The notes beneath the pieces were generated by a model. That model was not told the origin of the DNA and searched no databases. It saw only the letters and a list, made by a program, of their open reading frames with translations. DNA of 64,000 nt from an uncultured Eubacteriales bacterium (GTDB taxonomy: Bacteria; Bacillota; Clostridia; Christensenellales; Aristaeellaceae), in contig ONJM01000010.1 of NCBI GenBank assembly GCA_900318145.1, forward strand, positions 1-64,000. The letters are read 5' to 3'. The position numbers were made by a program, and so were the translations under genes. This document shows, piece after piece, positions 1 to 64,000 of this stretch (positions within the stretch are counted from its first letter, which is position 1; each line of letters begins with the position of its first letter).

Positions 1-14
1 GCCGGATTCCATAT

Positions 15-86
<72 letters not shown>

Positions 87-92
87 CATGAA

Positions 93-119
93 GGCCTGTC
101 AGAAATGACAGGTCTTTTT
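93..119 (+). terminator. Rho-independent terminator after tRNA-Asn
   Basis: CCTGTCA / TGACAGG stem with a GAAA tetraloop, extended by G-T and G-C pairs, and followed by CTTTTT. It ends the tRNA transcript before the HD-domain gene. Confidence 0.9.
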
Positions 120-167
120 GTTGCGTGTATAAGGATATGAATAAACAGGTCTGAGGAGGAGACAAAA

Positions 168-734
168 ATGCTGAGCCTGGAAAAAGCGGCGGAACTGAAC
201 GCCTCCATGGTATCGGAGGAGCATCTGATCATTCATGCGAAGAATGTGCGCTACGCCATGGGCGCTATGGCGGAACATTTCGGGGAGGACCGTGAGCACT
301 GGGAAGCGGTAGGACTGCTGCATGACTATGATTACGAAAAATATCCGGACGAGCATCTGCAGCATACGCAGGAGCCGCTGCTGGCGGCAGGCGTACCGGC
401 GGAAGACGTGCGGGCCATCATGAGTCACGGGTGGGGGATCTGTACCGACGTGAAACCGGAGACAAATCTGGAAAAGAGCCTGTTTACCGTGGATGAGCTG
501 ACCGGCATTATCCAGGCCTGTGCCCGGATGCGTCCGAAAGGCATCTCCGACCTGGAAATCAAGAGCTTCATGAAGAAATACAAGGACAAAAAATTCGCGG
601 CCAAGTGCGACCGTGAGCTGATTCAGAAAGGCTGTGACATGCTGGGCATGGAGGTCAGGGAAGTGGCGGAAATCTGCATCGAAGGGATGCGTCCCCACGC
701 GGCGGAAATCGGCCTGGAAGGGATCGGCGAATAA
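168..734 (+). CDS. HD-domain hydrolase-like protein
   Basis: The 188-residue protein belongs to the HD phosphohydrolase superfamily. His23 begins the helix before the HD pair at residues 52-53 (context LLHDYDYEKYP), and a further His sits at 66, the spacing expected for a metal-binding HD fold. No other domain is visible, so the substrate (nucleotide or phosphoester) cannot be named. ATG168 follows AGGAGGA at about 154-160. The gene converges with the next one, with only four bases between the stop codons. Soluble and cytoplasmic. Family confidence is good; specific function is unknown. Confidence 0.85.
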   Translation: MLSLEKAAELNASMVSEEHLIIHAKNVRYAMGAMAEHFGEDREHWEAVGLLHDYDYEKYPDEHLQHTQEPLLAAGVPAEDVRAIMSHGWGICTDVKPETNLEKSLFTVDELTGIIQACARMRPKGISDLEIKSFMKKYKDKKFAAKCDRELIQKGCDMLGMEVREVAEICIEGMRPHAAEIGLEGIGE

Positions 735-738
735 ACCG

Positions 739-1332
739 TCAGTCCGGACGGCTGCCTTTGACGGAGAAAAGCTGAAGGGAACGGCAGAGGGAAGAAAGCT
801 TCGGAGCCAGCGCTTTGGGCACGGTAACTTCATACAGACCGTTATCCGTAGCAGCGTGTACGCGGACTGTATCTTCGTTTTCCATGCGGACGGAATCCAT
901 GCCGAAAAGAACAGGACCATGAACCGTACTGAAGTGATACCCGCTTTCCAGAAGGGACAGGGCGGAAGCCGGATAGATGCTTCGCAGAATCATCGGTTCG
1001 CCGTCCGCGGTCTGCCAGTACAGCGTGGCAACACGGCCGAAACCGCCCTGCAGCGCAGCGTCCGCCGCGGTACCGGAGACGAAGGACATTCCTGAACCGC
1101 TCATGAAGCAGAGGACGGGAGCCGGAAAGCCTTCCACCAGGGAATAAAGATCTGTTTCCCGGGAGATATTTACGGCGGGGCTTGCAGCCAGGAGCGGCTG
1201 CGGCTCCGCTTTTTCAGTTTCATCAGCTTTCGGCTGGGCGAGGATCAGAAGGAAACCGACTGCCGCGATCAGCAGGATGGAAAGAAGGCCCGCAAGTACT
1301 TTCAGCAGAATTCTCAGGAATTTCTTTCCCAT
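739..1332 (-). CDS. Small membrane-anchored protein of unknown function
   Basis: 197 residues. The N-terminus is basic (MGKKFLRILLK) and followed by one strong hydrophobic helix (about residues 10-33). A roughly 160-residue soluble part comes next, which would lie outside the cytoplasm. No family is recognised. The soluble part contains short strand-like stretches and ends basic. ATG at 1332 is preceded by AAAGGAGG on the minus strand, and a consensus promoter lies 50 bases further upstream, so this is a real, separately expressed gene. Confidence 0.8.
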   Translation of the reverse strand: MGKKFLRILLKVLAGLLSILLIAAVGFLLILAQPKADETEKAEPQPLLAASPAVNISRETDLYSLVEGFPAPVLCFMSGSGMSFVSGTAADAALQGGFGRVATLYWQTADGEPMILRSIYPASALSLLESGYHFSTVHGPVLFGMDSVRMENEDTVRVHAATDNGLYEVTVPKALAPKLSSLCRSLQLFSVKGSRPD

Positions 1333-1380
1333 CGGGAAGCAGCCTCCTTTCCGGCGGCCGGACTGCCGGGCCGCAACGAT

Positions 1381-1409
1381 ATTATACCGGGGGCAAAACA
1401 GGGTGTCAA
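1381..1409 (-). promoter_or_regulatory. Consensus sigma-A promoter for the 739-1332 gene
   Basis: On the minus strand TTGACA (1404-1409), a 17-base spacer and TATAAT (1381-1386) match the vegetative consensus in all twelve positions. It is one of the strongest promoters in the window. Confidence 0.85.
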
Positions 1410-1538
1410 ACCGCGGAAGCGCCGGAACCGGCGATTCCGGAGTGTTTTCCCGGCAGGCGCTGAAAGAACCGGAGGGGCTGCGGCGTTAAGTTATTGAGGG
1501 GGCGGAGAGCCGTTCGGCACGCTCCGGAACCGCTGAAC

Positions 1539-1567
1539 TTGCCCGAACGGGCAAACCGATGTAAAAT
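1539..1567 (+). promoter_or_regulatory. Promoter with overlapping inverted repeat before the lipoprotein-ftsK operon
   Basis: TTGCCC (1539-1544), 17 bases, TAAAAT (1562-1567). The -35 box is one arm of the perfect repeat TTGCCC-gaac-GGGCAA (1539-1554), which could be an operator that blocks the -35 region. The downstream ribosome site is GGAGGG at 1578-1583. Confidence 0.55.
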
Positions 1568-1589
1568 AGATTGTTATGGAGGGAGCGGA

Positions 1590-2732
1590 ATGAAAAAGCT
1601 TCTGATGATCCTTGCGGCGCTGTGCCTGGTTTCCTGCTCTTTGGCGGAAGGCGCGGTAACGGAGGAAAAGGCGCTGGAACTGGGCAGCAGCAGGATGCGT
1701 TTTCCCGCGGTGAGCGGGATGGCGGACGCTGAACTGCAGGAAGAGGTGAACCGGCGGATCCGGGAGGACCTGCATGTACAGGAATATCTGGACCGGATGA
1801 CATCGCTGATTTCCGACAGCCGGCGGAGCATTACCGTGGAGTGGACCGGCGGTATTGCCGGGGATGTGTTCAGCGCCGCGCTGGATGTGACAGGCGCGGT
1901 GAATCCCCCGCGGAATACCCATCTTTGGACCTGGAGCAGCGTGGATCTGCGGGACGGGCATGAGATTGCTTTCGGCGAGCTGTTTACCGACGAGGCAGCG
2001 GCCAGGGAAGGCATCGAGGCATACCTGGAGGAGCAGGTGGCCGGCGAGCTGAGTCCGCATCTGGGCAACAGTGAACTGACCCCCCTGCCGGAAGGGTTTC
2101 TGCTGGAGAGTACAGGGCTAACCCTGCTATATGACGTGAACCGCCTGAGTACCCTGAGCGACCGGGCAGGCGCCGTAAAAATCCCCTGGAACGAGATCCG
2201 GGAATATACGGATCTGAGAGAGGACGGGATTCTTTCACGGGTCGGCGCCGGGAAGATGACAGCGCTGACGGAAGAAAGCCGGGACCGGATCCGGGAGGCG
2301 GCGGAAAGCGGACAGCTGCCGGATATTCCCGTGAAACTGGGGGACAGCGTAAAGGAATGGACGGACCGGGCTCATCTGCTGAACGATCCTGACGAGTACG
2401 CCGGCGGGCGGATGTTCGCGCTGGAAGGCGCGCGCTTCCGGAATGTATATATTCTTTCAGACGCGGTGAGCAGAAGCTGGGACGAAAGCCGGGTACAGGG
2501 AATCCGGATGGACCGGGGCTGTGTGTGGGGGCTGTGTATCGGCGAAACGGCGGCGGAGGAATGGCATCTGCTGCTGGGTGAGCCGGACAGTACGGCTGAA
2601 TTTGACACGGAAGCCGCGGAGCATTACCGGACCGTACCGGGAACATGCGATTATTACCAGTTCGGGGAATACCGGCTGCAGCTGCAGTACGGGGAGGACG
2701 GGATCCTGGCCGGCATAACGCTGGCGGAATAA
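1590..2732 (+). CDS. Putative lipoprotein with DUF3298/RsiV-like domain
   Basis: 380 residues. The N-terminus MKKLLMILAALCLVSC fits a lipoprotein signal with lipobox LVSC (Cys16). The region around residues 50-190 contains the alternating strands and the motif block (TWSSVDLRDGHEIAFGELF) typical of DUF3298/PdaC-type domains, which occur in extracytoplasmic cell-envelope and anti-sigma proteins. The remaining ~190 residues are not recognised. Start chosen at ATG1590 after GGAGGG; an in-frame upstream extension to 1494 lacks a signal peptide and ribosome site. It is 18 bases upstream of ftsK and probably cotranscribed. Confidence 0.78.
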   Translation: MKKLLMILAALCLVSCSLAEGAVTEEKALELGSSRMRFPAVSGMADAELQEEVNRRIREDLHVQEYLDRMTSLISDSRRSITVEWTGGIAGDVFSAALDVTGAVNPPRNTHLWTWSSVDLRDGHEIAFGELFTDEAAAREGIEAYLEEQVAGELSPHLGNSELTPLPEGFLLESTGLTLLYDVNRLSTLSDRAGAVKIPWNEIREYTDLREDGILSRVGAGKMTALTEESRDRIREAAESGQLPDIPVKLGDSVKEWTDRAHLLNDPDEYAGGRMFALEGARFRNVYILSDAVSRSWDESRVQGIRMDRGCVWGLCIGETAAEEWHLLLGEPDSTAEFDTEAAEHYRTVPGTCDYYQFGEYRLQLQYGEDGILAGITLAE

Positions 2733-2750
2733 CAAAAACGGAGGAAATCA

Positions 2751-5729
2751 ATGGCGCAGCAAGGCAAAAGAAAACAGGCTCCGGCGTATTCGGCGGACAC
2801 CATGGCCCTGCGGTATATCGCGGGAATGGCACTGGCCGCGCTGGGTGTCATGATCTTTATGGCAGTGGACCTGAACATGTCCGGATATATTTTCCAGGGA
2901 CTGCGGCAGGCCTGTGTCGGCGTGAGCGGAAGCCTGGCGTATATCCTGGCGGTACTGCCGCTCTGGGCCGGCGGACTGGTGATCTGGTCCACTCAGCGCC
3001 GGGCGCCGGTACGGCCCTGGATTTTTGCACTGCTGAGCTTTATCGGAATCTGCACCTTTATCATGCTGATCAGCGGCAACGCCATGCAGACGCTGGACAA
3101 ACAGACCGGAAGCAACTGGGGCGGCGTCATTCAGCGGGTATACAATGACTGTATCACAAAACTGCAGAACAGCCGGAACGATTTCGGCGGCGGGGCCCTA
3201 GGCGCCATGCTGGCCTGGCCTTTGTGGCGGTTTCTCGGCACGGTGCTGGGCGTGATCCTGATTTTCCTGGGAACAGCTTTCTGCCTGCTGATGACGGTGA
3301 ACCTGACTCCCAGGCGGATCCGGGATCTGCTGACCGGACAGGCCGGAGCCCGCCGGGAACAGCAGGAGGCCGAGCGCATCCGGGCGGAACAGCAGCAGAT
3401 GGCCTGGCAGCAGCAACAGGCGATGCAGCAGCAGGCCTGGCAGCAGCAGCAGGCTTATATCCTGGAGCAGCAGTATCAGCAACAGCAGGCGCAGCAGATG
3501 CAGCAGCCTGTGCAGCAGATGCAGCAGCCCGGGCCCGGCCGGCAGCCGTCCGGGCAGGGGAGTGTGGAGCAATGGCAGGCACAGCTGGCGGCGCAGCAGA
3601 CAGCCGCGGCGGCGCCAAATCACCAGAGCAGTATATTCATGAAACGGAATCCGGAGCAGGAACCTCGGAAGGGACGCTCCTGGAAGAGCCGGATCTTCGG
3701 GAACAAGGAAGAATACGACGGCCTGGTGGGGGATTCTCCGGAAACGGAGCAGTCCTATGAACCGCAGCCGCAAAAACCCGCGCGCCGTACGGCAGCCGGA
3801 GCGGTGCAGGAGAAACCGGAACCCCGCTGGAACCAGGCGGCGCCTGCAGCGGAAGAAAGGCCGTCGAATCCGGCGCGGACGGAGCAGACGGCGCAGCCCG
3901 CGCGGAACACGCGGAACACGCAGCCGCCGCAGAGGCCCGAAACGGAGCCGGAAGATCAGGAAGCGCCGGCGATCCCCGCCACAAGAAACCGGGACGCCTA
4001 CAGGCGGCCGGAGGACCGGAAGAATATGGCTGCGCCGGAGCGGGAAGCGGTCCGTCCGGAGACAGAGCGCCAGGAAACGGAAGCGGAACGTCCCGCGGCG
4101 GAGCGGACGCCGCGCAGGAGAGGGAATGATTCCGGCCAGGCGGCAAAGCCTGTGGTTCCCGCGGTGCAGCAGGAAATCGGCAGAGAGGCGTATACGCCGG
4201 AACTGAAGCTGAAACCCAGCGAAAAGATGCCCGGCACCCGGGAGGAAGAGGAATGGATCCCGGTGCCGTACAATTATCCGCCGATCACGGATCTCGCGAT
4301 GCCCCAGCCGAAAACCGGCGACAGCAGCGCGGAGGACGCCATGCGCTCCCAGAAGCTGGAGGAAACCCTGGCTTCCTTCCGGGTGCAGGCACGGGTGGTG
4401 CACGTAACGCACGGTCCGGCGATCTCCCGGTTTGAGATGGAGCTTGCGGCGGGCACAAAAGTGAATAAGGTCGCGGAGCTGGAAAAGGATATCGCCTACG
4501 GCATGGAGGCGACTTCCATCCGCATTGAGGCCCCGATTCCGGGCAAGAGCCTGGTGGGCGTCGAAGTGCCGAACCGGAAGGTGGAAACGGTAACGCTGCG
4601 GGAAGTGCTTTCCAGCGACAGGATGCAGAACGCCCGGTCCCTGCTGACGGTGGCCCTGGGCAAGGATCTTACGGGAACGCCGATCGTGTGCGATCTGGCG
4701 AAGATGCCGCACATGCTGATCGCCGGCCAGACGGGCAGCGGTAAATCCGTATGTATCAACGCGATCATCAACAGCCTGCTGTACCGGGCCAGCCCGGATG
4801 AAGTGAAGCTGATCCTGGTGGATCCGAAGGTTGTGGAACTGCAGTGCTACAACGGGATTCCGCATCTGCTGATTCCTGTGGTGAACGATCCGCACAAGGC
4901 GGCGGCAGCGCTGGCCTGGGCGGTGGCGGAAATGATGGAGCGGTACGACCGGTTCGCGGAGCGGAAGGTGCGCAACCTGGACGGCTACAACGCTTCCCTG
5001 AAACAGGGGCAGAAGCCCATGTCCCGGATTGTGATCATTATTGATGAGCTGGCGGACCTGATGATGGTCTGCAAGAAGGATGTGGAAGAGTATATCTGCC
5101 GGCTGACGCAGCTGGCGCGGGCGGCGGGCATCCACCTGATTGTGGCGACCCAGCGCCCCTCCGTGGACGTTATTACCGGCCTGATCAAAGCGAACATTCC
5201 CAGCCGCATTGCCTTCAAGACGGCCAGCTCCGTGGACAGCCGGACCATTCTGGACCGGAACGGCAGCGAGCAGCTGCTGGGCTGGGGCGATATGCTGTAT
5301 CTGCCTACGGGCGCGTTCGCGCCGACCCGTGTACAGGGCTGCTTCCTGAGCGACGAGGAAGTCAACCGGATTGTGAAGCATGTGCGGGACGCCAATCCCA
5401 GCACCTATGATCCGAATATTCTGGAAAAGGTCGAAAAGATCGCCAGCGGCGGCGATACGGACAGTACGGGCGCTGATATGATCGGCGGCGAAATCGCCGG
5501 TGGCGATGGGAGCCTGTTCGAGCAGGCGGTGGAGTACGCCATTGCTGACGGGCAGATTTCCACCAGCACGCTGCAGCGGCGGCTGAAGATCGGCTACGCC
5601 CGGGCGGGCCGGCTGACGGACGAGATGGAGGAACGCGGCATCGTGGCGGCAAAGGACGGCAGCAAGCCCCGCAAGTGCCTGATTACCCGCGAAGAATGGG
5701 AAGAAATGAAGCAGTCTGCTGCTGATTGA
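2751..5729 (+). CDS. ftsK: DNA translocase FtsK/SpoIIIE
   Basis: The 992-residue protein is an ATP-driven DNA pump that moves chromosomes through the division or sporulation septum. Four N-terminal membrane helices (about residues 20-190) anchor it. A very Gln-rich then Pro/Glu/Arg-rich linker spans about 200-480, followed by the alpha/beta motor core. Walker A is AGQTGSGKS near residue 658 and Walker B IVIIIDELADL near 760. The C-terminal winged-helix gamma domain (about 923-985; ISTSTLQRRLKIGYARAGRL) reads polar DNA motifs. The linker is longer than in SpoIIIE of Bacillus. Ribosome site GGAGG precedes ATG2751. Confidence 0.97.
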   Translation: MAQQGKRKQAPAYSADTMALRYIAGMALAALGVMIFMAVDLNMSGYIFQGLRQACVGVSGSLAYILAVLPLWAGGLVIWSTQRRAPVRPWIFALLSFIGICTFIMLISGNAMQTLDKQTGSNWGGVIQRVYNDCITKLQNSRNDFGGGALGAMLAWPLWRFLGTVLGVILIFLGTAFCLLMTVNLTPRRIRDLLTGQAGARREQQEAERIRAEQQQMAWQQQQAMQQQAWQQQQAYILEQQYQQQQAQQMQQPVQQMQQPGPGRQPSGQGSVEQWQAQLAAQQTAAAAPNHQSSIFMKRNPEQEPRKGRSWKSRIFGNKEEYDGLVGDSPETEQSYEPQPQKPARRTAAGAVQEKPEPRWNQAAPAAEERPSNPARTEQTAQPARNTRNTQPPQRPETEPEDQEAPAIPATRNRDAYRRPEDRKNMAAPEREAVRPETERQETEAERPAAERTPRRRGNDSGQAAKPVVPAVQQEIGREAYTPELKLKPSEKMPGTREEEEWIPVPYNYPPITDLAMPQPKTGDSSAEDAMRSQKLEETLASFRVQARVVHVTHGPAISRFEMELAAGTKVNKVAELEKDIAYGMEATSIRIEAPIPGKSLVGVEVPNRKVETVTLREVLSSDRMQNARSLLTVALGKDLTGTPIVCDLAKMPHMLIAGQTGSGKSVCINAIINSLLYRASPDEVKLILVDPKVVELQCYNGIPHLLIPVVNDPHKAAAALAWAVAEMMERYDRFAERKVRNLDGYNASLKQGQKPMSRIVIIIDELADLMMVCKKDVEEYICRLTQLARAAGIHLIVATQRPSVDVITGLIKANIPSRIAFKTASSVDSRTILDRNGSEQLLGWGDMLYLPTGAFAPTRVQGCFLSDEEVNRIVKHVRDANPSTYDPNILEKVEKIASGGDTDSTGADMIGGEIAGGDGSLFEQAVEYAIADGQISTSTLQRRLKIGYARAGRLTDEMEERGIVAAKDGSKPRKCLITREEWEEMKQSAAD

Positions 5730-5746
5730 GGGTGCGAAAGAATACC

Positions 5747-6928
5747 ATGGCAAACCTGACAGACTACCTGGCGTGGCGCGGTGAATTCCCGCTGGAGGTA
5801 AGCCCCTGGAACGAGATTGACAGCCTGCTGTGCGCTGTGCTGAGTTACCTGAACTTTCACGGCGTGCAGGACTACCGGGGGTGGACGCTGCGGGAGGCAA
5901 AGCGGATCGACCTGCTGATTGACAGTACGGATTCCACTTTTGCCGCGCGGAAAAAAGCATTTGAGATGATGGCGGAGAGCAATCGCTTCGGCGACTGCAG
6001 GATGCACCACTGCATCTCCCTGACGGACGAGAAACTGTGCCTGCAGTTTGCTGCCATGTGCATTGACCTGCCGGACGGTACGATGGCGGTGGCTTTCCGT
6101 GGAACGGACAATACGATCGTCGGCTGGCGGGAGGATTTCAATATGGCCTACCAGACCCGGGTGCCGGCCCAGGAAGCCGCGGGATACTATCTTGCCTGTG
6201 CCGCGAAGCTGACGGACAAACCGCTGCGGATTATCGGCCACAGCAAGGGCGGAAACCTCGCGGTATACGCTTCCGCTGTCGCAAGCCGAAAAGTACAGAA
6301 GCAGATTGAAAGCATCTGGTCCTTTGACGGGCCGGGCATGAATCTGGAGACGGCCCGCACGGAAGGTTTCGGCCGGATCCGGGACAGGATCCGCTCCTAT
6401 ATTCCCCAGTCCAGCATTATCGGGCTGCTGATGGAATACTACCGGCCGTATACGGTGGTGCGTTCGACCGCAAAGGGACTGGAGCAGCATGATCCGATGA
6501 CCTGGCAGGTGTACGGCGGGCATTTTGAGGAAATGGCGGGTATTGACCGCTCCGCGTCCCTGACCTGCGAAACGCTGCATGAATGGCTGGCCAATTCCAC
6601 GCCGGAACAGCGGGGATCCTTTGTGGAAACGCTGTTTACCCTGGCGGACAACACCAACGCCACAAAAATGAGCGACCTGATGAATGAAAAATTCAGGAGC
6701 CTGCTGAAAATGGCGGGAGGCCGGAAAAGCGTGAACCCGGAAACCCGCCGGGTATTCAACCGGCTGATTGCCCAGGCGGTGACGCTGGCCGCCGGAAACG
6801 TGGTCGAATGGGTCCGGGGGAAGACGGAACAGGATGGTCCCGACGAATGGGCAACCATTGATCCGAAGGAGCAGGATAAAACCGGCGGGCAGGAGACCGG
6901 GGACAACCCGCCGGACGGCGGAAGCTGA
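5747..6928 (+). CDS. DUF2974 (Mbeg1-like) lipase-like alpha/beta hydrolase
   Basis: 393 residues. The N-terminal block (LTDYLAWRGEFPLEVSPWNEID) and the central VAFRGTDNTIVGWREDFNMAY are typical of the Mbeg1-like/DUF2974 family. The nucleophile elbow is GHSKGG (Ser near residue 166), so a lipase or esterase activity is likely but the substrate is unknown. The C-terminal ~60 residues are charged and probably disordered. ATG5747 gives the family N-terminus; a TTG at 5726 overlapping the ftsK stop would add seven residues. It is the last gene of the 1590-6928 operon. Confidence 0.87.
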   Translation: MANLTDYLAWRGEFPLEVSPWNEIDSLLCAVLSYLNFHGVQDYRGWTLREAKRIDLLIDSTDSTFAARKKAFEMMAESNRFGDCRMHHCISLTDEKLCLQFAAMCIDLPDGTMAVAFRGTDNTIVGWREDFNMAYQTRVPAQEAAGYYLACAAKLTDKPLRIIGHSKGGNLAVYASAVASRKVQKQIESIWSFDGPGMNLETARTEGFGRIRDRIRSYIPQSSIIGLLMEYYRPYTVVRSTAKGLEQHDPMTWQVYGGHFEEMAGIDRSASLTCETLHEWLANSTPEQRGSFVETLFTLADNTNATKMSDLMNEKFRSLLKMAGGRKSVNPETRRVFNRLIAQAVTLAAGNVVEWVRGKTEQDGPDEWATIDPKEQDKTGGQETGDNPPDGGS

Positions 6929-6939
6929 AAAAGCAACTT

Positions 6940-7003
6940 TTGTATACCGGATTCAGCCTGCCTGCGCTGCCGTTCCGCTTGTCTGCTGACGGTCTGTATA
7001 CAA
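6940..7003. repeat. Long-spaced inverted repeat TTGTATAC...GTATACAA
   Basis: Perfect 8-base arms (6940-6947 and 6996-7003) flank a 48-base GC-rich spacer that itself contains TCAGC/GCTGA. It lies in the 425-base gap between the lipase-like gene and the sugar importer. It may be a weak terminator, an operator pair or a structured RNA; nothing decides between these. Confidence 0.35.
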
Positions 7004-7072
7004 GATCCTGTGGGATGATTCTGGCAGAGCAACAACTACGGAGGTTCATCAATACAGTGATCGTTTTTTGCA

Positions 7073-7106
7073 GTGGAATGATTGCGCAAAATCATTCCGC
7101 TTTTTT
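7073..7106 (+). terminator. Rho-independent terminator of the ftsK operon
   Basis: An 11-base-pair stem (GTGGAATGATT with AATCATTCCGC, one G-T pair) with loop GCGCAA, followed by six T. It insulates the sugar-importer promoter downstream. Confidence 0.88.
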
Positions 7107-7194
7107 GCGCAAAAAGTAAGAAAACCGCCCATGAAATGCGGGAAGAAGCGTGATTTTACAGGATTTACCTGCGAGACAAGAAATGAGATAGACA

Positions 7195-7208
7195 TGCAAA
7201 CGTTTGCA
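7195..7208. promoter_or_regulatory. LacI-family operator / cre-like palindrome
   Basis: TGCAAACGTTTGCA is a perfect 14-base palindrome with central CG, the hallmark of LacI/GalR-type operators including CcpA cre sites. It lies about 65 bases upstream of the -35 box of the importer. The repressor is not encoded in the window. Confidence 0.6.
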
Positions 7209-7272
7209 CGTGCAAAAGCAAAGATTGAACAAAAATGAAGCAAAAAACAAGGAAAAGTAACCTTATGTGCCA

Positions 7273-7302
7273 TTGTTAAAGTACGTACATTTTGATCATA
7301 AT
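7273..7302 (+). promoter_or_regulatory. Promoter of the first sugar-importer operon
   Basis: TTGTTA (7273-7278), 18-base spacer, CATAAT (7297-7302). The spacer contains the palindrome GTACGTAC. The start codon is 51 bases downstream with ribosome site GGAGGA. Confidence 0.55.
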
Positions 7303-7353
7303 GTGCGTAGAAAGGCACAGAAGTGCCAAAATAAATAAACGGAGGAGAAAACC

Positions 7354-9024
7354 ATGAGGAAAATTCTCGCTGCTTTGCTGGTATTGGCAATGGTACTGGC
7401 GCTTGTTCCTGCGGTGATGGCTGAAGCTCCTGCTCCCATTACTGTGACCGTGTTCAAAGGCGATCCCGGTGATCAGCCCACGGAAGACAACAAAATGTAC
7501 AAGAAGATCGCTGACGAGCTCGGCATCACCTTTGAAATCGAGTTCCTGGCCGGCGACCTGAACCAGACCATCAACCTGAAGATCGAAGACGACAAGCAGC
7601 CCGACCTGTTCGACGGCGGCAACAGCGCTGAGATTATCGAGGCGGCTGACGTACTGATCGACTATATGGAATATATCAGCGAAGAGAAGACCCCCAATAT
7701 CTGGCGTCATCTCCACGACACCAACGTCAAGCTCGACCAGCTGCTGACGGAAGACGGCAAACTGTACATCATCCCGAACTACGGTGTCACCTACAACCGG
7801 AACATCGTTTCCTACAACGGACCTTCCTTCTTCCTGCAGAAGAAAGTCATCGAGTTCAACGAGTATAAGGTTCCGAAGACGATCAATGAGTATTTCGACC
7901 TGATCGAACGCTATATCGCCGCGAATCCCAATGCGGATGACGGCACGCCCTACACCGGATTCGCCATCCTGTGCGAAGACTGGCGCCGGTTCTGCCTGAT
8001 CAACCCCGTGCAGCACCTGATGGGCCGCCCGAACGACGGTGAAGTCATCGTTGACGTGCATGATCCGGAATACGCGACCTGGACCTTTGTTGACAAAGAC
8101 TATGCGAAGCCCTACTACAAGAAGCTGAACGAAGAATTCCACAAGGGCCTGATCAGTCCCGACACCTTCGTTATGAACTTCGAACAGTACAAGAACGAAC
8201 TGGCCAACGGCCACATCCTGGGCATGTTCGACCAGGCCTGGGACTTCGGCGAAGCGACTTCTGCTCTGCAGAATGAAAAGCGCTATCCCGAAACCTTCCT
8301 GCCGATGCCTCTGCTGTATGAAGCCAGCGACCTGGAAGGCATTGCGATGCCCTCTGAAAACTGGGATCTGAGCGAGCACTACATCAACGCCGGTGTTATC
8401 AACCGTGACCGCGGCTTCGGTATCGCCAAGACCGCCGATGATCCGGAGCGCCTGGTGCAGCTTGTGGATACCCTGCTCTCCGATGAGTGGCAGATCGCCC
8501 TCCAGTGGGGTATTGAAGGCGAAGACTGGTTCACCGATGAAAACGGCCGTATGAACATGACCAAGGAACAGTATGAACAGCGCTCCGACAGCGAGTGGGT
8601 CCGCGCCAACAAAGCCGACGCCATCTTCACCTCCGCGCCCAAGAAGGCCGGTACCATGGATAACGGCAACAGCTGGTCTCCCGACCTGCAGCCTGAAATC
8701 CGCGACGCGAATCTGTCCGATTATGACAAGGCTCTGTACGAGAAGCTTGGCATCAAGCAGATCGAAGAACTGTTCAGCGAACCGATCGAGCTGGCTCCCT
8801 ACGGAGAAGCCTGGCAGATTGACAAGGGACCGATCGACACCGATTATCAGAAGTGGCTGCAGCTGCAGGTTGAATGGCTGCCGAAGATCATCTCCGGCTC
8901 CGAAGCTGATTTCGATGCCAACTGGGCAGCGTTCACCGCTGAAATGGCTCCCTATTCCGAAATTTATGCCAACTTCATGCATGAAGAAATCCTGAAGCAG
9001 GTATATCCGGAACGGTATCAGTAA
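7354..9024 (+). CDS. Sugar ABC transporter substrate-binding protein (LplA-like)
   Basis: 556 residues. It captures a sugar or oligosaccharide outside the membrane for the two permeases that follow. The signal peptide (residues 1-24, MRKILAALLVLAMVLALVPA...) has no lipobox Cys, so as read the protein would be released or held by another means. The mature part starts PITVTVFKGDPGDQ and is long (~530 residues), as in the LplA/YtcQ group that works with LplB/LplC-type permeases. Substrate unknown. ATG7354 follows GGAGGA. A GC-rich hairpin separates it from the permeases, consistent with more binding protein than permease being made. Confidence 0.9.
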   Translation: MRKILAALLVLAMVLALVPAVMAEAPAPITVTVFKGDPGDQPTEDNKMYKKIADELGITFEIEFLAGDLNQTINLKIEDDKQPDLFDGGNSAEIIEAADVLIDYMEYISEEKTPNIWRHLHDTNVKLDQLLTEDGKLYIIPNYGVTYNRNIVSYNGPSFFLQKKVIEFNEYKVPKTINEYFDLIERYIAANPNADDGTPYTGFAILCEDWRRFCLINPVQHLMGRPNDGEVIVDVHDPEYATWTFVDKDYAKPYYKKLNEEFHKGLISPDTFVMNFEQYKNELANGHILGMFDQAWDFGEATSALQNEKRYPETFLPMPLLYEASDLEGIAMPSENWDLSEHYINAGVINRDRGFGIAKTADDPERLVQLVDTLLSDEWQIALQWGIEGEDWFTDENGRMNMTKEQYEQRSDSEWVRANKADAIFTSAPKKAGTMDNGNSWSPDLQPEIRDANLSDYDKALYEKLGIKQIEELFSEPIELAPYGEAWQIDKGPIDTDYQKWLQLQVEWLPKIISGSEADFDANWAAFTAEMAPYSEIYANFMHEEILKQVYPERYQ

Positions 9025-9038
9025 TCCACAGTTCCCGC

Positions 9039-9071
9039 GCAAGGGGGAGGGATTCGTCTCTCCCCCCTTGC
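9039..9071 (+). other. Intercistronic GC-rich hairpin after the binding-protein gene
   Basis: GCAAGGGGG pairs with CCCCCTTGC, with further pairs past a one-base bulge. There is no T tract, so it is more likely an mRNA-stabilising or partial-termination hairpin than a full terminator. A similar element occupies the same place in the second importer operon (53265-53298). Confidence 0.6.
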
Positions 9072-9093
9072 CATATTGAGAGGAGAAGCAACT

Positions 9094-10053
9094 ATGACCG
9101 CTCGTTCAATCAGCAATAACGCAGTAAAACCGGCGAGGAAAAAAGGGTTTTTCCGGACGCTGGGCAAACAATGGCAGCTGATGATCATGTCCGTTCCCAT
9201 GCTGCTGTATGTGCTGCTGTTCAACTACGCGCCGCTGTGGGGATGGGTGACGGCATTCCAGGATTATCAGGCAAAGAAAGGTATGTTCGGCAGCCCCTGG
9301 GTAGGTCTGGACAATTTTAAATGGCTGTTCGGCAATAACGACTTTCTTCTTTCAATCCGGAACACGCTGGCCATGAGCCTGATCAACCTGGTGTTCGGGA
9401 CGGTATCCGCCGTTCTGCTTGCCGTGCTGCTGAACGAGGTGCGGAACAAGACATTCAAACGGTCGGTGCAGACAATAACCTATCTGCCTCACTTCCTTTC
9501 CATGGTTATTGTCGTCAACATGGCGCAGAACCTCTTTTCCAGTAATGGCGCCATCAACGATCTGCTGCTGGGTGTCGGCCTGGTGAAGGAGCCGGTGTTC
9601 TTTCTGGGCAAGGGCGAATACTTCTGGTGGTTGGTCGGCGTGATCAACGTCTGGAAGGAAGTCGGCTGGGGTACGATTATTTATATCGCGGCCATGACAT
9701 CCATTGACCCGAGCCTCTACGAAGCGGCGGCCATTGACGGCGCGGGGCGCTTCCAGCGGATTCTGCACGTTACGCTGCCCGGGATCAAATCCACCTTCAT
9801 GGTGCTGCTGATCATGAACATCGGCCATCTGCTGGAGGCCGGATTCGAGATTCAGTACCTGATGCGGAACGGCCTGGTCATGAAATATTCGGACACGATC
9901 GACGTGTTCGTCATGATCTACAGCTTCGGCGGAAGCAGACCGCATTACGCATACGGTGTTGCAGCCGGTATGTTCAAGAGCATTGTCGGTATCATCCTTC
10001 TGCTCGGCGCGAACAGGATCGCCAAGCTTCTGGATGAAGAGACGCTGATTTGA
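9094..10053 (+). CDS. Sugar ABC transporter permease (LplB-like)
   Basis: 319 residues with six predicted membrane helices. The cytoplasmic EAA loop that docks the ATPase reads YEAAAIDGAGRFQRILHVTLPGI (about residues 208-230). The N-terminal tail with Lys/Arg before the first helix and the motif WGWVTAFQDY are typical of LplB-type permeases. Start ATG9094 follows GAGGAGAAG; a TTG at 9076 is weaker. Pairs with the next permease. No ATPase is encoded nearby; a shared MsmX-type ATPase elsewhere is the usual arrangement. Confidence 0.93.
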   Translation: MTARSISNNAVKPARKKGFFRTLGKQWQLMIMSVPMLLYVLLFNYAPLWGWVTAFQDYQAKKGMFGSPWVGLDNFKWLFGNNDFLLSIRNTLAMSLINLVFGTVSAVLLAVLLNEVRNKTFKRSVQTITYLPHFLSMVIVVNMAQNLFSSNGAINDLLLGVGLVKEPVFFLGKGEYFWWLVGVINVWKEVGWGTIIYIAAMTSIDPSLYEAAAIDGAGRFQRILHVTLPGIKSTFMVLLIMNIGHLLEAGFEIQYLMRNGLVMKYSDTIDVFVMIYSFGGSRPHYAYGVAAGMFKSIVGIILLLGANRIAKLLDEETLI

Positions 10054-10066
10054 CGGAGGTGATACC

Positions 10067-10993
10067 ATGACGACTGCTGCAATCAAAAATACGGGTATCA
10101 AAAAACGCAGGGATATCGTTTTCCCGATCGTCAATACCTGCATCCTGATCCTGCTGTGCTTCACCACCCTGTATCCGGTGCTGAATACGGTGGCCTATTC
10201 CTTCAACGACGGCCTGGACGCCGTGAAGGGCGGTATTGGCCTGTGGCCCCGGGTATGGAGCACGGAATCCTACGCGTCACTGATGAGGGATCCCGCGATT
10301 TACAAAGCGTTCTGGATTTCTTTTTCCAAGACGATCCTTACCACGTTCCTGAACCTCTTCTGGACCGGCATGCTGGCCTACGCGCTGAGCCGGCGGGAAT
10401 ATGTCCTGCGCAGGTTTATCACACTGGTGCTGGTGTTCACGATGTACATCAATGCCGGCCTGATTCCGAACTATCTGTTGATTTCCAAGACGCTGGGGCT
10501 GAAGAACACCTATTGGGTTTACATTATCCCGACCATGTTCAGCTGCTTTAACATGATCGTAATCCGGACCTATATCGCGGGTCTGCCGGACGCGCTGGTG
10601 GAATCCGCTAGAATTGACGGCGCGGGCGATCTGAGATCTTACTTCCAGATCATCCTTCCGCTGTGCCTGCCGGTTATGGCAACCGTTGCCCTGTTTGTAG
10701 CCGTCGGCGCCTGGAACAGCTGGTTCGATACATACCTGTACAACGGCAGCAAAAAGGATCTGTACAGCATGCAGTATCTGCTGAAAATGAAACTGGCCAC
10801 AACCCAGAACCAGGCGTCCAACGCGGCCAATGCCACGGCAGATGCCCTGGCCGCAGCCCAGAAATCGAAAACAACGCCGGTTACGGTCCGTGCCGCCATT
10901 ACCGTGGTATCCGCGGTACCGATCCTGATTGTCTATCCGTTCCTGCAACGTTACTTCGTCACCGGCATGGCGCTTGGCTCTGTCAAGGGATGA
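10067..10993 (+). CDS. Sugar ABC transporter permease (LplC/YtcP-like, MalG type)
   Basis: 308 residues with six membrane helices. The EAA loop is VESARIDGAGDLRSYFQIILPL, and the end FVTGMALGSVKG is the usual C-terminus of MalG-type permeases. A short Ala/Asn/Gln-rich stretch (about residues 240-265) between helices is longer than usual. ATG10067 follows ACGGAGGTGA, 13 bases after the previous gene. Heterodimer partner of the preceding permease. Its stop codon is immediately followed by the structured repeat element. Confidence 0.93.
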   Translation: MTTAAIKNTGIKKRRDIVFPIVNTCILILLCFTTLYPVLNTVAYSFNDGLDAVKGGIGLWPRVWSTESYASLMRDPAIYKAFWISFSKTILTTFLNLFWTGMLAYALSRREYVLRRFITLVLVFTMYINAGLIPNYLLISKTLGLKNTYWVYIIPTMFSCFNMIVIRTYIAGLPDALVESARIDGAGDLRSYFQIILPLCLPVMATVALFVAVGAWNSWFDTYLYNGSKKDLYSMQYLLKMKLATTQNQASNAANATADALAAAQKSKTTPVTVRAAITVVSAVPILIVYPFLQRYFVTGMALGSVKG

Positions 10994-11130
10994 GGATTCG
11001 ATGACTGCCGGTGGCAGAAATCTCATCGAATCCGAATTCAACCGAAACAAGCGATCTCCATGGTTATGGAGTCGCGTCGATTGAGGTTGCGGATGAGGAT
11101 TTGACGACTGCCTGTGGCAGAAATTTCAAC
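10994..11130 (+). repeat. Structured modular intergenic repeat, copy A
   Basis: Module 1 (10994-11033): an 11-base-pair stem GGATTCGATGA/TCATCGAATCC encloses the hairpin CTGCC-GGT-GGCAG and then AAATC. Module 2 (11039-11092): CAACCGAAACAAGC, a variable hairpin (GATCTCCAT/ATGGAGTC), then GCGTCGATTGAGGTTGCGG; CAACC can pair with GGTTG. A decayed second module 1 (11095-11130) follows. The same block order appears at 28396-28560 with different but still complementary stem sequences. It separates the importer genes from the AraC regulator. Confidence 0.75.
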
Positions 11131-11154
11131 ACATAATACGAAGGGGGCAGCCAG

Positions 11155-12060
11155 GTGTCAGAACAAAAGAAACAGGATATATCACTTCGGTCTGCCCGCT
11201 ATGAAGACGGCTTCCGGGTGATGCAGGGCCGGCGGGAATATGTGACATACCCGGACAATTCGTCGGTGCGGATCTGGTATTCCGACATTCCCTGGACCTA
11301 CGAGACCCATAACCATTCCGCCGCTGAAATCTGCCTCACGCTGGAGGGCGTGGTGGACTATACGGTGCAGGATACGGTTTATCATGTACGGAAAGGCGAA
11401 GTGCTGATTATTCCTTCGGAAATGCCGCATTCCCTGACCATGGGGGAAAACAGCAGCAGGTACATCTATCTGTATGAGACGGATCTCCTGTATGAACTGC
11501 GGGATATCAAGGTAATGCTGCAGCAGTTCAGGCGGCCGTTCTATCTGCATGACGGTTCCGATGTGCATACGCGCATCCGGGAAACGCTTCTGAAAGCCCA
11601 GGCAGTCTATGAACGCGGCGAAGTCATGTGGAATACGATCTGTTACGAGTATATCCTGCGGATGTACGCGGCACTTGGGCAGCATTATCTGCTGAATCCC
11701 CGGATTCTGCAGCGCGGAACCGTCTATACTGTGGACTCAGAAGTGATTACCGCTGCCATGGGATTTATCAATACGCATTTCCGGGAAGACCTTTCCCTGG
11801 ACGATGTGGCGGAATTTGCGGGATTCAGCCGGTTCTACTTCTCCCGGTCGTTTAAGAAGCAGACCGGTTATTCCTTCAAGGACTACCTGTGCCAGAAGCG
11901 GCTGCAGGTGGCGATGGATCTGCTGACCCGGACCAATACACCCATGCGGGATGTGGCCATCGAAAGCGGATTCGGTTCCGTAGCGACCTTCAACCGGGTT
12001 TTCCGGGAAAAGAAGGGATGCACGCCGACCCAGTACCGGGCGATTTACGGAACGTACTGA
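11155..12060 (+). CDS. AraC-family transcriptional regulator
   Basis: 301 residues. An N-terminal cupin-type ligand-binding domain (about 30-110; HNHSAAEICLTLEG and RKGEVLIIPSEMPHSL) is followed by two AraC helix-turn-helix motifs in the last 100 residues (LSLDDVAEFAGFSRFYFSRSFKKQTG and MRDVAIESGFGSVATFNRVFREKKG). The start is GTG11155 after AAGGGGG. Position directly behind the sugar importer suggests it controls that operon in response to the imported sugar; this is inference from context. Confidence 0.92.
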   Translation: MSEQKKQDISLRSARYEDGFRVMQGRREYVTYPDNSSVRIWYSDIPWTYETHNHSAAEICLTLEGVVDYTVQDTVYHVRKGEVLIIPSEMPHSLTMGENSSRYIYLYETDLLYELRDIKVMLQQFRRPFYLHDGSDVHTRIRETLLKAQAVYERGEVMWNTICYEYILRMYAALGQHYLLNPRILQRGTVYTVDSEVITAAMGFINTHFREDLSLDDVAEFAGFSRFYFSRSFKKQTGYSFKDYLCQKRLQVAMDLLTRTNTPMRDVAIESGFGSVATFNRVFREKKGCTPTQYRAIYGTY

Positions 12061-12097
12061 GGGAAAACAAAAAGTACATACAGGGTTCAAAGATTTC

Positions 12098-12126
12098 GGA
12101 AGCCGGTCTTGACAAGACCGGCTTCC
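12098..12126. other. Perfect 13-bp inverted repeat after araC-like gene
   Basis: GGAAGCCGGTCTT / AAGACCGGCTTCC with a three-base loop and no T tract on either strand. It may end the AraC-gene transcript inefficiently. The right half overlaps the -35 box of the pyr promoter, so it could also be a regulatory site. Confidence 0.5.
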
Positions 12127-12137
12127 TGTGATAAAAA
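12109..12137 (+). promoter_or_regulatory. Candidate promoter of the pyr operon
   Basis: TTGACA (12109-12114) with 17-base spacer to TAAAAA (12132-12137). The -35 is a perfect match; the -10 is 4/6. Transcription would start near 12144, giving a ~138-base leader before pyrC that contains a terminator. Confidence 0.5.
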
Positions 12138-12174
12138 ATGTACCGGTACCTGGTCTTTAAGGCGATACTGAGAT

Positions 12175-12266
12175 ATCGGCAAGATCCGGACGGTGGCGTC
12201 TGCCGCGAAGCGGCGGGCCGGCTGACATGTGTTCCGAACTCTGCCGATCTCCGGCAGAGTTTTTTT
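12175..12266 (+). terminator. Leader terminator / candidate attenuator of the pyr operon
   Basis: AACTCTGCCG (12237-12246) pairs with CGGCAGAGTT (12252-12261) and runs into TTTTT up to 12266, only 15 bases before the pyrC start. ATCGGCA at 12175-12181 can pair with TGCCGAT at 12242-12248 and would break the terminator, i.e. act as an antiterminator. A further hairpin GCCGC-GAA-GCGGC lies between them. No obvious PyrR-binding loop was recognised, so the sensing mechanism is open. Confidence 0.65.
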
Positions 12267-12281
12267 CGAGAGGAACGCGCG

Positions 12282-13484
12282 ATGACTGCAGGACAGGAGT
12301 ATTCCCCGGTTTTACGGACGGATATGGGCGGACGGATTGTCCGGAAAGCGAAAGGCGTGTTTGTATTTCCCGGTTTCTGTGACGTGCATGTGCACTTCAG
12401 GGAGCCGGGTTTTTCTTATAAGGAAACGATCATATCCGGCAGCCGGGCGGCGGCGCGGGGCGGGTATACCGCGGTGTGCGCCATGCCGAACCTGAATCCG
12501 GTCCCGGACACCCCGGAGCACCTGGCGCGGGAGGAAGAGCTGATCCGTGCCGCCGGGGACATCACGGCAGTTTATCCCTACGCCGCGCTGACGGTCGGGG
12601 AAAAGGGGCAGGAGGCCGCGGACCTTGAAGGGCTGGCGGAGCGGGTGATTGCCTTTTCCGACGACGGAAAAGGGGTGCAGAGTGAAAGCATGATGCGCTC
12701 CCTGATGGAGCGGTGCAAAAAGCTGGGAAAGATCATCGCCGCCCACTGCGAGGATGAAAGCCTGGTGCGGGGCGGATACATTCACGACGGGATCTACGCC
12801 CGGAACCATGGGCACCGGGGGATCTGCTCCGAAAGCGAATGGGGCCCGATCGCCCGGGACCTGAAGCTGGCGAAGGAAACGGGCTGTGCCTACCACGTAT
12901 GCCATATCAGCTGCAGGGAAAGCGCGGAGCTGATCCGGCAGGCGAAAAGGGAAGGGGTGGACGTGACCTGTGAAACAGCACCGCATTACCTGCTGCTGGA
13001 TGAGAACGACCTGCAGGAAGACGGCAGGTTCCGGATGAATCCGCCCCTGCGGAGCCGGGAGGATCGGGAGGCCCTGACGGAAGCCCTGCTGGACGGGACG
13101 ATCGATATGATCGCCACGGACCATGCGCCGCACAGCGCGGAGGAGAAAAGCCGGGGACTGGCGGGCAGCGCGTTCGGGATCGTCGGGCTGGAATGCGCCT
13201 TCCCGGTACTGTATACCGGCCTGGTACGCACGGGTATCCTGAGCCTGGAGCAGCTGACAGAGAAAATGGCAATCGCGCCCCGCAAACGGTTCGGGATTCC
13301 CCTGCCGGAGGGGGACCGGACGGAGTGGGACCTGGAAGCGAAATATACGGTGGATCCGGAGGATTTCCTGTCCATGGGCCGGGCGACGCCCTTCGCCGGC
13401 GCGGAGGTGTACGGCCGGTGCCTGCGGACGGTGCATAACGGAAAAACGGTCTGGGAGGATCAGTCCGGGAATCCCGAACAATGA
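12282..13484 (+). CDS. pyrC: Dihydroorotase
   Basis: 400 residues. Cyclises N-carbamoyl-aspartate to dihydroorotate in UMP synthesis. The metal-binding HVH motif lies in DVHVHFREPG (residues 34-43). A MPN substrate loop and the late DHAPH motif with catalytic Asp are present, as in type I dihydroorotases. ATG12282 is preceded by GAGAGGA just after the leader terminator. The reading frame stays open upstream to 12138, but that part is the leader RNA and not family-like. First gene of the pyr operon; 21 bases to carB. Confidence 0.94.
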   Translation: MTAGQEYSPVLRTDMGGRIVRKAKGVFVFPGFCDVHVHFREPGFSYKETIISGSRAAARGGYTAVCAMPNLNPVPDTPEHLAREEELIRAAGDITAVYPYAALTVGEKGQEAADLEGLAERVIAFSDDGKGVQSESMMRSLMERCKKLGKIIAAHCEDESLVRGGYIHDGIYARNHGHRGICSESEWGPIARDLKLAKETGCAYHVCHISCRESAELIRQAKREGVDVTCETAPHYLLLDENDLQEDGRFRMNPPLRSREDREALTEALLDGTIDMIATDHAPHSAEEKSRGLAGSAFGIVGLECAFPVLYTGLVRTGILSLEQLTEKMAIAPRKRFGIPLPEGDRTEWDLEAKYTVDPEDFLSMGRATPFAGAEVYGRCLRTVHNGKTVWEDQSGNPEQ

Positions 13485-13505
13485 ATGATACGGAGGAAAT
13501 GAGTT

Positions 13506-16500
13506 ATGGCGAAGCGGACAGACGTTAAAAAGGTACTGATCATCGGCAGCGGTCCCATCGTAATCGGGCAGGCCGCGGAGTTTGACTACGCGGGTACCCA
13601 GGCCTGCCTGGCCCTGAAAGAGGAAGGGTATGAGGTGGTGCTGTGCAACTCCAACCCCGCGACGATCATGACGGACACTTCCATCGCCGACAAGGTGTAT
13701 ATGGAGCCCCTGACGCTGGAATATGTCGCGAAGATCCTCCGGTACGAGCGGCCGGACGCCATCGTGCCCGGAATCGGCGGCCAGACGGGCCTGAACCTGG
13801 CCATGCAGCTGGAACGCAAGGGCGTGCTGAAGGAGTGCGGAACGGAGCTGCTGGGAACCTCCAGCCGGAGCATTGAGCGGGCGGAGGACCGGGAACTGTT
13901 CAAGGAGATGTGCCAGAGCATCGGCGAGCCCGTGATTCCCAGCGAGATCACCTATAATCTGGAGGAAGCGAAAAAAGCCGCGCTGGATATCGGATACCCG
14001 GTGGTGCTGCGGCCTGCCTTCACCCTGGGCGGCACCGGCGGCGGATTCGCCAACAACGAGGAGGAACTGACCGAGATCGGCACGAACGCCTTCCGGCTCA
14101 GCCCGGTGCACCAGGTGCTGGTTGAGAAGAGCGTCCGGGGCTATAAGGAGATCGAGTTCGAGGTCATGCGGGACAGCAACGACACCGCGATCACGATCTG
14201 CGGCATGGAAAACGTGGATCCCGTGGGCGTGCATACCGGCGACAGCGTGGTGGTGGCTCCGATCCTGAGCCTTAATGACCACGATCTGAAGATGCTGAAC
14301 GACAGCGCGATCCGGATCATCCGGGAACTGAAAATCGAGGGCGGCTGCAACGTGCAGTTTGCCCTGAACCCGAACAGCAGCGAATACTTCCTGATTGAGG
14401 TAAACCCGCGGGTAAGCCGGTCTTCCGCCCTGGCCAGCAAGGCCAGCGGCTATCCCATCGCCCGGGTTACGGCGAAGATTGCCCTGGGCATGGCTCTGGA
14501 GGAGATTCCGGTGGCCGGCGGCAACGCGGCCATGGAGCCCAGCCTGGACTACATCGTGGCGAAGTTCCCGCGCTTCCCCTTTGACAAATTCACATCCGCC
14601 AGCAATATGCTCGGCACCCAGATGAAGGCCACGGGCGAGGTCATGGGAATCGGCAGCACGCTGGAGGAATGCATGCTCAAGAGCGTGCGCTCCCTGGAAA
14701 CCGGCGTGATTCACCTGCGTCTGGCAAAGTTTGACGGGGAGAGCACGGAGGATCTGCTGGAGTATGTGAAGGAATTCCGGGCGGATACGCTGTACGCCGT
14801 GACGGAGCTGCTGCGCAGGGGCGTGAGCATAAAGAAGATTCATGAAGTCACCCTGATCACGGAGCTGTTCCTGGAAAGCCTGCGGAAGATCACGGAGATG
14901 GAAAAGAGGCTGGCCGCGGCGAAAGGCGATACGGCGCTTCTGAAGGAAGCCAAGAAAATGGGCTTCGGCGACGAGGAGATCGCGCGGCTGTGGGGTGTAA
15001 AGGATACGGAGGTGTACGCCCTGCGGAAGGAACACGGGATCGTTCCGGTGTTCCGGATGGTGGATACGCTGCACACCGGCAAGTACATCGCGTACCTGTA
15101 CTCCAGCTACAGCGGAAAGAACGATTCCATCCTGACGGAGAAAAAGAAGATTGTGGTGCTCGGCGCCGGCCCCATCCGTATCGGCCAGGGCGTGGAGTTC
15201 GACTATTCCACGGTGCACGCGGTGCAGACGATCCGCCGGGCGGGTTATGAAGCCATTATCATCAACAACAATCCGGAGACGGTTTCCACAGACTACACCA
15301 CGGCGGACAAGCTGTATTTTGAGCCCCTGACGCCGGAGGACGTCATGGCCATCATCGACTTTGAACAGCCGGAAGGCGTCATCGCTTCCCTGGGCGGCCA
15401 GACGGCCATCAACCTGGCGCAGCCGCTGATGGACCGGGGCGTGAAGATCATCGGCACGGACTGCGCGGCCATCGAGCGCGCGGAAAACCGCGACAGCTTT
15501 GAGAAAATCCTTCTGGACCTGGGGATTCCCCAGCCGAAGGGACAGGCGGTTACCCGGATCGAGGACGGCGTGAAAGCGGCGGCGGAGATCGGATATCCGG
15601 TGCTTGTGCGGCCGAGCTTCGTGCTGGGCGGCCGGGCGATGCAGATCGTCGCGGATGAAAGCCAGCTGCGGCATTACCTGAAGACGGCTGTGGAAATCGA
15701 CGCGGACAAACCCGTGCTGGTGGATAAGTACATCCGCGGCAAGGAAGTGGAAGTGGACGCTATCTGCGACGGGCGGGATGTGTTCGTGCCCGGCATCATG
15801 GAGCTGGTGGAGCGCACCGGCATTCACAGCGGCGACTCCATTTCGGTTTACCCGGCGTTCTCCATCAGCAACAAGGTGAAGGGGATCATCCTGCAGTACG
15901 CGAAAAAGCTGGGCCTGGGTATCGGGATCGTCGGCCTGTACAATATCCAGTTTATCGTGGACGAGCATGACGACGTGTATATCATCGAAGTGAATCCCCG
16001 CTCCAGCCGTACGGTTCCTTTCCTGAGCAAGGCTACGGGGTATTCCCTGGCGGACATCGCCACGGAGGTGATCCTGGGTAAGAGCCTGAAGGAACAGGGC
16101 ATCTTCGACCTGTATCCGGAGGAAAAGAAGCGGTACTACGTGAAGGTTCCGGTGTTCAGCTTCAACAAGATCAAGGGCCTCGACGCCTATCTGAGCCCGG
16201 AAATGAAATCCACGGGCGAAGCCATCGGCTACGACGACAAACTGAACCGCGCCCTGTACAAGGCGCTGCAGGCCGGCGGCACCCGTCTGCAGAATTACGG
16301 CACGGTGCTGGTTACCGTGGCTGACCGGGACAAGGCGGAAGCGCTGCCGCTGATCCGGCGGTTCTATAACCTGGGCTTCAATATCGAGGCAACCAGCGGA
16401 ACGGCCCGGTTCCTGAAGGAGCACGGCATCCGCACCCACGCCCTGAAGAAGATCAGCGAGGGCAGCAGCGAGATTCCGGAGAGCATCCGGCAGGGGCACG

Positions 16501-16679
16501 TGGCGTACATTATCAACACCCGCGAGATCGGGGCGGCGGATTCCGAGACCGACGGCCTGAAGATCCGCCAGAGCGCTACGGAAAACAACGCCACGATCTT
16601 TACCAGCCTGGATACGGTCCGGGTGCTGCTGGACGTGCTGGAAGAGACGACGCTGACGATTTCAACGATTGACGCGTAA
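13506..16679 (+). CDS. carB: Carbamoyl-phosphate synthase large subunit
   Basis: 1057 residues, the normal size. Makes carbamoyl phosphate from bicarbonate, ammonia (normally channelled from the CarA glutaminase) and two ATP. Two homologous ATP-grasp halves are visible, each starting with a PIVIGQ/PIRIGQ-type motif (residues about 17 and 556: EFDYAGTQAC, EFDYSTVHAV). The C-terminal MGS-like allosteric domain (from about 930; VTVADRDKAEALPLIRRF) normally binds UMP or IMP. carA is not adjacent and not elsewhere in the window, which is unusual for a pyr operon. Confidence 0.97.
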   Translation: MAKRTDVKKVLIIGSGPIVIGQAAEFDYAGTQACLALKEEGYEVVLCNSNPATIMTDTSIADKVYMEPLTLEYVAKILRYERPDAIVPGIGGQTGLNLAMQLERKGVLKECGTELLGTSSRSIERAEDRELFKEMCQSIGEPVIPSEITYNLEEAKKAALDIGYPVVLRPAFTLGGTGGGFANNEEELTEIGTNAFRLSPVHQVLVEKSVRGYKEIEFEVMRDSNDTAITICGMENVDPVGVHTGDSVVVAPILSLNDHDLKMLNDSAIRIIRELKIEGGCNVQFALNPNSSEYFLIEVNPRVSRSSALASKASGYPIARVTAKIALGMALEEIPVAGGNAAMEPSLDYIVAKFPRFPFDKFTSASNMLGTQMKATGEVMGIGSTLEECMLKSVRSLETGVIHLRLAKFDGESTEDLLEYVKEFRADTLYAVTELLRRGVSIKKIHEVTLITELFLESLRKITEMEKRLAAAKGDTALLKEAKKMGFGDEEIARLWGVKDTEVYALRKEHGIVPVFRMVDTLHTGKYIAYLYSSYSGKNDSILTEKKKIVVLGAGPIRIGQGVEFDYSTVHAVQTIRRAGYEAIIINNNPETVSTDYTTADKLYFEPLTPEDVMAIIDFEQPEGVIASLGGQTAINLAQPLMDRGVKIIGTDCAAIERAENRDSFEKILLDLGIPQPKGQAVTRIEDGVKAAAEIGYPVLVRPSFVLGGRAMQIVADESQLRHYLKTAVEIDADKPVLVDKYIRGKEVEVDAICDGRDVFVPGIMELVERTGIHSGDSISVYPAFSISNKVKGIILQYAKKLGLGIGIVGLYNIQFIVDEHDDVYIIEVNPRSSRTVPFLSKATGYSLADIATEVILGKSLKEQGIFDLYPEEKKRYYVKVPVFSFNKIKGLDAYLSPEMKSTGEAIGYDDKLNRALYKALQAGGTRLQNYGTVLVTVADRDKAEALPLIRRFYNLGFNIEATSGTARFLKEHGIRTHALKKISEGSSEIPESIRQGHVAYIINTREIGAADSETDGLKIRQSATENNATIFTSLDTVRVLLDVLEETTLTISTIDA

Positions 16680-16752
16680 CAGGCCGGCCGGTATTATCCT
16701 GAGCTCGGCGCAGGATCTATGCCGGCGGAAGAGAACGGAAGCAGAGGAAAGC

Positions 16753-17487
16753 ATGAAACAACAGATCCTGAAGATCACGGAAAATACGGCGCTGACGGAC
16801 AGCGTATACCGGATGGTGCTGGAATCGCCGGAACTGGAGGAGCACAGGCCGGGGCAGTTTGTGAATATCCGCCTGGACGGACTGTACCTGCGGCGGCCGG
16901 TCTCCGTATGCGATTCCGTCCCCGGGAAGCTGACGATTCTGTATAAAACTGTCGGAAAGGGTACGGAGCAGATGAGCCGGATGCGGGCCGGGGAACCGCT
17001 GGATGTGCTGACCGGACTCGGCAACGGATACGACCTGTCGAAGGCCGGGGAGTCACCGCTGCTGCTGGGCGGCGGCGTGGGCGTGCCCCCGCTGTATATG
17101 CTGGCGCGGAAACTTCGCGGACAGGGCAAAGCGGTAACCGTGGTGCTGGGGTTCAACACGGCGAAGGAAGTGTTCGGGGAAGAAGCGTTCAGGGCGCTCG
17201 GCTGCAGCGTTACCGTCACAACCGCGGACGGCAGCCGCGGGACGAAGGGCTTTGTGACCGACGCGCTGCCGGAGGAGTACAGCTACTTCTATACCTGCGG
17301 TCCGGAACCGATGCTGAGGGCGGTTTTCCGGAAGACGAAAACTTCCGGCCAGTTCAGCTTTGAGGAACGGATGGGCTGCGGATTTGGCGCCTGCATGGGC
17401 TGCAGCTGCAAAACCGTTACGGGATACAAGCGGATCTGCCGGGAAGGCCCGGTGCTGGAAAAGGAGGAGATCCTGTGGGAAGACTGA
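16753..17487 (+). CDS. pyrK: Dihydroorotate dehydrogenase electron-transfer subunit
   Basis: 244 residues. FAD/[2Fe-2S] subunit that passes electrons from PyrD to NAD. The FAD-binding barrel has RPVSVCD (about 44-50) and the NAD-binding part GGGVGVPPLYMLARKL. The cluster cysteines lie in CGFGACMGCSC...C near residues 213-235. ATG16753 follows AGAGGAAA; the open frame to 16669 is not needed. It overlaps pyrD by 13 bases, so the two subunits are translationally coupled. Confidence 0.95.
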   Translation: MKQQILKITENTALTDSVYRMVLESPELEEHRPGQFVNIRLDGLYLRRPVSVCDSVPGKLTILYKTVGKGTEQMSRMRAGEPLDVLTGLGNGYDLSKAGESPLLLGGGVGVPPLYMLARKLRGQGKAVTVVLGFNTAKEVFGEEAFRALGCSVTVTTADGSRGTKGFVTDALPEEYSYFYTCGPEPMLRAVFRKTKTSGQFSFEERMGCGFGACMGCSCKTVTGYKRICREGPVLEKEEILWED

Positions 17488-18389
17488 CAGTGAACCTCTG
17501 CGGCATTGAACTGGACAACCCGGTGATCCCCGCCAGCGGCACCTTCGGGTTCGGGTATGAGTTCGCGCAGTGGTATGATATCAACTGCCTGGGGACCTTC
17601 TCCTTCAAGGGAACGACCCGGGAGCCCAGGTTCGGCAATCCGACGCCCCGGATCGCGGAATGCCCGGCCGGGATGATCAACGCGGTGGGACTGCAGAACC
17701 CGGGTGTGGAGAAGGTGATCGCGGAGGAGCTTCCGAAGCTGAAGGAGGTCTTTCACAAGAAAGTCATGGCCAACGTCAGCGGTTTCAGCGTGGAGGATTA
17801 CGCTTACACCTGCGGAAGGCTGGACCGGGAGGAACAGGTCGGCTGGCTGGAAGTGAACATCTCCTGCCCGAACGTGCACGGCGGCGGCATGAGCTTCGGT
17901 ACGGACCCGAAAGCAGCGGCGGAGGTGACCGCGGCGGTGAAGAAGGCAGCGGAAAAGCCCGTCATCATGAAACTGAGTCCGAACGTCACGGATATCGCGG
18001 CCATCGCGAAAGCCTGCGAGGACGCGGGAGCGGACGGGATCAGCCTGATCAATACGCTGCAGGGCATGCGTATTGACCTGCGGACGAGAAAACCGGTGAT
18101 CCGGAACGTCATGGGCGGCGTCAGCGGCCCGGCGGTTTTCCCGGTAGCCCTGCGGATGGTATGGCAGGTATGCCGGGCGGTGAAGATCCCCGTTATCGGC
18201 ATGGGCGGCGTCAGCAGCGCGGAGGACGTGCTGGAAATGATGATGGCCGGCGCCGCGGCGGTGGAGGTCGGCGCGGCGAACCTGGCGGATCCCTGCGCCT
18301 GCAAAAGGATCATTGAGGAACTGCCCGAGGCCATGGACAGGTACGGGATCGGAGAATTAAGCGAACTGGGAGGAACGGCGAATGGGTAA
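17475..18389 (+). CDS. pyrD: Dihydroorotate dehydrogenase B (NAD+), catalytic subunit
   Basis: 304 residues, GTG start inside the pyrK end after AAGGAGGAGA. FMN-dependent TIM barrel oxidising dihydroorotate to orotate. Family features are NPVIPASGTFGFG near the N-terminus, the catalytic-loop region NISCPNVHGGG (about 130-140; class 1B uses Cys), and the phosphate-binding IPVIGMGGVSSAEDVLEMMMAGA. Its presence with PyrK indicates an NAD-linked, anaerobe-compatible route. Overlaps pyrF by 8 bases. Confidence 0.96.
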   Translation: MGRLTVNLCGIELDNPVIPASGTFGFGYEFAQWYDINCLGTFSFKGTTREPRFGNPTPRIAECPAGMINAVGLQNPGVEKVIAEELPKLKEVFHKKVMANVSGFSVEDYAYTCGRLDREEQVGWLEVNISCPNVHGGGMSFGTDPKAAAEVTAAVKKAAEKPVIMKLSPNVTDIAAIAKACEDAGADGISLINTLQGMRIDLRTRKPVIRNVMGGVSGPAVFPVALRMVWQVCRAVKIPVIGMGGVSSAEDVLEMMMAGAAAVEVGAANLADPCACKRIIEELPEAMDRYGIGELSELGGTANG

Positions 18390-19086
18390 GGACGTTATCA
18401 TCGCGTGCGACTTTGACAGTATGGAGAAGACCCTGGCTTTTCTGGACAGGTTTGAATCCCTGCCCCGGAAGCCTTTTGTGAAGATCGGCATGGAGCTGTA
18501 TTACGCGGAGGGGCCGCAGATCGTCCGGGAAATCAAGAAGCGCGGGCACAAGATCTTCCTGGATCTGAAGCTGCACGATATTCCGAACACCGTGAAGAAG
18601 GCTATGGCGGTGCTCAGCCGGCTGGATGTGGATATCTGCAATGTCCATGCCGCGGGGACTGTGCGGATGATGGAGTCGGCGCTGGAAGGGCTGATCCGGC
18701 TGGACGGCACGCGGCCGCTGCTGATTGCCGTGACTCAGCTGACCAGTACGGACCAGGAAGCGCTGGAAAAGGACCTGTGGATTGATAAACCGATCGACGA
18801 AGTGGTGATGCACTACGCGGGCAACGCGAAGCAGGCCGGCCTGGACGGCGTGGTCTGCTCACCGCTGGAAGCGTCAAAGGTGCATGCGGCCTGCGGCGCG
18901 GGCTTCCTGACGGTCACGCCCGGGGTGCGTTTTGCGGACGGCGACGTCGGGGACCAGAAGCGGGTGATGACCCCGGCGGAAGCGAAGAAGGCCGGCAGCG
19001 ACTACATCGTGGTGGGGCGGCCGATCACCGCCGCGGAGGATCCGGTGGCGGCGTATGAGCGCTGCGTGCGGGAGTTTACGGACTGA
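18382..19086 (+). CDS. pyrF: Orotidine 5'-phosphate decarboxylase
   Basis: 234 residues, subfamily 1 size. Converts OMP to UMP. The N-terminal IIACDFDSMEKTLAFLDRF and the catalytic DLKLHDIPNTV (about 53-63; Asp-Lys-Asp network) are present, and the C-terminal phosphate loop reads YIVVGRPITAAEDPVAAY. It starts inside the end of pyrD. Only 63 bases separate it from pyrE; half of these are a dispersed repeat. Confidence 0.96.
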   Translation: MGKDVIIACDFDSMEKTLAFLDRFESLPRKPFVKIGMELYYAEGPQIVREIKKRGHKIFLDLKLHDIPNTVKKAMAVLSRLDVDICNVHAAGTVRMMESALEGLIRLDGTRPLLIAVTQLTSTDQEALEKDLWIDKPIDEVVMHYAGNAKQAGLDGVVCSPLEASKVHAACGAGFLTVTPGVRFADGDVGDQKRVMTPAEAKKAGSDYIVVGRPITAAEDPVAAYERCVREFTD

Positions 19087-19103
19087 CCGCGCGGGACTTG
19101 CGG

Positions 19104-19131
19104 GTGTCATTCTGAAAGAAGCGAAGAATCT
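19104..19131 (+). repeat. Dispersed GTGTCATYCTGA...GCGAAGRATCT repeat, copy 1
   Basis: A 28-base element ending in GCGAAGAATCT, matching the elements at 23376, 27061, 27107 and 38421. It sits in the pyrF-pyrE gap, just before the pyrE ribosome site. Sequences of this type are known as dispersed intergenic repeats in many bacteria; function not established. Confidence 0.7.
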
Positions 19132-19149
19132 GTGAAGGAGGAATCTTCT

Positions 19150-19794
19150 ATGACCAGGGAAGAGATCAACCGACTGATTGCGAAGGATCTGCTGAAGATC
19201 AAAGCGGTGTTTTTCCGCCCAGAGGAGCCGTTTACCTGGGCCAGCGGCATCAAAAGCCCGGTGTACTGCGACAACCGGCTGACGCTGACGGCGCCTGAGG
19301 TGCGCGCGGATGTGGAGAAGTCCATGGCGCAGGTTATCGGGGAGGAATACCCGCAGGCGGAAGTGCTGATGGGCACCTCCACGGCAGGAATTGCCCACGC
19401 GGCGATCACGGCCTACCTGATGGGCCTGCCCATGGGTTATGTGCGTTCCGGCGCCAAGGACCACGGCCGGCAGAACCAGATCGAAGGACGGCTGGAACCC
19501 GGCCAGAAGGTCGTTGTTGTGGAGGATCTGATTTCCACCGGCGGAAGCGTGCTGGAAGTTGTGGATGTGCTGCGCGCGGCCGGCGCGGAGGTGCTTGGGA
19601 TTGCCAGCATTTTCACCTACGGCATGCAGAAGGGGATTGAACGCCTGGCGGCGGCGAACGTGAAGAACGTTTCCCTGACGAACTTTGATATCATTGCAGA
19701 GGAGGCTGCCCTGGAGGGATATATCCGGCCGGAGGACGTCTCCCGGCTGATCAGATTCCGGAACAATCCTGCCAGTGAGGAGTGGAGAGAATGA
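19150..19794 (+). CDS. pyrE: Orotate phosphoribosyltransferase
   Basis: 214 residues. Joins orotate and PRPP to OMP. The PRPP-binding motif is VVVVEDLISTGGSVLEVV (about 120-137), and the preceding YVRSGAKDHGRQNQIEG is the catalytic loop region. Start at ATG19150 after AAGGAGGAAT; an upstream in-frame codon at 19132 lies inside the ribosome-site region. Ends overlapping the pyrB start. Confidence 0.95.
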   Translation: MTREEINRLIAKDLLKIKAVFFRPEEPFTWASGIKSPVYCDNRLTLTAPEVRADVEKSMAQVIGEEYPQAEVLMGTSTAGIAHAAITAYLMGLPMGYVRSGAKDHGRQNQIEGRLEPGQKVVVVEDLISTGGSVLEVVDVLRAAGAEVLGIASIFTYGMQKGIERLAAANVKNVSLTNFDIIAEEAALEGYIRPEDVSRLIRFRNNPASEEWRE

Positions 19795-20726
19795 TGAAGC
19801 GAAGCGTCATCGACATTACGGACCTGACGACGGAAGAGCTGGACGCGCTGATGGACACGGCGGAGGATATCATCGCCCATCCGGATGACTACGCCGATGC
19901 CTGCCGGCGGAAAAAGCTTGCCGCCCTGTTCTTTGAGCCCAGTACGCGCACGCGGCTGAGCTTTGAGGCGGCCATGTATGAACTGGGCGGAAACGTACTG
20001 AGCGTTGCCGGGGCCGGCACAAGCTCCGCGGCCAAGGGGGAGAGCGTCGCGGATACCGCCAAGACAGTTTCCTGCTACGCGGACATTATCGCCATGCGCC
20101 ACCCGAAGGAGGGCGCGGCGCTGGTAGCCGCGAAGGCGGCGTCGATTCCGGTGATCAACGCCGGGGACGGCGGCCACTGCCATCCGACCCAGACCCTGGC
20201 GGACCTGCTGACGATCCGGCGTGAAAAAGGGCGTATGGGCAGCCTGACGGTCGGCCTGTGCGGCGACCTGAAATTCGGGCGTACCGTGCATTCCCTGATC
20301 AACGCCATGAGCCGCTATGAAGGGCTGCGGTTTGTGCTGATCAGCCCGGAGGAGCTGAAGCTTCCGAGCTATGTCAAAAACGACGCGCTGAAAAAACGCG
20401 GGATTCCCTATACCCAGACCACGGACCTGGAGGAAGCCATCGGGGACCTGGATATCCTCTATATGACCCGCGTGCAGCGGGAGCGTTTCTTCAACGAGGA
20501 GGATTATCTGCGCCTGCGGGACAGCTATATCCTGACGCCGGAGAAGCTGAAGAAAGCCCGGGCGGACCTGAGCGTCATGCATCCCCTGCCCAGGGTGAAC
20601 GAAATCAGCGTGGCGGTGGACGACGATCCGAGGGCCTGCTACTTTAAGCAGGTGCTGAACGGAAAATACATGCGCATGGCGCTGATTCTCATGCTGCTGG
20701 AGCTGAAGGGAGGTATCCGGGGATGA
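19794..20726 (+). CDS. pyrB: Aspartate carbamoyltransferase catalytic chain
   Basis: 310 residues. Condenses carbamoyl phosphate and aspartate. The carbamoyl-phosphate motif FFEPSTRTRLSFE (about 44-56) and NAGDGGHCHPTQTL (about 120-133) are intact, and the aspartate-side MHPLPRVNEI is near 262. Two adjacent ATGs (19791, 19794) overlap the pyrE stop; 19794 has better spacing from GGAGA. Followed with a 4-base overlap by the regulatory chain, so an E. coli-like allosteric catalytic/regulatory holoenzyme is expected. Confidence 0.95.
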   Translation: MKRSVIDITDLTTEELDALMDTAEDIIAHPDDYADACRRKKLAALFFEPSTRTRLSFEAAMYELGGNVLSVAGAGTSSAAKGESVADTAKTVSCYADIIAMRHPKEGAALVAAKAASIPVINAGDGGHCHPTQTLADLLTIRREKGRMGSLTVGLCGDLKFGRTVHSLINAMSRYEGLRFVLISPEELKLPSYVKNDALKKRGIPYTQTTDLEEAIGDLDILYMTRVQRERFFNEEDYLRLRDSYILTPEKLKKARADLSVMHPLPRVNEISVAVDDDPRACYFKQVLNGKYMRMALILMLLELKGGIRG

Positions 20727-21145
20727 ATGTGGATTCCATCCGGGACGGAATCGTCATTGACCATATCGCCGCGGGAAACGGCATGAAGCTGTACCGGCTG
20801 CTGGGGCTGGAAGGCCTGGACGTGCCGGTGGCCATGATCACCAATGTGGTATCAGCCAAGCGGGGCCGCAAGGATATCATCAAAATCGACGCGGATATTC
20901 CGGTGGATTTTGACGTGATCGGCTATGTGGATCCCGGTGCTACGGTGAATGTGATCCGGGAGGGAGAACTGAAGGAAAAGAAGCGGATCGGCATGCCGGA
21001 AAAGCTGGTCAATGTGCTTTTCTGCAAAAATCCCCGCTGCATCACCTCCTGCGAACAGGAAATCGAGCATATTTTCCGCCTTTCCGATCCGGACAAAAAG
21101 GAATACCGCTGCGTCTGGTGCGAGACCAAAGCCGCGGAGCTGTAA
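20723..21145 (+). CDS. pyrI: Aspartate carbamoyltransferase regulatory chain
   Basis: 140 residues. Binds nucleotide effectors and links catalytic trimers. The N-terminal allosteric domain begins [13 protein letters not shown]. The C-terminal zinc domain has the four cysteines as C-x4-C (CKNPRC) and C-x2-C (CVWC), about residues 105-135. ATGA overlap with pyrB. Last gene of the pyr operon, followed by a strong terminator. Confidence 0.95.
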
Positions 21146-21185
21146 CGGGCGGGAGGATCCGGCGAAAAAGAAACCAGACGGGACA

Positions 21186-21223
21186 AAAACACGAACGTTT
21201 ATTTCCGAACGTTCGTGTTTTTT
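21186..21223 (+). terminator. Terminator of the pyr operon, containing a PurBox-like site
   Basis: Stem ACACGAACGTT/AACGTTCGTGT (longer with flanking A-T pairs) with an 8-base loop and a T tract. The loop and right arm contain ATTTCCGAACGTT (21201-21213), matching the Bacillus PurBox consensus AWWWCCGAACWWT at 12 of 13 positions. Confidence 0.88.
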
Positions 21224-21255
21224 GGTTTATTAACGGAATATTAATGAGTTTTTCA

Positions 21256-21284
21256 TTGACAATGTTCGGATTTACAAGTAGAAT
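21256..21284 (+). promoter_or_regulatory. Promoter of the purine operon
   Basis: TTGACA (21256-21261), 17-base spacer, TAGAAT (21279-21284), 11/12 consensus. The spacer carries a minus-strand PurBox-like site, so a bound repressor would cover the promoter. The purE start is 95 bases downstream. Confidence 0.85.
21261..21273 (-). promoter_or_regulatory. PurBox-like operator in the purine promoter
   Basis: On the minus strand AAATCCGAACATT matches AWWWCCGAACWWT at all 13 positions. Flanking partial matches lie at 21201-21213 (plus strand) and 21314-21326 (minus strand, 11/13). A PurR-type repressor is the natural candidate but is not encoded in the window. Confidence 0.55.
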
Positions 21285-21378
21285 GACAGTGGTTTTTAAG
21301 CGCGCCGCGGCGGAACGTTCGGAAAACGGACAGCACCGCCGGCGGATGAAAGCCTGCGGAGGGAACGGAGGAAGAATC

Positions 21379-21867
21379 ATGAAAAGAGTGGGTATTGTCA
21401 TGGGCAGCGACAGCGACCTGCCTGTCATCAAAAAGGCGGCGGATCAGCTGACCGCTCTTGGGATTCCCTTTGAGATACATGTGTATTCCGCGCACCGCAC
21501 GCCGGCGGAAGCCCGGGATTTCGCCCTGAACGCCCGGGGGAACGGGTTCGGCGTGATCATTGCGGCGGCGGGGATGGCGGCGCATCTGGCCGGCGCCATT
21601 GCGGCCAACACCACTTTGCCGGTGATCGGGATTCCCTGCCAGGGTCCGGTGATGGACGGACTGGACGCCCTGCTGAGTACGGTCCAGATGCCGACCGGGA
21701 TTCCGGTGGCGACGGTGGCCGTGAACGGCGGAGCCAACGCGGCGCTGCTGGCGGCCCAGATCCTGGCCGTGGAGGACGCGGAACTTGCCGCGAAGCTGGA
21801 CGCGAAACGCGCGAAGGACGCGGCGGCCGTGCTTGAAAAGGATAAGGGGATAGCGGAACGGCTGTAA
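21379..21867 (+). CDS. purE: N5-carboxyaminoimidazole ribonucleotide mutase
   Basis: 162 residues, class I PurE. Moves the carboxyl group of N5-CAIR to give CAIR. Signature features: [12 protein letters not shown] (residues 4-15), SAHRTPAE (active-site His near 42) and [15 protein letters not shown]21379 follows GGAGGAAG; a frame open from 21118 crosses the promoter and is not coding. No purK is present in the operon, so the N5-CAIR synthetase would have to be elsewhere. Confidence 0.94.
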
Positions 21868-21912
21868 CCGGCAGGCGCCGCTGCCAATCAATAATATTCG
21901 GGGAGTTATTTT

Positions 21913-23346
21913 ATGGGTGGATTTTTCGGGATCGCTTCAAAAAAAGACTGCATGCTGGATGTGTTCTTCGGCGTGGACTACCACAGCCATCTCGGTACGC
22001 GCCGGGGCGGCATGGCGGCCTGGGATGAGGAAATCGGCCTGCAGCGCAAGATTCACAATATCTGCAACGCGCCTTTCCGGACCAAATTTGAGCACGTATT
22101 TGAAGAAATGCGCGGCACATCCGCGATCGGATGCATTTCCGACGCGGATCCCCAGCCGCTGCTGATCCGGTCCAACCTGGGGACCTACGCCATCTGCATG
22201 ACCGGTGTGATCAACAACGCGGACGAGCTGATCGACCAGTTCCTTTCCTTCAGCGGCGGCCATTTCGATTCCATGACCGGCGGGAAGATCAACCAGACGG
22301 AACTGTTCAGCGCGCTGATCAACCAGAAGAGCAACTTTACCGAGGGGATCCGGTTTGCCCAGAAGTCCATTCAGGGTACCGCTTCCATCCTGATCCTGAC
22401 GGACAAAGGCAGCCTGATTGCCGCCAGGGACCGGAAAGGCCGGCTGCCGGTGGCTGTCGGCAAAAACGCGGACGGATACGCCGCGGCCTTTGAAGCTTTT
22501 GCTTTCCATAAGACAGGGTACGAGGATGTCTGCGAGCTCGGGCCGGGAGAAATCGTGGAGCTGACGCCCACGGAAATGAAGCAGCTTTCCCCGCCCCTGA
22601 AGGAAAAGAAAATCTGCTCTTTCCTCTGGAGCTATTACGGATATCCGACGTCCACCTATGAGGGCGTGAACGTGGAGGAAATGCGGTACCGCAACGGCGC
22701 GATCATGGCGGAAAACGATCAGGCCGCGGGTATGAAGGATCCCATCGACTATGTGGGCGGGGTTCCGGATTCCGGTACGCCCCACGCCATCGGCTACGCC
22801 AACCGGAGCGGTATTCCCTTTGCCCGGGCGTTTATCAAATACACGCCGACCTGGAGCCGCAGCTTTATGCCTGCCAGCCAGACGGACCGGGACAAGATCG
22901 CCAAGATGAAACAGATTCCGGTGAACGCGCTGATCAAAGGCAAGAATCTGCTGTTCGTGGACGACTCCATCGTCCGCGGAACCCAGCTGCGGGAAACGGT
23001 GGAATTCCTGTATGAAAGCGGCGCGAAATCCGTGCATATGCGCAGTGCCTGCCCGCCGATCATGTATGCCTGCAAGTACCTGAACTTCTCCCGTTCCAAC
23101 AGCGATATGGAACTGATTGCCCGGCGGGTGATCGTGGAGCTGGAGGGAGAGGAAGGCCTGAAATATATCAGCGAGTATTCCGACGGCACGACAGAGCGCG
23201 GAAAGAAGCTCCGCCAGGCGATCTGCGACAAGTTCAATTTCGCGTCCCTGGAGTTCCAGAGCCTGGAAGGCGTCGTGAAGGCGATCGGAATCAATCCGTG
23301 CGAACTGTGCACTTACTGCTGGGATGGGCGAGACGGCGACGATTGA
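21913..23346 (+). CDS. purF: Amidophosphoribosyltransferase with degenerate glutaminase domain
   Basis: 477 residues. First step of purine synthesis (PRPP to phosphoribosylamine). The phosphoribosyltransferase half is intact: PRPP loop LLFVDDSIVRGTQL near 347-360 and the SGIPFARAFIKY flavour of the active site. The N-terminal Ntn domain starts MGGFFG where active enzymes start MCG, so the nucleophile Cys is missing. The region equal to the Arg and Asn-Gly of the glutamine site reads GCISDAD and MTGVINN. It may use ammonia. The C-terminal residues and stop codon come from a repeat-like block (GACGATTGAGG). Confidence 0.85.
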   Translation: MGGFFGIASKKDCMLDVFFGVDYHSHLGTRRGGMAAWDEEIGLQRKIHNICNAPFRTKFEHVFEEMRGTSAIGCISDADPQPLLIRSNLGTYAICMTGVINNADELIDQFLSFSGGHFDSMTGGKINQTELFSALINQKSNFTEGIRFAQKSIQGTASILILTDKGSLIAARDRKGRLPVAVGKNADGYAAAFEAFAFHKTGYEDVCELGPGEIVELTPTEMKQLSPPLKEKKICSFLWSYYGYPTSTYEGVNVEEMRYRNGAIMAENDQAAGMKDPIDYVGGVPDSGTPHAIGYANRSGIPFARAFIKYTPTWSRSFMPASQTDRDKIAKMKQIPVNALIKGKNLLFVDDSIVRGTQLRETVEFLYESGAKSVHMRSACPPIMYACKYLNFSRSNSDMELIARRVIVELEGEEGLKYISEYSDGTTERGKKLRQAICDKFNFASLEFQSLEGVVKAIGINPCELCTYCWDGRDGDD

Positions 23347-23403
23347 GGCTGCGGACGAGACGGCGGCGACTGACGGTGTCATCCTGAGCAAAGCGAAGGA
23401 TCT
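23336..23403 (+). repeat. Repeat-derived purF-purM junction
   Basis: GCGACGATTGAGGCTGCGG at 23336-23354 matches the right end of module 2 of the structured repeat (18 of 19 against 28478-28496) and supplies the purF stop. It is followed by a dispersed GTGTCATCCTGA...GCGAAGGATCT element at 23376-23403, so two repeat families are fused here. Confidence 0.65.
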
Positions 23404-23441
23404 TAAAAACAGACTGAATCCGGATGTGGAGGGACATCAGC

Positions 23442-24485
23442 ATGAACAACGAATCCCGCTCTGAAGCATACGCTGCGGCCGGCGTGGACATTACCGCCGG
23501 ATACCGCTCCGTGGAACTGATGAAAAAGCATATCGCCCGGACGAAGACGCCCGGCGCGGATACGGACGTGGGCGGCTTCGGCGGCCTGTTTCAGCCGGAC
23601 CTTGCCGGCATGAAGGAGCCGGTGCTGGTTTCCGGCACGGACGGCGTGGGCACAAAGCTGAAGATCGCTTTCCTGCTGAACAGGCATGACACGATCGGGA
23701 TCGACTGCGTGGCCATGTGCGTGAACGATATTATCTGCTGCGGCGCGCAGCCCCTGTTCTTCCTGGACTATATTGCCTGCGGGAAAAATGTGCCGGAAGT
23801 GATCGAGCAGATTGTGAAAGGTGTATGCGAAGGCTGCGTGCAGGCCGGATGCGCGCTGATCGGCGGCGAAACGGCGGAGCATCCCGGTATGATGCCGGAG
23901 GACGAATATGATCTGGCCGGATACTCCACGGGAATTGTGGACAAGGAAAAGGTCATCGACAACCGGACCATGCGGGCCGGGGACGTTGTGATCGCGCTGC
24001 CGTCCTCAGGCGTGCATTCAAACGGGTTCAGCCTGGTGCGCAAGGTGTTCGATGTGGAGCACGCGGACCTGAACGCGCCGGTGGAGCGGCTGGGCGGAAA
24101 GAGCCTGGGCGAGGAACTGCTTACGCCTACGAGGATTTATGTAAAACCCGTGCTGGCCCTGCTGAAGGAAGTGGCGGTGCGGGGAATCAGCCATATCACC
24201 GGCGGCGGATTCTATGAGAACATTCCGCGGTGCATTCCGGACGGCCTGTGCGCGCGGATTGAGAAGAACCGGGTAAAGATCCCGCCCATCTTCGGGCTGA
24301 TCGCGGAAAAAGGCGGCGTCAGCGAGCACGATATGTTCAACACCTACAACATGGGCGTGGGGATGAGCGTGGTCGTTCCGGCAGCGGAAGCGGACAAAGC
24401 CCTGCGGATCCTGCGGGCGAACGGCGTGGAAGCTTATGTGATCGGTGAGATTGCCGAGGGGGACCGAAAGATCGAGATCATCTGA
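23442..24485 (+). CDS. purM: Phosphoribosylformylglycinamidine cyclo-ligase (AIR synthetase)
   Basis: 347 residues. ATP-dependent closure of FGAM to AIR. Typical motifs are YAAAGVDITAG at the N-terminus, SGTDGVGTKLKIA (about 66-78), VAMCVNDIICCGAQPLFFLDYIACG and the late HITGGGFYENIPR. Start ATG23442 after GTGGAGGGA; an upstream in-frame codon at 23424 sits in the ribosome site. Normal length. Twelve bases to purN. Confidence 0.96.
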   Translation: MNNESRSEAYAAAGVDITAGYRSVELMKKHIARTKTPGADTDVGGFGGLFQPDLAGMKEPVLVSGTDGVGTKLKIAFLLNRHDTIGIDCVAMCVNDIICCGAQPLFFLDYIACGKNVPEVIEQIVKGVCEGCVQAGCALIGGETAEHPGMMPEDEYDLAGYSTGIVDKEKVIDNRTMRAGDVVIALPSSGVHSNGFSLVRKVFDVEHADLNAPVERLGGKSLGEELLTPTRIYVKPVLALLKEVAVRGISHITGGGFYENIPRCIPDGLCARIEKNRVKIPPIFGLIAEKGGVSEHDMFNTYNMGVGMSVVVPAAEADKALRILRANGVEAYVIGEIAEGDRKIEII

Positions 24486-24497
24486 TGGAGGACGGAC

Positions 24498-25115
24498 ATG
24501 AGCGGAATGAAAGCCCGGATCGCTGTGCTGGTTTCCGGCGGCGGAACCAACCTGCAGGCCATTCTGGACGCGGAAAAGCGAGGGGAGATTCCCCATGGTC
24601 AGGTGACGATGGTCATCAGCGACCGGGCCGGCGCATACGCGCTGGAGCGCGCCGCGAAGGCGGGGATCCCTTCTCTTGAAATCAACAAAAAAGCCTGCGG
24701 CGGTCAGGCGGCCTTTGAGGAAAAACTGATCGCCGCTTTGGAGGAAAACCGGACGGATCTGATTGTGCTGGCCGGCTTTCTGAGCATTCTGACGGAAAGC
24801 TTCACGTCGAAATATGCCCGGCGGATCGTGAATGTGCATCCGAGCCTGATCCCCAGCTTCTGCGGCGCGGGATTCTACGGCCTGAAGGTGCACGAGGCGG
24901 CGCTGGCGCGGGGTGTGAAGGTGACCGGCGCCACGGTGCACTTTGTGAACGAAATTCCGGACGGCGGGGAAATCATCGCCCAGAAGGCCGTGGAGATCCG
25001 GGAAGGGGACACGCCGGAGATTCTGCAGCGCCGGGTGATGGAACAGGCGGAATGGATTATCCTGCCGCAGAGTGTTGAGAAAGTCTGCAATGAGATTATT
25101 ACCCGGAAGGGATAA
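24498..25115 (+). CDS. purN: Phosphoribosylglycinamide formyltransferase
   Basis: 205 residues. Transfers formyl from 10-formyl-THF to GAR. The phosphate loop is SGGGTNLQAI (13-22), and the catalytic triad positions Asn112, His114 (NVHPSLIPSF) and Asp155 (PDGGEII) are present. The formyl-THF supply is encoded by fhs at the end of the same operon. An alternative start at 24507 would remove three residues. Confidence 0.95.
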   Translation: MSGMKARIAVLVSGGGTNLQAILDAEKRGEIPHGQVTMVISDRAGAYALERAAKAGIPSLEINKKACGGQAAFEEKLIAALEENRTDLIVLAGFLSILTESFTSKYARRIVNVHPSLIPSFCGAGFYGLKVHEAALARGVKVTGATVHFVNEIPDGGEIIAQKAVEIREGDTPEILQRRVMEQAEWIILPQSVEKVCNEIITRKG

Positions 25116-25131
25116 AAGAAGGGAAAAACAT

Positions 25132-25851
25132 ATGGACATCTACAAAATCAGTACCATCGAGGAACTGCTGGCGGACAACACCTATCCCGGACGGGGCATT
25201 ATCATCGGAAAGACGCCGGACGGCACCAAAGCCATGACGGCCTACTTCATCATGGGCCGCAGCGCCAACAGCCGCAACCGGATCTTCACCGAAAAGAACG
25301 GCGAAGTATTTACCGAGCCGTTCGACGCGGGCAAGGTGCAGGATCCTTCCCTGATCATCTACGCGGCGGTCCGGCAGTATGAGAACAACCTGATTGTGAC
25401 CAACGGCAACCAGACTAATACGATCTACGACGGGCTGAAGGACGGCAGGTGCTTCACGAAGGCGCTGGAGAGCCGGGAATTCGAGCCGGACGGTCCGAAC
25501 TTCACACCCCGCATCAGCGGCATGCTGACATTTGAGGACGGGGACTTCACCTATCAGATGAGCATCCTCAAGAGCGCGGACGCGGAAGGCAGCGCCTGCA
25601 ACCGCTTCACGTACAAATACGCTCCGCTCAGCGGGCTGGGCCATTTCCTCCACACCTACGTGTGCGACGGGAATCCGATCCCGACCTTCCAGGGCGAACC
25701 GGAACGCATCGCGGTCTGCGATGATATCGACGAAGAGACAAACCGGCTGTGGAACGCGCTGAATGAACAGAACAGAATCAGTCTGTATGTCCGTTACGTG
25801 GACCTGAAAACCGGCGCTGCCGAGAACCGGCTGGTAAACAAGAATAAGTGA
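25132..25851 (+). CDS. purO: IMP cyclohydrolase, PurO-like
   Basis: 239 residues. The protein resembles the archaeal-type IMP cyclohydrolase (IMP_cyclohyd family), which closes FAICAR to IMP. Family-like features are the N-terminal NTYPGRGIIIGKTPDG and YFIMGRSANSRNR, then TNGNQTNTIYDGL and the ending LYVRYVDL. Placement directly before a free-standing AICAR transformylase makes the assignment coherent: together they replace bifunctional PurH. ATG25132 follows GAAGGGA; an upstream in-frame extension from 25072 lies within purN. Confidence 0.88.
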   Translation: MDIYKISTIEELLADNTYPGRGIIIGKTPDGTKAMTAYFIMGRSANSRNRIFTEKNGEVFTEPFDAGKVQDPSLIIYAAVRQYENNLIVTNGNQTNTIYDGLKDGRCFTKALESREFEPDGPNFTPRISGMLTFEDGDFTYQMSILKSADAEGSACNRFTYKYAPLSGLGHFLHTYVCDGNPIPTFQGEPERIAVCDDIDEETNRLWNALNEQNRISLYVRYVDLKTGAAENRLVNKNK

Positions 25852-25866
25852 GAAGGAGAGCGCACC

Positions 25867-27051
25867 ATGAAAGAGTTTGAACTGAAATACGGCTGCAACC
25901 CCAACCAGAAACCTGCGAAAATCTACATGAAGGACGGCGGCGAGCTGCCTATTCAGATCCTGTCCGGCCGCCCCGGATACATCAATTTCCTGGATGCCTT
26001 CAACAGCTGGCAGCTGGTGAAGGAACTGAAGGCGGCCCTGGGCCTGCCGGCGGTAACCTCCTTCAAGCATGTGAGTCCCACATCCGCGGCGGTAGGCATT
26101 CCGCTGAGCGATGACCTGAAGAAGGCCTGCTTTGTGGACGATATCGAAGGCCTGGACGATTCCCCCCTGGCCTGCGCGTATGCCCGTGCCCGCGGAACGG
26201 ACCGGATGTGCTCCTTCGGCGACTGGGTCGCCATGAGCGACGTTTGCGACGTAACCACCGCGAAAATGCTGAAGCGGGAAGTTTCCGACGGTGTCATCGC
26301 GCCCGGGTATGAGCCGGAAGCCCTGGAAATCCTGAAAACCAAGCGCAAAGGCAATTACAACATCGTGCAGATTGATCCGGACTACGTGCCGGAGGTGCAG
26401 GAAACCAAGCAGGTATTCGGCATCACCTTCGAGCAGGGCCGGAACAACTTCGAAATCAACCGGGAGCTGCTCAGCGATATCGTGACGAAGAACAGGGACC
26501 TGCCGGAATCCGCTGTACGCGACCTGATCATCGCCCTGATCACCCTGAAGTACACCCAGTCCAATTCCGTGTGCTACGCGGTGGACGGACAGGCGATCGG
26601 CGTGGGCGCCGGCCAGCAGAGCCGCATTCACTGCACGCGCCTGGCGGGTTCCAAGGCGGATACCTGGTTCCTGCGGCAGCATGAAAAGGTCCTGAACCTG
26701 CCCTTCCGGGCAGACCTGGGCCGGCCCGAACGGGACAACGTGATCGACGGATATATCAACCAGAACGAAGAGGATGTCTGCGCGGACGGCAACTGGCAGA
26801 AGTATTTCACGGCGCAGCCGGCGCCCCTGACGGACGCGGAAAAGAAAGCCTTCCTGTCCACCCGGCAGAACGTGGCGCTCGGTTCCGACGCTTTCTTCCC
26901 CTTCAGCGACAATATTGAGCGGGCGTACCGCAGCGGTGTGAAGTATATCGCGGAGCCCGGCGGATCCATCCGGGACGACGCGGTGATCGAATGCTGCGAC
27001 AAGTACGGCCTGGTGATGTGCTTCACGAAGATGCGGCTGTTCCATCATTGA
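25867..27051 (+). CDS. AICAR formyltransferase, stand-alone
   Basis: 394 residues. Formylates AICAR with 10-formyl-THF. Motifs of the transformylase half of PurH are present: LKYGCNPNQKPA near the N-terminus, the catalytic Lys-His pair in SFKHVSPTSAAVG (about 64-76), SNSVCYAVDGQAIGVGAGQQSRI (about 237-259) and FFPFSDNIERA. There is no N-terminal MGS-like IMP cyclohydrolase domain, which explains the separate PurO-like gene just upstream. ATG25867 follows GAAGGAGAG. Confidence 0.93.
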   Translation: MKEFELKYGCNPNQKPAKIYMKDGGELPIQILSGRPGYINFLDAFNSWQLVKELKAALGLPAVTSFKHVSPTSAAVGIPLSDDLKKACFVDDIEGLDDSPLACAYARARGTDRMCSFGDWVAMSDVCDVTTAKMLKREVSDGVIAPGYEPEALEILKTKRKGNYNIVQIDPDYVPEVQETKQVFGITFEQGRNNFEINRELLSDIVTKNRDLPESAVRDLIIALITLKYTQSNSVCYAVDGQAIGVGAGQQSRIHCTRLAGSKADTWFLRQHEKVLNLPFRADLGRPERDNVIDGYINQNEEDVCADGNWQKYFTAQPAPLTDAEKKAFLSTRQNVALGSDAFFPFSDNIERAYRSGVKYIAEPGGSIRDDAVIECCDKYGLVMCFTKMRLFHH

Positions 27052-27060
27052 TGAGTTGAT

Positions 27061-27134
27061 AAGATCCTTCACACTGTTGAGGATGACACGCCGGACGCGA
27101 CGCTCCGTGTCATTCTGAACACGGCGAAGAGTCC
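27061..27134. repeat. Inverted pair of dispersed repeats between AICAR transformylase and purD
   Basis: A minus-oriented copy (27061-27089, AAGATCCTTC...GATGACAC) faces a plus-oriented copy (27107-27134, GTGTCATTCTGAA...), with 17 bases between. The arms CGTGTCATYC and its complement can form a hairpin inside the operon mRNA. Confidence 0.7.
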
Positions 27135-27155
27135 GATGAATATGAGGTTACGGAT

Positions 27156-28439
27156 ATGAAGATTCTGGTAGTCGGCGGCGGCGGCCGGGAACACGCGATC
27201 ATTAAAAAGCTGAAGGAAAACCCTGCGGTTGAGGAAATTTTCGCCCTGCCCGGAAACGGCGGCATTGCCGCCGACGCGGTCTGTACCGGTATCGGCGCAA
27301 AAGATCTGGACGGGATCGTCGCCTTCGCGCGGGAAAACGGGATTGACTACGCTGTGGTGGCGCCGGACGATCCGCTGGTGTTGGGCTGCGTGGACGCGCT
27401 GGAAGCCGCCGGCGTTCCCTGTTTCGGTCCCCGGAAGAACGCCGCGATCATCGAGGGCAGCAAGGTGTTTTCCAAGGACCTGATGAAGAAGTACGGCATT
27501 CCCACCGCGGCGTACGAGGTTTTCTCCGATCCGGCGGAAGCGCTGAAGTACCTGGAGACGGCGCCGGTTCCGACGGTTGTCAAGGCGGACGGTCTGGCGC
27601 TGGGCAAGGGCGTGACGGTGGCAATGACCCGGGAAGAAGCCTTCGGCGCGGTGCGTGAAATCATGGAGGATAAAAAATTCGGCGCCAGCGGGGACCGGAT
27701 CGTCATTGAGGAATACCTGGAAGGCCCGGAGGTTTCCGTGCTGAGCTTCACCGACGGAACCACCCTGGTACCGATGGTTTCCAGCATGGACCACAAACGG
27801 GCGGGCGACGGGGATACCGGCCCCAACACCGGCGGCATGGGAACGATTGCCCCGAATCCGTACTATACGGAAGCTGTGGCGGCGGAATGCATGGAAAAGA
27901 TTTTCCTGCCCACGATCCGGGCGATGAAGACGGAGGGCCGTGAATTCCGCGGCTGCCTGTATTTCGGCCTGATGATCACGAAAGACGGATCGAAGGTAAT
28001 CGAATACAACTGCCGCTTCGGCGATCCGGAAACCCAGGTGGTGCTGCCCCTGCTGGAAAGCGACCTGCTGACCGTCATGCAGGCGGTAACCGCCGGAAAA
28101 CTGGCGGAATGCGAAGTGAAATTCCGGGATGCCAGCGCCTGCTGTCTAGTGCTCGCTTCAGCTGGTTATCCCGGATCCTACGGAAAGGGATACGAAATTA
28201 CAATTCCGGAAAACGTGCGCCACAATGTCTATGTGGCCGGCGCTGCGCTGAAGGACGGGAAGCTTGTAACCTCCGGCGGGCGCGTGCTGGGGATTACCGC
28301 GGTGGCGGATACGCTGCCGGAAGCTGTGAAAGGCGCTTATGCACTGGCGGAACAGGTGACGTTCGGGAATAAGTATTTCAGGACGGACATTGGGCGAAGA
28401 GCCCTTGACTGCCAGCGGCAGAAATCTCAAGGGCTCTGA
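27156..28439 (+). CDS. purD: Phosphoribosylamine-glycine ligase (GAR synthetase)
   Basis: 427 residues, ATP-grasp enzyme joining phosphoribosylamine and glycine. Motifs: VVGGGGREHAI (residues 4-14), VVKADGLALGKGV (about 142-154), TGPNTGGMGT (about 225) and YNCRFGDPETQ (about 284-294). The family normally ends shortly after RxDIGxRAL; here the frame continues for about ten residues (DCQRQKSQGL) encoded by the structured repeat, which also supplies the stop. The extension is probably harmless. Ribosome site ATGAGGT is weak. Confidence 0.94.
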   Translation: MKILVVGGGGREHAIIKKLKENPAVEEIFALPGNGGIAADAVCTGIGAKDLDGIVAFARENGIDYAVVAPDDPLVLGCVDALEAAGVPCFGPRKNAAIIEGSKVFSKDLMKKYGIPTAAYEVFSDPAEALKYLETAPVPTVVKADGLALGKGVTVAMTREEAFGAVREIMEDKKFGASGDRIVIEEYLEGPEVSVLSFTDGTTLVPMVSSMDHKRAGDGDTGPNTGGMGTIAPNPYYTEAVAAECMEKIFLPTIRAMKTEGREFRGCLYFGLMITKDGSKVIEYNCRFGDPETQVVLPLLESDLLTVMQAVTAGKLAECEVKFRDASACCLVLASAGYPGSYGKGYEITIPENVRHNVYVAGAALKDGKLVTSGGRVLGITAVADTLPEAVKGAYALAEQVTFGNKYFRTDIGRRALDCQRQKSQGL

Positions 28440-28560
28440 GGTCAACCGAAACAAGCAGAGGCGGATGTAACGCCTCTGCGACGATTGAGGTTGCGGGAAG
28501 AAGAGCCCTTGACTGCCAGCGGCAGAAATCTCAAGGGGTCTGAGGTCAACCGAAAAAAGC
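28396..28560 (+). repeat. Structured modular intergenic repeat, copies B and C
   Basis: Copy B: 11-base-pair stem AGAGCCCTTGA/TCAAGGGCTCT around CTGCC-AGC-GGCAG (28398-28437), then CAACCGAAACAAGC, a 9-base-pair hairpin GCAGAGGCG/CGCCTCTGC (28455-28479) and the GACGATTGAGGTTGCGG block. Copy C (28500-28560) repeats 28396-28456 as a direct repeat with two mismatches, one of which breaks a stem pair. It overlaps the end of purD and lies in the purD-purL gap. Confidence 0.78.
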
Positions 28561-28574
28561 AAGAGGTCAGGAAT

Positions 28575-31500
28575 ATGGTACACAGAATTTTTGTGGAAAA
28601 GAAACCGGGACTGGACAATGAAGCGCGGGAACTGCTGGGCGAAGCCCGGAACCTGCTGGGCATCACCGGGCTGGAAAAAGTCCGCCTGCTGAACCGTTAT
28701 GACGCGGAAGACATGGATCCGGAGCTGTTCCGGCGCGCGGTGAAGACCGTTTTCTCCGAACCGCAGCTGGATATTGCCACAGAAGAAGCGGATACGGAAG
28801 GCGCTGCCGTCTTTGCGGTGGAATACCTGCCCGGTCAGTTCGACCAGCGGGCGGATTCAGCGGCCCAGTGCATCCAGTTCATCAGCCGGGGTGAACGGCC
28901 CCTGATCCGCAGCGCGAAGCTGTACGCCCTGTACGGCAGCCTGACGGCGGAAGAGATTGCGGAAATCAAAAAGTACGTGATCAACCCGGTGGAAGCACGG
29001 GAAGCTTCCCTTGAAAAGCCGGAAACCCTGAAGATCGAATACGCGGTACCCTCGGAAGTCGCGACGCTGGACGGTTTCACAAAGCTGGACCGGGCGGGCC
29101 TGGAAGCCTTTGTGGCGAAATACGGCCTGGCGATGGACGCGGACGATATCGCGTTCTGCCAGCAATATTTCCTGCGGGAAAAGCGGGATCCCACCATCAC
29201 GGAGATCCGGATGCTGGATACCTACTGGAGCGACCACTGCCGCCATACGACCTTCCTGACGGAAATTGACGGCGTGACCTTCGAGGATCCGCTGCTGGAG
29301 AAGGCTTACCGGGATTACCTGGATACCCGCAAAGCGCTGGGCCGGACCAAGCCGGTCTGTCTGATGGATGTCGCGACGATTGCCGTCCGCGCGCTCAAGG
29401 CCCAGGGCAAACTGCCGAAGCTGGACGAAAGCGAAGAGATCAACGCCTGCACGGTGAAGATCGAAGTGGAAGCCGACGGAAAGAAAGAGCCCTGGCTGCT
29501 GCTGTTCAAGAACGAAACCCACAACCATCCTACAGAGATTGAACCTTTCGGCGGCGCAGCGACCTGTATCGGCGGCGCCATCCGCGATCCGCTGAGCGGC
29601 CGGGCGTATGTCTACGGCGCGATGCGGGTCACCGGCGCGGCGGATCCGACCGTGCCCGTGAGCGAAACCATTCCCGGCAAGCTGCCCCAGCGCAAGCTGG
29701 TAACCACCGCTGCGGCCGGCTACTCCTCCTACGGCAACCAGATCGGTCTGGCGACCGGTATCGTGGATGAGATCTATCATCCCGGCTACGCGGCGAAACG
29801 TATGGAGATCGGCGCGGTGGTCGCGGCGGCGCCGGCGGAAAACGTACGGCGGGAACGCCCCGAACCCGGGGACATCGTAATCCTGCTGGGCGGAAGCACC
29901 GGGCGGGACGGCATCGGCGGCGCGACCGGTTCCTCCAAGGCCCATAACGCCCACAGCGTTGAAACCTGCGGCGCGGAGGTCCAGAAGGGCAACGCGCCGG
30001 AGGAACGGAAGCTGCAGCGGCTGTTCCGGAACGGCGAGGCGACCCGCATGATCAAGCGGTGCAACGACTTCGGCGCCGGCGGCGTGAGCGTCGCCATCGG
30101 CGAGCTTGCCGACGGACTGGAGATTGACCTGAACGCCGTACCCAAGAAGTACGAAGGCCTGGACGGCACCGAGCTGGCGATTTCAGAAAGCCAGGAGCGG
30201 ATGGCTGTCGTCGTGGCGAAGGAGGACGCGGAAGCGTTCCTTGCCCTTGCGCGGGAAGAGAACCTGCAGGCCTGCCCGGTGGCGGTGGTCAGGGCGGAAC
30301 CCCGCCTGGTCATGCACTGGAACGGAAAGAAGATCGTGGACATCAGCCGCGATTTCCTGAACTCCAACGGCGCGCCGAAGCACATCCGCATTGCTCCGGC
30401 AAAGCCGGAAGCCTGGCGGAGGAAGGCGGAGGGATCCTTCACCGACAATCTGAAGCGGCTGGCTTCCGACCTGAATGTCTGCTCCCGCAGGGGCCTGAGC
30501 GAACGGTTCGACTCCACGATCGGCGCCGGCACCGTACTGATGCCCTTCGGCGGAAAATACCAGCTGACCCCCATCCAGGCGATGGCGCAGCTGGTCAGCA
30601 TGGAAAAGAAACACACGGACGACTGCTCCCTGATGGCGTGGGGCTACAATCCCTTCATCACGGAGAAGAGCCCGTATCACGGCGCGTACCTCGCGGTTGT
30701 GGAATCGGTCAGCAAGCTGATCGCCTCCGGCGCGGAATTCCGTGACGTGTACCTGACTTTCCAGGAATACTTCGAGAAACCCGGAAAGGACGGCAGGCGC
30801 TGGGGCAAGCCTCTGGCCGCGCTGCTGGGCGCCTTTGAAGCCCAGATGGCGCTGGGAATCGGGGCCATCGGCGGCAAGGACTCCATGAGCGGATCCTTTG
30901 AGAAACTGGATGTGCCGCCGACGCTGGTCTCCTTCGCGGTGACCATGGCCAAAACCGGCGATATCATTTCCCCCGAGACGAAGCAGGCCGGGAACAAGGT
31001 AATCCTGATCCGGACAAAGACGGACGCGGACGGCCTGCCGGAAACGGCCTCCCTGCTGGAAAACTTCGGCAAGGTGACCACCCTGGTCCGCTCGGGAAAA
31101 GCCGTCAGCTGCTATACGCCCGGCATGGGCGGGATTGCCGGCGCAATCATGAAGATGAGCTTCGGCAACGGCCTGGGCTTCCGCTTCGCGGACGGATGGT
31201 CCGTGGACGAACTGACGGCCTGGCGCTATGGTGACTTCCTGGCTGAAGTGAGCGAAGATACGGAAGGTGAACTGCTCGGCGAAGTGACGGACGACGGGAA
31301 GCTGTCCCTCGGCAGTGAAGGCGTCGCGCTTTCCGGCCTGCAGCAGCTGTGGGAGGACAGGCTGGAATCCGTATTTGCCTGCAATATTCCGACGCCCGCG
31401 GACAAGGCGGAAAACGTATCCTTTGGTGCAAAGGCCTGGCCGGCGCCGGCTGTGAAAGCCGCAAAGCCCCGGGTGCTGATCCCGGCCTTCCCCGGTACGA

Positions 31501-32261
31501 ACTGCGAATGCGACAGCGCGAAAGCGGTGCTTGACGCCGGCGCTGAAGCGAAGATTGCTGTAATCAACAACCTGACGGCGGAAGGCCTGACCAGGAGCAT
31601 CGAAAGCTTCGCGGAAGAGATCCGGAAGAGCCAGGTGATCTTTATCCCCGGCGGATTCAGCGGCGGCGACGAACCGGACGGCAGCGCCAAGTTTATTACG
31701 GCGTTCTTCCGCAATGAAGCGGTCAAAGACGCGGTGGCGGACCTGCTGGACAACCGGGACGGCCTGATGTGCGGAATCTGCAACGGCTTCCAGGCGCTGA
31801 TCAAGCTCGGCCTGGTACCCTTCGGAAAGATTATCGATACGGACGAGACCTGCCCGACGCTGACCTTCAATACCATCGGCCGGCACCAGAGCCGGATCGT
31901 GCATACCCGCGTCGCGAGCAACATGAGCCCCTGGCTGCGGGACGTGAATGTCGGCGATGTGTTCACGGTTCCGATCAGCCACGGCGAAGGCAGGTTCCTG
32001 GCGGATGAAGCGACGCTGAAGCGGCTGGAGGAGAACGGGCAGATCGCGACCCAGTATGTGGATCTGGACGGAAACGCTACAATGAATGTGCGCTTCAATC
32101 CCAACGGCAGCCGGATGGCGATCGAAGGCATCACGAGCCCGGACGGCCGGGTGTTCGGCAAGATGGGGCACAGCGAGCGCTGGGCAAAGGGCCTGTACAG
32201 GAACGTGCCCGGCAACTATGACATCGGTATGTTCCGGGCAGCGGTGAAGTATTTCAGGTGA
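28575..32261 (+). CDS. purL: Phosphoribosylformylglycinamidine synthase, single-chain
   Basis: 1228 residues, the large fused type with synthetase and glutaminase in one chain. Converts FGAR to FGAM with glutamine and ATP. The synthetase part shows [15 protein letters not shown] (about 214-228), [21 protein letters not shown] and [16 protein letters not shown]. The C-terminal class I glutaminase (from about 975; [16 protein letters not shown]) has nucleophile Cys in [11 protein letters not shown] and a late His in PISHGEGRF. Unlike PurF here, its glutaminase looks intact. ATG28575 follows AAGAGGT/AGG after repeat copy C. Confidence 0.96.
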
Positions 32262-32295
32262 AACCAGACAGACCAACAAACAGGAGGAGAGCAGC

Positions 32296-33975
32296 ATGGC
32301 GTATCTGTCCGATATTGAAATAGCCCAGCAGTGTGAAATGAAGCCGATCATGGAGATCGCGAAGAGAGCTCACGTGGATGAGAAGTACGTGGAGCAGTAC
32401 GGCCGGTATAAAGCCAAGATTGATCCGGCGCTGATCGACGAAACAACCCGGAAGCCCGGGAAGCTGGTGCTGGTGACCGCCATCACGCCCACGCCCGCCG
32501 GCGAAGGAAAAACCACCACGACGATCGGCCTGGCGGACGGTCTGAGCCGCATCGGCAAGGACGTAACCGTGGCCCTGCGCGAGCCGAGCCTCGGTCCGGT
32601 ATTCGGCGTCAAGGGCGGTGCCGCGGGCGGCGGATACGCCCAGGTGGTGCCCATGGAGGATATCAACCTGCATTTCACCGGCGACTTCCATGCCATCGGC
32701 GCGGCCAACAACCTGCTGGCGGCCATGCTGGACAACCATATTCAGCAGGGGAACGCCCTGGGGATCGACGTGAAGAAGATTACCTGGAAGCGCTGTGTGG
32801 ATATGAACGACCGGCAGCTGCGGTTCGTGGTGGACGGCCTGGGCGGAAGAACAAACGGCGTTCCGCGGGAGGATGGGTTCGATATTACCGTGGCCAGCGA
32901 AATTATGGCGGTGTTCTGCCTGGCTTCTTCCATGAAGGACCTGAAGGAGCGCCTGAGCCGGATTATCGTGGCCTACACCTATGACGACAAGCCGGTGACC
33001 GCCGGTGATCTCAAAGCGACCGGCGCCATGGCGGCCCTGCTGCGGGACGCCCTGAAGCCCAACCTTGTGCAGACCCTGGAAGGGACGCCCGCTTTCGTGC
33101 ACGGCGGACCGTTCGCCAATATCGCCCACGGCTGCAATTCCGTGATGGCGACCCGCATGGCGATGCGGATGGGCGACTACACTGTGACGGAAGCCGGATT
33201 CGGCGCGGACCTGGGCGCGGAAAAGTTCCTGGATATCAAGTGCCGTATGGCGGGGCTGACGCCGGACGCGGTGGTCGTGGTCGGTACCGTGCGCGCGCTG
33301 AAGATGCACGGCGGACTGGATAAGAAACAGCTGGCGGAGGAAGATCTCGGCGCTCTGGAAAAGGGCGTTCCGAACCTGCTGCGCCATGTACGCAACATCA
33401 CGGAAGTTTATCATCTGCCCTGCGTGGTGGCAATCAACCGCTTCCCGACGGATACGGACGCGGAGATCGATTTCATCATCCGCAAGTGCCGGGAGCTGGG
33501 CGTGAATACCGTACTGAGCACTGTCTGGGCGGAAGGCGGAAAGGGCGGGGAAGACCTGGCCCGCGAAGTGGTCCGCCTGTGCGAGGAAGAGAAGGGTAAT
33601 TTCACCTTCAGCTACGATCTGGACATGACCATTGAGGAGAAGCTGGAAGCCCTGACGAAGAAGATCTACGGCGGCGCCGGCGTAGCTTTGACACCCGCTG
33701 CGAAGAAGCAGGCGGAGCGGCTGACAGCGCTGGGCTTCGATAAAATGCCCGTGTGTGTGGCTAAAACGCAGTACTCCTTCTCCGACGATCCTGCCCTGCT
33801 GGGCGCGCCGGAAGGCTTCACGGTCACTGTGCGGAACCTGAAGGTTTCCGCGGGCGCCGGATTCCTGGTTGCCCTGACGGGCGAGATCATGACGATGCCC
33901 GGCCTGCCGAAATCCCCGGCGGCGGAGCGCATCGATGTGGATGAAAACACCGGAAAAATCACCGGCCTGTTCTGA
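32296..33975 (+). CDS. fhs: Formate-tetrahydrofolate ligase
   Basis: 559 residues, normal length. Makes 10-formyl-THF from formate, THF and ATP. The P-loop is TPAGEGKTT (66-74), and the family signature [17 protein letters not shown] lies near 105-121; the second signature reads [12 protein letters not shown]. Strong ribosome site AGGAGGAGAG. Its place at the end of the purine operon fits one-carbon supply for PurN and AICAR transformylase. Confidence 0.97.
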
Positions 33976-34017
33976 TCAGCCGTTGACGGATCTTACAATC
34001 AGACCGAAGACGGAACG

Positions 34018-34058
34018 AAAAGGAGCGGCTCTCCCAAATCAGGAGAACCGCTCCTTTG
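34018..34058. terminator. Bidirectional terminator between fhs and cysK
   Basis: AAAGGAGCGG.TCTCC pairs with GGAGA.CCGCTCCTTT (about 15 pairs, one mismatch) with a 7-base loop. The minus strand has CCTTTT, the plus strand CCTTT, so it serves both converging operons. Confidence 0.85.
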
Positions 34059-34082
34059 CCATTTGCCGGCTGCCAGCCGCTG

Positions 34083-35015
34083 TTACTCCGTGAACAGGGG
34101 CGTGGAATAGTACCGGTCGCCGCTGTCCGGCAGCAGGGCAACGATAACCTTGCCCTTGTTTTCCGGCCGTTTCGCCAGTTCGATGGCGCCGTAGAGGGCA
34201 GCGCCGGAGGAGATACCCACGGAGATACCTTCCTTTTTCGCAAGCAGCTTCGCGGTTTCAAAAGCGTTTTCCGTTGTGGCGGTGAACACTTCGTCATAGA
34301 CTTTGGTGTTCAGCACGTCTGGCACAAAACCGGCGCCGATGCCCTGGATCTTGTGGGCGCCGGCGTGGCCTTCGGACAGCACGGGGGAGTCCTTGGGCTC
34401 GAGGGCGACGACTTTGATGGCGGGATTCTGCTCCTTCAGGTATTCGCCGGTGCCGGTGACGGTGCCGCCGGTGCCTACGCCGGCGATGAAGATATCGACT
34501 TTGCCGTCGGTGTCCTTCCAGATTTCGGGGCCTGTGGTGGCTTTATGGACAGCGGGGTTTGCCGGATTCACAAACTGCCCGGGGATGAAGCCGCCGGGAA
34601 TTTCCTTTGCCAGCTCCTCTGCTTTTGCGATGGCGCCTTTCATGCCCTTTGAGCCTTCCGTCAGCACCAGCTCGGCGCCGTAGGCTTTCAGGATATTGCG
34701 GCGCTCCACGCTCATGGTTTCCGGCATGGTCAGGATAATGCGGTAGCCTTTGGCGGCGGCGATGGCGGCCAGGCCGATGCCCGTGTTGCCGCTGGTAGGC
34801 TCGATGATTACGGACCCTTCTTTCAGGAGGCCTTTTTCTTCCGCATCCTCGATCATGGCTTTGGCAATCCGGTCCTTGACGCTGCCGGCCGGATTGAAGT
34901 ACTCCAGCTTCACCAGCACGGTGGCTTCCAGGCCAAGGGCCTTTTCAATGTTTGCGACTTCCACGAGGGGAGTATTTCCGATGAGTCCCAGGGTTCCCTT
35001 ATAGATCTTGGACAT
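34083..35015 (-). CDS. cysK: Cysteine synthase (O-acetylserine sulfhydrylase)
   Basis: 310 residues. PLP enzyme making cysteine from O-acetylserine and sulfide. The PLP lysine is Lys47 in NPAGSVKDR, the phosphate/substrate loop is TSGNTG (74-79) and the cofactor-side glycine loop [10 protein letters not shown] is near 178. Start at ATG35015 gives the usual N-terminus [17 protein letters not shown]; an in-frame extension to 35237 is the leader region in a different frame from the leader peptide. Expressed from a strong promoter 230 bases upstream, through a leader peptide and terminator that suggest cysteine-controlled attenuation. Confidence 0.96.
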
Positions 35016-35051
35016 AACGCAGCCTTCTTTCTTTTTCAATTTATTCCGGAC

Positions 35052-35081
35052 AAAACAAAACCGGGAGGGTACGCCTCCCGG
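35052..35081 (-). terminator. Leader terminator (attenuator) of cysK
   Basis: On the minus strand CCGGGAGG pairs with CCTCCCGG around a CGTAC loop and runs into TTTTGTTTT, 37 bases before the cysK start. Its left part CCCGGGA (35076-35082) can instead pair with TCCCGGG inside the leader ORF (35135-35141). Confidence 0.85.
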
Positions 35082-35101
35082 GTATTCAGCAATACAGGCA
35101 T

Positions 35102-35188
35102 TCAGCAACATCGAACGCCGGCACGCATGAAAACCCCGGGACGCATTATCTGCATGCGCCGACAGTGCCGCATGATACACCGTGCCAT
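35102..35188 (-). CDS. Cys/Met-rich leader peptide of cysK (28 aa)
   Basis: ATG35188 lies eight bases after GGAGG (AAGGAGG) and about 26 bases into the transcript. The 28-residue product begins MARCIMRHC and ends VRCC-stop. Cysteines are at positions 4, 9, 27 and 28, and methionines at 1, 6, 12, 15 and 21, so nine of 28 residues contain sulfur. The tandem TGT-TGC codons (35105-35110) directly before the stop lie in the loop of a 7-bp hairpin (GGCGTTC 35113-35119 with GAATGCC 35097-35103), 20-odd bases ahead of the terminator. This is the layout of a ribosome-stalling attenuator; no homologue is recognised. Confidence 0.8.
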
Positions 35189-35220
35189 CCTGCGCGCCTC
35201 CTTCCGTTCGTGTTGCGGCT

Positions 35221-35249
35221 ATTCTAACATCAATCACCTACTATGTCAA
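35221..35249 (-). promoter_or_regulatory. Promoter of the cysK leader
   Basis: Minus strand TTGACA (35244-35249), 17-base spacer, TAGAAT (35221-35226): 11/12 consensus. It lies directly behind the end of the SpoIID/LytB gene, so cysK is independently transcribed. Confidence 0.88.
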
Positions 35250-35275
35250 TAGGCGAATTAAAGATTTCAGGTTTT

Positions 35276-36991
35276 TTATCCTTTGACGTCTTCCGCCTCA
35301 TCTTCCGGTTCCGCGTAAATCAGGAAAGATTCCATGACATATCCTTCCGCGGCGTCTGTTTTCACATGCACCCAGCCGGGAATGTCGCAGCTTTCCAGCA
35401 CGATCAGCTGCTGGTGGCGGTAAAGGCGCATAATGATTTCCGCTCCTGCGGAGGGCTGCGCCCGGAGGTTCAGCGAACTGTCATCGTCGATATTTTCCAC
35501 GGAAGCCATACGCGCGCCTTCCGGAAGCTCCCCCGTGACGGGCATCAGGGTTGGACGCGGCGTCGCGGTGGGTGCCGGGCCGGGAACCCGTGCCAGTACG
35601 GGCGGCGGGGTCGGCAGCGCCGCGGGTTCCCCCGCGTACCGCTTCAGCACGGCGCCGGGATAATAGAAAGAAAGGATATCGCGGAAGGTTTTCTGACCCT
35701 CTTTGGCCATCTGCTGGGCGCCGCGCTGGCTCATTCCGACGCCGTGGCCGTACCGGCCGGCGGTCAGGGTAAAGGAGCTTTCATCCTCCTGTACGGTGAT
35801 GATTTCGTTGTTGGCGCCGGAAACGCTGAGGCCCAGGGCGATCACCGTCTCCGGGAAAAGCTCCAGTGTCACCGTAATGGGCAGTCCTGAAATCAGCTGT
35901 GAGATGTCCAGATCCTGTTCTGCCGGTTCCCCGGTTTTTTCCGCGGGTGCGGCGGGTTCGGAAGCCTGCGCGCCGGCGGGATCCAGCGCAAAGGTGATTT
36001 TCATCTTCGTCATAAGGCGGCTGGGAGCCGCGTAGCGGGGAGCGGTCAGCTCCAGGGAGACCAGCCGGGTAACCCGGAAAGCGTTTTCTTCCGGGATCCC
36101 TTGCGCAAACAGGGGATTTGCCAGGGCTGCTTTACGCAGCAGCTTTACGAAGGCGGCGGAGAGACCGGTCCCGTCCCGGTTCAGGACGCAGGTACGCACG
36201 GTGGAAGCCGGGTTTTCCGCGTCCCAGGGGTCCTCCGTGACGGCAAAGCAGCGGGGAGCTTCGCCGCCCCACACATTTGCGGGGAGCTCTGTCTGTCCGC
36301 CGTTGGAAGCGCTGTACCAGGCGGTAATCAGCTTCCCGTCGCAGGTAAGCACCAGGCCGGCGGTATCGGTGACCGCGGCCTCGGACTTCGGGGAGCTGGA
36401 GCTCAGGCCTTTGAAGACCTGGTCGTTGGTTGTATCCACCACGTCCCAGTCGGCTTTCGGATTCAGATGGTTCAGCGCATAGGTCCGGGCGCAGACCGCC
36501 TGTGATTTCAGAGCTTCCTCCGGAAAACCGTCCCCCATTTCATAGGGAACCACGCCCTGCAGATATGTTTCCAGGGGCAGCGTCAGAACCGGGATAATTC
36601 CGGTGTCCCCGGCGGAGAGGGAAAGGTCTCCCGGATAAAACCCCGTCTGCAGGTTGAAGCGGATTCCCGGAACCGTGTTTCCGGAGTCCTGCCGCAGGAA
36701 GGACAGGGATTTGCCCATATCTGTGGAAAGGCCGGCAGTATGGAGAATCAGGTGCCCGTCCTCCAGCAGGATGGCGGCTTTTGTTCCGTCGGCCAGCAGC
36801 AGCTCGCTGCCGGAAGCGGAGCGGACCAGATACCGCCCGGTGAAGGTCAGGTCCGCCCGGTCGGCAATATTCAGGCGGCGCAGCAGCACCCGGATTTCGG
36901 ATGAGGTTTCGCCTTTTGCCGCGGCGCCGGCCGGAATCAGCGAAAGACAGGCCAGCAGGCAGGCGAGCAGAAGGCAGAGCAGTCTTTTCAT
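35276..36991 (-). CDS. SpoIID/LytB-domain protein with C-terminal SH3b domain
   Basis: 571 residues. A signal peptide (1-24) precedes a region unlike known domains, then a SpoIID/LytB domain (about 130-440). SpoIID is a lytic transglycosylase acting on glycan strands; the candidate catalytic Glu is E151 in GVVPYEMGDGFPEEALKSQA, and the closing motif YGHGVGMSQRGAQ is present. A Pro/Thr-rich linker (about 455-490) leads to a bacterial SH3 domain (about 500-560) likely to bind the wall. The domain set differs from sporulation SpoIID, so a general cell-wall role is equally possible. 15 bases from rarA, likely cotranscribed. Confidence 0.88.
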   Translation of the reverse strand: MKRLLCLLLACLLACLSLIPAGAAAKGETSSEIRVLLRRLNIADRADLTFTGRYLVRSASGSELLLADGTKAAILLEDGHLILHTAGLSTDMGKSLSFLRQDSGNTVPGIRFNLQTGFYPGDLSLSAGDTGIIPVLTLPLETYLQGVVPYEMGDGFPEEALKSQAVCARTYALNHLNPKADWDVVDTTNDQVFKGLSSSSPKSEAAVTDTAGLVLTCDGKLITAWYSASNGGQTELPANVWGGEAPRCFAVTEDPWDAENPASTVRTCVLNRDGTGLSAAFVKLLRKAALANPLFAQGIPEENAFRVTRLVSLELTAPRYAAPSRLMTKMKITFALDPAGAQASEPAAPAEKTGEPAEQDLDISQLISGLPITVTLELFPETVIALGLSVSGANNEIITVQEDESSFTLTAGRYGHGVGMSQRGAQQMAKEGQKTFRDILSFYYPGAVLKRYAGEPAALPTPPPVLARVPGPAPTATPRPTLMPVTGELPEGARMASVENIDDDSSLNLRAQPSAGAEIIMRLYRHQQLIVLESCDIPGWVHVKTDAAEGYVMESFLIYAEPEDEAEDVKG

Positions 36992-37006
36992 GATATCAGG
37001 CCGTCC

Positions 37007-38341
37007 TTATTTCTTTCGTTGTTCTTCTTTCCAGGCGAGGATCTGTTCCAGCCGCTCCTTGTAGCGGGCTTCCTGCCCCTGGGTGGTGGGGTGGTAGAAG
37101 CGCCGTCCCTTCAGATTGTCCGGCATACATTCCATGGCGGTGATTTTTTCCTCGTAGTCATGGGCGTATTTGTAGCCTTTGCCGTAATCCAGCTGTTTCA
37201 TGAGCTTCGTCGGCGCGTTGCGGATGACCAGCGGAACCGGCGCGTCCGGCTCCTTCTCAATGGCTTCCCGGGCTTCGACCGTCGCCATTTCCATGGCGTT
37301 GGACTTGGAAGCCAGGGACATATATACAACGGCTTCCGCCAGGTGTACGTTGCATTCCGGCACACCGATGAAATGGCAGGCCTGGTAGGCGGCCACCGCC
37401 ACTTCCATGGCCCGGGGATCCGCCAGCCCGACATCTTCCGCTGCGAAGCGGAGCACCCGGCGGGCAATATACAGGGGATCCTCACCGCCCTCCAGCATCC
37501 GCATCATCCAGTATACCGCGGCGTCGGGATCGGAATTGCGCATGGATTTATGCAGGGCGGAAATGATGTTGTAATGCTCTTCCCCGTCCTTGTCGTACAT
37601 AAGGTTTTTCCGGCTGAGGCACTGGGCGACGATCTCGTCGCTGACGGTGATTCCGTCCTCTCCGGCATCACCGTTGAGCACCACCATCTCCAGCGTGCTC
37701 AGGGCGCTGCGCGCGTCGCCGTTGCAGAAGTCGGCGATGGATTCCAGCGCCGCGCTGCTGATGGCCACGTGATCCCGGCCGAAACCGCGGGTGTCAGTCA
37801 GCGCCCTGCGGAGCAGTGTCAGGATATCCTGCTTTGTCAGTGCCTGCAGGACAAAAACCTTGCAGCGGGAAAGAAGCGCGCTGTTTACCTCGAAGGACGG
37901 GTTTTCCGTGGTGGCGCCGATGAGCACGATGCTTCCTTTTTCAACAAAGGGAAGGAACGCGTCCTGCTGGGCCTTGTTGAACCGGTGTATTTCGTCCACA
38001 AACACGATGGTGCGGACGCCGTAGGTCCGGTTCTCCTCGGCTTTCAGCATCACCTGCCGGATTTCCCGGATTCCGCTGGTAACGGCGGAGAAATCGATAA
38101 AGGTTGCCTGTGTCTGCAGGGCGATGACCCGGGCCAGCGTTGTTTTCCCGACGCCGGGAGGGCCCCAGAAGATCATGGAGGAAATGGCGTCGGAGGAGAT
38201 CAGCCGGCGGAGCACTTTTCCGGGGCCAAGCAGATGCTGCTGGCCGACGATCTCGTCCAGCGAGGCGGGCCGCATCCGGGCGGCGAGGGGCTGGCCGGCC
38301 AGGGAAGAGGATGCTTCCGGCGGCAGCAGGGTTTCACTCAT
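37007..38341 (-). CDS. rarA: Replication-associated recombination protein A (AAA+ ATPase)
   Basis: 444 residues, MgsA/RarA family acting at stalled replication forks. The N-terminus PLAARMRPASLDEIVGQQHLLG is diagnostic. Walker A is GPPGVGKTT (60-68), Walker B VFVDEIHRF (114-122), sensor 1 GATTENPSFEVN. The C-terminal tetramerisation part has DYGKGYKYAHD. A possible -10 TATAAT lies at 38460-38465 on the minus strand, with a dispersed repeat in the leader between it and the start. Confidence 0.95.
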   Translation of the reverse strand: MSETLLPPEASSSLAGQPLAARMRPASLDEIVGQQHLLGPGKVLRRLISSDAISSMIFWGPPGVGKTTLARVIALQTQATFIDFSAVTSGIREIRQVMLKAEENRTYGVRTIVFVDEIHRFNKAQQDAFLPFVEKGSIVLIGATTENPSFEVNSALLSRCKVFVLQALTKQDILTLLRRALTDTRGFGRDHVAISSAALESIADFCNGDARSALSTLEMVVLNGDAGEDGITVSDEIVAQCLSRKNLMYDKDGEEHYNIISALHKSMRNSDPDAAVYWMMRMLEGGEDPLYIARRVLRFAAEDVGLADPRAMEVAVAAYQACHFIGVPECNVHLAEAVVYMSLASKSNAMEMATVEAREAIEKEPDAPVPLVIRNAPTKLMKQLDYGKGYKYAHDYEEKITAMECMPDNLKGRRFYHPTTQGQEARYKERLEQILAWKEEQRKK

Positions 38342-38420
38342 CTGGACTTTCTTCCTTTCCGGCTTGTTTATCAGTCAGTAACCCGTGGTTGATTCCTCCG
38401 CGCCGTTTCGGGTGAACGCT

Positions 38421-38448
38421 GTGTCATCCTGAGCGAAGCGAAGGATCT
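38421..38448 (+). repeat. Dispersed GTGTCATCCTGAGCGAAGCGAAGGATCT repeat
   Basis: The cleanest copy of this 28-base family in the window, between the divergent rarA and TIR genes. A decayed relative (GCGCGAAGCAAAGGATCC) lies near 49041-49058 upstream of the MATE gene. Confidence 0.75.
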
Positions 38449-38535
38449 TCATCGGGGCTATTATATCGGATTTCCGGAGGAAAGGAAAGCGAACAAACGA
38501 TCCGCGGGACAGTGGAATTACGGGAACGGTTATGC

Positions 38536-38541
38536 TATATT
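38536..38541 (+). promoter_or_regulatory. Possible -10 box for the TIR operon
   Basis: TATATT about 50 bases before the TIR gene; no convincing -35 box (GTGGAA at 18 bases). The rest of the 250-base gap holds the rarA leader and the dispersed repeat. Confidence 0.3.
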
Positions 38542-38591
38542 AGAAAAAAAGCAGGAAAACCGGAAATGAATACAATACGGGGGAACGCTGT

Positions 38592-41582
38592 ATGAACCAG
38601 GGGAATTATCTCGCGTTTATCAGCTACAGGCACCGGGAGAAAGACCAGCGGGTGTCCTTCCTGCTGCGGAAGGAGCTGGAAAACTGGCATATGCCGCCGG
38701 AAGCCGCAGCAATGAAAAACCGGCGGGTGTTCCGGGATACAGATGAACTGCCGACCAGCAGCGATCTGGGCGCGGATATCGAAAATGCGCTGCGGAGCAG
38801 CGATTATCTGATCGCGCTGTGCTCGGAGGAATACCTTGAATCCAGATGGTGCATGCGAGAAGTGGAGGAATTCCTGAATATGGGCAGGAAGGAGCGGATC
38901 CTTCCCGTATTGCTGTCCGGCAAGACGGAGACCGCTGTTCCGGAGGAACTCCGTGATGTGCCGGCGGCGCTGGATCTGCGGGGAGCGGAGGGCCTGGAGA
39001 TCAGGCGCAGGATCCGTGCCGCGATACCGGATTTTTTGTCCTGGATGTCGGGCGTTCCCCGGGAACAGATCCTGGCCCGGGAACGCAGGCATCGGTGGAC
39101 GGTCGCGCTTTCCGTCGCGGCCGCGGTGACGCTTACACTGACGGGGACGGCCTTGTACGCGATCCGCACCGCGGACCGCATCTCACGGAAAAACGAAGAA
39201 ATCCAGGCCGCCACGCTTGCGGCGGAGCGGGCCCGGGCGGAAGCGGAACAGGAAAAGAAGGAAGCGCAGCTGAAAAACGCGTCCTATCTGACGGAAAGAG
39301 CCTGGGAAAAGATCGCGGAAGGAGACCAGGATGCCGCAATTGACATGGCGCTGCGGGCGCTGCCGGAGGATCTTCACGGGGACGACCGGGAACTGGTGGA
39401 GGCGGCCGGCGCCCTGCGTACGGCGCTGAGCATGCCGGCAGTCCGGAAGGAAAGCTATCAGCTATGGAAATCCCTGGAGACAGATTTTACGGTCACTGGG
39501 TGGGAACCGCTCAGGGACGGATACCTGATTCTTTCCGACGGCAGTTACGGGTCGTCCGAATGGGTCCTTGACTGCTCGGCTGGAACGATCACGGAGGAGG
39601 AAAGCGAAAACCGCCGGGAAGCGGCGGAATTTGGATACAGCCGGTTCAGCCGGATCCATTCGGGACTTGGATCCGTTATGGTGCGGCTCTTTTACGGACG
39701 GGAAAAGCAGATGCATGTTTCCTGTACCTATGAGAAAGAACCTTATGAGATCGACATGACGCTGGGAGGAGCGCCGTTTTTTGCCGACCGTATCGTGAAC
39801 GATCCGGAGGATGGATATTTTCTGGCCTGGATGGAAGCGGAAGAGGATCCGGCGGGAAGTCCGGTCGGCCTGTTTTACGCGCAGCGGGCGGAAGCGATCG
39901 CGGCGCTGAAAATCAGCGGTTTCCCGGTTTCTGTTTCCTTTGATCTCAACCACCGGCGGGTTGCCGTTGTGGACGGGGAAGGAACGCTGTCGCTGTTTGA
40001 AACGGCGACCGGGGAGAAAAAAGCGGTCGTGAAGGGCACCTGGAAACAGGTCTGTTATCCGAATACCGGCCGGTATTTCTGCGCGGTTTCGGCGGACGGA
40101 AAAGCCTATTATTTTGACGCGGTGTCGCTGAAGCCGATTCATGAATTCCGATGTGAATCCCCGGTGAAAAGCCTGTTGTATACGGACGGCGAAATCCTCG
40201 CCTGCTGTGAAAAGGGTGTCCGGATTTTCAACATGAGCGACGGGGAACAGATCTGGAGCCTGACTGCGGAAGAGGAACCGGCGGACGCTGTGTGGACGCG
40301 GTACGTCAGCAACCAGCACACGGGGTACAGGGATGGGATTGTCCTGCTGTATGAACGGCGTGCGGATATCTATCTGCTGTCCGGTGATACGGACGGTTCC
40401 CGGACCCATACTGTTTCCCTGCATCAGAGCGGAGAATCCAGCATGAACCGGAGTGTGTTTTATTCGCCGGACGGGGAATACATATACCTGGTAAAAAGCA
40501 ACGGCGGTCTGTCCAAATGGAAGGCGGCAGACGGGACATGGTGCTGGGGCATTTCCGGAGAAGGAAATATGAACGCCCAGGGTCACAGCGGGGAAATTGC
40601 GCGCCTGTCGAAGGATCCTTCCGTGTTGTGGAAATTAATCCTGAACAACGGGCACGGAATACAGAAAATCAACGCGGAAACCGGAGAGATCATCTATACC
40701 GCATTATGGGGCGAGCGGGGCAAAAGCCTGACCGCGCCGAAGGAAGACTGCACCGGAACAAGGGGCCTGGTGGAGTCTGCGTTCGCTTCCGGGCCGTTGA
40801 TTGTTTTTGACACGCGTACCGGAGACAAGATCTGGGAAAAGGATATCAATACGTGCGGAGCCGTGTTCTCTCCGGACGGAAAAGAAGTGTGGTGCATCTG
40901 GACCACATACCGGGAAGACGGGCCGATTATGCGCGATACGCAGAAATCATATTTCTGCCGGCTGGATACGGAGACAGGGGACGTCCTGGAGGAAAGAGAG
41001 ATCTGTGAAAAGTCCGGGAATGTCCGCAGGGATGTTTACCTGAACGAGGCGGAATATGCGGCGGTGGTCGTAATGGATGGACACAGCCCGGTCCGCGTGG
41101 ATTACCGGACGGGAGAAACTGTCCGCTGGGAGGATGTTGTGGTGAATAGCGGGGATGAACTGATCTTTCCCTGTGACGGCGGTACAGCGGTCCGGTGGGA
41201 GGACCGGGAAAACGACCGGACGCTGGTGCAACGGCTGAATCCGGACGGAACCGTCGGCTCGGTGCTGGACGCGGAAACACCGGAAGGCCGCAGACTGGCC
41301 GCGGACCGCCGGCAGTATGGCGTGTTTGCCGGCGAGGAAATCGTGCAGATGCCCGCGGAAGGAGAAACGGCAGTCACGGAGAAAACGGTGAGGCGCCTCT
41401 CGGACGGCGCCGTGATGATGGATCTTAAATCGGACAGGTACTATTACGGGATCACGGTTGCGCCGGACGGCAGCAGCCTCTGCATCTATGCGTATTACTA
41501 TATTCCGGTCGTCATTCCGGCGTCGGATCCGGAGACGCTGGCGGAGCTGGCGAGGCAGCATCTGGGAGGGAACGGGCAATGA
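38592..41582 (+). CDS. TIR domain - transmembrane - beta-propeller protein
   Basis: 996 residues. An N-terminal TIR domain (about 5-150) starts YLAFISYRHREKDQ, has the BB-loop box VFRDTDELPTSSDL and the SRWCMRE motif, where Glu90 matches the catalytic Glu of NAD-cleaving TIRs. One membrane helix (about 170-190) follows, then a charged coiled coil (about 195-230) and a ~750-residue region of PQQ/WD-like strands (FSPDGKEVW, DTRTGDKIWEKD, YSPDGEYIYLV) forming one or more propellers, presumably outside the membrane. Cytoplasmic signalling or NADase output with an external sensor is a reasonable model, not shown. Ribosome site GGGGGAA; overlaps the next gene by four bases. Confidence 0.88.
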   Translation: MNQGNYLAFISYRHREKDQRVSFLLRKELENWHMPPEAAAMKNRRVFRDTDELPTSSDLGADIENALRSSDYLIALCSEEYLESRWCMREVEEFLNMGRKERILPVLLSGKTETAVPEELRDVPAALDLRGAEGLEIRRRIRAAIPDFLSWMSGVPREQILARERRHRWTVALSVAAAVTLTLTGTALYAIRTADRISRKNEEIQAATLAAERARAEAEQEKKEAQLKNASYLTERAWEKIAEGDQDAAIDMALRALPEDLHGDDRELVEAAGALRTALSMPAVRKESYQLWKSLETDFTVTGWEPLRDGYLILSDGSYGSSEWVLDCSAGTITEEESENRREAAEFGYSRFSRIHSGLGSVMVRLFYGREKQMHVSCTYEKEPYEIDMTLGGAPFFADRIVNDPEDGYFLAWMEAEEDPAGSPVGLFYAQRAEAIAALKISGFPVSVSFDLNHRRVAVVDGEGTLSLFETATGEKKAVVKGTWKQVCYPNTGRYFCAVSADGKAYYFDAVSLKPIHEFRCESPVKSLLYTDGEILACCEKGVRIFNMSDGEQIWSLTAEEEPADAVWTRYVSNQHTGYRDGIVLLYERRADIYLLSGDTDGSRTHTVSLHQSGESSMNRSVFYSPDGEYIYLVKSNGGLSKWKAADGTWCWGISGEGNMNAQGHSGEIARLSKDPSVLWKLILNNGHGIQKINAETGEIIYTALWGERGKSLTAPKEDCTGTRGLVESAFASGPLIVFDTRTGDKIWEKDINTCGAVFSPDGKEVWCIWTTYREDGPIMRDTQKSYFCRLDTETGDVLEEREICEKSGNVRRDVYLNEAEYAAVVVMDGHSPVRVDYRTGETVRWEDVVVNSGDELIFPCDGGTAVRWEDRENDRTLVQRLNPDGTVGSVLDAETPEGRRLAADRRQYGVFAGEEIVQMPAEGETAVTEKTVRRLSDGAVMMDLKSDRYYYGITVAPDGSSLCIYAYYYIPVVIPASDPETLAELARQHLGGNGQ

Positions 41583-43537
41583 AGACAGCAAAAGGGATTG
41601 AAATCGTATCTCTCCGTACGCCGCTGCATGACCGGATCGCGGAACAGCTGAGCCGGGATATCCGGAATTACAGGATTCCCGCCGGCGTGCGGAAAAGAAC
41701 AGGAATCTGCGCGCTTTCGGACGCCGGGGCAGACTGGCTGATTGTTCTCTGTTCTCCCGGATCACCGGAGGATCCGGATACGCTGGAGGCAATCGCGCGC
41801 TTTACAGAAGCAGGGTTGTATCACCGGATTCTGACGGTGCTTGTGGAAGGGAATCCATCCGAAAGCTTTCCGGAAAGCCTGCTTTTTGAAAAAAAGCCGG
41901 ACGGTACGGTGGTCAGCCATGAGCCGCTGGCGGCAAACATCGTCGCGAATGATGACCGTCAGCGCCTTCGGAAGCTGGAAACGGAGAAGCTGCGGCTGTT
42001 TGCGCCGATTCTCGGCGTTTCGTTCGACAGCCTGATGAACCGCAGGCGCAGGCGGCTGCGCCGGATTGTGCTGACCGCGGCGGCGGTTGTGCTCGCGGCG
42101 GCAGGGGCTTTCCTGGGCTATGCCCTCAACCGGATGCAGATCATGGCGAACCAGAACGCGACGCTTTCCGCGGTCTACGCCGAAACGGAAGCGGCGCGGG
42201 ACAAAGCGAGGACGGACCGGGACGAAGCGCGGGAATTCATGGCGCGAAGGGTCGCCGTACAGGCGGAATCCGTGCTGAAGAGCGGGGACAGCGAGCTGGC
42301 ACTGCTGCTCTGCCTGGAATACCTGCCGGAAATGCGGCAGATTGCGGAACTGACGGATGTGCTGGAAGACGCGCTGAACACGCTTTGCGCTGATGGATAC
42401 GTTCCCGTAACCACCCGGAAGGCCTACCTGCAGTCTGGGAGGCCGATCACGAAAGGACTCAGGAGCATTCCTGCGGGTATGCCGGAAACTGTGACAATCC
42501 GGGTACCGTATCCGGACGGAAAAAGCGGATCGGATGAACTGGCGTACCTGGAACTGGCGGATACTTACACCCCGGACAATCTGGCGGTATATAAGACCGG
42601 TACCCATTACGGATGGAAAGGCGCCTGGATCTGCGAAGCGGACTCGGCGGAAAGCGGGCGCTTTCTGACAAAACCGGACGGCAGCCTTTACGCCGCGGAC
42701 GCAGTACGCTTTGCGGGGGAGGGCAGCCTGCTGCTCGCGGAGGCGGAGTGCCTGTACCGTCTGGATCCGGAAACCGGGAAAGAACTCCCGGTTCAGGAGG
42801 GGGAACCGGCGTATTCCTTAATACTTGATTTTCCGGTTGAATATATCTGGCACGGGGAAGCCGTTCCCGGAAAAGCGCATGATGTGGGCCGGTTCTGGAT
42901 TACAGACAGCTTCAAAGACAGGCTGTTCGCGTTAGGCAGGAACGGGTTTTCGGTTTTTTCCGCCGATCCGGTAAAGCTGCTTTACACGGTATGCGACGAA
43001 CATACAGCGGAAGCTGAACTCTCGCCGTTTTACAGTTCATACTGGATCGGATTCTGCCCGGTGGCCACGCCGGCGGGGGAGCGGTATGTCATTGTCGGTT
43101 CAAAGTATGTCTATGACGCGGAGACCGGCGCGCTGCTTTATGAAATCGAGGATTACGGGCAGAATCTCGGCGGCCGGATCATGCAGAGTACGGCCGAAGG
43201 CTATGTGCCGATTCAGGTCTATGACGTCCTGTATATCTGGGATCTTACCATGCGACAGCCTGTAGGGTTTATTCCCGGAGCCTATTACCGGTACACGGTC
43301 TGCGGCCCGTACGACGAGGTGACCAACCGCTGCAGCGCGTCGGTGATCGTGACGGACAGTGATGAACTGTACGATCTGTCGACAAGTACGGTGGATGGGA
43401 TGATCTGGGTGCTGAAGGATATGGCGGTGCCTGTTCCGAAAGATCTGGAAGGAAAAATCGCGCTGGCGCGGGAGCTGCTGGACGGACGAAAGCTGACAGA
43501 AGCGGAGCGGTTGAAATACAAGCTTTCCGGTAAATAA
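41579..43537 (+). CDS. Degenerate TIR-like - transmembrane - beta-propeller partner
   Basis: 652 residues. The N-terminus keeps the late part of the clostridial TIR fold (DWLIVLCSPGS, ILTVLVEGNPSESFPESLLF, then KLRLFAPILGVSFDSLMNRRRRRLRR) but lacks the first-strand FISYRH, the FRD-ELP loop and the WCxxE motif, so it is probably catalytically dead. One membrane helix (about 160-182), a short coiled coil (about 190-225), an LALLLCLEYLPEM helical segment and a propeller-like region (YDAETGALLYEIEDY) follow. ATGA overlap with the active TIR gene implies coexpression and a possible heteromeric complex. Confidence 0.82.
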   Translation: MKTAKGIEIVSLRTPLHDRIAEQLSRDIRNYRIPAGVRKRTGICALSDAGADWLIVLCSPGSPEDPDTLEAIARFTEAGLYHRILTVLVEGNPSESFPESLLFEKKPDGTVVSHEPLAANIVANDDRQRLRKLETEKLRLFAPILGVSFDSLMNRRRRRLRRIVLTAAAVVLAAAGAFLGYALNRMQIMANQNATLSAVYAETEAARDKARTDRDEAREFMARRVAVQAESVLKSGDSELALLLCLEYLPEMRQIAELTDVLEDALNTLCADGYVPVTTRKAYLQSGRPITKGLRSIPAGMPETVTIRVPYPDGKSGSDELAYLELADTYTPDNLAVYKTGTHYGWKGAWICEADSAESGRFLTKPDGSLYAADAVRFAGEGSLLLAEAECLYRLDPETGKELPVQEGEPAYSLILDFPVEYIWHGEAVPGKAHDVGRFWITDSFKDRLFALGRNGFSVFSADPVKLLYTVCDEHTAEAELSPFYSSYWIGFCPVATPAGERYVIVGSKYVYDAETGALLYEIEDYGQNLGGRIMQSTAEGYVPIQVYDVLYIWDLTMRQPVGFIPGAYYRYTVCGPYDEVTNRCSASVIVTDSDELYDLSTSTVDGMIWVLKDMAVPVPKDLEGKIALARELLDGRKLTEAERLKYKLSGK

Positions 43538-43546
43538 AGAACAGGC

Positions 43547-43583
43547 AGAAGAAAGCGCCTTCGCCCGGCGGGGGCGAAGGCGC
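43547..43583 (-). terminator. Hairpin terminator of the sigma/anti-sigma operon
   Basis: GCGCCTTCGCC / GGCGAAGGCGC (11 bp, 7-base loop) at 43555-43583. The minus strand continues TTTCTTCT, so it mainly serves the minus-strand genes and may also stop the TIR operon. Confidence 0.65.
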
Positions 43584-43602
43584 GGGTTCCCGGGAACGGA
43601 GA

Positions 43603-44550
43603 TCAGCCTTCTCCGCCCAGGCCGGATTCGTAGACAATCTTTTCAATGACACCGGATTCGACATTCACCAGAACGGCGTAGGAGCCATCCTTTTCCGTGC
43701 GGGTCTCCGGATTTTGCGTCAGGAAGTACTGCACCTCGAAGCAGGGAACTCCTTCATGCATGTGGTACCAGGCATTCGGTTCGTCCGCCAGGGGCTGGCA
43801 GTAAAGCTCCAGCAGGGCAGCCTGATCCTCCGTCAGTTCATACCGGGCGATCACAGCCTCCTTTGCAAGTGTCCGCATCGCTTCTTCAGAAAGCTTCCGG
43901 GCTTCCAGCGCGGCGGTCTTTTCTTTTTCCAGGTTTTCAAAATATGCGACTTTTTCTTCCTGCGTGGATACCGGCTGTTCCCATTCGGCGCCGTGCGCCC
44001 GGGCGATGGCAACGGCCTGCGGCAGGAACAGTCCCATATCGCCGGTCGCCGTGTTGTCCGTGATCATCTGCTTCAGCTGCTCCGCGCCCCATGCTTCCGC
44101 CTCATATCCGCCGGCGGTGTCCGCGCCGTCATGGCTCCAGGATATCTCCGCTTTTCCGTTCTTCACGTCCGCGGTATAGGTCCCCAGCACATACTCCAGA
44201 TTATCCTTTCCGGTGTAGGTGACCCGGACGGAGCCGTCGCTCTGCTCCGCTTCCTCCCGGTAGAAGAAGGTCAGCATATCCGGGGTTACGCTGTATTTTT
44301 CTGCAATGGCTTTGTCAGCCAGGGCGGACGCGTCCGCTTTCGGGGAGAAAATCAGTCCGGCGGCTAGCGCGATGACGGACAGGGAAACGAGAACCATGGC
44401 AAATACAAGTCCGAAAGACAGTTTCTTTTTCATAACAGGTGCCTCCTCCTGGGCGATCCGCTGCATCAGGGCAGGACGGCAGGACGGCAGGCTGTCCAGG
44501 GCGGAGAGCCGCCGGTCCATGGAGGCCTTCAGGATTTTCTCATTCTTCAT
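43603..44550 (-). CDS. Putative membrane anti-sigma factor with PepSY-like domain
   Basis: 315 residues. A ~38-residue cytoplasmic N-terminus (LDSLPSCRPALMQRIAQEE) precedes one membrane helix (about 43-66) and a large outer region. The final ~60 residues (VPCFEVQYFLTQN...GSYAVLVNVESGVIEKI) resemble PepSY-type repeats. It overlaps the ECF sigma gene by 11 bases, the usual arrangement for a cognate anti-sigma. No classical zinc anti-sigma motif is seen, so the role rests on context and topology. Confidence 0.75.
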   Translation of the reverse strand: MKNEKILKASMDRRLSALDSLPSCRPALMQRIAQEEAPVMKKKLSFGLVFAMVLVSLSVIALAAGLIFSPKADASALADKAIAEKYSVTPDMLTFFYREEAEQSDGSVRVTYTGKDNLEYVLGTYTADVKNGKAEISWSHDGADTAGGYEAEAWGAEQLKQMITDNTATGDMGLFLPQAVAIARAHGAEWEQPVSTQEEKVAYFENLEKEKTAALEARKLSEEAMRTLAKEAVIARYELTEDQAALLELYCQPLADEPNAWYHMHEGVPCFEVQYFLTQNPETRTEKDGSYAVLVNVESGVIEKIVYESGLGGEG

Positions 44551-45043
44551 CGTACCATTCCTCCAGTTCGCCTTTCAGCATCGTTTTCGCTTTCTTTAAA
44601 CGGTAATTGACGGTGGAACGGGGAGCACGGAGCACTTTTGCGATTTCCTCCAGGTTCATGCCCTGGTACCAGCGCAGCAGCGTTACTTCCTTCAGCCTCG
44701 GCGGCAGGGACATCACCGCACGCGTAACGGTGTCATCCCGCTCCTCGAAGGGTACGGCGCCTTCCGGCAGGCTGTCCGGGGATACGGACCGGTCCGTATT
44801 CCGGAACCAGGAGCTCTTCAGCTGATCCTTGCATTGGTTGACGGCGATGCGCGTCAGCCATGTTTTTTCGTCTGCTTCGCCGCGGAAACGGTCATAGTGT
44901 TTCCAGGCCTTAAAGAATGTTTCCTGCACTGCGTCTTCCGCCAGGGCGGCATCGCCCAGATAGGCGAAGCAGAGATGAAGGATCGGCTTTTCCCACCGGG
45001 CAATCGCGTTTTCCAGCCATTCCCGGCGCGGATCCTGTGCCAT
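44540..45043 (-). CDS. ECF-type RNA polymerase sigma factor
   Basis: 167 residues. Region 2 (LCFAYLGDAALAEDAVQETFFKAWKHYDRFRGEADEKTWLTRIAVNQCKD) and region 4 (MSLPPRLKEVTLLRWYQGMNLEEIAKVLRAPRSTVNYRLKKAKTML) are complete. Start at ATG45043 after AAAGGAGGG; an in-frame ATG at 45064 lies upstream of the ribosome site. Expected to be held by the membrane protein encoded next. The regulon is not evident. Confidence 0.93.
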   Translation of the reverse strand: MAQDPRREWLENAIARWEKPILHLCFAYLGDAALAEDAVQETFFKAWKHYDRFRGEADEKTWLTRIAVNQCKDQLKSSWFRNTDRSVSPDSLPEGAVPFEERDDTVTRAVMSLPPRLKEVTLLRWYQGMNLEEIAKVLRAPRSTVNYRLKKAKTMLKGELEEWYDEE

Positions 45044-45193
45044 GCGGCTCCCTCCTTTCGTCACTGATTAGACGAGGCTGCGGATAAAAGTGTCCAAAAC
45101 CGTGAAAAAGAAAATTATGGATTATCATTTTCCGGAATTCATACTATCCGGCCGGCTTTTTCCCGTCAATCCCCGGGACTGCGGAAAAAAGCC

Positions 45194-45222
45194 TTTTCTG
45201 TCTCCGGATCCTCTGATATAAT
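45194..45222 (+). promoter_or_regulatory. Probable promoter of the cytoplasmic GH3 gene
   Basis: Perfect -10 TATAAT (45217-45222) with a weak -35 (TTTTCT) at 17 bases. The weak -35 suggests activator dependence. The remaining ~170 bases of the gap hold no other recognisable signal. Confidence 0.5.
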
Positions 45223-45296
45223 CACGGCAGAAGGAATGATCCGGAATAAGGACAGATCCAAAGTGAATATCGGGAAGACACGAAAGGAGCAGACGG

Positions 45297-47573
45297 ATGG
45301 ACGTTAAGAAACTGGTTTCCCAAATGACGCTGGAGGAAAAGGCCGGCCTTTGTTCCGGCGACGATTTCTGGCACACAAAGGCTGTGGAGCGGCTGGGAAT
45401 TCCCCGGGTAATGGTCAGCGACGGCCCCCACGGACTGCGCAAACAGGACGATGCGGCGGATCATCTGGGAATCAACGACAGCATCAAGGCGGTCTGCTTT
45501 CCCGCCGCCAGCGCAACGGCGGCGTCCTTTGATCCGGACATGATCCGGGAAATGGGGGAAGCCCTGGGTGACAGCTGCCAGCATGAGAAGGTATCCGTCC
45601 TGCTGGGGCCGGCGGTCAATATCAAACGGTCACCGCTGTGCGGCCGGAATTTTGAGTATTTTTCCGAGGATCCGTATCTGGCGGGGAAAATGTGCGCCGC
45701 GCTGATCCAGGGCGTGCAGAGCCGGAATATCGGCACCAGTATCAAGCATTTTGCCCTGAACAACCAGGAACACCGCCGGATGAGCAGTTCTTCCGACTGT
45801 GACGAGCGCACCATGCGGGAGATTTATTTCCCGCCGTTCGAAACCGCGGTGAAGGAAGCGAAGCCCTGGACCTTCATGTGTTCCTACAACAGGATCAACG
45901 GCGTATACGCCTCCGAGAATCCATGGCTCCTGACGGACGTGCTGCGGAAGGAATGGGGCTTTGACGGTTATGTGATGTCCGACTGGGGCGCCGTCAGCAA
46001 CCGGGTTGCCGGCGTGGCGGCGGGACTGGATCTGGAAATGCCCGCATCCGGCGGCGTCAATGACCGGAAGATCGTGGAAGCCGTGAAGGCCGGAAAGCTG
46101 GATGAGAAACTGGTGGACCTGGCCTGTGAACGGATCCTGGAGATTTCATACCGGTATCTGGAAAACGCGAAGCCGGATACACCCTGGGATCAGGAAAAGC
46201 AGCACGCCCGGGCGGCGGAGATCGCCGCGGACTGCATGGTGCTGCTGAAGAATGACGGGGATCTGCTGCCGCTTTCGAAGGAGGATACGGCAGCCTTCAT
46301 CGGAGAGTTTGCCGAAAAGCCCCGCTTCCAGGGCGGCGGAAGCTCTCACATCAACTGCTTCAGGACCACCAGCGCCGTGGAGGCGGCAAAGGCTGCCGGC
46401 CTGAAGGTAACCTACGCGCCCGGTTATTCCGTGGAGAAAGATGAGCTGACGGATGAACGCCTTGCGGAAGCCGTTGCGGCGGCGAAAAAGGCGAAGGCCG
46501 CAGTGGTGTTCGCCGGCCTGCCGGATTCCTACGAGTCCGAAGGATACGACCGGACGCATATGCGGATGCCGGAATGCCAGAACCGTCTGATTGAAGCGGT
46601 GGCGGAAGCCAATCCAAACACGGTGGTGGTGCTGCACAACGGTTCCCCGGTGGAAATGCCCTGGATCGGCAAAGTCCGCGGTGTGCTGGAAGCTTATCTA
46701 GGCGGCCAGGCCGTCGGTGAGGCCGCGGTGCGGGTGCTGTTCGGCGACGTGAATCCTTCCGGCCACCTGCCGGAATCCTTCCCGGTTCAGCTGGAGGACA
46801 ACCCCTCCTTTCTGTATTACGGCGGGGAAGGCAACCGGACAGAGTACCGGGAAGGCGTTTTTGTGGGATACCGGTACTATGACAAAAAGAAGATGAACGT
46901 GCTGTTCCCCTTCGGGTTCGGCCTGTCCTATACGACCTTCGCGTTCAGCGGCCTGAAGCTCAGCGCGGAAAGCATCCGGGATACGGACACCCTCACGGTG
47001 ACGGCCACCGTGACCAATACCGGGAACCGCGCCGGCAAGGCGGTGGCGCAGCTGTATGTCGGGGATACGGAAAGCACGCCTATCCGTCCGGTGCGGGAAC
47101 TGAAGGGATTCCGGAAAGTCTTCCTGCAGCCCGGGGAAAGCCGGGAGGTTTCCTTTACGCTGGACAAGCGCTCCTTTGCCTACTGGAATACGGAAATTCA
47201 CGACTGGCACGTGGAGACCGGTGATTTTACCATCGAAGTCGGGGACTCCAGCCGGAATCTGCCGTTGTGCGCGGCGGTGAAGGTGGAGTCCACCGTGGAA
47301 CTGCCCCGGCACTATACGCAGGACAGTATCTACCTGGACCTGATGGCGGATCCGAAAGCAAAGAAGATCATAACCGGTTTCATGAAGAAGACCATGGAGA
47401 TCTTCGGCACGGAACAGCGGGAGGAAGATTCCACGGAAGCCGCAAAAGAAGCAATCACAGAGGAAATGACCATGGCGATGATGAAGTATATGCCGCTGCG
47501 CGGCATGCTCAGCTTCGGCGGCGCTGAAAACGCGGAAGAGATGGAGAAACTCATACAGCAGCTGAACGGGTAA
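45297..47573 (+). CDS. Glycoside hydrolase family 3 (beta-glucosidase type), cytoplasmic
   Basis: 758 residues without a signal peptide. The N-terminal TIM barrel contains RLGIPRVMVSDGPHGLR, the KHFALNNQEHRR loop and the nucleophile Asp near residue 229 in GYVMSDWGAV. An alpha/beta sandwich and a C-terminal fibronectin-III-like domain (about 560-660, FGFGLSYTTF then PVRELKGFRKV) follow. It probably cleaves imported beta-linked oligosaccharides. The last ~90 residues are a charged helical tail not typical of the family. ATG45297 follows AAGGAG. Confidence 0.94.
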   Translation: MDVKKLVSQMTLEEKAGLCSGDDFWHTKAVERLGIPRVMVSDGPHGLRKQDDAADHLGINDSIKAVCFPAASATAASFDPDMIREMGEALGDSCQHEKVSVLLGPAVNIKRSPLCGRNFEYFSEDPYLAGKMCAALIQGVQSRNIGTSIKHFALNNQEHRRMSSSSDCDERTMREIYFPPFETAVKEAKPWTFMCSYNRINGVYASENPWLLTDVLRKEWGFDGYVMSDWGAVSNRVAGVAAGLDLEMPASGGVNDRKIVEAVKAGKLDEKLVDLACERILEISYRYLENAKPDTPWDQEKQHARAAEIAADCMVLLKNDGDLLPLSKEDTAAFIGEFAEKPRFQGGGSSHINCFRTTSAVEAAKAAGLKVTYAPGYSVEKDELTDERLAEAVAAAKKAKAAVVFAGLPDSYESEGYDRTHMRMPECQNRLIEAVAEANPNTVVVLHNGSPVEMPWIGKVRGVLEAYLGGQAVGEAAVRVLFGDVNPSGHLPESFPVQLEDNPSFLYYGGEGNRTEYREGVFVGYRYYDKKKMNVLFPFGFGLSYTTFAFSGLKLSAESIRDTDTLTVTATVTNTGNRAGKAVAQLYVGDTESTPIRPVRELKGFRKVFLQPGESREVSFTLDKRSFAYWNTEIHDWHVETGDFTIEVGDSSRNLPLCAAVKVESTVELPRHYTQDSIYLDLMADPKAKKIITGFMKKTMEIFGTEQREEDSTEAAKEAITEEMTMAMMKYMPLRGMLSFGGAENAEEMEKLIQQLNG

Positions 47574-47604
47574 TAAATAATAAACAAGCTTCATCCGGAT
47601 AAAA

Positions 47605-47637
47605 GGAACTGCCGCTCCGAACAGGGCGGCAGTTTCA
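47605..47637 (+). terminator. Terminator after the GH3 gene
   Basis: AACTGCCGC pairs with GCGGCAGTT around a short loop; followed by TTCATCTT, a weak T tract. It separates the converging GH3 and MATE genes. Confidence 0.7.
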
Positions 47638-47657
47638 TCTTGCGAAAGGAAAGGATT

Positions 47658-49007
47658 TTAAATTTCCCTTGTCAGGTTTTTCACCCACTTGTATTTCCGG
47701 AAACGGTACATGACCCAGGGGATTTTTCCGACTTCATCCAGGCAGGTGCAGGCGTATACCGCGAGTACGGGCCAGTGAAACACAAATGCGCCGAGCAGCG
47801 CCAGCGGGATGGCGACGCCCCACATGCAGACCGCCAGGGAATACATATCGAACACCGTATCCCCGCCGCCGTCCAGCACGCCGTTGATCGTGACGGTGTT
47901 GACGCTGCGGCCGATCATATAGACCGCCATGATGATCATCATACCGGTCAGGTGGCGCTGGGCTTCCGGGCTCAGGATCACCATCCGGACCACCAGGGGT
48001 GTAAGGGCCAGCACCACGGCGGTGGAAGCGAAGCCGATAATATAGGAAATGTTTTTCAGCCTGATTCCGTAGGCTTTTCCCTTTTCCAGCCTTCCGGCAC
48101 CCAGTTCGTTGCCGACCATGATTCCTGCCGCGCTGCCCACGCCGTTGCAGACGCAGCAGATCAGGTCCCGCACGACGGCAGCCACGGAGTTGGCCGCGGC
48201 TGCGTCTGTTCCCATATGGCCCATGATCGCGGTGTAGGATGTGAATCCGACGCCCCAGAACAATCCGCCGCCCAGCAGGGGAAGGCATTGCTTCCGGAAA
48301 TCCTTCGCCAGTTCCTTCTGCCGTTCGAAAAACCGGTTCCATGCCGGCCGCACATAGCTTTCTCCCCGGGAAACCCAGAGGCAGAGAACGAGCTCAATGG
48401 CCCGGGAAAGCGTGGTCGCCAGGGCCGCACCCCGCGCCTCCATCCGCGGCGCGCCCAGCAGGCCGAAAATAAAAATACTGTTCAGCAGGATGTTCAGGAC
48501 CACGGCGCTGCTGGAAATCCAGGCGCAGGGCCCCACATGATCCGTGACCTTCATGGAGGTCAGGTAGCATTCGCAGATCCCTGTGATCAGATAGGAAAAA
48601 CCGGCAATACGCAGATAGCTGCCGCCGATTTCGATGATCGGATCATCGTGGGAGAAAAGGCGCATCAGCGTTTCCGGCATGATTTCGCAGGCGGCGAAAA
48701 AAAGCAGCGAGATCAGTCCGTTCCACCGGAGCATGAGATTGAAAAGCCTCCGCAGCGTTGCCCTGTCTCCCTTGCCGAAGTATTGGGCGCCGAGGATGGC
48801 CCCCGCGGCGGTGACGGACATGAGGAACATGTTCTGCACAAACTGGATCTGGGTGGCCAGCGAAACCGCAGTCATCTGGTTCTGCGTCACCTGCCCCAGC
48901 ATCAGGGCGTCCGCCGCCGCAACCGCCGCCAGCATCAGACTCTGGAAGGCGATAGGCAGCGTCAGCTTTTTCAGCTTGCCGTTGAATTCTTTTTTGTCAA
49001 TTTCCAT
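47658..49007 (-). CDS. MATE-family efflux transporter
   Basis: 449 residues with about twelve membrane helices in two related halves. Typical features: LTLPIAFQSLMLAAVAAADALMLG near the N-terminus, GAILGAQYFGKGD and, in the second half, GIMVGNELGAGRLEKG. Uses a Na+ or H+ gradient to export drugs or metabolites; substrate unknown. Start ATG49007 after GAGGT; an upstream in-frame codon at 49052 adds a non-family extension. Confidence 0.92.
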   Translation of the reverse strand: MEIDKKEFNGKLKKLTLPIAFQSLMLAAVAAADALMLGQVTQNQMTAVSLATQIQFVQNMFLMSVTAAGAILGAQYFGKGDRATLRRLFNLMLRWNGLISLLFFAACEIMPETLMRLFSHDDPIIEIGGSYLRIAGFSYLITGICECYLTSMKVTDHVGPCAWISSSAVVLNILLNSIFIFGLLGAPRMEARGAALATTLSRAIELVLCLWVSRGESYVRPAWNRFFERQKELAKDFRKQCLPLLGGGLFWGVGFTSYTAIMGHMGTDAAAANSVAAVVRDLICCVCNGVGSAAGIMVGNELGAGRLEKGKAYGIRLKNISYIIGFASTAVVLALTPLVVRMVILSPEAQRHLTGMMIIMAVYMIGRSVNTVTINGVLDGGGDTVFDMYSLAVCMWGVAIPLALLGAFVFHWPVLAVYACTCLDEVGKIPWVMYRFRKYKWVKNLTREI

Positions 49008-49075
49008 GGTGACCTCTTTATTTACGATGCCGTACCCCTGTGCGCGAAGCAAAGGATCCGATTGCCGACGCGGCT

Positions 49076-49105
49076 ATTATATGGTTACCGTTTCGGGCAA
49101 GTCAA
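49076..49105 (-). promoter_or_regulatory. Promoter of the MATE gene
   Basis: Minus strand TTGACT (49100-49105), 18-base spacer, TATAAT (49076-49081). Confidence 0.72.
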
Positions 49106-49142
49106 GAGAAAACGGCGCCGGAAAAGCACGGTAAAAAGGACT

Positions 49143-49170
49143 TTTACGGTACAGGAACGTTTGCTATAAT
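49143..49170 (+). promoter_or_regulatory. Promoter of the acyltransferase gene
   Basis: TTTACG (49143-49148), 16-base spacer, TATAAT (49165-49170); divergent from the MATE promoter. Start codon 59 bases downstream. Confidence 0.6.
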
Positions 49171-49228
49171 AACAGGGCACAGAGCAAAATCAGAAAACCG
49201 GCGCGGAATTCGGGAGGAGATACTGTTA

Positions 49229-50968
49229 ATGGACTGGATGTACCTGTTCTATTTTTTTCTGGCCACGCTGATTTTTTTCGGGGCGAAAAGTACCGGCCGG
49301 GGGAACTGGAACGAAGAGTATACTTCGCTGAAGCAGACAAAGATTCTGCAGGGCATCACGGCTTTGGGGATTGCGCTGCACCATATGGCGCAGAAAACCT
49401 GCGCGCCCTGGCATCCGCGGATTTATATGGTTCACGGTCTGGATCCCTTTATTCCCATGGGATATATGCTGGTGTCCGTGTTCCTGTTCTGCAGCGGGCT
49501 GGGCCTGTACAAGAGCTGGAAAATCAAACCGGGTTACCTGAAAGGTTTTTTCCGCAGGCGGATCCTGCCGATCATCATCGCTTTTTACCTGTCCGAGATC
49601 ATCTATACCGCTGTCCGTCTGGCGATGGGGGAGAAGATGGACACGGTGACGGTGCTCTGGTACCTTTCCGGACTGCATATGGCGAATTTCAACGCCTGGT
49701 ATGCGATCGTCATTCCGTTTTTCTACCTTGTGTTCTGGGCGGCCTTCCGGTTCTGCCGGCGGGAATGGCTTGCCATTTCCCTGGTCATCCTCTTTGTGCT
49801 GGGCTATACGGCCCTCGGCGCCGCCATTGACCACCAGAACGACTGGTGGATGCGGGGGGAATGGTGGTATAACAGCGCGATGCTCTTCCCGCTGGGGATG
49901 ATATTCGGAAAGCATGAAGCAAAAATCACAAAAGTGCTGAAAAAAGGATACTGGTTCTGGCTGATCCTTTTCTTCGCGGGATTCTTCCTGCTGTACCAGC
50001 AGTCGGAATGGCTGATCGGCCGCCGCCTGGGATACTATGTCTACGGGCCGGACAAAGTGGTCAGACGCATGCTGAGCGCGGGAACCCAGTGGGTTGTGGG
50101 ATTCTTCTATACAGGCTTCTGGTTCCTGATGATGATGAAGATCCGGCTGGGCAACAGGGTCACCGCCTGGCTCGGCGCCGTGACGCTGGATTTCTATCTG
50201 ATGCACGGCATTTTTGTGGAACTGTTCGGATACAATTTCCTGGACATAGCAAAGAGTATTTACTATATAAAGAATGTTCCGCTCTATATTGCCGCGGTGC
50301 TGGCGGCCTCCGTCCCGTCGACGCTCCTGTTCCGGTGGATCCGGATTAAGGTGACGGAATGGACGCAGAAAAAGGAACGTCCGGAGGGCGAGCCCTCCGG
50401 GAAAAAAGAATCTCTGCGTGCCCGGCTGCGTCGGCGGAAGAAGGAAAGGGCTCTGAGAGAACGGGGCAGGGTCCGCAGCTATCTGGTACCGGCGGTGACT
50501 GTGCTGTTTCTGCTGGGCTTCTACTTTGCACTGGCGTCAGGCCGGAATAAGGATGAGCATGTTTTTGTGATGAATCGCCTGGAAATCCGGGTTCCTGTTT
50601 ATTTTTCAAGGGAGCGGGCGGACGAAAGAAATGCGCTGTTTAAATGTACCGGAGAAGGGAAAAAAGCTTCTTATCTGATTGCGGATGAAAGAATTCCGGA
50701 TGCGTCGGAACGGGAGCAGGGATCGCTGGAAAGCCTGGAAAGCTGTGAATGGCTGACGGAGCAGGAGGCGTACACAAATCCCCAGGGTGTCCGGATGATC
50801 CGTGGAATTGTCATAACGAACGGCATCCGGGAACGGCGGTACTATATTGAATGTGAAAACAGCCATCTGATGGTGATCCGTATGTCGGAAGACGACCGGT
50901 ATTACAATGTGCAGGACTGTGAAGAGGCAATGCGGCAGACGGCGGACAGCATCCGGCCGGCAAAATAA
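49229..50968 (+). CDS. Membrane acyltransferase (acyltransferase-3-like) with extra C-terminal domain
   Basis: 579 residues. About ten membrane helices form an acyltransferase-3-type region; LQGITALGIALHHMAQKT carries the His usually essential in that family, and the last helices contain FYLMHGIFVELFGY. A very basic cytoplasmic loop (about 375-415) is followed by one more helix (about 418-435) and a ~140-residue soluble domain, probably external and unrecognised. Such enzymes O-acylate cell-surface glycans; the acceptor is unknown. ATG49229 follows GGGAGGAGA; in-frame sequence back to 49040 crosses the promoter. Confidence 0.83.
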   Translation: MDWMYLFYFFLATLIFFGAKSTGRGNWNEEYTSLKQTKILQGITALGIALHHMAQKTCAPWHPRIYMVHGLDPFIPMGYMLVSVFLFCSGLGLYKSWKIKPGYLKGFFRRRILPIIIAFYLSEIIYTAVRLAMGEKMDTVTVLWYLSGLHMANFNAWYAIVIPFFYLVFWAAFRFCRREWLAISLVILFVLGYTALGAAIDHQNDWWMRGEWWYNSAMLFPLGMIFGKHEAKITKVLKKGYWFWLILFFAGFFLLYQQSEWLIGRRLGYYVYGPDKVVRRMLSAGTQWVVGFFYTGFWFLMMMKIRLGNRVTAWLGAVTLDFYLMHGIFVELFGYNFLDIAKSIYYIKNVPLYIAAVLAASVPSTLLFRWIRIKVTEWTQKKERPEGEPSGKKESLRARLRRRKKERALRERGRVRSYLVPAVTVLFLLGFYFALASGRNKDEHVFVMNRLEIRVPVYFSRERADERNALFKCTGEGKKASYLIADERIPDASEREQGSLESLESCEWLTEQEAYTNPQGVRMIRGIVITNGIRERRYYIECENSHLMVIRMSEDDRYYNVQDCEEAMRQTADSIRPAK

Positions 50969-50995
50969 TTCATCAGGATCCGGGAGGGAAAGAAA

Positions 50996-51490
50996 ATGCC
51001 GAGAGTTATCGTGGTATGCGGAAGGCTGTGCAGCGGGAAGACAACTTATGCAAAAAAACTGCGCGACGAATGCGGCGCAATGATCCTTTCAGCGGATGAG
51101 CTGATGCTGGCGCTTTTTCCGGAGGGCGCCGGGGAAAAACATGATATTTATGTACGCAGGACGGAGGATTACCTGCTGAACCTGTCGCTGCAGATCCTGC
51201 AGGCGGGTACGGATGTGATCCTGGACTGGGGGCTCTGGACGCCGGAGCTGCGGCGTAAAATCCGGTCGTTCTACAACGACCACGGAGTGAAGCTGGAGGT
51301 GATTTACCTTCGGCTCAGCGAAGAGGAATGGCAGCGGAGAATCCGGAAAAGGAACGCCGCGGTGGAGCAGCAGATGAACCGGGCGGCATATTATGTGGAC
51401 GAGGGCCTTCTGCAAAAATTCAAGGATCTTTTCCGGGAACCTTCCGCGGAGGAAGTGGACCGGATTATCGACAGCAAACCGTCAGAATAA
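50996..51490 (+). CDS. P-loop kinase-like ATPase (AAA_33/zeta-like)
   Basis: 164 residues, a single small P-loop domain. Walker A is CGRLCSGKTTYAKKL (residues 8-22), followed by the ILSADELMLALFP substrate region, VILDWGLWTPELRRKI and a lid-like stretch (EEEWQRRIRKRNA). The pattern fits small-molecule or RNA-repair kinases and zeta-like proteins; no antitoxin gene is adjacent, so a toxin role is not supported. Ribosome site GGGAGGGAAAG. Downstream of the acyltransferase by 27 bases, probably cotranscribed. Confidence 0.82.
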   Translation: MPRVIVVCGRLCSGKTTYAKKLRDECGAMILSADELMLALFPEGAGEKHDIYVRRTEDYLLNLSLQILQAGTDVILDWGLWTPELRRKIRSFYNDHGVKLEVIYLRLSEEEWQRRIRKRNAAVEQQMNRAAYYVDEGLLQKFKDLFREPSAEEVDRIIDSKPSE

Positions 51491-51535
51491 AAAGCTTAAG
51501 GAACGCACCTCCACTACATCTTGTGGTGTGCGTAC

Positions 51536-51565
51536 AACCCGAAACGATAACAGTTTCGGGTTTTT
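51536..51565 (+). terminator. Strong terminator after the P-loop gene
   Basis: AACCCGAAAC / GTTTCGGGTT (10 bp, loop GATAACA) followed by T residues. A second hairpin (ACGCAC...GTGCGT around CCAC/GTGG) lies just before it at about 51503-51533. Confidence 0.9.
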
Positions 51566-51719
51566 GCGCCTGTATCGCGCAGATACAAAATTTGTACACA
51601 CTTTTTTTTCAACGATTTAGAAAACAAGGATGCTGATGGCAAAAGGCTGTTAACGTTTCCAATTTTCCGCGGATATGTAGGATACGGGACAAAAAATGGC
51701 AAAATACAACATATTGTGC

Positions 51720-51748
51720 TTGCAAAAAAAATGCAAACAGAGTATACT
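51720..51748 (+). promoter_or_regulatory. Promoter of the second sugar-importer operon
   Basis: TTGCAA (51720-51725), 17-base spacer, TATACT (51743-51748). The -35 is inside the repeat TTGCA-a(7)-TGCAA, and TTAACGTTT at about 51649-51657 resembles half of a LacI-type operator. The rest of the 369-base gap is AT-rich with no further feature seen. Confidence 0.6.
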
Positions 51749-51859
51749 TCATTTCGCTATTGAGGAATTGAATCGGATTTATGAGGATGTCGATAACAGC
51801 GGGATCGCTGTTTGAGAATATTGCGGCACTGCCGCGAAAAATAAAAGGAGGAACCCCGT

Positions 51860-53224
51860 ATGAAGAAAGTCCTTTCCCTGGTCCTGGCTCTGGCTCTCGT
51901 GCTGGGCTGCGCAAGCTTCGCGACTGCTGAAAATGCCAAAATCAAACTGGTTGTTTATTCCTTCACCAACGAACTGCAGGGCATGATCGAAAAGTATTAT
52001 GCTCCGAATCATCCGGAAATCGAGTTCGACTTCCAGATCTATCCGACCGACGGCAGTGCTTACACCACCAAGGTTGATACCCTGCTGGGCAGCGATGCCA
52101 CCAGCGACGAAGCTCCCGACATCTTCACCCTGGAAGCTGCGTTCGTAAAGCACTATGTCGAAATGGACTGGACCGGCGACCTGAAGAGCATCGGCTTCAC
52201 CGATGATGAACTGTCTGTTGCGTTCCCCGTCATGGCGCAGATCGGCCAGAACTCTGCCGGCGTGCAGAAGGGCCTGTCCTGGCAGTCCACCCCCGGCGTC
52301 CTGATGTATCGTGCTTCCCTGGCTGAGAAGTACCTGGGCGTGACCTCTCCTGAAGAAATGCAGGCGAAGGTTGCTGACTGGGATACCTTCCTCGAGACCG
52401 CTGAAGAACTGAAGGAAAAGTCTGAAGGCGCCTGCAAGATGATCACCGGCTCCGGCGACATCTGGAACGCTTACGCCTATCAGCGCAGTGCCGGCTGGGT
52501 TGTCGATGGCAAACTGAACATCGATGACGAGCTGCTGGACTTCGAAGAACTGGTTAAGACCATGTATCAGGATGACCTGACCCAGAAGGCCGGTGCCTGG
52601 GGCGAGACCTGGTTCGCCGGTATGCAGGGCGTGAATGAGACGCTGTGCTACTTCCTGCCCACCTGGGGTCTGCACTACACCCTGAAGCCCAACTGCGGAC
52701 AGGGCACCAATGACAAGATGACCGAAGAAGAACTGTCCACCTACAACCTCGAGAACGGCAACGGCACCTATGGTGACTGGCGCATCACGGACGGCCCCGT
52801 GGCTTACAGCTGGGGCGGCACCTGGATGGGCATCAACGCTGCCAAGGCTGCTACCGCGGACGACGCCAAGAAGGCCGCTATGCATGACCTGATCAAGTTC
52901 TTCACCCTGGATGATGACTTCCTGACCCAGTACGCTGCGGACAGCGGAGACTTCGTGGGCAGCGCAAAGGCTGTGGAAACCATTCTGGCCAACGGCGGCA
53001 CCCCGAACCCCTTCCTGGGCGGACAGGATCACTACGCCATCTTCGCCAAGGCCGCTTCCCTGGCCAACGGCGCTCTGATGAGCCAGTATGACGACACCAT
53101 CAACGACCTGTGGAGCAAGAACGTTACTGCTCCTTACGAAGCTGGCGAAGTGGATCTCGACACCGCGATCGCGAACTTCAAGGCTGCTGTGGCTGCTGCC
53201 ATCAACACCATCACTGTTGAATAA
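51860..53224 (+). CDS. Sugar ABC transporter substrate-binding protein
   Basis: 454 residues. The signal peptide MKKVLSLVLALALVLGCASF contains VLGC, a borderline lipobox, but SPase I cleavage after ATA is equally readable. The mature region (KLVVYSFTNELQGMIEKYY) has the layout of family 1 extracellular solute-binding proteins (COG1653-like). It is unlike the first binding protein in length and sequence, so a different sugar is expected. Ribosome site AAAGGAGG. A GC-rich hairpin follows the stop. Confidence 0.9.
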   Translation: MKKVLSLVLALALVLGCASFATAENAKIKLVVYSFTNELQGMIEKYYAPNHPEIEFDFQIYPTDGSAYTTKVDTLLGSDATSDEAPDIFTLEAAFVKHYVEMDWTGDLKSIGFTDDELSVAFPVMAQIGQNSAGVQKGLSWQSTPGVLMYRASLAEKYLGVTSPEEMQAKVADWDTFLETAEELKEKSEGACKMITGSGDIWNAYAYQRSAGWVVDGKLNIDDELLDFEELVKTMYQDDLTQKAGAWGETWFAGMQGVNETLCYFLPTWGLHYTLKPNCGQGTNDKMTEEELSTYNLENGNGTYGDWRITDGPVAYSWGGTWMGINAAKAATADDAKKAAMHDLIKFFTLDDDFLTQYAADSGDFVGSAKAVETILANGGTPNPFLGGQDHYAIFAKAASLANGALMSQYDDTINDLWSKNVTAPYEAGEVDLDTAIANFKAAVAAAINTITVE

Positions 53225-53264
53225 TCAGCCCTGATCCTGAAAAAGGTTGCTAAAAAGCAGTCTT

Positions 53265-53298
53265 GCGGGGCTGTCTCCTGCGAGGGAGGCAGCCCCGC
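53265..53298 (+). other. Intercistronic hairpin after the second binding-protein gene
   Basis: GCGGGGCTGTCTCC pairs with GGGAGGCAGCCCCGC (14 pairs, one G-T), no T run. It is followed directly by the palindrome TTCTTGCAAGAA. Likely limits read-through or protects the upstream mRNA. Confidence 0.65.
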
Positions 53299-53325
53299 TT
53301 CTTGCAAGAAAGGTTTTCGCTTTTT

Positions 53326-53378
53326 CTTGCGTAAGCGCTTATAGAAGCGCATCTCTGCTATATCAACGTTTACGCAAG
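53326..53378. repeat. Nested inverted repeat before the permease genes
   Basis: CTTGCGTAA (53326-53334) and TTACGCAAG (53370-53378) are perfect complements and enclose GCGCTT-ATAG-AAGCGC plus an 18-base AT-rich stretch. It could be an operator pair or an RNA structure between binding protein and permeases. Confidence 0.5.
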
Positions 53379-53426
53379 GGAAAGCGCCTTGCTGTTTCCT
53401 ATTTAATCTTGAAAAGGGGTGGAGGT

Positions 53427-54401
53427 ATGCAGGCTCAACCGGCGGTAAAAAAGAAGGTCAAATCCGTCAGCTACAGCCACTGGGGCTATATATTTATAGC
53501 GCCGTTCTTCATTGTTTTCCTGATTTTTCAGCTGTATCCCATTTTCTTCACGTTCCGCACTTCCCTGACGGACGCGATGGGCTGGGAAAAGATTCTGAAT
53601 AACAGCATCATCGGTTTCGACAACTTCAGGCAGCTGTTCGACTCCAGCAGTCTGGTCTTTCCCAAATTCTGGGGCGCGCTTGGGAACACCATGATCATGT
53701 GGTTCTTCAACTTCGTTCCCCAGCTCGGCTTCGCGCTGATCCTGGCCAGCTGGTTCACTGACAGCCGGCTGCACCTGAGGGGGCAGGGCTTCTTCAAGAC
53801 CACGATCTTCATGCCGAACATCATCACCGCCGCGACGATCGGTATGCTGTTTATGTCCCTGTTTGCGTTCCCGGTGGCCCCGGTCAACACTTTCCTGCAG
53901 ACCTCCGGTCTGGTGAACATGCCGGTCAACTATTTCCGGTCTGTGGAATGGAGCCGCGGCCTGATCTCCTTCATCCAGTGGTGGATGTGGACCGGCAATA
54001 CGATGATCATCATGATCGCCGGCATTTCCGGTATCAACCCCAGCCTGTTTGAAGCGGCGCTGGTGGATGGCTGTTCCAGCCGTCAGACCTTCTGGAAGAT
54101 CACCCTGCCGCTGATCAAACCCATCCTGATCTATAACCTGACCACCTCCCTGGTCGGCGGCCTCACCATGTTCGATGTTCCGCACATGATGACCCAGGGC
54201 GACCCGAACGAAACGACCAACACGGTTGCGCGTTTCATTTACACCCAGGGTTTCACGGGATCCCACAACTTCAATATGGCCAGTGCGGCCTCCATTGTGC
54301 TGTTCGGTATCATTATCATTGGCTCCCTGGTGATCCGCTATGTGCTGAATGAGCATGAGCCCAAGCCCGGTAAGCTGGCGAAGAAGGGGGCGATCAAATG
54401 A
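53427..54401 (+). CDS. Sugar ABC transporter permease (MalF type)
   Basis: 324 residues, six or more membrane helices after a basic N-terminal tail. IFIAPFFIVFLIFQLYPIFFTFRTSLTD is the usual first helix, and the EAA loop is FEAALVDGCSSRQTFWKITLPLIKP (about residues 208-232). Start ATG53427 closely follows GGTGGAGGT; the frame upstream to 53247 crosses the intercistronic hairpins and is not coding. ATGA overlap with the next permease. Confidence 0.93.
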   Translation: MQAQPAVKKKVKSVSYSHWGYIFIAPFFIVFLIFQLYPIFFTFRTSLTDAMGWEKILNNSIIGFDNFRQLFDSSSLVFPKFWGALGNTMIMWFFNFVPQLGFALILASWFTDSRLHLRGQGFFKTTIFMPNIITAATIGMLFMSLFAFPVAPVNTFLQTSGLVNMPVNYFRSVEWSRGLISFIQWWMWTGNTMIIMIAGISGINPSLFEAALVDGCSSRQTFWKITLPLIKPILIYNLTTSLVGGLTMFDVPHMMTQGDPNETTNTVARFIYTQGFTGSHNFNMASAASIVLFGIIIIGSLVIRYVLNEHEPKPGKLAKKGAIK

Positions 54402-55918
54402 AACCCGTAAAGAAAATAGTCTTTGCCGTTCTCATTGTTATCACCCTGGTGGCTATGTTCATTCCGATTGCCGAGTTTCCGGAAAACACGGCCGGAGCTT
54501 TGAGCGACGAGATCACAAAGCAGCAGGGCAAGGTGGAGAGTGCCCAGTCCCAGCTGGACCGCTGGATCGCCGGCGGGAAAAAATCGGAAGCTGATATCCA
54601 GAAACAGCGCGACAAGGTCCAGAAGGAACAGGACAAGCTGAACGCGCTGCTTGCGGAACAGGAAGCCGCCAGTTCGCAGAGCGGTTCCGGCCTGAGCTAT
54701 GCGCTCCTGCCCGGAAAGCTGCCCGCCGAGCTGGAAGTTGATATGGCGGTCGTCAACCAGTACAAGCTGTATGACGGCTGGAACATGGCTAACAATGAAC
54801 GGATCAGCGAGGAATGGAGTTTCAATCCGTTCTATATCTGCATCTGGGCCGCCTTCGGCCTGCTTGCTGTGGCGCTGGTGCTTGTCATGCTTACGGGTGA
54901 AAAACCCGCCAGCAAGCTTTACACGTTCTCCAGCTTCGCACACCTGCTGGGTATCATCCTGATTATCTACAGCCTGATCCGGCTGACCGCGATCCCGGTC
55001 AAGCTTCCGTACGGCAACGCGCAGATCAGTGTATTTGTCGCGATCCTGCTGGTTGCCTGCCCGATCGTTGCCTTCGCGATGCATATCACCTCCGTACACA
55101 ACAGTAAGCGGAGCATGATCTATGTGTTCTGTTCAATCCTGAGCCTGCTGGCAATCGTTCCTTTCTGGCTGATGATTGTGAACGCGACCCGTTCCAGCCA
55201 GGATATCCAGCGGAGCGTCAGCGTGATCCCCGGAAACTTCCTGGGCAGCAACTGGCAGGTACTGACCAGCAAGAACTGGAATGTTGCCACCGGTTTCCGC
55301 AACAGTGCGATTATCGCTTTCGGATCCACAATCCTGAGCGTGTACTTCTCCGCGATGACAGCCTACGGGTTTAAAGTATACCAGTTCAAGGGCAATAAAC
55401 TGCTGTACGCTGTGGTTATGGCGATCATCATGATTCCCGGACAGGTTACCGGTACCGGTTTCTTCATGTTCATGTATCAAATCGGTATGACCAACAACCT
55501 GCTGGCGCTGATCATTCCGTCCATCGCGGCGGCTTCGACCGTGTTCTTCTTCCGGCAGTATCTGGAGGCCAACTTCCAGGTGTCCCTGGTGGAAGCGGCC
55601 CGTATCGACGGCTGCGGCGAGTTCCGGATCTACAACAAGATCGTGCTGCCGATCATGGTGCCGGCCATGGCAACCATGGGAATTATGGCGATGATCGGTT
55701 CCTGGAATAACTACCTGACGCCTTTGATGCTGCTGTCCGATGCCAGCCTTAAGACCCTGCCGATGATGGTGCAGGAGCTGCGCGGCGATATCTACCGCAC
55801 AGAGTACGGTTCCATCTATCTGGGCCTGACCCTGACCGCGCTGCCGCTGATGATCGTGTACTTTGCTTTCAGCAAGTACATCATTGCCGGTGTTGCGCTG
55901 GGCGGCGTCAAGGAATAA
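54398..55918 (+). CDS. Sugar ABC transporter permease (MalG type) with long N-terminal extension
   Basis: 506 residues, about 200 more than a normal MalG-type permease. The standard domain begins near residue 240 (IYVFCSILSLLAIVPFWLMIVNAT) and ends IIAGVALGGVKE; its EAA loop is VEAARIDGCGEFRIYNKIVLPI (about 397-418). Before it lie a membrane helix (7-26), an outward-facing coiled coil (about 36-92, rich in Gln/Lys/Glu), a linker, and three further helices (about 147-166, 181-198, 209-230). The extension is not recognised. Cotranslated with the MalF-type permease. Confidence 0.92.
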   Translation: MKPVKKIVFAVLIVITLVAMFIPIAEFPENTAGALSDEITKQQGKVESAQSQLDRWIAGGKKSEADIQKQRDKVQKEQDKLNALLAEQEAASSQSGSGLSYALLPGKLPAELEVDMAVVNQYKLYDGWNMANNERISEEWSFNPFYICIWAAFGLLAVALVLVMLTGEKPASKLYTFSSFAHLLGIILIIYSLIRLTAIPVKLPYGNAQISVFVAILLVACPIVAFAMHITSVHNSKRSMIYVFCSILSLLAIVPFWLMIVNATRSSQDIQRSVSVIPGNFLGSNWQVLTSKNWNVATGFRNSAIIAFGSTILSVYFSAMTAYGFKVYQFKGNKLLYAVVMAIIMIPGQVTGTGFFMFMYQIGMTNNLLALIIPSIAAASTVFFFRQYLEANFQVSLVEAARIDGCGEFRIYNKIVLPIMVPAMATMGIMAMIGSWNNYLTPLMLLSDASLKTLPMMVQELRGDIYRTEYGSIYLGLTLTALPLMIVYFAFSKYIIAGVALGGVKE

Positions 55919-55936
55919 GCGAAAGCCTAACGTTTG

Positions 55937-55970
55937 CAGAACCTCTGAGGATTTCAGGGGTTCTGTTTTT
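55937..55970 (+). terminator. Terminator of the second importer operon
   Basis: CAGAACCTCTGA / TCAGGGGTTCTG (12 pairs, one G-T) with a 5-base loop and TTTTT. The following GH3 gene therefore has its own promoter. Confidence 0.9.
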
Positions 55971-56019
55971 ATGCGCTTTTCCGGTTTTCTGAAAGATCTG
56001 TATTTCCGCGGGATTACAG

Positions 56020-56048
56020 TTGGAAAAAACCGCTTCTTCATATATGAT
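56020..56048 (+). promoter_or_regulatory. Promoter of the secreted GH3 gene
   Basis: TTGGAA (56020-56025), 17-base spacer, TATGAT (56043-56048); start codon 48 bases downstream with GGAGG. Confidence 0.65.
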
Positions 56049-56095
56049 AAGAATAACTGTCTGTACAGTATTCAACCGATGGAGGCGAAAAACAG

Positions 56096-57886
56096 ATGAT
56101 GAAGATTTGCAGAAAGCTCCTGGCGGTTCTTTGCTGCCTGGCGCTCTGTGTCCCTGCTGCAGTGTCCGGCGCTGAGAGCAGATACGCGGGTATGACCGCG
56201 GAGGAAATCACGGCGCAGCTGACACTGGAACAGAAAGCATCCCAGATGGTGCAGCCGGCCTGCTACAATATTCCTTTCGAAGAAATGGAATATGCCTGCT
56301 ACGGCAGCATCCTTTCCCAGGGCGCGCACCTGAACGACGCTGAATGGCGGGATTATACTGCTGCTTTCCAGCGCGCCGCCCTGGCCTCAGAAGCCGGTGT
56401 TCCCTATATTTACGGACAGGATGATGTGCACGGTGTGAACTACTGCGTCGGAGCGGTCTACTTTCCCCAGAATATCGGCTTGGGCGCGGCAAACGACGAG
56501 GACCTGATGTACAGGATCGGGCAGATCACCGCGGATGAAGCGAAGCTCTGCCATATGCTGTGGAATTTCGCACCGGTGGTCGCACGGTCTGTGGATCCCC
56601 GCTGGGGCCGGACATATGAGAGCTACGGCGCCGACCTGGACATTATCACCCGGCTGAGTACCGCTTATACCCGCGGCCTGGTGGAGAACGGCATTGTCGC
56701 CTGCCCGAAGCATTTCTTCGGGGACGGCAATGTTGCCTTCGGCACCGGCGAGAGCCGGGACGTGCCCCGGCTGATCGACCGCGGGGAGGCGACGCTTTCC
56801 GATCAGGAAATCGCGGAGCTCCTTTCCGTATACCAGGCGCAGATTGATGCCGGCGCCCAGACGGTGATGGCCAGCTTCTCTACCCTGAACGGTGTCAAGA
56901 TGCATGAGAACAAGCAGTATATCGACCTGCTGAAAAATGAAATGGGACTGAAGGGGTTTGTTGTCAGCGACTGGGAAGCCGTAAGCCAGACTTCCCCCGT
57001 GGATTACATGAGTCAGGTTGTCGCCGTGGTGAACGCGGGCGTTGATATGCTGATGGAAGCGGACCATTTCCGGGAAGCCAGGGCCTGCATTATATCCGCT
57101 GTGAAGGCCGGCCTGATCCCGCAGGAACGGATTGACGACGCGGTCCGGCGGATTATCCAGGTGAAAATGGACGCCGGAATCCTGGAGGATCCGATGTGTG
57201 AGGCGGTCGAAACCGTTCAGCCGGCTGTCGGCTCGGAAGTATACCGGGCTGTGGCGGAGGAAGCGGTGGAGAAGAGCCTGGTGCTGCTGAAGAACGAAGG
57301 AAACGTACTTCCGCTGAAATCCGGCACGGCAGTTTATATTACAGGACCCGCGGCGGATCATGACCAGGCGCAGTGCGGCGGCTGGACGGTGGCGTGGAAC
57401 GGGAGCCCGGAAAAAAATGTACCTGGCGTTACCTCCATTCTTGAAGGCTTCCTGCAGAAAGCGGACGAGTACGGAATCCGGGTTATCACGAAAGAATCGG
57501 AGGCGGACCAGGCGGACGTTGTGCTTCTGGCGGTAGGCGAAGAGGCTTACGCGGAATGGAACGGAGACGCGGCGGATCCGGATCTTTGCGGTTCGCTCGG
57601 GCTGGCCGGAAACAGGGCAGCCATGGAAAAGGTACGGAAGCTCGGGAAGCCGGTAGTTACCTGCATCGTCGCCGGACGTCAGGTACTGATCAGCGATTAC
57701 ATCGATCAGTGGGACGCGGCGGTCATGTGCTACCTGCCCGGCTCCGAAGGCCAGGGCGTAGCGAATGTCCTGTGCGGGCGGAAACCATTTACCGGAAAGC
57801 TTCCGAGCCCCTGGTACAGTTCCATGGACCAGCTGGGGACAGGGGAATCCTGGCTTCCTGCCGGGTACGGCCTGACGGCGGAGTAA
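56096..57886 (+). CDS. Secreted glycoside hydrolase family 3
   Basis: 596 residues with a signal peptide (about 1-25). The (beta/alpha)8 domain has IYGQDDVHGVNY, the KHFFGDG loop, and nucleophile Asp292 in GFVVSDWEAV. The C-terminal sandwich domain (from about 385; KSLVLLKNEGNVLPL) carries acid/base-loop candidates. No fibronectin-III domain, so it resembles the exo-beta-glucanase branch rather than the cytoplasmic GH3 at 45297. It likely trims beta-glucans outside the cell, and the upstream importer may take up its products. ATG56096 chosen by spacing to GGAGG; ATG56099 is possible. Confidence 0.94.
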   Translation: MMKICRKLLAVLCCLALCVPAAVSGAESRYAGMTAEEITAQLTLEQKASQMVQPACYNIPFEEMEYACYGSILSQGAHLNDAEWRDYTAAFQRAALASEAGVPYIYGQDDVHGVNYCVGAVYFPQNIGLGAANDEDLMYRIGQITADEAKLCHMLWNFAPVVARSVDPRWGRTYESYGADLDIITRLSTAYTRGLVENGIVACPKHFFGDGNVAFGTGESRDVPRLIDRGEATLSDQEIAELLSVYQAQIDAGAQTVMASFSTLNGVKMHENKQYIDLLKNEMGLKGFVVSDWEAVSQTSPVDYMSQVVAVVNAGVDMLMEADHFREARACIISAVKAGLIPQERIDDAVRRIIQVKMDAGILEDPMCEAVETVQPAVGSEVYRAVAEEAVEKSLVLLKNEGNVLPLKSGTAVYITGPAADHDQAQCGGWTVAWNGSPEKNVPGVTSILEGFLQKADEYGIRVITKESEADQADVVLLAVGEEAYAEWNGDAADPDLCGSLGLAGNRAAMEKVRKLGKPVVTCIVAGRQVLISDYIDQWDAAVMCYLPGSEGQGVANVLCGRKPFTGKLPSPWYSSMDQLGTGESWLPAGYGLTAE

Positions 57887-57902
57887 AGCGGAACAGCGCC
57901 GG

Positions 57903-59000
57903 TTACCAGAACGAGAAGAAATACCCGGCCAGCGGGGATAAGACCATCATAATGATGGAAAATGTAAAGCTTTCCATAGAAATGAGGGTGGCGCGCTGCC
58001 CGGACGGGAACATTGACTGCAGGCGCGTGTTGGTGCGGACCTGGAGCGCGTCGTCCGCCAGGGCGGCAATGAAACCGCCGGCGGTCATCCACAGCGCCGC
58101 CCCCGTATGCTCCAGCAGAATCCCAGACAGCACCAGGGCTGCAGAAACGGCGAAGACCGTTCTGTAGCTCTGGTTTTTAAATTTCAGGATTATTCCTGCG
58201 CCGAGGATACCGCCCAGTTCCATCGCAAAGAGTGCCGGCCCGAGCCATTTGTCCGGAAGGCCGGCAACCGTAAGTTTTGCCTGCAGGAAGAACAGCAGCA
58301 GAATATCCGCCGCGCCGATCAGCGAGTTGGTCATCATCAGCAGGAAAGCCTTCGTTTCTTTCCGCAGGAAACGCAGGCTGTCCCGGAAACAGTCCAGCAG
58401 CGCTCTGCCTGCGGAGGAAACCGCGCTCTCGGGGACGGAATCAGCCGGACGGATTTCCTTCAGGGTGGAAAGCAGCGCCAGCTGAATCAGGCTGGTGACG
58501 ATCCCTGCTGCGTAAGCGGCGCGGTATCCGATAACCAGAGCGAATCCGGCGCACAGCGTTGAAATGCCGCCGCACAGGCGGTAGATGATCAGCTGGTTTG
58601 ACGCATACCGGTCATAGGTTTTTTCCTGCCCGGCGGACTTGAGGGAATCAAAAGCCAGCGCGTCGCCGGAACCGGAGGCGAAGCTGTCGCAGACCGCATA
58701 CAGGGCAATGGCCAGGCATACCGGCGGAAGACTGCCGGACAGGATCATGACAGCGCTGGCGGCGATATGGATTACGGTGCCGGCCAGCAGCATTCTTTTT
58801 CGGCCATAGACATCTGCCAGCGTTCCGGATGGGATTTCCGTCAGAAGGCTGGCGATATGGTAACAGGTTTCCGCCAGCCCGATCTCCACCAGGGAGAACC
58901 CCCTGGACGCGAGAATGGCGACCCAGGCTCCGGTCAGGGAAAGGTTGGCGAGCATGGAGGAAGCGTAAAGCTTCCGGATCTGATTTTTGATTTTTTGCAT
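57903..59000 (-). CDS. MFS transporter
   Basis: 365 residues with about ten to eleven membrane helices. The loop between helices 2 and 3 reads PSGTLADVYGRKRML, the MFS signature. The protein is slightly shorter than usual 12-helix members at the C-terminus. Substrate unknown; drug efflux is common in this type. AAGGAG precedes ATG59000 and is itself one arm of an inverted repeat flanking TATAAT. Confidence 0.9.
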   Translation of the reverse strand: MQKIKNQIRKLYASSMLANLSLTGAWVAILASRGFSLVEIGLAETCYHIASLLTEIPSGTLADVYGRKRMLLAGTVIHIAASAVMILSGSLPPVCLAIALYAVCDSFASGSGDALAFDSLKSAGQEKTYDRYASNQLIIYRLCGGISTLCAGFALVIGYRAAYAAGIVTSLIQLALLSTLKEIRPADSVPESAVSSAGRALLDCFRDSLRFLRKETKAFLLMMTNSLIGAADILLLFFLQAKLTVAGLPDKWLGPALFAMELGGILGAGIILKFKNQSYRTVFAVSAALVLSGILLEHTGAALWMTAGGFIAALADDALQVRTNTRLQSMFPSGQRATLISMESFTFSIIMMVLSPLAGYFFSFW

Positions 59001-59008
59001 AATAAAAA

Positions 59009-59039
59009 CTCCTTAACATCATTATAAACGGTTAAGGAG
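59009..59039 (-). promoter_or_regulatory. MFS promoter -10 box inside an inverted-repeat operator
   Basis: CTCCTTAAC (59009-59017) and GTTAAGGAG (59031-59039) are perfect 9-base arms around 13 bases containing TATAAT (minus strand, 59021-59026). A bound repressor would block the -10; the downstream arm also forms the MFS ribosome site. Confidence 0.6.
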
Positions 59040-59092
59040 AACATATGCCCGGAGAAACCGGTTTCAAGGTGACAGACGGTCATCGCCGGCTG

Positions 59093-59136
59093 AAAAAAGG
59101 CATACTTCCCCCTTACAGGGCAGCAATAACGCCTTT
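59093..59136 (-). terminator. Possible terminator of the small ORF transcript
   Basis: On the minus strand AAAGGCGT (59129-59136) pairs with ATGCCTTT (59096-59103; one G-T), enclosing CCCT-GTA-AGGG, and the T tract continues to 59093. It overlaps the last codons of the small ORF. Confidence 0.5.
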
Positions 59137-59169
59137 AAACAGCAGCACGTTGAGCATCTTCCACAGCAT
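59113..59169 (-). CDS. Small hydrophobic peptide ORF (18 aa)
   Basis: The 18-residue product MLWKMLNVLLFKGVIAAL is hydrophobic with two lysines, long enough for one short membrane helix. It has a near-ideal AAAGGAGG ribosome site nine bases upstream, a promoter with perfect TTGACA, and a terminator-like hairpin at its end. It is upstream of, and codirectional with, the MFS gene. It may be a leader peptide controlling that transporter, a small membrane protein or a type I toxin-like peptide. No homologue recognised. Confidence 0.5.
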   Translation of the reverse strand: MLWKMLNVLLFKGVIAAL

Positions 59170-59194
59170 GAAGCCGAACCTCCTTTGCAGGGAA

Positions 59195-59223
59195 AGCATA
59201 ATACAGGCGGCCGGAATTGTCAA
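59195..59223 (-). promoter_or_regulatory. Promoter of the small peptide ORF
   Basis: Minus strand TTGACA (59218-59223), 17-base spacer, TATGCT (59195-59200). Lies at the stop codon end of the upstream 59232-61004 gene. Confidence 0.55.
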
Positions 59224-59231
59224 TGAGGAAC

Positions 59232-61004
59232 TCAGCGGAGAATCCGGTAAAGCTCATATTTGCCGGGCATGGCCTGAAGCTCGAAGACAGTTTCGCCGTC
59301 CTTTCTGTACAGCGGAGGGATCCGGACGGTTTCTCCGGTACGGAAATCCTTCCGTACAGGCATTTCCAGCGCTTCCGCGTCACCGGTGACATGGAGGTAT
59401 ACGGCGGAGGGCTGTGCCTGGGAGGTTACGTAGGGATACAGGATCAGGGTGCCGTTGTCATAGGGGAAAATGCTGATGCCCGCTTTGCATTCCAGCCAGG
59501 CGCCGCCCGCCGGAAACTCGGCGCGGATGCGGGTCAGGGCTTTGCCGGGGAATTTGTAGAAATCCGGGAAGCTGTCCGGAACGGCAAGGGTCCACAGCTG
59601 GCCTTTGCCGTAGGTATCCTTCAGGAGGATGCCGAAGCTTTCCTCCGTATCGCCGACTTTGACAACCGCCCAGGTGGCATTGTTCCGGAATTCGCAGACG
59701 GGCAGCCCGATTTCCTCCGTTCCGGTGGGATAATCCACCCGGCGGGCGGGGCCGGAGGCTTCGATCCGGTAACGGCGGCCGCGGATTTTCCGGCCGGTGA
59801 AACGGATGGAGGTCATCCGCTGAATGCCGCGGTCCATGGCCGCTTCCAGGAATCCGCAGGTGACCAGGGCTTTTCCGCCTTCCGCCACATATTTTTCCAG
59901 CTTTTCCACGACGTCCGGATCGCAGGCGGAGGAACGGGTCAACAGGATATAAGGGGCCTTCTCCGGCCAGTACGGGGCGAGCATGACCGGCAGGCCGCAC
60001 ATGCCCAGGAAGTCCTGCACATTGTCCTCGCCCTGGCAGTCATCCGGCAGATAGCACTGAATGCCGACCGGGTTTCCACAGTGGTCCAGCACTTCGTCCA
60101 GCTTGTCCAGGTGGTATCCAAGCGGCGGAATGAAGGCGCTGTCCGCAAGGGCCTGGAAACAGAACATCATCAGCTCCTTCGGCTTTGAGAAGGCGGTCAG
60201 GAACGCCTGCTCCAGATACTGTTCCGTAATATGCAGATCGAAGGGATCGAACCAGCCGCCGCCGTTATGCCCCGGCCACATGGATTCGAAATAGGTCATC
60301 AGGGAATAGCTCAGGTACCGGGGCAGGTGCTGATCCGTGGTGACGGTGTCGCGGGCTTCGGTGCCGGTGTAGATCCGGTCGAAGAGCTTTCGCTGCGCTG
60401 CGGGGTTGTAGCCGGTTTCCTGGTAGCTTTCCGCCCAGTTGGGATACTTGATGGTGATTTTGCAGTCCGGGTTCGCTGCCTTCACGGGGCCGATGATGAA
60501 GTCCCGGCTGACCTTTTCCATCAGGGCCAGGCGGTATGCCTTCCAGCTGCCGTCCGTGATGCCGTGTTTCCGGTTGAAGGCGTCCCGGCCGTTCCGGCAT
60601 GCTTCACAGGTGCAGTTGGTGAAGAAGAAATCGTCGATGATGAACTCGCTGAAATGCTTTCCCAGGAAGGAGCATACCTCCCTGAGCCGGGAGAGCATCT
60701 TTTCGTCGTTGTAGCAGAAGGTATCAAAGAGCCGCTGCTTCGGAGCGTCCCCTTCAGGGGTCCGGATGGTGGTGGTAAGGCCGCCGGCGACTTCCACGCC
60801 ATGGGCTTCAAAGACCTCCCGGCAGAGTTCCAGGCGGTCTTCGTCCGCCAGGACACTGCCGCGGAAGGGTTCCAGGTATACCTTGTCAACCCGCATGTAT
60901 TTCTCAAAGAACCGCAGGTCTTTTTCCAGTTTTTCCTTTTCAGCCCGGGCGGTTCCCTGCGCGACGAAATAGTATACAAGCCTGAAGTTCCGGTAGTTGC
61001 CCAT
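59232..61004 (-). CDS. Large glycosidase-like protein of unknown specificity
   Basis: 590 residues, no signal peptide. The N-terminal half (from FRLVYYFVAQGTARAEKEKLEKDL) alternates helices and strands like a TIM barrel; a conserved-looking segment FIIDDFFFTNCTCEACR (about 145-161) has two Asp after a strand and a C-x-C-x2-C pattern that could bind metal. The middle (EKYVAEGGKALVTCGFL) resembles the flavodoxin-like trimer domain of GH42-type enzymes, and the end is beta-rich. A carbohydrate-active role is inferred from fold-like features only. Start ATG61004 after AAAGGGG. A weak -10 (TAGAAT, 61033-61038) lies upstream. Confidence 0.65.
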   Translation of the reverse strand: MGNYRNFRLVYYFVAQGTARAEKEKLEKDLRFFEKYMRVDKVYLEPFRGSVLADEDRLELCREVFEAHGVEVAGGLTTTIRTPEGDAPKQRLFDTFCYNDEKMLSRLREVCSFLGKHFSEFIIDDFFFTNCTCEACRNGRDAFNRKHGITDGSWKAYRLALMEKVSRDFIIGPVKAANPDCKITIKYPNWAESYQETGYNPAAQRKLFDRIYTGTEARDTVTTDQHLPRYLSYSLMTYFESMWPGHNGGGWFDPFDLHITEQYLEQAFLTAFSKPKELMMFCFQALADSAFIPPLGYHLDKLDEVLDHCGNPVGIQCYLPDDCQGEDNVQDFLGMCGLPVMLAPYWPEKAPYILLTRSSACDPDVVEKLEKYVAEGGKALVTCGFLEAAMDRGIQRMTSIRFTGRKIRGRRYRIEASGPARRVDYPTGTEEIGLPVCEFRNNATWAVVKVGDTEESFGILLKDTYGKGQLWTLAVPDSFPDFYKFPGKALTRIRAEFPAGGAWLECKAGISIFPYDNGTLILYPYVTSQAQPSAVYLHVTGDAEALEMPVRKDFRTGETVRIPPLYRKDGETVFELQAMPGKYELYRILR

Positions 61005-61145
61005 TGCGGTATCCCCTTTTTTCTTTTTGCCTATTCTATCATGCGGCCCGCTGAAACACCACGGTTTTTCCAATAAAAGGCAATCGATTGAATGATATGT
61101 TTTCCGCACGGCGTGCGGTTCTTTGCGGGAGGCCGGGCTGTTCGC

Positions 61146-61174
61146 TTGAAAAGCGGCGGAGGAGAGGATACAAT
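61146..61174 (+). promoter_or_regulatory. Promoter of the zinc-ribbon membrane protein gene
   Basis: TTGAAA (61146-61151), 17-base spacer, TACAAT (61169-61174); start codon 34 bases downstream. Confidence 0.75.
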
Positions 61175-61207
61175 AGCGGAGAGAAATGATAAAGGCGGGA
61201 GACGGGG

Positions 61208-62032
61208 ATGGCGCGGACGGCGTATTGCAAACGGTGCGGGAAAGAAGTGGACGCGGGGGAAATGTGCCCCTTCTGCGGCACCCGCCTGGGGAAAAACGCG
61301 GCCCATGCGGCCTGGTGCGCCGAGCGGACACCGGTGAAGGACTGGATGTACTGGAACACGGTGATGCGCCTGCTGCTGCCCGGCGCGTTGGTGATCGTGA
61401 TTCTGGTGATCCTGCTGGAAGGTGTTTCCGGCGGAATCGGCGCGGTGGAAAAGATGCTTTCCTCTGCGTTCCTTCCGGTTCTGGGGATTCTGCTGGGAAC
61501 TGTGCTGCTGGTGGTTTTCCTGGTGTTGCTGCTGCAGGGGAAGGAACTGTCCGATTTTGTGGTGGACAGCCGGGGAATCCATGAAACCCGGTACCTTCCG
61601 GATCCGACGCCGCTCAGGCTGATCCTGCGGATGAAGGCGCCGGCGCTGCCTGAAGAGGGCGAATCGCGGGTGGTGAAGCTCGGGGAGCGTCATATCGCTT
61701 GGAAAGACGTGGCCCGGGTGCAGCTCTGGCCGGAAAAGTGCATCGTGCTGTTTTATGCGCCTGCCTGGTGGCTTCGGATTCCGGTGGTGTGCACGCCCTT
61801 TACCTGGGAGGACACCATGGAGTACATCCGGGAAAAGCTGGGCCGGAAAAAGAAGGTATCCCTGCCGGCGTCCCTGACGGTGCAGGCGCCGGCCGCCGGC
61901 CGGCGTGCAGCGCGGAGCGCCCCGGAGTATACGGAACCGGAAACGGCGCAGCTGTATATGGATGAACTGCCGGTGTCCGGCGGCGCCCCGGAAGTCCCGG
62001 AAACACAGGAATCGGAGGAGCGGGACCCTTGA
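61208..62032 (+). CDS. Zinc-ribbon membrane protein of unknown function
   Basis: 274 residues. An N-terminal zinc ribbon (YCKRCGKEVDAGEMCPFCG, residues 6-24: C-x2-C...C-x2-C) is followed by two membrane helices (about 53-72 and 86-110), a cytoplasmic domain with a PH-like pattern (VARVQLWPEKCIVLFYAP...TPFTWEDTMEYIREKL) and an Ala/Pro/Glu-rich tail. Similar zinc-ribbon plus two-helix proteins are common in Clostridia but without known role. Ribosome site GGGAGACGGGG. Its stop codon overlaps the next promoter. Confidence 0.82.
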   Translation: MARTAYCKRCGKEVDAGEMCPFCGTRLGKNAAHAAWCAERTPVKDWMYWNTVMRLLLPGALVIVILVILLEGVSGGIGAVEKMLSSAFLPVLGILLGTVLLVVFLVLLLQGKELSDFVVDSRGIHETRYLPDPTPLRLILRMKAPALPEEGESRVVKLGERHIAWKDVARVQLWPEKCIVLFYAPAWWLRIPVVCTPFTWEDTMEYIREKLGRKKKVSLPASLTVQAPAAGRRAARSAPEYTEPETAQLYMDELPVSGGAPEVPETQESEERDP

Positions 62033-62057
62033 CACGGCAGGGGTTACCCGGTAAAAT
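62029..62057 (+). promoter_or_regulatory. Promoter of the CARDB-like surface protein gene
   Basis: TTGACA (62029-62034), 17-base spacer, TAAAAT (62052-62057). The -35 box overlaps the TGA stop of the preceding gene. Confidence 0.8.
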
Positions 62058-62115
62058 AATATAGATGTCCTGTATCCATCTGTATGGGAATTCCGCTGAT
62101 GCCGATTGGCAGAGG

Positions 62116-62140
62116 AAGGAGGAGGGAGCCTCCGGGCTCC
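62116..62140 (+). promoter_or_regulatory. Ribosome site separated from the start codon by a hairpin
   Basis: AAGGAGG at 62116-62122 is 26 bases from ATG62149, too far in linear RNA. The hairpin GGAGCC-TCCG-GGCTCC (62125-62140) between them would shorten the distance to about 10 bases. A poorly spaced AAGGA lies two bases before the ATG. Confidence 0.45.
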
Positions 62141-62148
62141 GAAGGAAT

Positions 62149-64000
62149 ATGAAGAAACGCCTTTTGCTGGGTCTGGCGCTGGGACTTGTGTTTGCGCTGT
62201 GCTTCGCGGTTTCAGCCATGGCGGGCCCCCAGCTGGATTGCAAGGGAGAACTGCCTGGCGGCTACTCGTTTACCGGTCCGGAAGAAATCACGGTTCGGAT
62301 TGACGTGCGCAACGCGGGCGACGAGGATATGCCCGGCCCTGTGAAGCTGCTTTACCCGAACCTGGAGCAGGTGGAGGAATTCGGTTCTCCCACGCTGGCC
62401 GCGGGCAGCAGCAGGAACTGGGAAGGCACCTGGAAAGTAACCCAGCAGGAGCTGGAAGCCGGAGAGATTAATTTCTATGTCTATTATCCCGTGAAGAACG
62501 CGGAAACCGGCGAACTGGACAACAAGGGCAAGAAGCTCAGCTTCAAGATCAGCTACGCCGGCGCGGAGCCGGAGCTGTCCATCAAGCGTTCCTTCCTGCC
62601 GGCGGTTGCCCAGAAAAACCAGGAAGTCAGCGTGATTTACGAGATCAGGAATACCGGCACGGCGGAAGTCGCCAATGTGACCGTGAAGGAAAACGAAGCC
62701 ATCTCCACGACGGCCGGCGCCATCAAGAGCATCGCCCCCGGAGAATCCGGGAAGATCGTTTTCACCGCCAAGATGGGCACAAAGGACCTGACAAGCGAAG
62801 CCACCGTTACCTATAAAGCGGGCGGCAAGAACTACACCGAAAAGGTGGAAGCCGCCGCGATCAAATACGGAACCATGGACCTGACGGCGACCCTGACGGC
62901 GGACAGGAAGGGCGGCGCGCCGGGAGACACGGTGAAGCTGACCCTGAAGCTGAAGAATTCCGGCAAGGCGGATATCACCGGTGTTTCGGTGGCGGATGAA
63001 TTCCTTGGTACCGTGTTCAGCGACGAAACCATCCGGGCCGGTGAGACGGTAACCCTGGAAAAGGATATGACCGTAACCGAAACGACGGACGTCCAGTTTG
63101 TGATTAAGGGAAGCGCGGCGGACGGCAGCACGCTTGAGACCGCGACCGGCCGGGTGCATGTGGTGGCCACGGATCCCGCGAAGCAGGTTGTGCTGAGCGT
63201 GGAAGCCAGCGCGGACCGGGAGGAAGTTTACAGAATTCCCGGCGGCATTGTCCGTTTCACGATCACCGTGCGCAACGAGAGCACGGTGGATGTTTCCAAT
63301 ATTTCGGTGAAGGCTGTCGACAAGGAAGTATATTTCTTTGAAAGCATTCCCTCCGGTGCGAGCCGTACGGTAACCCGGGACATGGAAATCAGCATGGCCG
63401 GCGTGTTCCAGTTCACGGCGAACGCGAAGGACGAGCTGGGCCAGGTGGTTTCCTTTGCCAGCAACTCGATTCCGATTGCGTACGCGCCGCCGACCCCTGT
63501 GCCTACGGAAGCTCCGCTGGTGACGCCGCTGGCGCCGGTGACGGTCGCAATGCCGGAAGCCACTGCCGCGCCGAACTGGATCGGCCAGGCGGAACAGGCC
63601 GCGAACTCCGCGAAATGGATTCTTGCCGGGATTGCCGGCGTGCTGGCGGTGCTGCTGCTGATCGGCGCCGTGCGCAGAGGACACAGCCGGAGCCAGTCCA
63701 ACAAAGCGATGGATCATCTGGAAGGCGCCAATTACCGCGATTACAGTATCGCGCCGAAGGGCAGAAGGCGGAACGAGATTACGAGCGGTGAGGAAGAACA
63801 CAGGGAAGAAGCCGCTGAACCGGAACCTGAAAAGCCTGAACCCGTGAAAGAAGAAAAGAAAGACGAGCCGATGGCTGAAACCCTGAAGCGCCTGTACAAC
63901 GAAACGGAAGAAAGCGCGAAGGGAGCCGCTGAAAAAGCGGCCGAAACGGCGGAAGAAGCGGCCGGAGCGGCGGAGGAAGCGGCGGAAGACGTGAAGGAAG
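62149..64000 (+). CDS. CARDB-like secreted membrane-anchored protein (partial, 3' end outside window)
   Basis: At least 617 residues; no stop before the window ends. A signal peptide (1-25, ...FAVSAMAG) precedes three or four repeated Ig-like domains of about 110 residues with the CARDB/NEW3-like pattern (VRIDVRNAGDEDM, VIYEIRNTGTAEVANV, LTLKLKNSGKADITGV, FTITVRNESTVDVSNI). A Pro/Thr/Ala linker and one membrane helix (about 484-504) follow, then a basic and finally Glu/Ala-rich repetitive cytoplasmic tail. Cell-surface structural or adhesion role inferred. Confidence 0.85.
   Translation, partial: MKKRLLLGLALGLVFALCFAVSAMAGPQLDCKGELPGGYSFTGPEEITVRIDVRNAGDEDMPGPVKLLYPNLEQVEEFGSPTLAAGSSRNWEGTWKVTQQELEAGEINFYVYYPVKNAETGELDNKGKKLSFKISYAGAEPELSIKRSFLPAVAQKNQEVSVIYEIRNTGTAEVANVTVKENEAISTTAGAIKSIAPGESGKIVFTAKMGTKDLTSEATVTYKAGGKNYTEKVEAAAIKYGTMDLTATLTADRKGGAPGDTVKLTLKLKNSGKADITGVSVADEFLGTVFSDETIRAGETVTLEKDMTVTETTDVQFVIKGSAADGSTLETATGRVHVVATDPAKQVVLSVEASADREEVYRIPGGIVRFTITVRNESTVDVSNISVKAVDKEVYFFESIPSGASRTVTRDMEISMAGVFQFTANAKDELGQVVSFASNSIPIAYAPPTPVPTEAPLVTPLAPVTVAMPEATAAPNWIGQAEQAANSAKWILAGIAGVLAVLLLIGAVRRGHSRSQSNKAMDHLEGANYRDYSIAPKGRRRNEITSGEEEHREEAAEPEPEKPEPVKEEKKDEPMAETLKRLYNETEESAKGAAEKAAETAEEAAGAAEEAAEDVKE

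Follow-up and report, generated by a model that had tools for sequence, protein, structure and literature searches.

In attenuation of the trp and his type, a leader open reading frame (ORF) contains codons for the amino acid that the pathway makes, the RNA can fold as either antiterminator or terminator, and an intrinsic terminator precedes the gene. In trpL, the end of the ORF also folds back on the ribosome site of the leader. TnaC represents a different principle, in which a metabolite makes the nascent peptide stall its own ribosome.

Several leaders have been described for cysteine. One computational report gives 145 examples of uORFC-8-2, all upstream of cysS in Rhodobacterales (PMC8632094). 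In actinobacteria, cys operons and cbs are reported to be preceded by a short ORF whose Cys codons lie close to its end (PMC1262725). A third report presents T-boxes as the described clostridial cysteine attenuators and places cysK of C. perfringens under a Cys T-box (PMC2940859). According to a 2010 survey, amino-acid leader peptides had been shown only in Proteobacteria and Actinobacteria until the survey itself described a His leader in bacilli (PMC2965389), and a Leu-rich attenuator peptide is reported for S. aureus (PMC5794164). Our search of the open-access literature found no cysteine leader attenuator in Clostridia.

The DNA analysed here (the window) is a stretch of 64,000 nucleotides from an uncultured Eubacteriales bacterium. 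On its minus strand, a leader is flanked by a SpoIID-like gene and cysK. We propose that the leader family to which it belongs acts by trp-type ribosome-mediated attenuation, governed by the supply of Cys-tRNA and placed behind a probable Rrf2-controlled promoter; from the sequences we put the probability of this reading at roughly three in four. The parts of the attenuator, their recurrence, the covariation of the antiterminator and the geometry of the codons can be read directly from the DNA. Segment 3 is able to pair with segment 2 in the antiterminator or with segment 4 in the terminator. The window elements are the following, where L032 is another cysK locus of the same genus:

35237..35253, minus strand: inverted repeat CCTATTGACATAGTAGG spanning the -35 box, probably the binding site of a repressor of the Rrf2 family
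35221..35249, minus strand: promoter TTGACA-17-TAGAAT with TG before the -10 box, from a promoter scan
35197..35203, minus strand: leader ribosome site AAGGAGG
35102..35188, minus strand: leader ORF of 28 codons, presumably translated
35162..35164, minus strand: Cys9 codon UGU, the nearest counterpart of the conserved Cys preceding segment 2, from alignment to Cys4 of L032
35135..35141, minus strand: segment 2 UCCCGGG, 5' arm of the antiterminator, read here in frame R-P-G
35105..35110, minus strand: terminal Cys27-Cys28 codons, in the loop of the hairpin 35119-35113/35103-35097
35076..35083, minus strand: segment 3 ACCCGGGA, common to antiterminator and terminator
35051..35081, minus strand: intrinsic terminator CCGGGAGG-CGTAC-CCTCCCGG with T-tract, from a terminator scan
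34083..35015, minus strand: cysK, cysteine synthase A (TIGR01139)

Direct reading of the sequence agrees with the preliminary description on the promoter, the ribosome site, the 28-codon ORF with Cys at positions 4, 9, 27 and 28 and Met at 1, 6, 12, 15 and 21, and the terminator upstream of cysK. The promoter (TTGACA/17/TAGAAT) matches 11 of 12 consensus positions and is the sole promoter-like site in 501 bases (35249-35221, minus strand; shuffle expectation 0.5). The same 501 bases hold two terminator-like sites against 0.4 expected, the second of which overlaps the promoter. The leader terminator has an 8-bp GC-rich stem followed by a T-tract and lies 37 bases before cysK. At the Cys frequency of 1.4% in six window genes, the probability of at least four Cys in 27 codons is 5e-4. 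Both pairings claimed earlier are possible: GGCGTTC (35119-35113) is complementary to GAATGCC (35103-35097), giving the 7-bp hairpin, and TCCCGGG (35141-35135) is complementary to 35082-35076 in the left arm of the terminator. At the leader ribosome site, GGCGCGCA (35198-35191) is able to pair with 35127-35120. The gene 3' of the leader had been named as cysK, and it scores 452.6 bits against TIGR01139, above the cut-off of 350.95. The leader itself folds only mildly better than its shuffles (z -1.82; 10 of 200 shuffles at least as good), and the case therefore rests on its relatives. Elsewhere in the window, positions 38592-41582 (plus strand) encode a protein of 996 aa that combines a TIR domain (PF13676) at its N-terminus with repeats resembling a beta-propeller.

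A search with the window peptide alone returned, besides the window, only weak chance-like matches (best E 0.007). A profile was then built from seven leader peptides and contained no promoter or terminator sequence. At E<=0.1 it gave matches in 97 of 308 genomes of the family, weak chance matches included. We fetched 70 loci from these matches, leaving the weaker ones aside, and a TATTGAC promoter lies upstream in 65 of them; in the other five no promoter was found, some lying at a contig end and one (L212) being used in the 87-leader set described below. Downstream of these 65 leaders, 62 genes could be assigned: metY (37), an amino acid ABC permease (11), cysK (4), MetQ/binding-protein-like (4), MetN-like (3) and PepT-like (3). 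When representatives were scanned, metY, CysK and PepT-like scored above curated cut-offs, and the likeness to MetN and MetQ below them. The PepT-like peptidase gene was recognized by model scan in L193 and by similar N-termini in L206 and L214. A motif scan of 80 loci from named records, mostly Lachnospiraceae, together with the window, gave 19 leaders, 16 of them with the promoter. Beyond the family, the profile gave matches in 8 of 396 order genomes, 12 of 391 class genomes and 5 of 388 phylum genomes; every count includes the window's own genome, and one class genome appears again in the phylum count. For the two new phylum lineages, L286 and L287 proved to be leaders and L288 did not. The distribution is patchy. 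To judge by these comparisons, the window leader belongs, as a divergent member, to a family of leader-ORF attenuators that is commonest upstream of metY.

The relatives share a UGU codon, usually followed by CGA-AUG, then segment 2 (CUCCCGGGCA), segment 3 (UGCCCGGGAG) and, last, a terminator. An alignment of 72 rows was made, of which 67 are distinct and 5 are repeats; six motif-less leaders, including the window and L032, were set aside. In these rows, the core reads UGU in 72, CGA in 67, AUG, and then a stretch near CUCCCGGGCA; the patterns used to collect these rows and the 87-leader set required Cys and Met, and those columns are not evidence. UGU is fixed at the core codon although six window genes use UGC and UGU in a ratio of 45 : 13. 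The ribosome site and start codon are nearly invariant.

Pairing between segments 2 and 3 is maintained by compensatory changes. The 87 distinct leaders examined are related and some are near-identical, so that they cannot be counted as independent events. Among them, position 21 is G-C in 80 and A-U in 7 with zero mismatches, position 22 is C-G in 82, U-G in 3 and U-A in 1 with one mismatch, and position 23 is A-U in 71, G-C in 7, G-U in 2 and U-A in 1 with six mismatches; position 24 is paired in just 30. The total over the 87 leaders was reached by none of 500 shuffles. A-U replaces G-C at position 21 in three genera (g1, g7, g30), in another family (f90, L238) and in loci L126 and L108, the last of which was missed by the 87-leader pattern and read by eye. 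In the L238 sequence as it stands, through either a true variant or a sequencing error, the ORF stops at the fourth codon past the conserved Cys (CCRMR stop), with the RNA segments and the A-U compensation intact. In a separate alignment (A3) of 66 of 67 selected references, with L204 omitted, 92.8% of cells pair in register (0 of 500 shuffles) and 14-58% when the pairing is slid by up to 3. Folding of the alignment with no structure given yields solely the 2:3 helix.

A second short helix, AUGGC:GCCAU, with GCCAU just 5' of segment 3, is paired in 88.2% of cells and shows 22 changes on both sides (0 of 500 shuffles). Pairing of the ribosome site with the 3' part of the ORF is found in 83.5% of cells (1 of 500 shuffles) and in 78.6% when slid by -2, which gives it moderate support from the alignment. 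A candidate protector helix (CGAAUGC:GCGUUCG), which would mask segment 2 in the absence of a ribosome, is paired in 78.8% of cells, a value reached by 131 of 500 shuffles; covariation lends it no support, and we do not count it as a proven part.

Conservation of the core could also reflect recognition of the peptide or of the RNA itself. A nascent peptide M-C-C-R-M-x-x-S-R-A that arrests the ribosome on a metabolite, as TnaC does, would explain the conserved peptide motif, in which C14, M16 and R20 are invariant in 23 chosen peptides. Segment 2 is read as S-R-A in most relatives, and these residues are accounted for by the pairing segment; the window and L032 use other frames, and L238 has no S-R-A, so we consider peptide arrest very improbable. 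The core and segment 2 could instead form an RNA aptamer, a riboswitch or protein site to which the ORF is incidental. The near-invariant third codon positions would fit, as would L238, which retains the RNA elements and the A-U compensation despite its early stop. The aptamer is nevertheless improbable in view of the nearly invariant ribosome site and start codon, the lack of any Rfam match at the window leader or at the eight loci tested, and the outcome of a DNA search that was blind to Cys.

This search used segments 2 and 3 alone and matched 89 of 308 genomes, compared with two matches of the reversed control. The promoter was present in 27 of 30 loci fetched, mostly from the window's genus. 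Among these 27, UGU stands at the expected codon in 25, and in the two loci with no UGU in the exact place a Cys lies one codon earlier; in all 27, Met follows two codons past the conserved Cys. We consider cysteine the likely signal.

The position of the deciding codon was modelled with a ribosome whose leading edge was assumed to lie 13 nt beyond the first base of the codon in its A site. When the conserved Cys codon occupies the A site and the ribosome masks the RNA, the downstream RNA is predicted to fold as the antiterminator in 61 of 69 leaders. This number falls to 45 of 69 one codon past the Cys and to 0 of 69 from two codons on, and with the ribosome at the stop the terminator forms in 70 of 70 scorable leaders. 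Free leader RNA (71 leaders) gives 47 terminator and 24 antiterminator folds. When both flanks are free to fold (69 leaders), the difference between stalled and free RNA is modest: the mean probability of the antiterminator is 0.54 at the Cys, 0.37 in free RNA, 0.26 at the stop and 0.00 four codons past the Cys, and the antiterminator is the minimum-energy fold at the Cys in 34 of 69. The preliminary description had raised joint sensing of methionine. This is unlikely and was rejected, as a ribosome stalled at the Met two codons past the Cys would mask segment 2 in the modelled geometry (antiterminator in 0 of 69).

For the window leader, folding predicts the antiterminator with a probability of 1.0 when Cys9 occupies the A site, falling to 0.03 four codons later. 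Free window RNA is predicted to be 94% antiterminator, and termination there would therefore need a moving ribosome. Segment 2 lies 8 nt farther from the Cys than in relatives and in another reading frame (R-P-G vs S-R-A), which argues that the RNA rather than the peptide is conserved in the window. L032, the nearest orthologous leader, runs against the attenuation model in our folding: its antiterminator probability is 0.00 in free RNA, 0.11 at Cys4, 0.32 at the terminal Cys and 0.70 at the stop.

The switch had originally been placed at the end of the ORF, where a ribosome stalled at Cys27-Cys28 would open the 7-bp hairpin. In the window, folding with the ribosome at these two codons gives antiterminator probabilities of 0.89 and 0.96, which are like those at the stop (0.96) or with no ribosome (0.94). 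L032 is more favourable to this version, with the antiterminator more probable at its terminal Cys than at Cys4, and Cys recurs as the last residue in 24 of 85 and as the second-last in 12 of 85 leaders. Since a last-residue Cys is missing in 61 of 85 relatives and the fixed codon of the family is the Cys just 5' of segment 2, a stall at the terminal pair is an improbable switch. More probably, the outcome is decided at the Cys that precedes segment 2. Of the original proposal of a cysteine leader-ORF attenuator, the competition of TCCCGGG for the terminator arm is retained, with 2:3 covariation in relatives in its favour, and the site of the stall is revised.

CysK matches were found in 42 of 45 genomes of the same genus, and the best 30 loci, window included, were read. 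The promoter repeat is present at 26 of the 30 (25 of 29 without the window). Only L032 among the 29 others has a leader ORF and terminator directly upstream. At L034, L037, L043 and L051, cysK follows a metY that bears the leader about 1.6 kb upstream on the same contig, with no promoter repeat directly before cysK. In 21 of the 29 loci just 23-62 nt separate the promoter from cysK. The cysK loci L039, L040 and L041 have longer leaders with Cys-containing ORFs, in which terminator scans gave none convincing; the short ORFs of L039 and L041 (MSRSRGCMC../MSRSRVCMC..) contain TCCCGGG. In total, 24 of the 29 have no leader with terminator, either directly or at an adjoining metY. The preliminary description had named related genomes lacking the ORF or the tandem Cys codons as evidence against it, and this is largely what is seen at cysK itself, the leader system being commonest at metY.

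These counts suit a reading in which the leader at the window's cysK is decaying as a relic, with the repressor as the only control of this gene and attenuation operating solely at metY and transporters. The operator at 25 of 29 loci, the loss of the Cys-Cys-Arg-Met core from the window, the 8 nt of added spacing and the antiterminator predicted for free window RNA point the same way, and such a relic would be compatible with trp-type attenuation in the leader family. On the other side stands the comparison with L032, which shares with the window the promoter, the ribosome site, the upstream Cys, segments 2 and 3, the terminator and a terminal Cys; the remaining codons have drifted. Window Cys9 aligns to Cys4 of L032, whose terminal Cys is single; the indels of the two leaders differ, yet the terminal Cys is in frame in both. 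We regard the relic as unlikely. By its sequence, the window leader has diverged from the family but retains segments 2, 3 and 4, the upstream Cys and the terminal Cys codons, and this copy may be weakened.

A feature absent from the preliminary description is the inverted repeat CCTATTGACATAGTAGG, which contains the -35 box of the window promoter and recurs at sulfur genes. In the window's own genome, it occurs at three exact places and one with one mismatch, at cysteine desulfurase, metY-like, cysK and MetN-like genes; nine places at two mismatches were discarded, as the reversed control matched 122 times vs 13 for the pattern. One exact copy sits between the cysteine desulfurase gene and a divergent Rrf2 gene. 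An inverted repeat common to sulfur genes and an adjoining rrf2 gene is a feature of Rrf2 (CymR/IscR-like) regulons, and the repeat is probably the operator of an Rrf2-family repressor. Because this probable operator precedes the leader, control of the window cysK is likely double, by repressor and attenuator. The metY-like and MetN-like genes of the same genome also lie behind Cys-containing leaders with terminators, and the inverted-repeat promoter is the same in 77 of 87 distinct relatives. Four leaders (L235, L236, L237 and L238) have the same core behind another promoter region in which the TATTGAC repeat was not found; leader and operator can therefore separate.

In the preferred reading, attenuation by Cys-tRNA supply, we infer translation, stalling, termination, repressor binding and a cysteine response. 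The leaders show several features typical of attenuators: a promoter followed by a ribosome site and a short ORF, pathway-product codons in a constant position, antiterminator and terminator folds that exclude each other, and, under the assumed footprint, a stall site that leaves the antiterminator arm free. With plentiful Cys-tRNA, the leading ribosome would pass the conserved Cys codon and cover segment 2, segment 3 would pair with segment 4, and transcription would stop before the gene. With scarce Cys-tRNA, the ribosome would wait with this codon in its A site, and its leading edge would come to rest immediately 5' of segment 2. This segment, together with the second short helix, would then pair with segment 3, and the polymerase would read through. 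The end of the ORF may fold onto the leader ribosome site and limit further rounds of translation.

The near-invariant CGA at the next codon (67 of 72) exceeds what stalling needs. More tentatively, and with clearly less than even odds in our estimate, the leaders may represent a widespread undescribed sulfur-control cassette of Clostridia and their kin, with the near-invariant UGU-CGA-AUG, made of codons rare in the window's genes, as a tuned decoding site rather than simply Cys codons, and with operator, Cys leader and two-part antiterminator usually found together before metY, cysK, transporters and a peptidase. A cysteine leader distributed over Clostridia, with its covarying antiterminator and sharply positioned Cys codon, would equip rumen and gut anaerobes with a sensor of amino-acid charging, make a sulfur regulon recognizable from sequence, and provide dozens of natural variants for testing the coupling of ribosome and polymerase in Clostridia.

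No match to Rfam, including the T-box family RF00230, was found at the window leader or at eight leader loci, and identity with a T-box was rejected for these. Seven leader peptides gave no match to the known leader-peptide families of NCBIfam. The window's own genome has seven T-box matches (L277-L283), three of them above the cut-off, and one lies 2.4 kb before a metY leader on contig C25.

The leader family would work like a trp-type attenuator, with the sequence-level features described above and a presumed response to cysteine. It resembles trp and his attenuation in its product-codon ORF, in the opposition of antiterminator and terminator, and in the possible pairing of the ORF end with the leader ribosome site. 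It differs in its amino acid, cysteine, in its occurrence in Clostridia, in the two-part antiterminator, in a deciding codon that is often a single or double UGU, and in the probable Rrf2 operator ahead of it. With uORFC-8-2 it shares tandem conserved Cys codons in a uORF, a terminator and a proposed Cys-tRNA-dependent attenuation (PMC8632094); unlike there, cysS is absent among the 62 assigned downstream genes of the 65 loci. The actinobacterial cys leaders are reported to have no conserved terminators (PMC1262725), in contrast to the family described here. The Cys T-box likewise causes premature termination upstream of cysK and senses the charging of tRNA-Cys, but it is a tRNA-binding RNA element with no leader ORF (PMC2940859). 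The His leader of bacilli and the Leu-rich peptide of S. aureus are likewise amino-acid leader peptides of Firmicutes, but serve other amino acids, and occur in bacilli.
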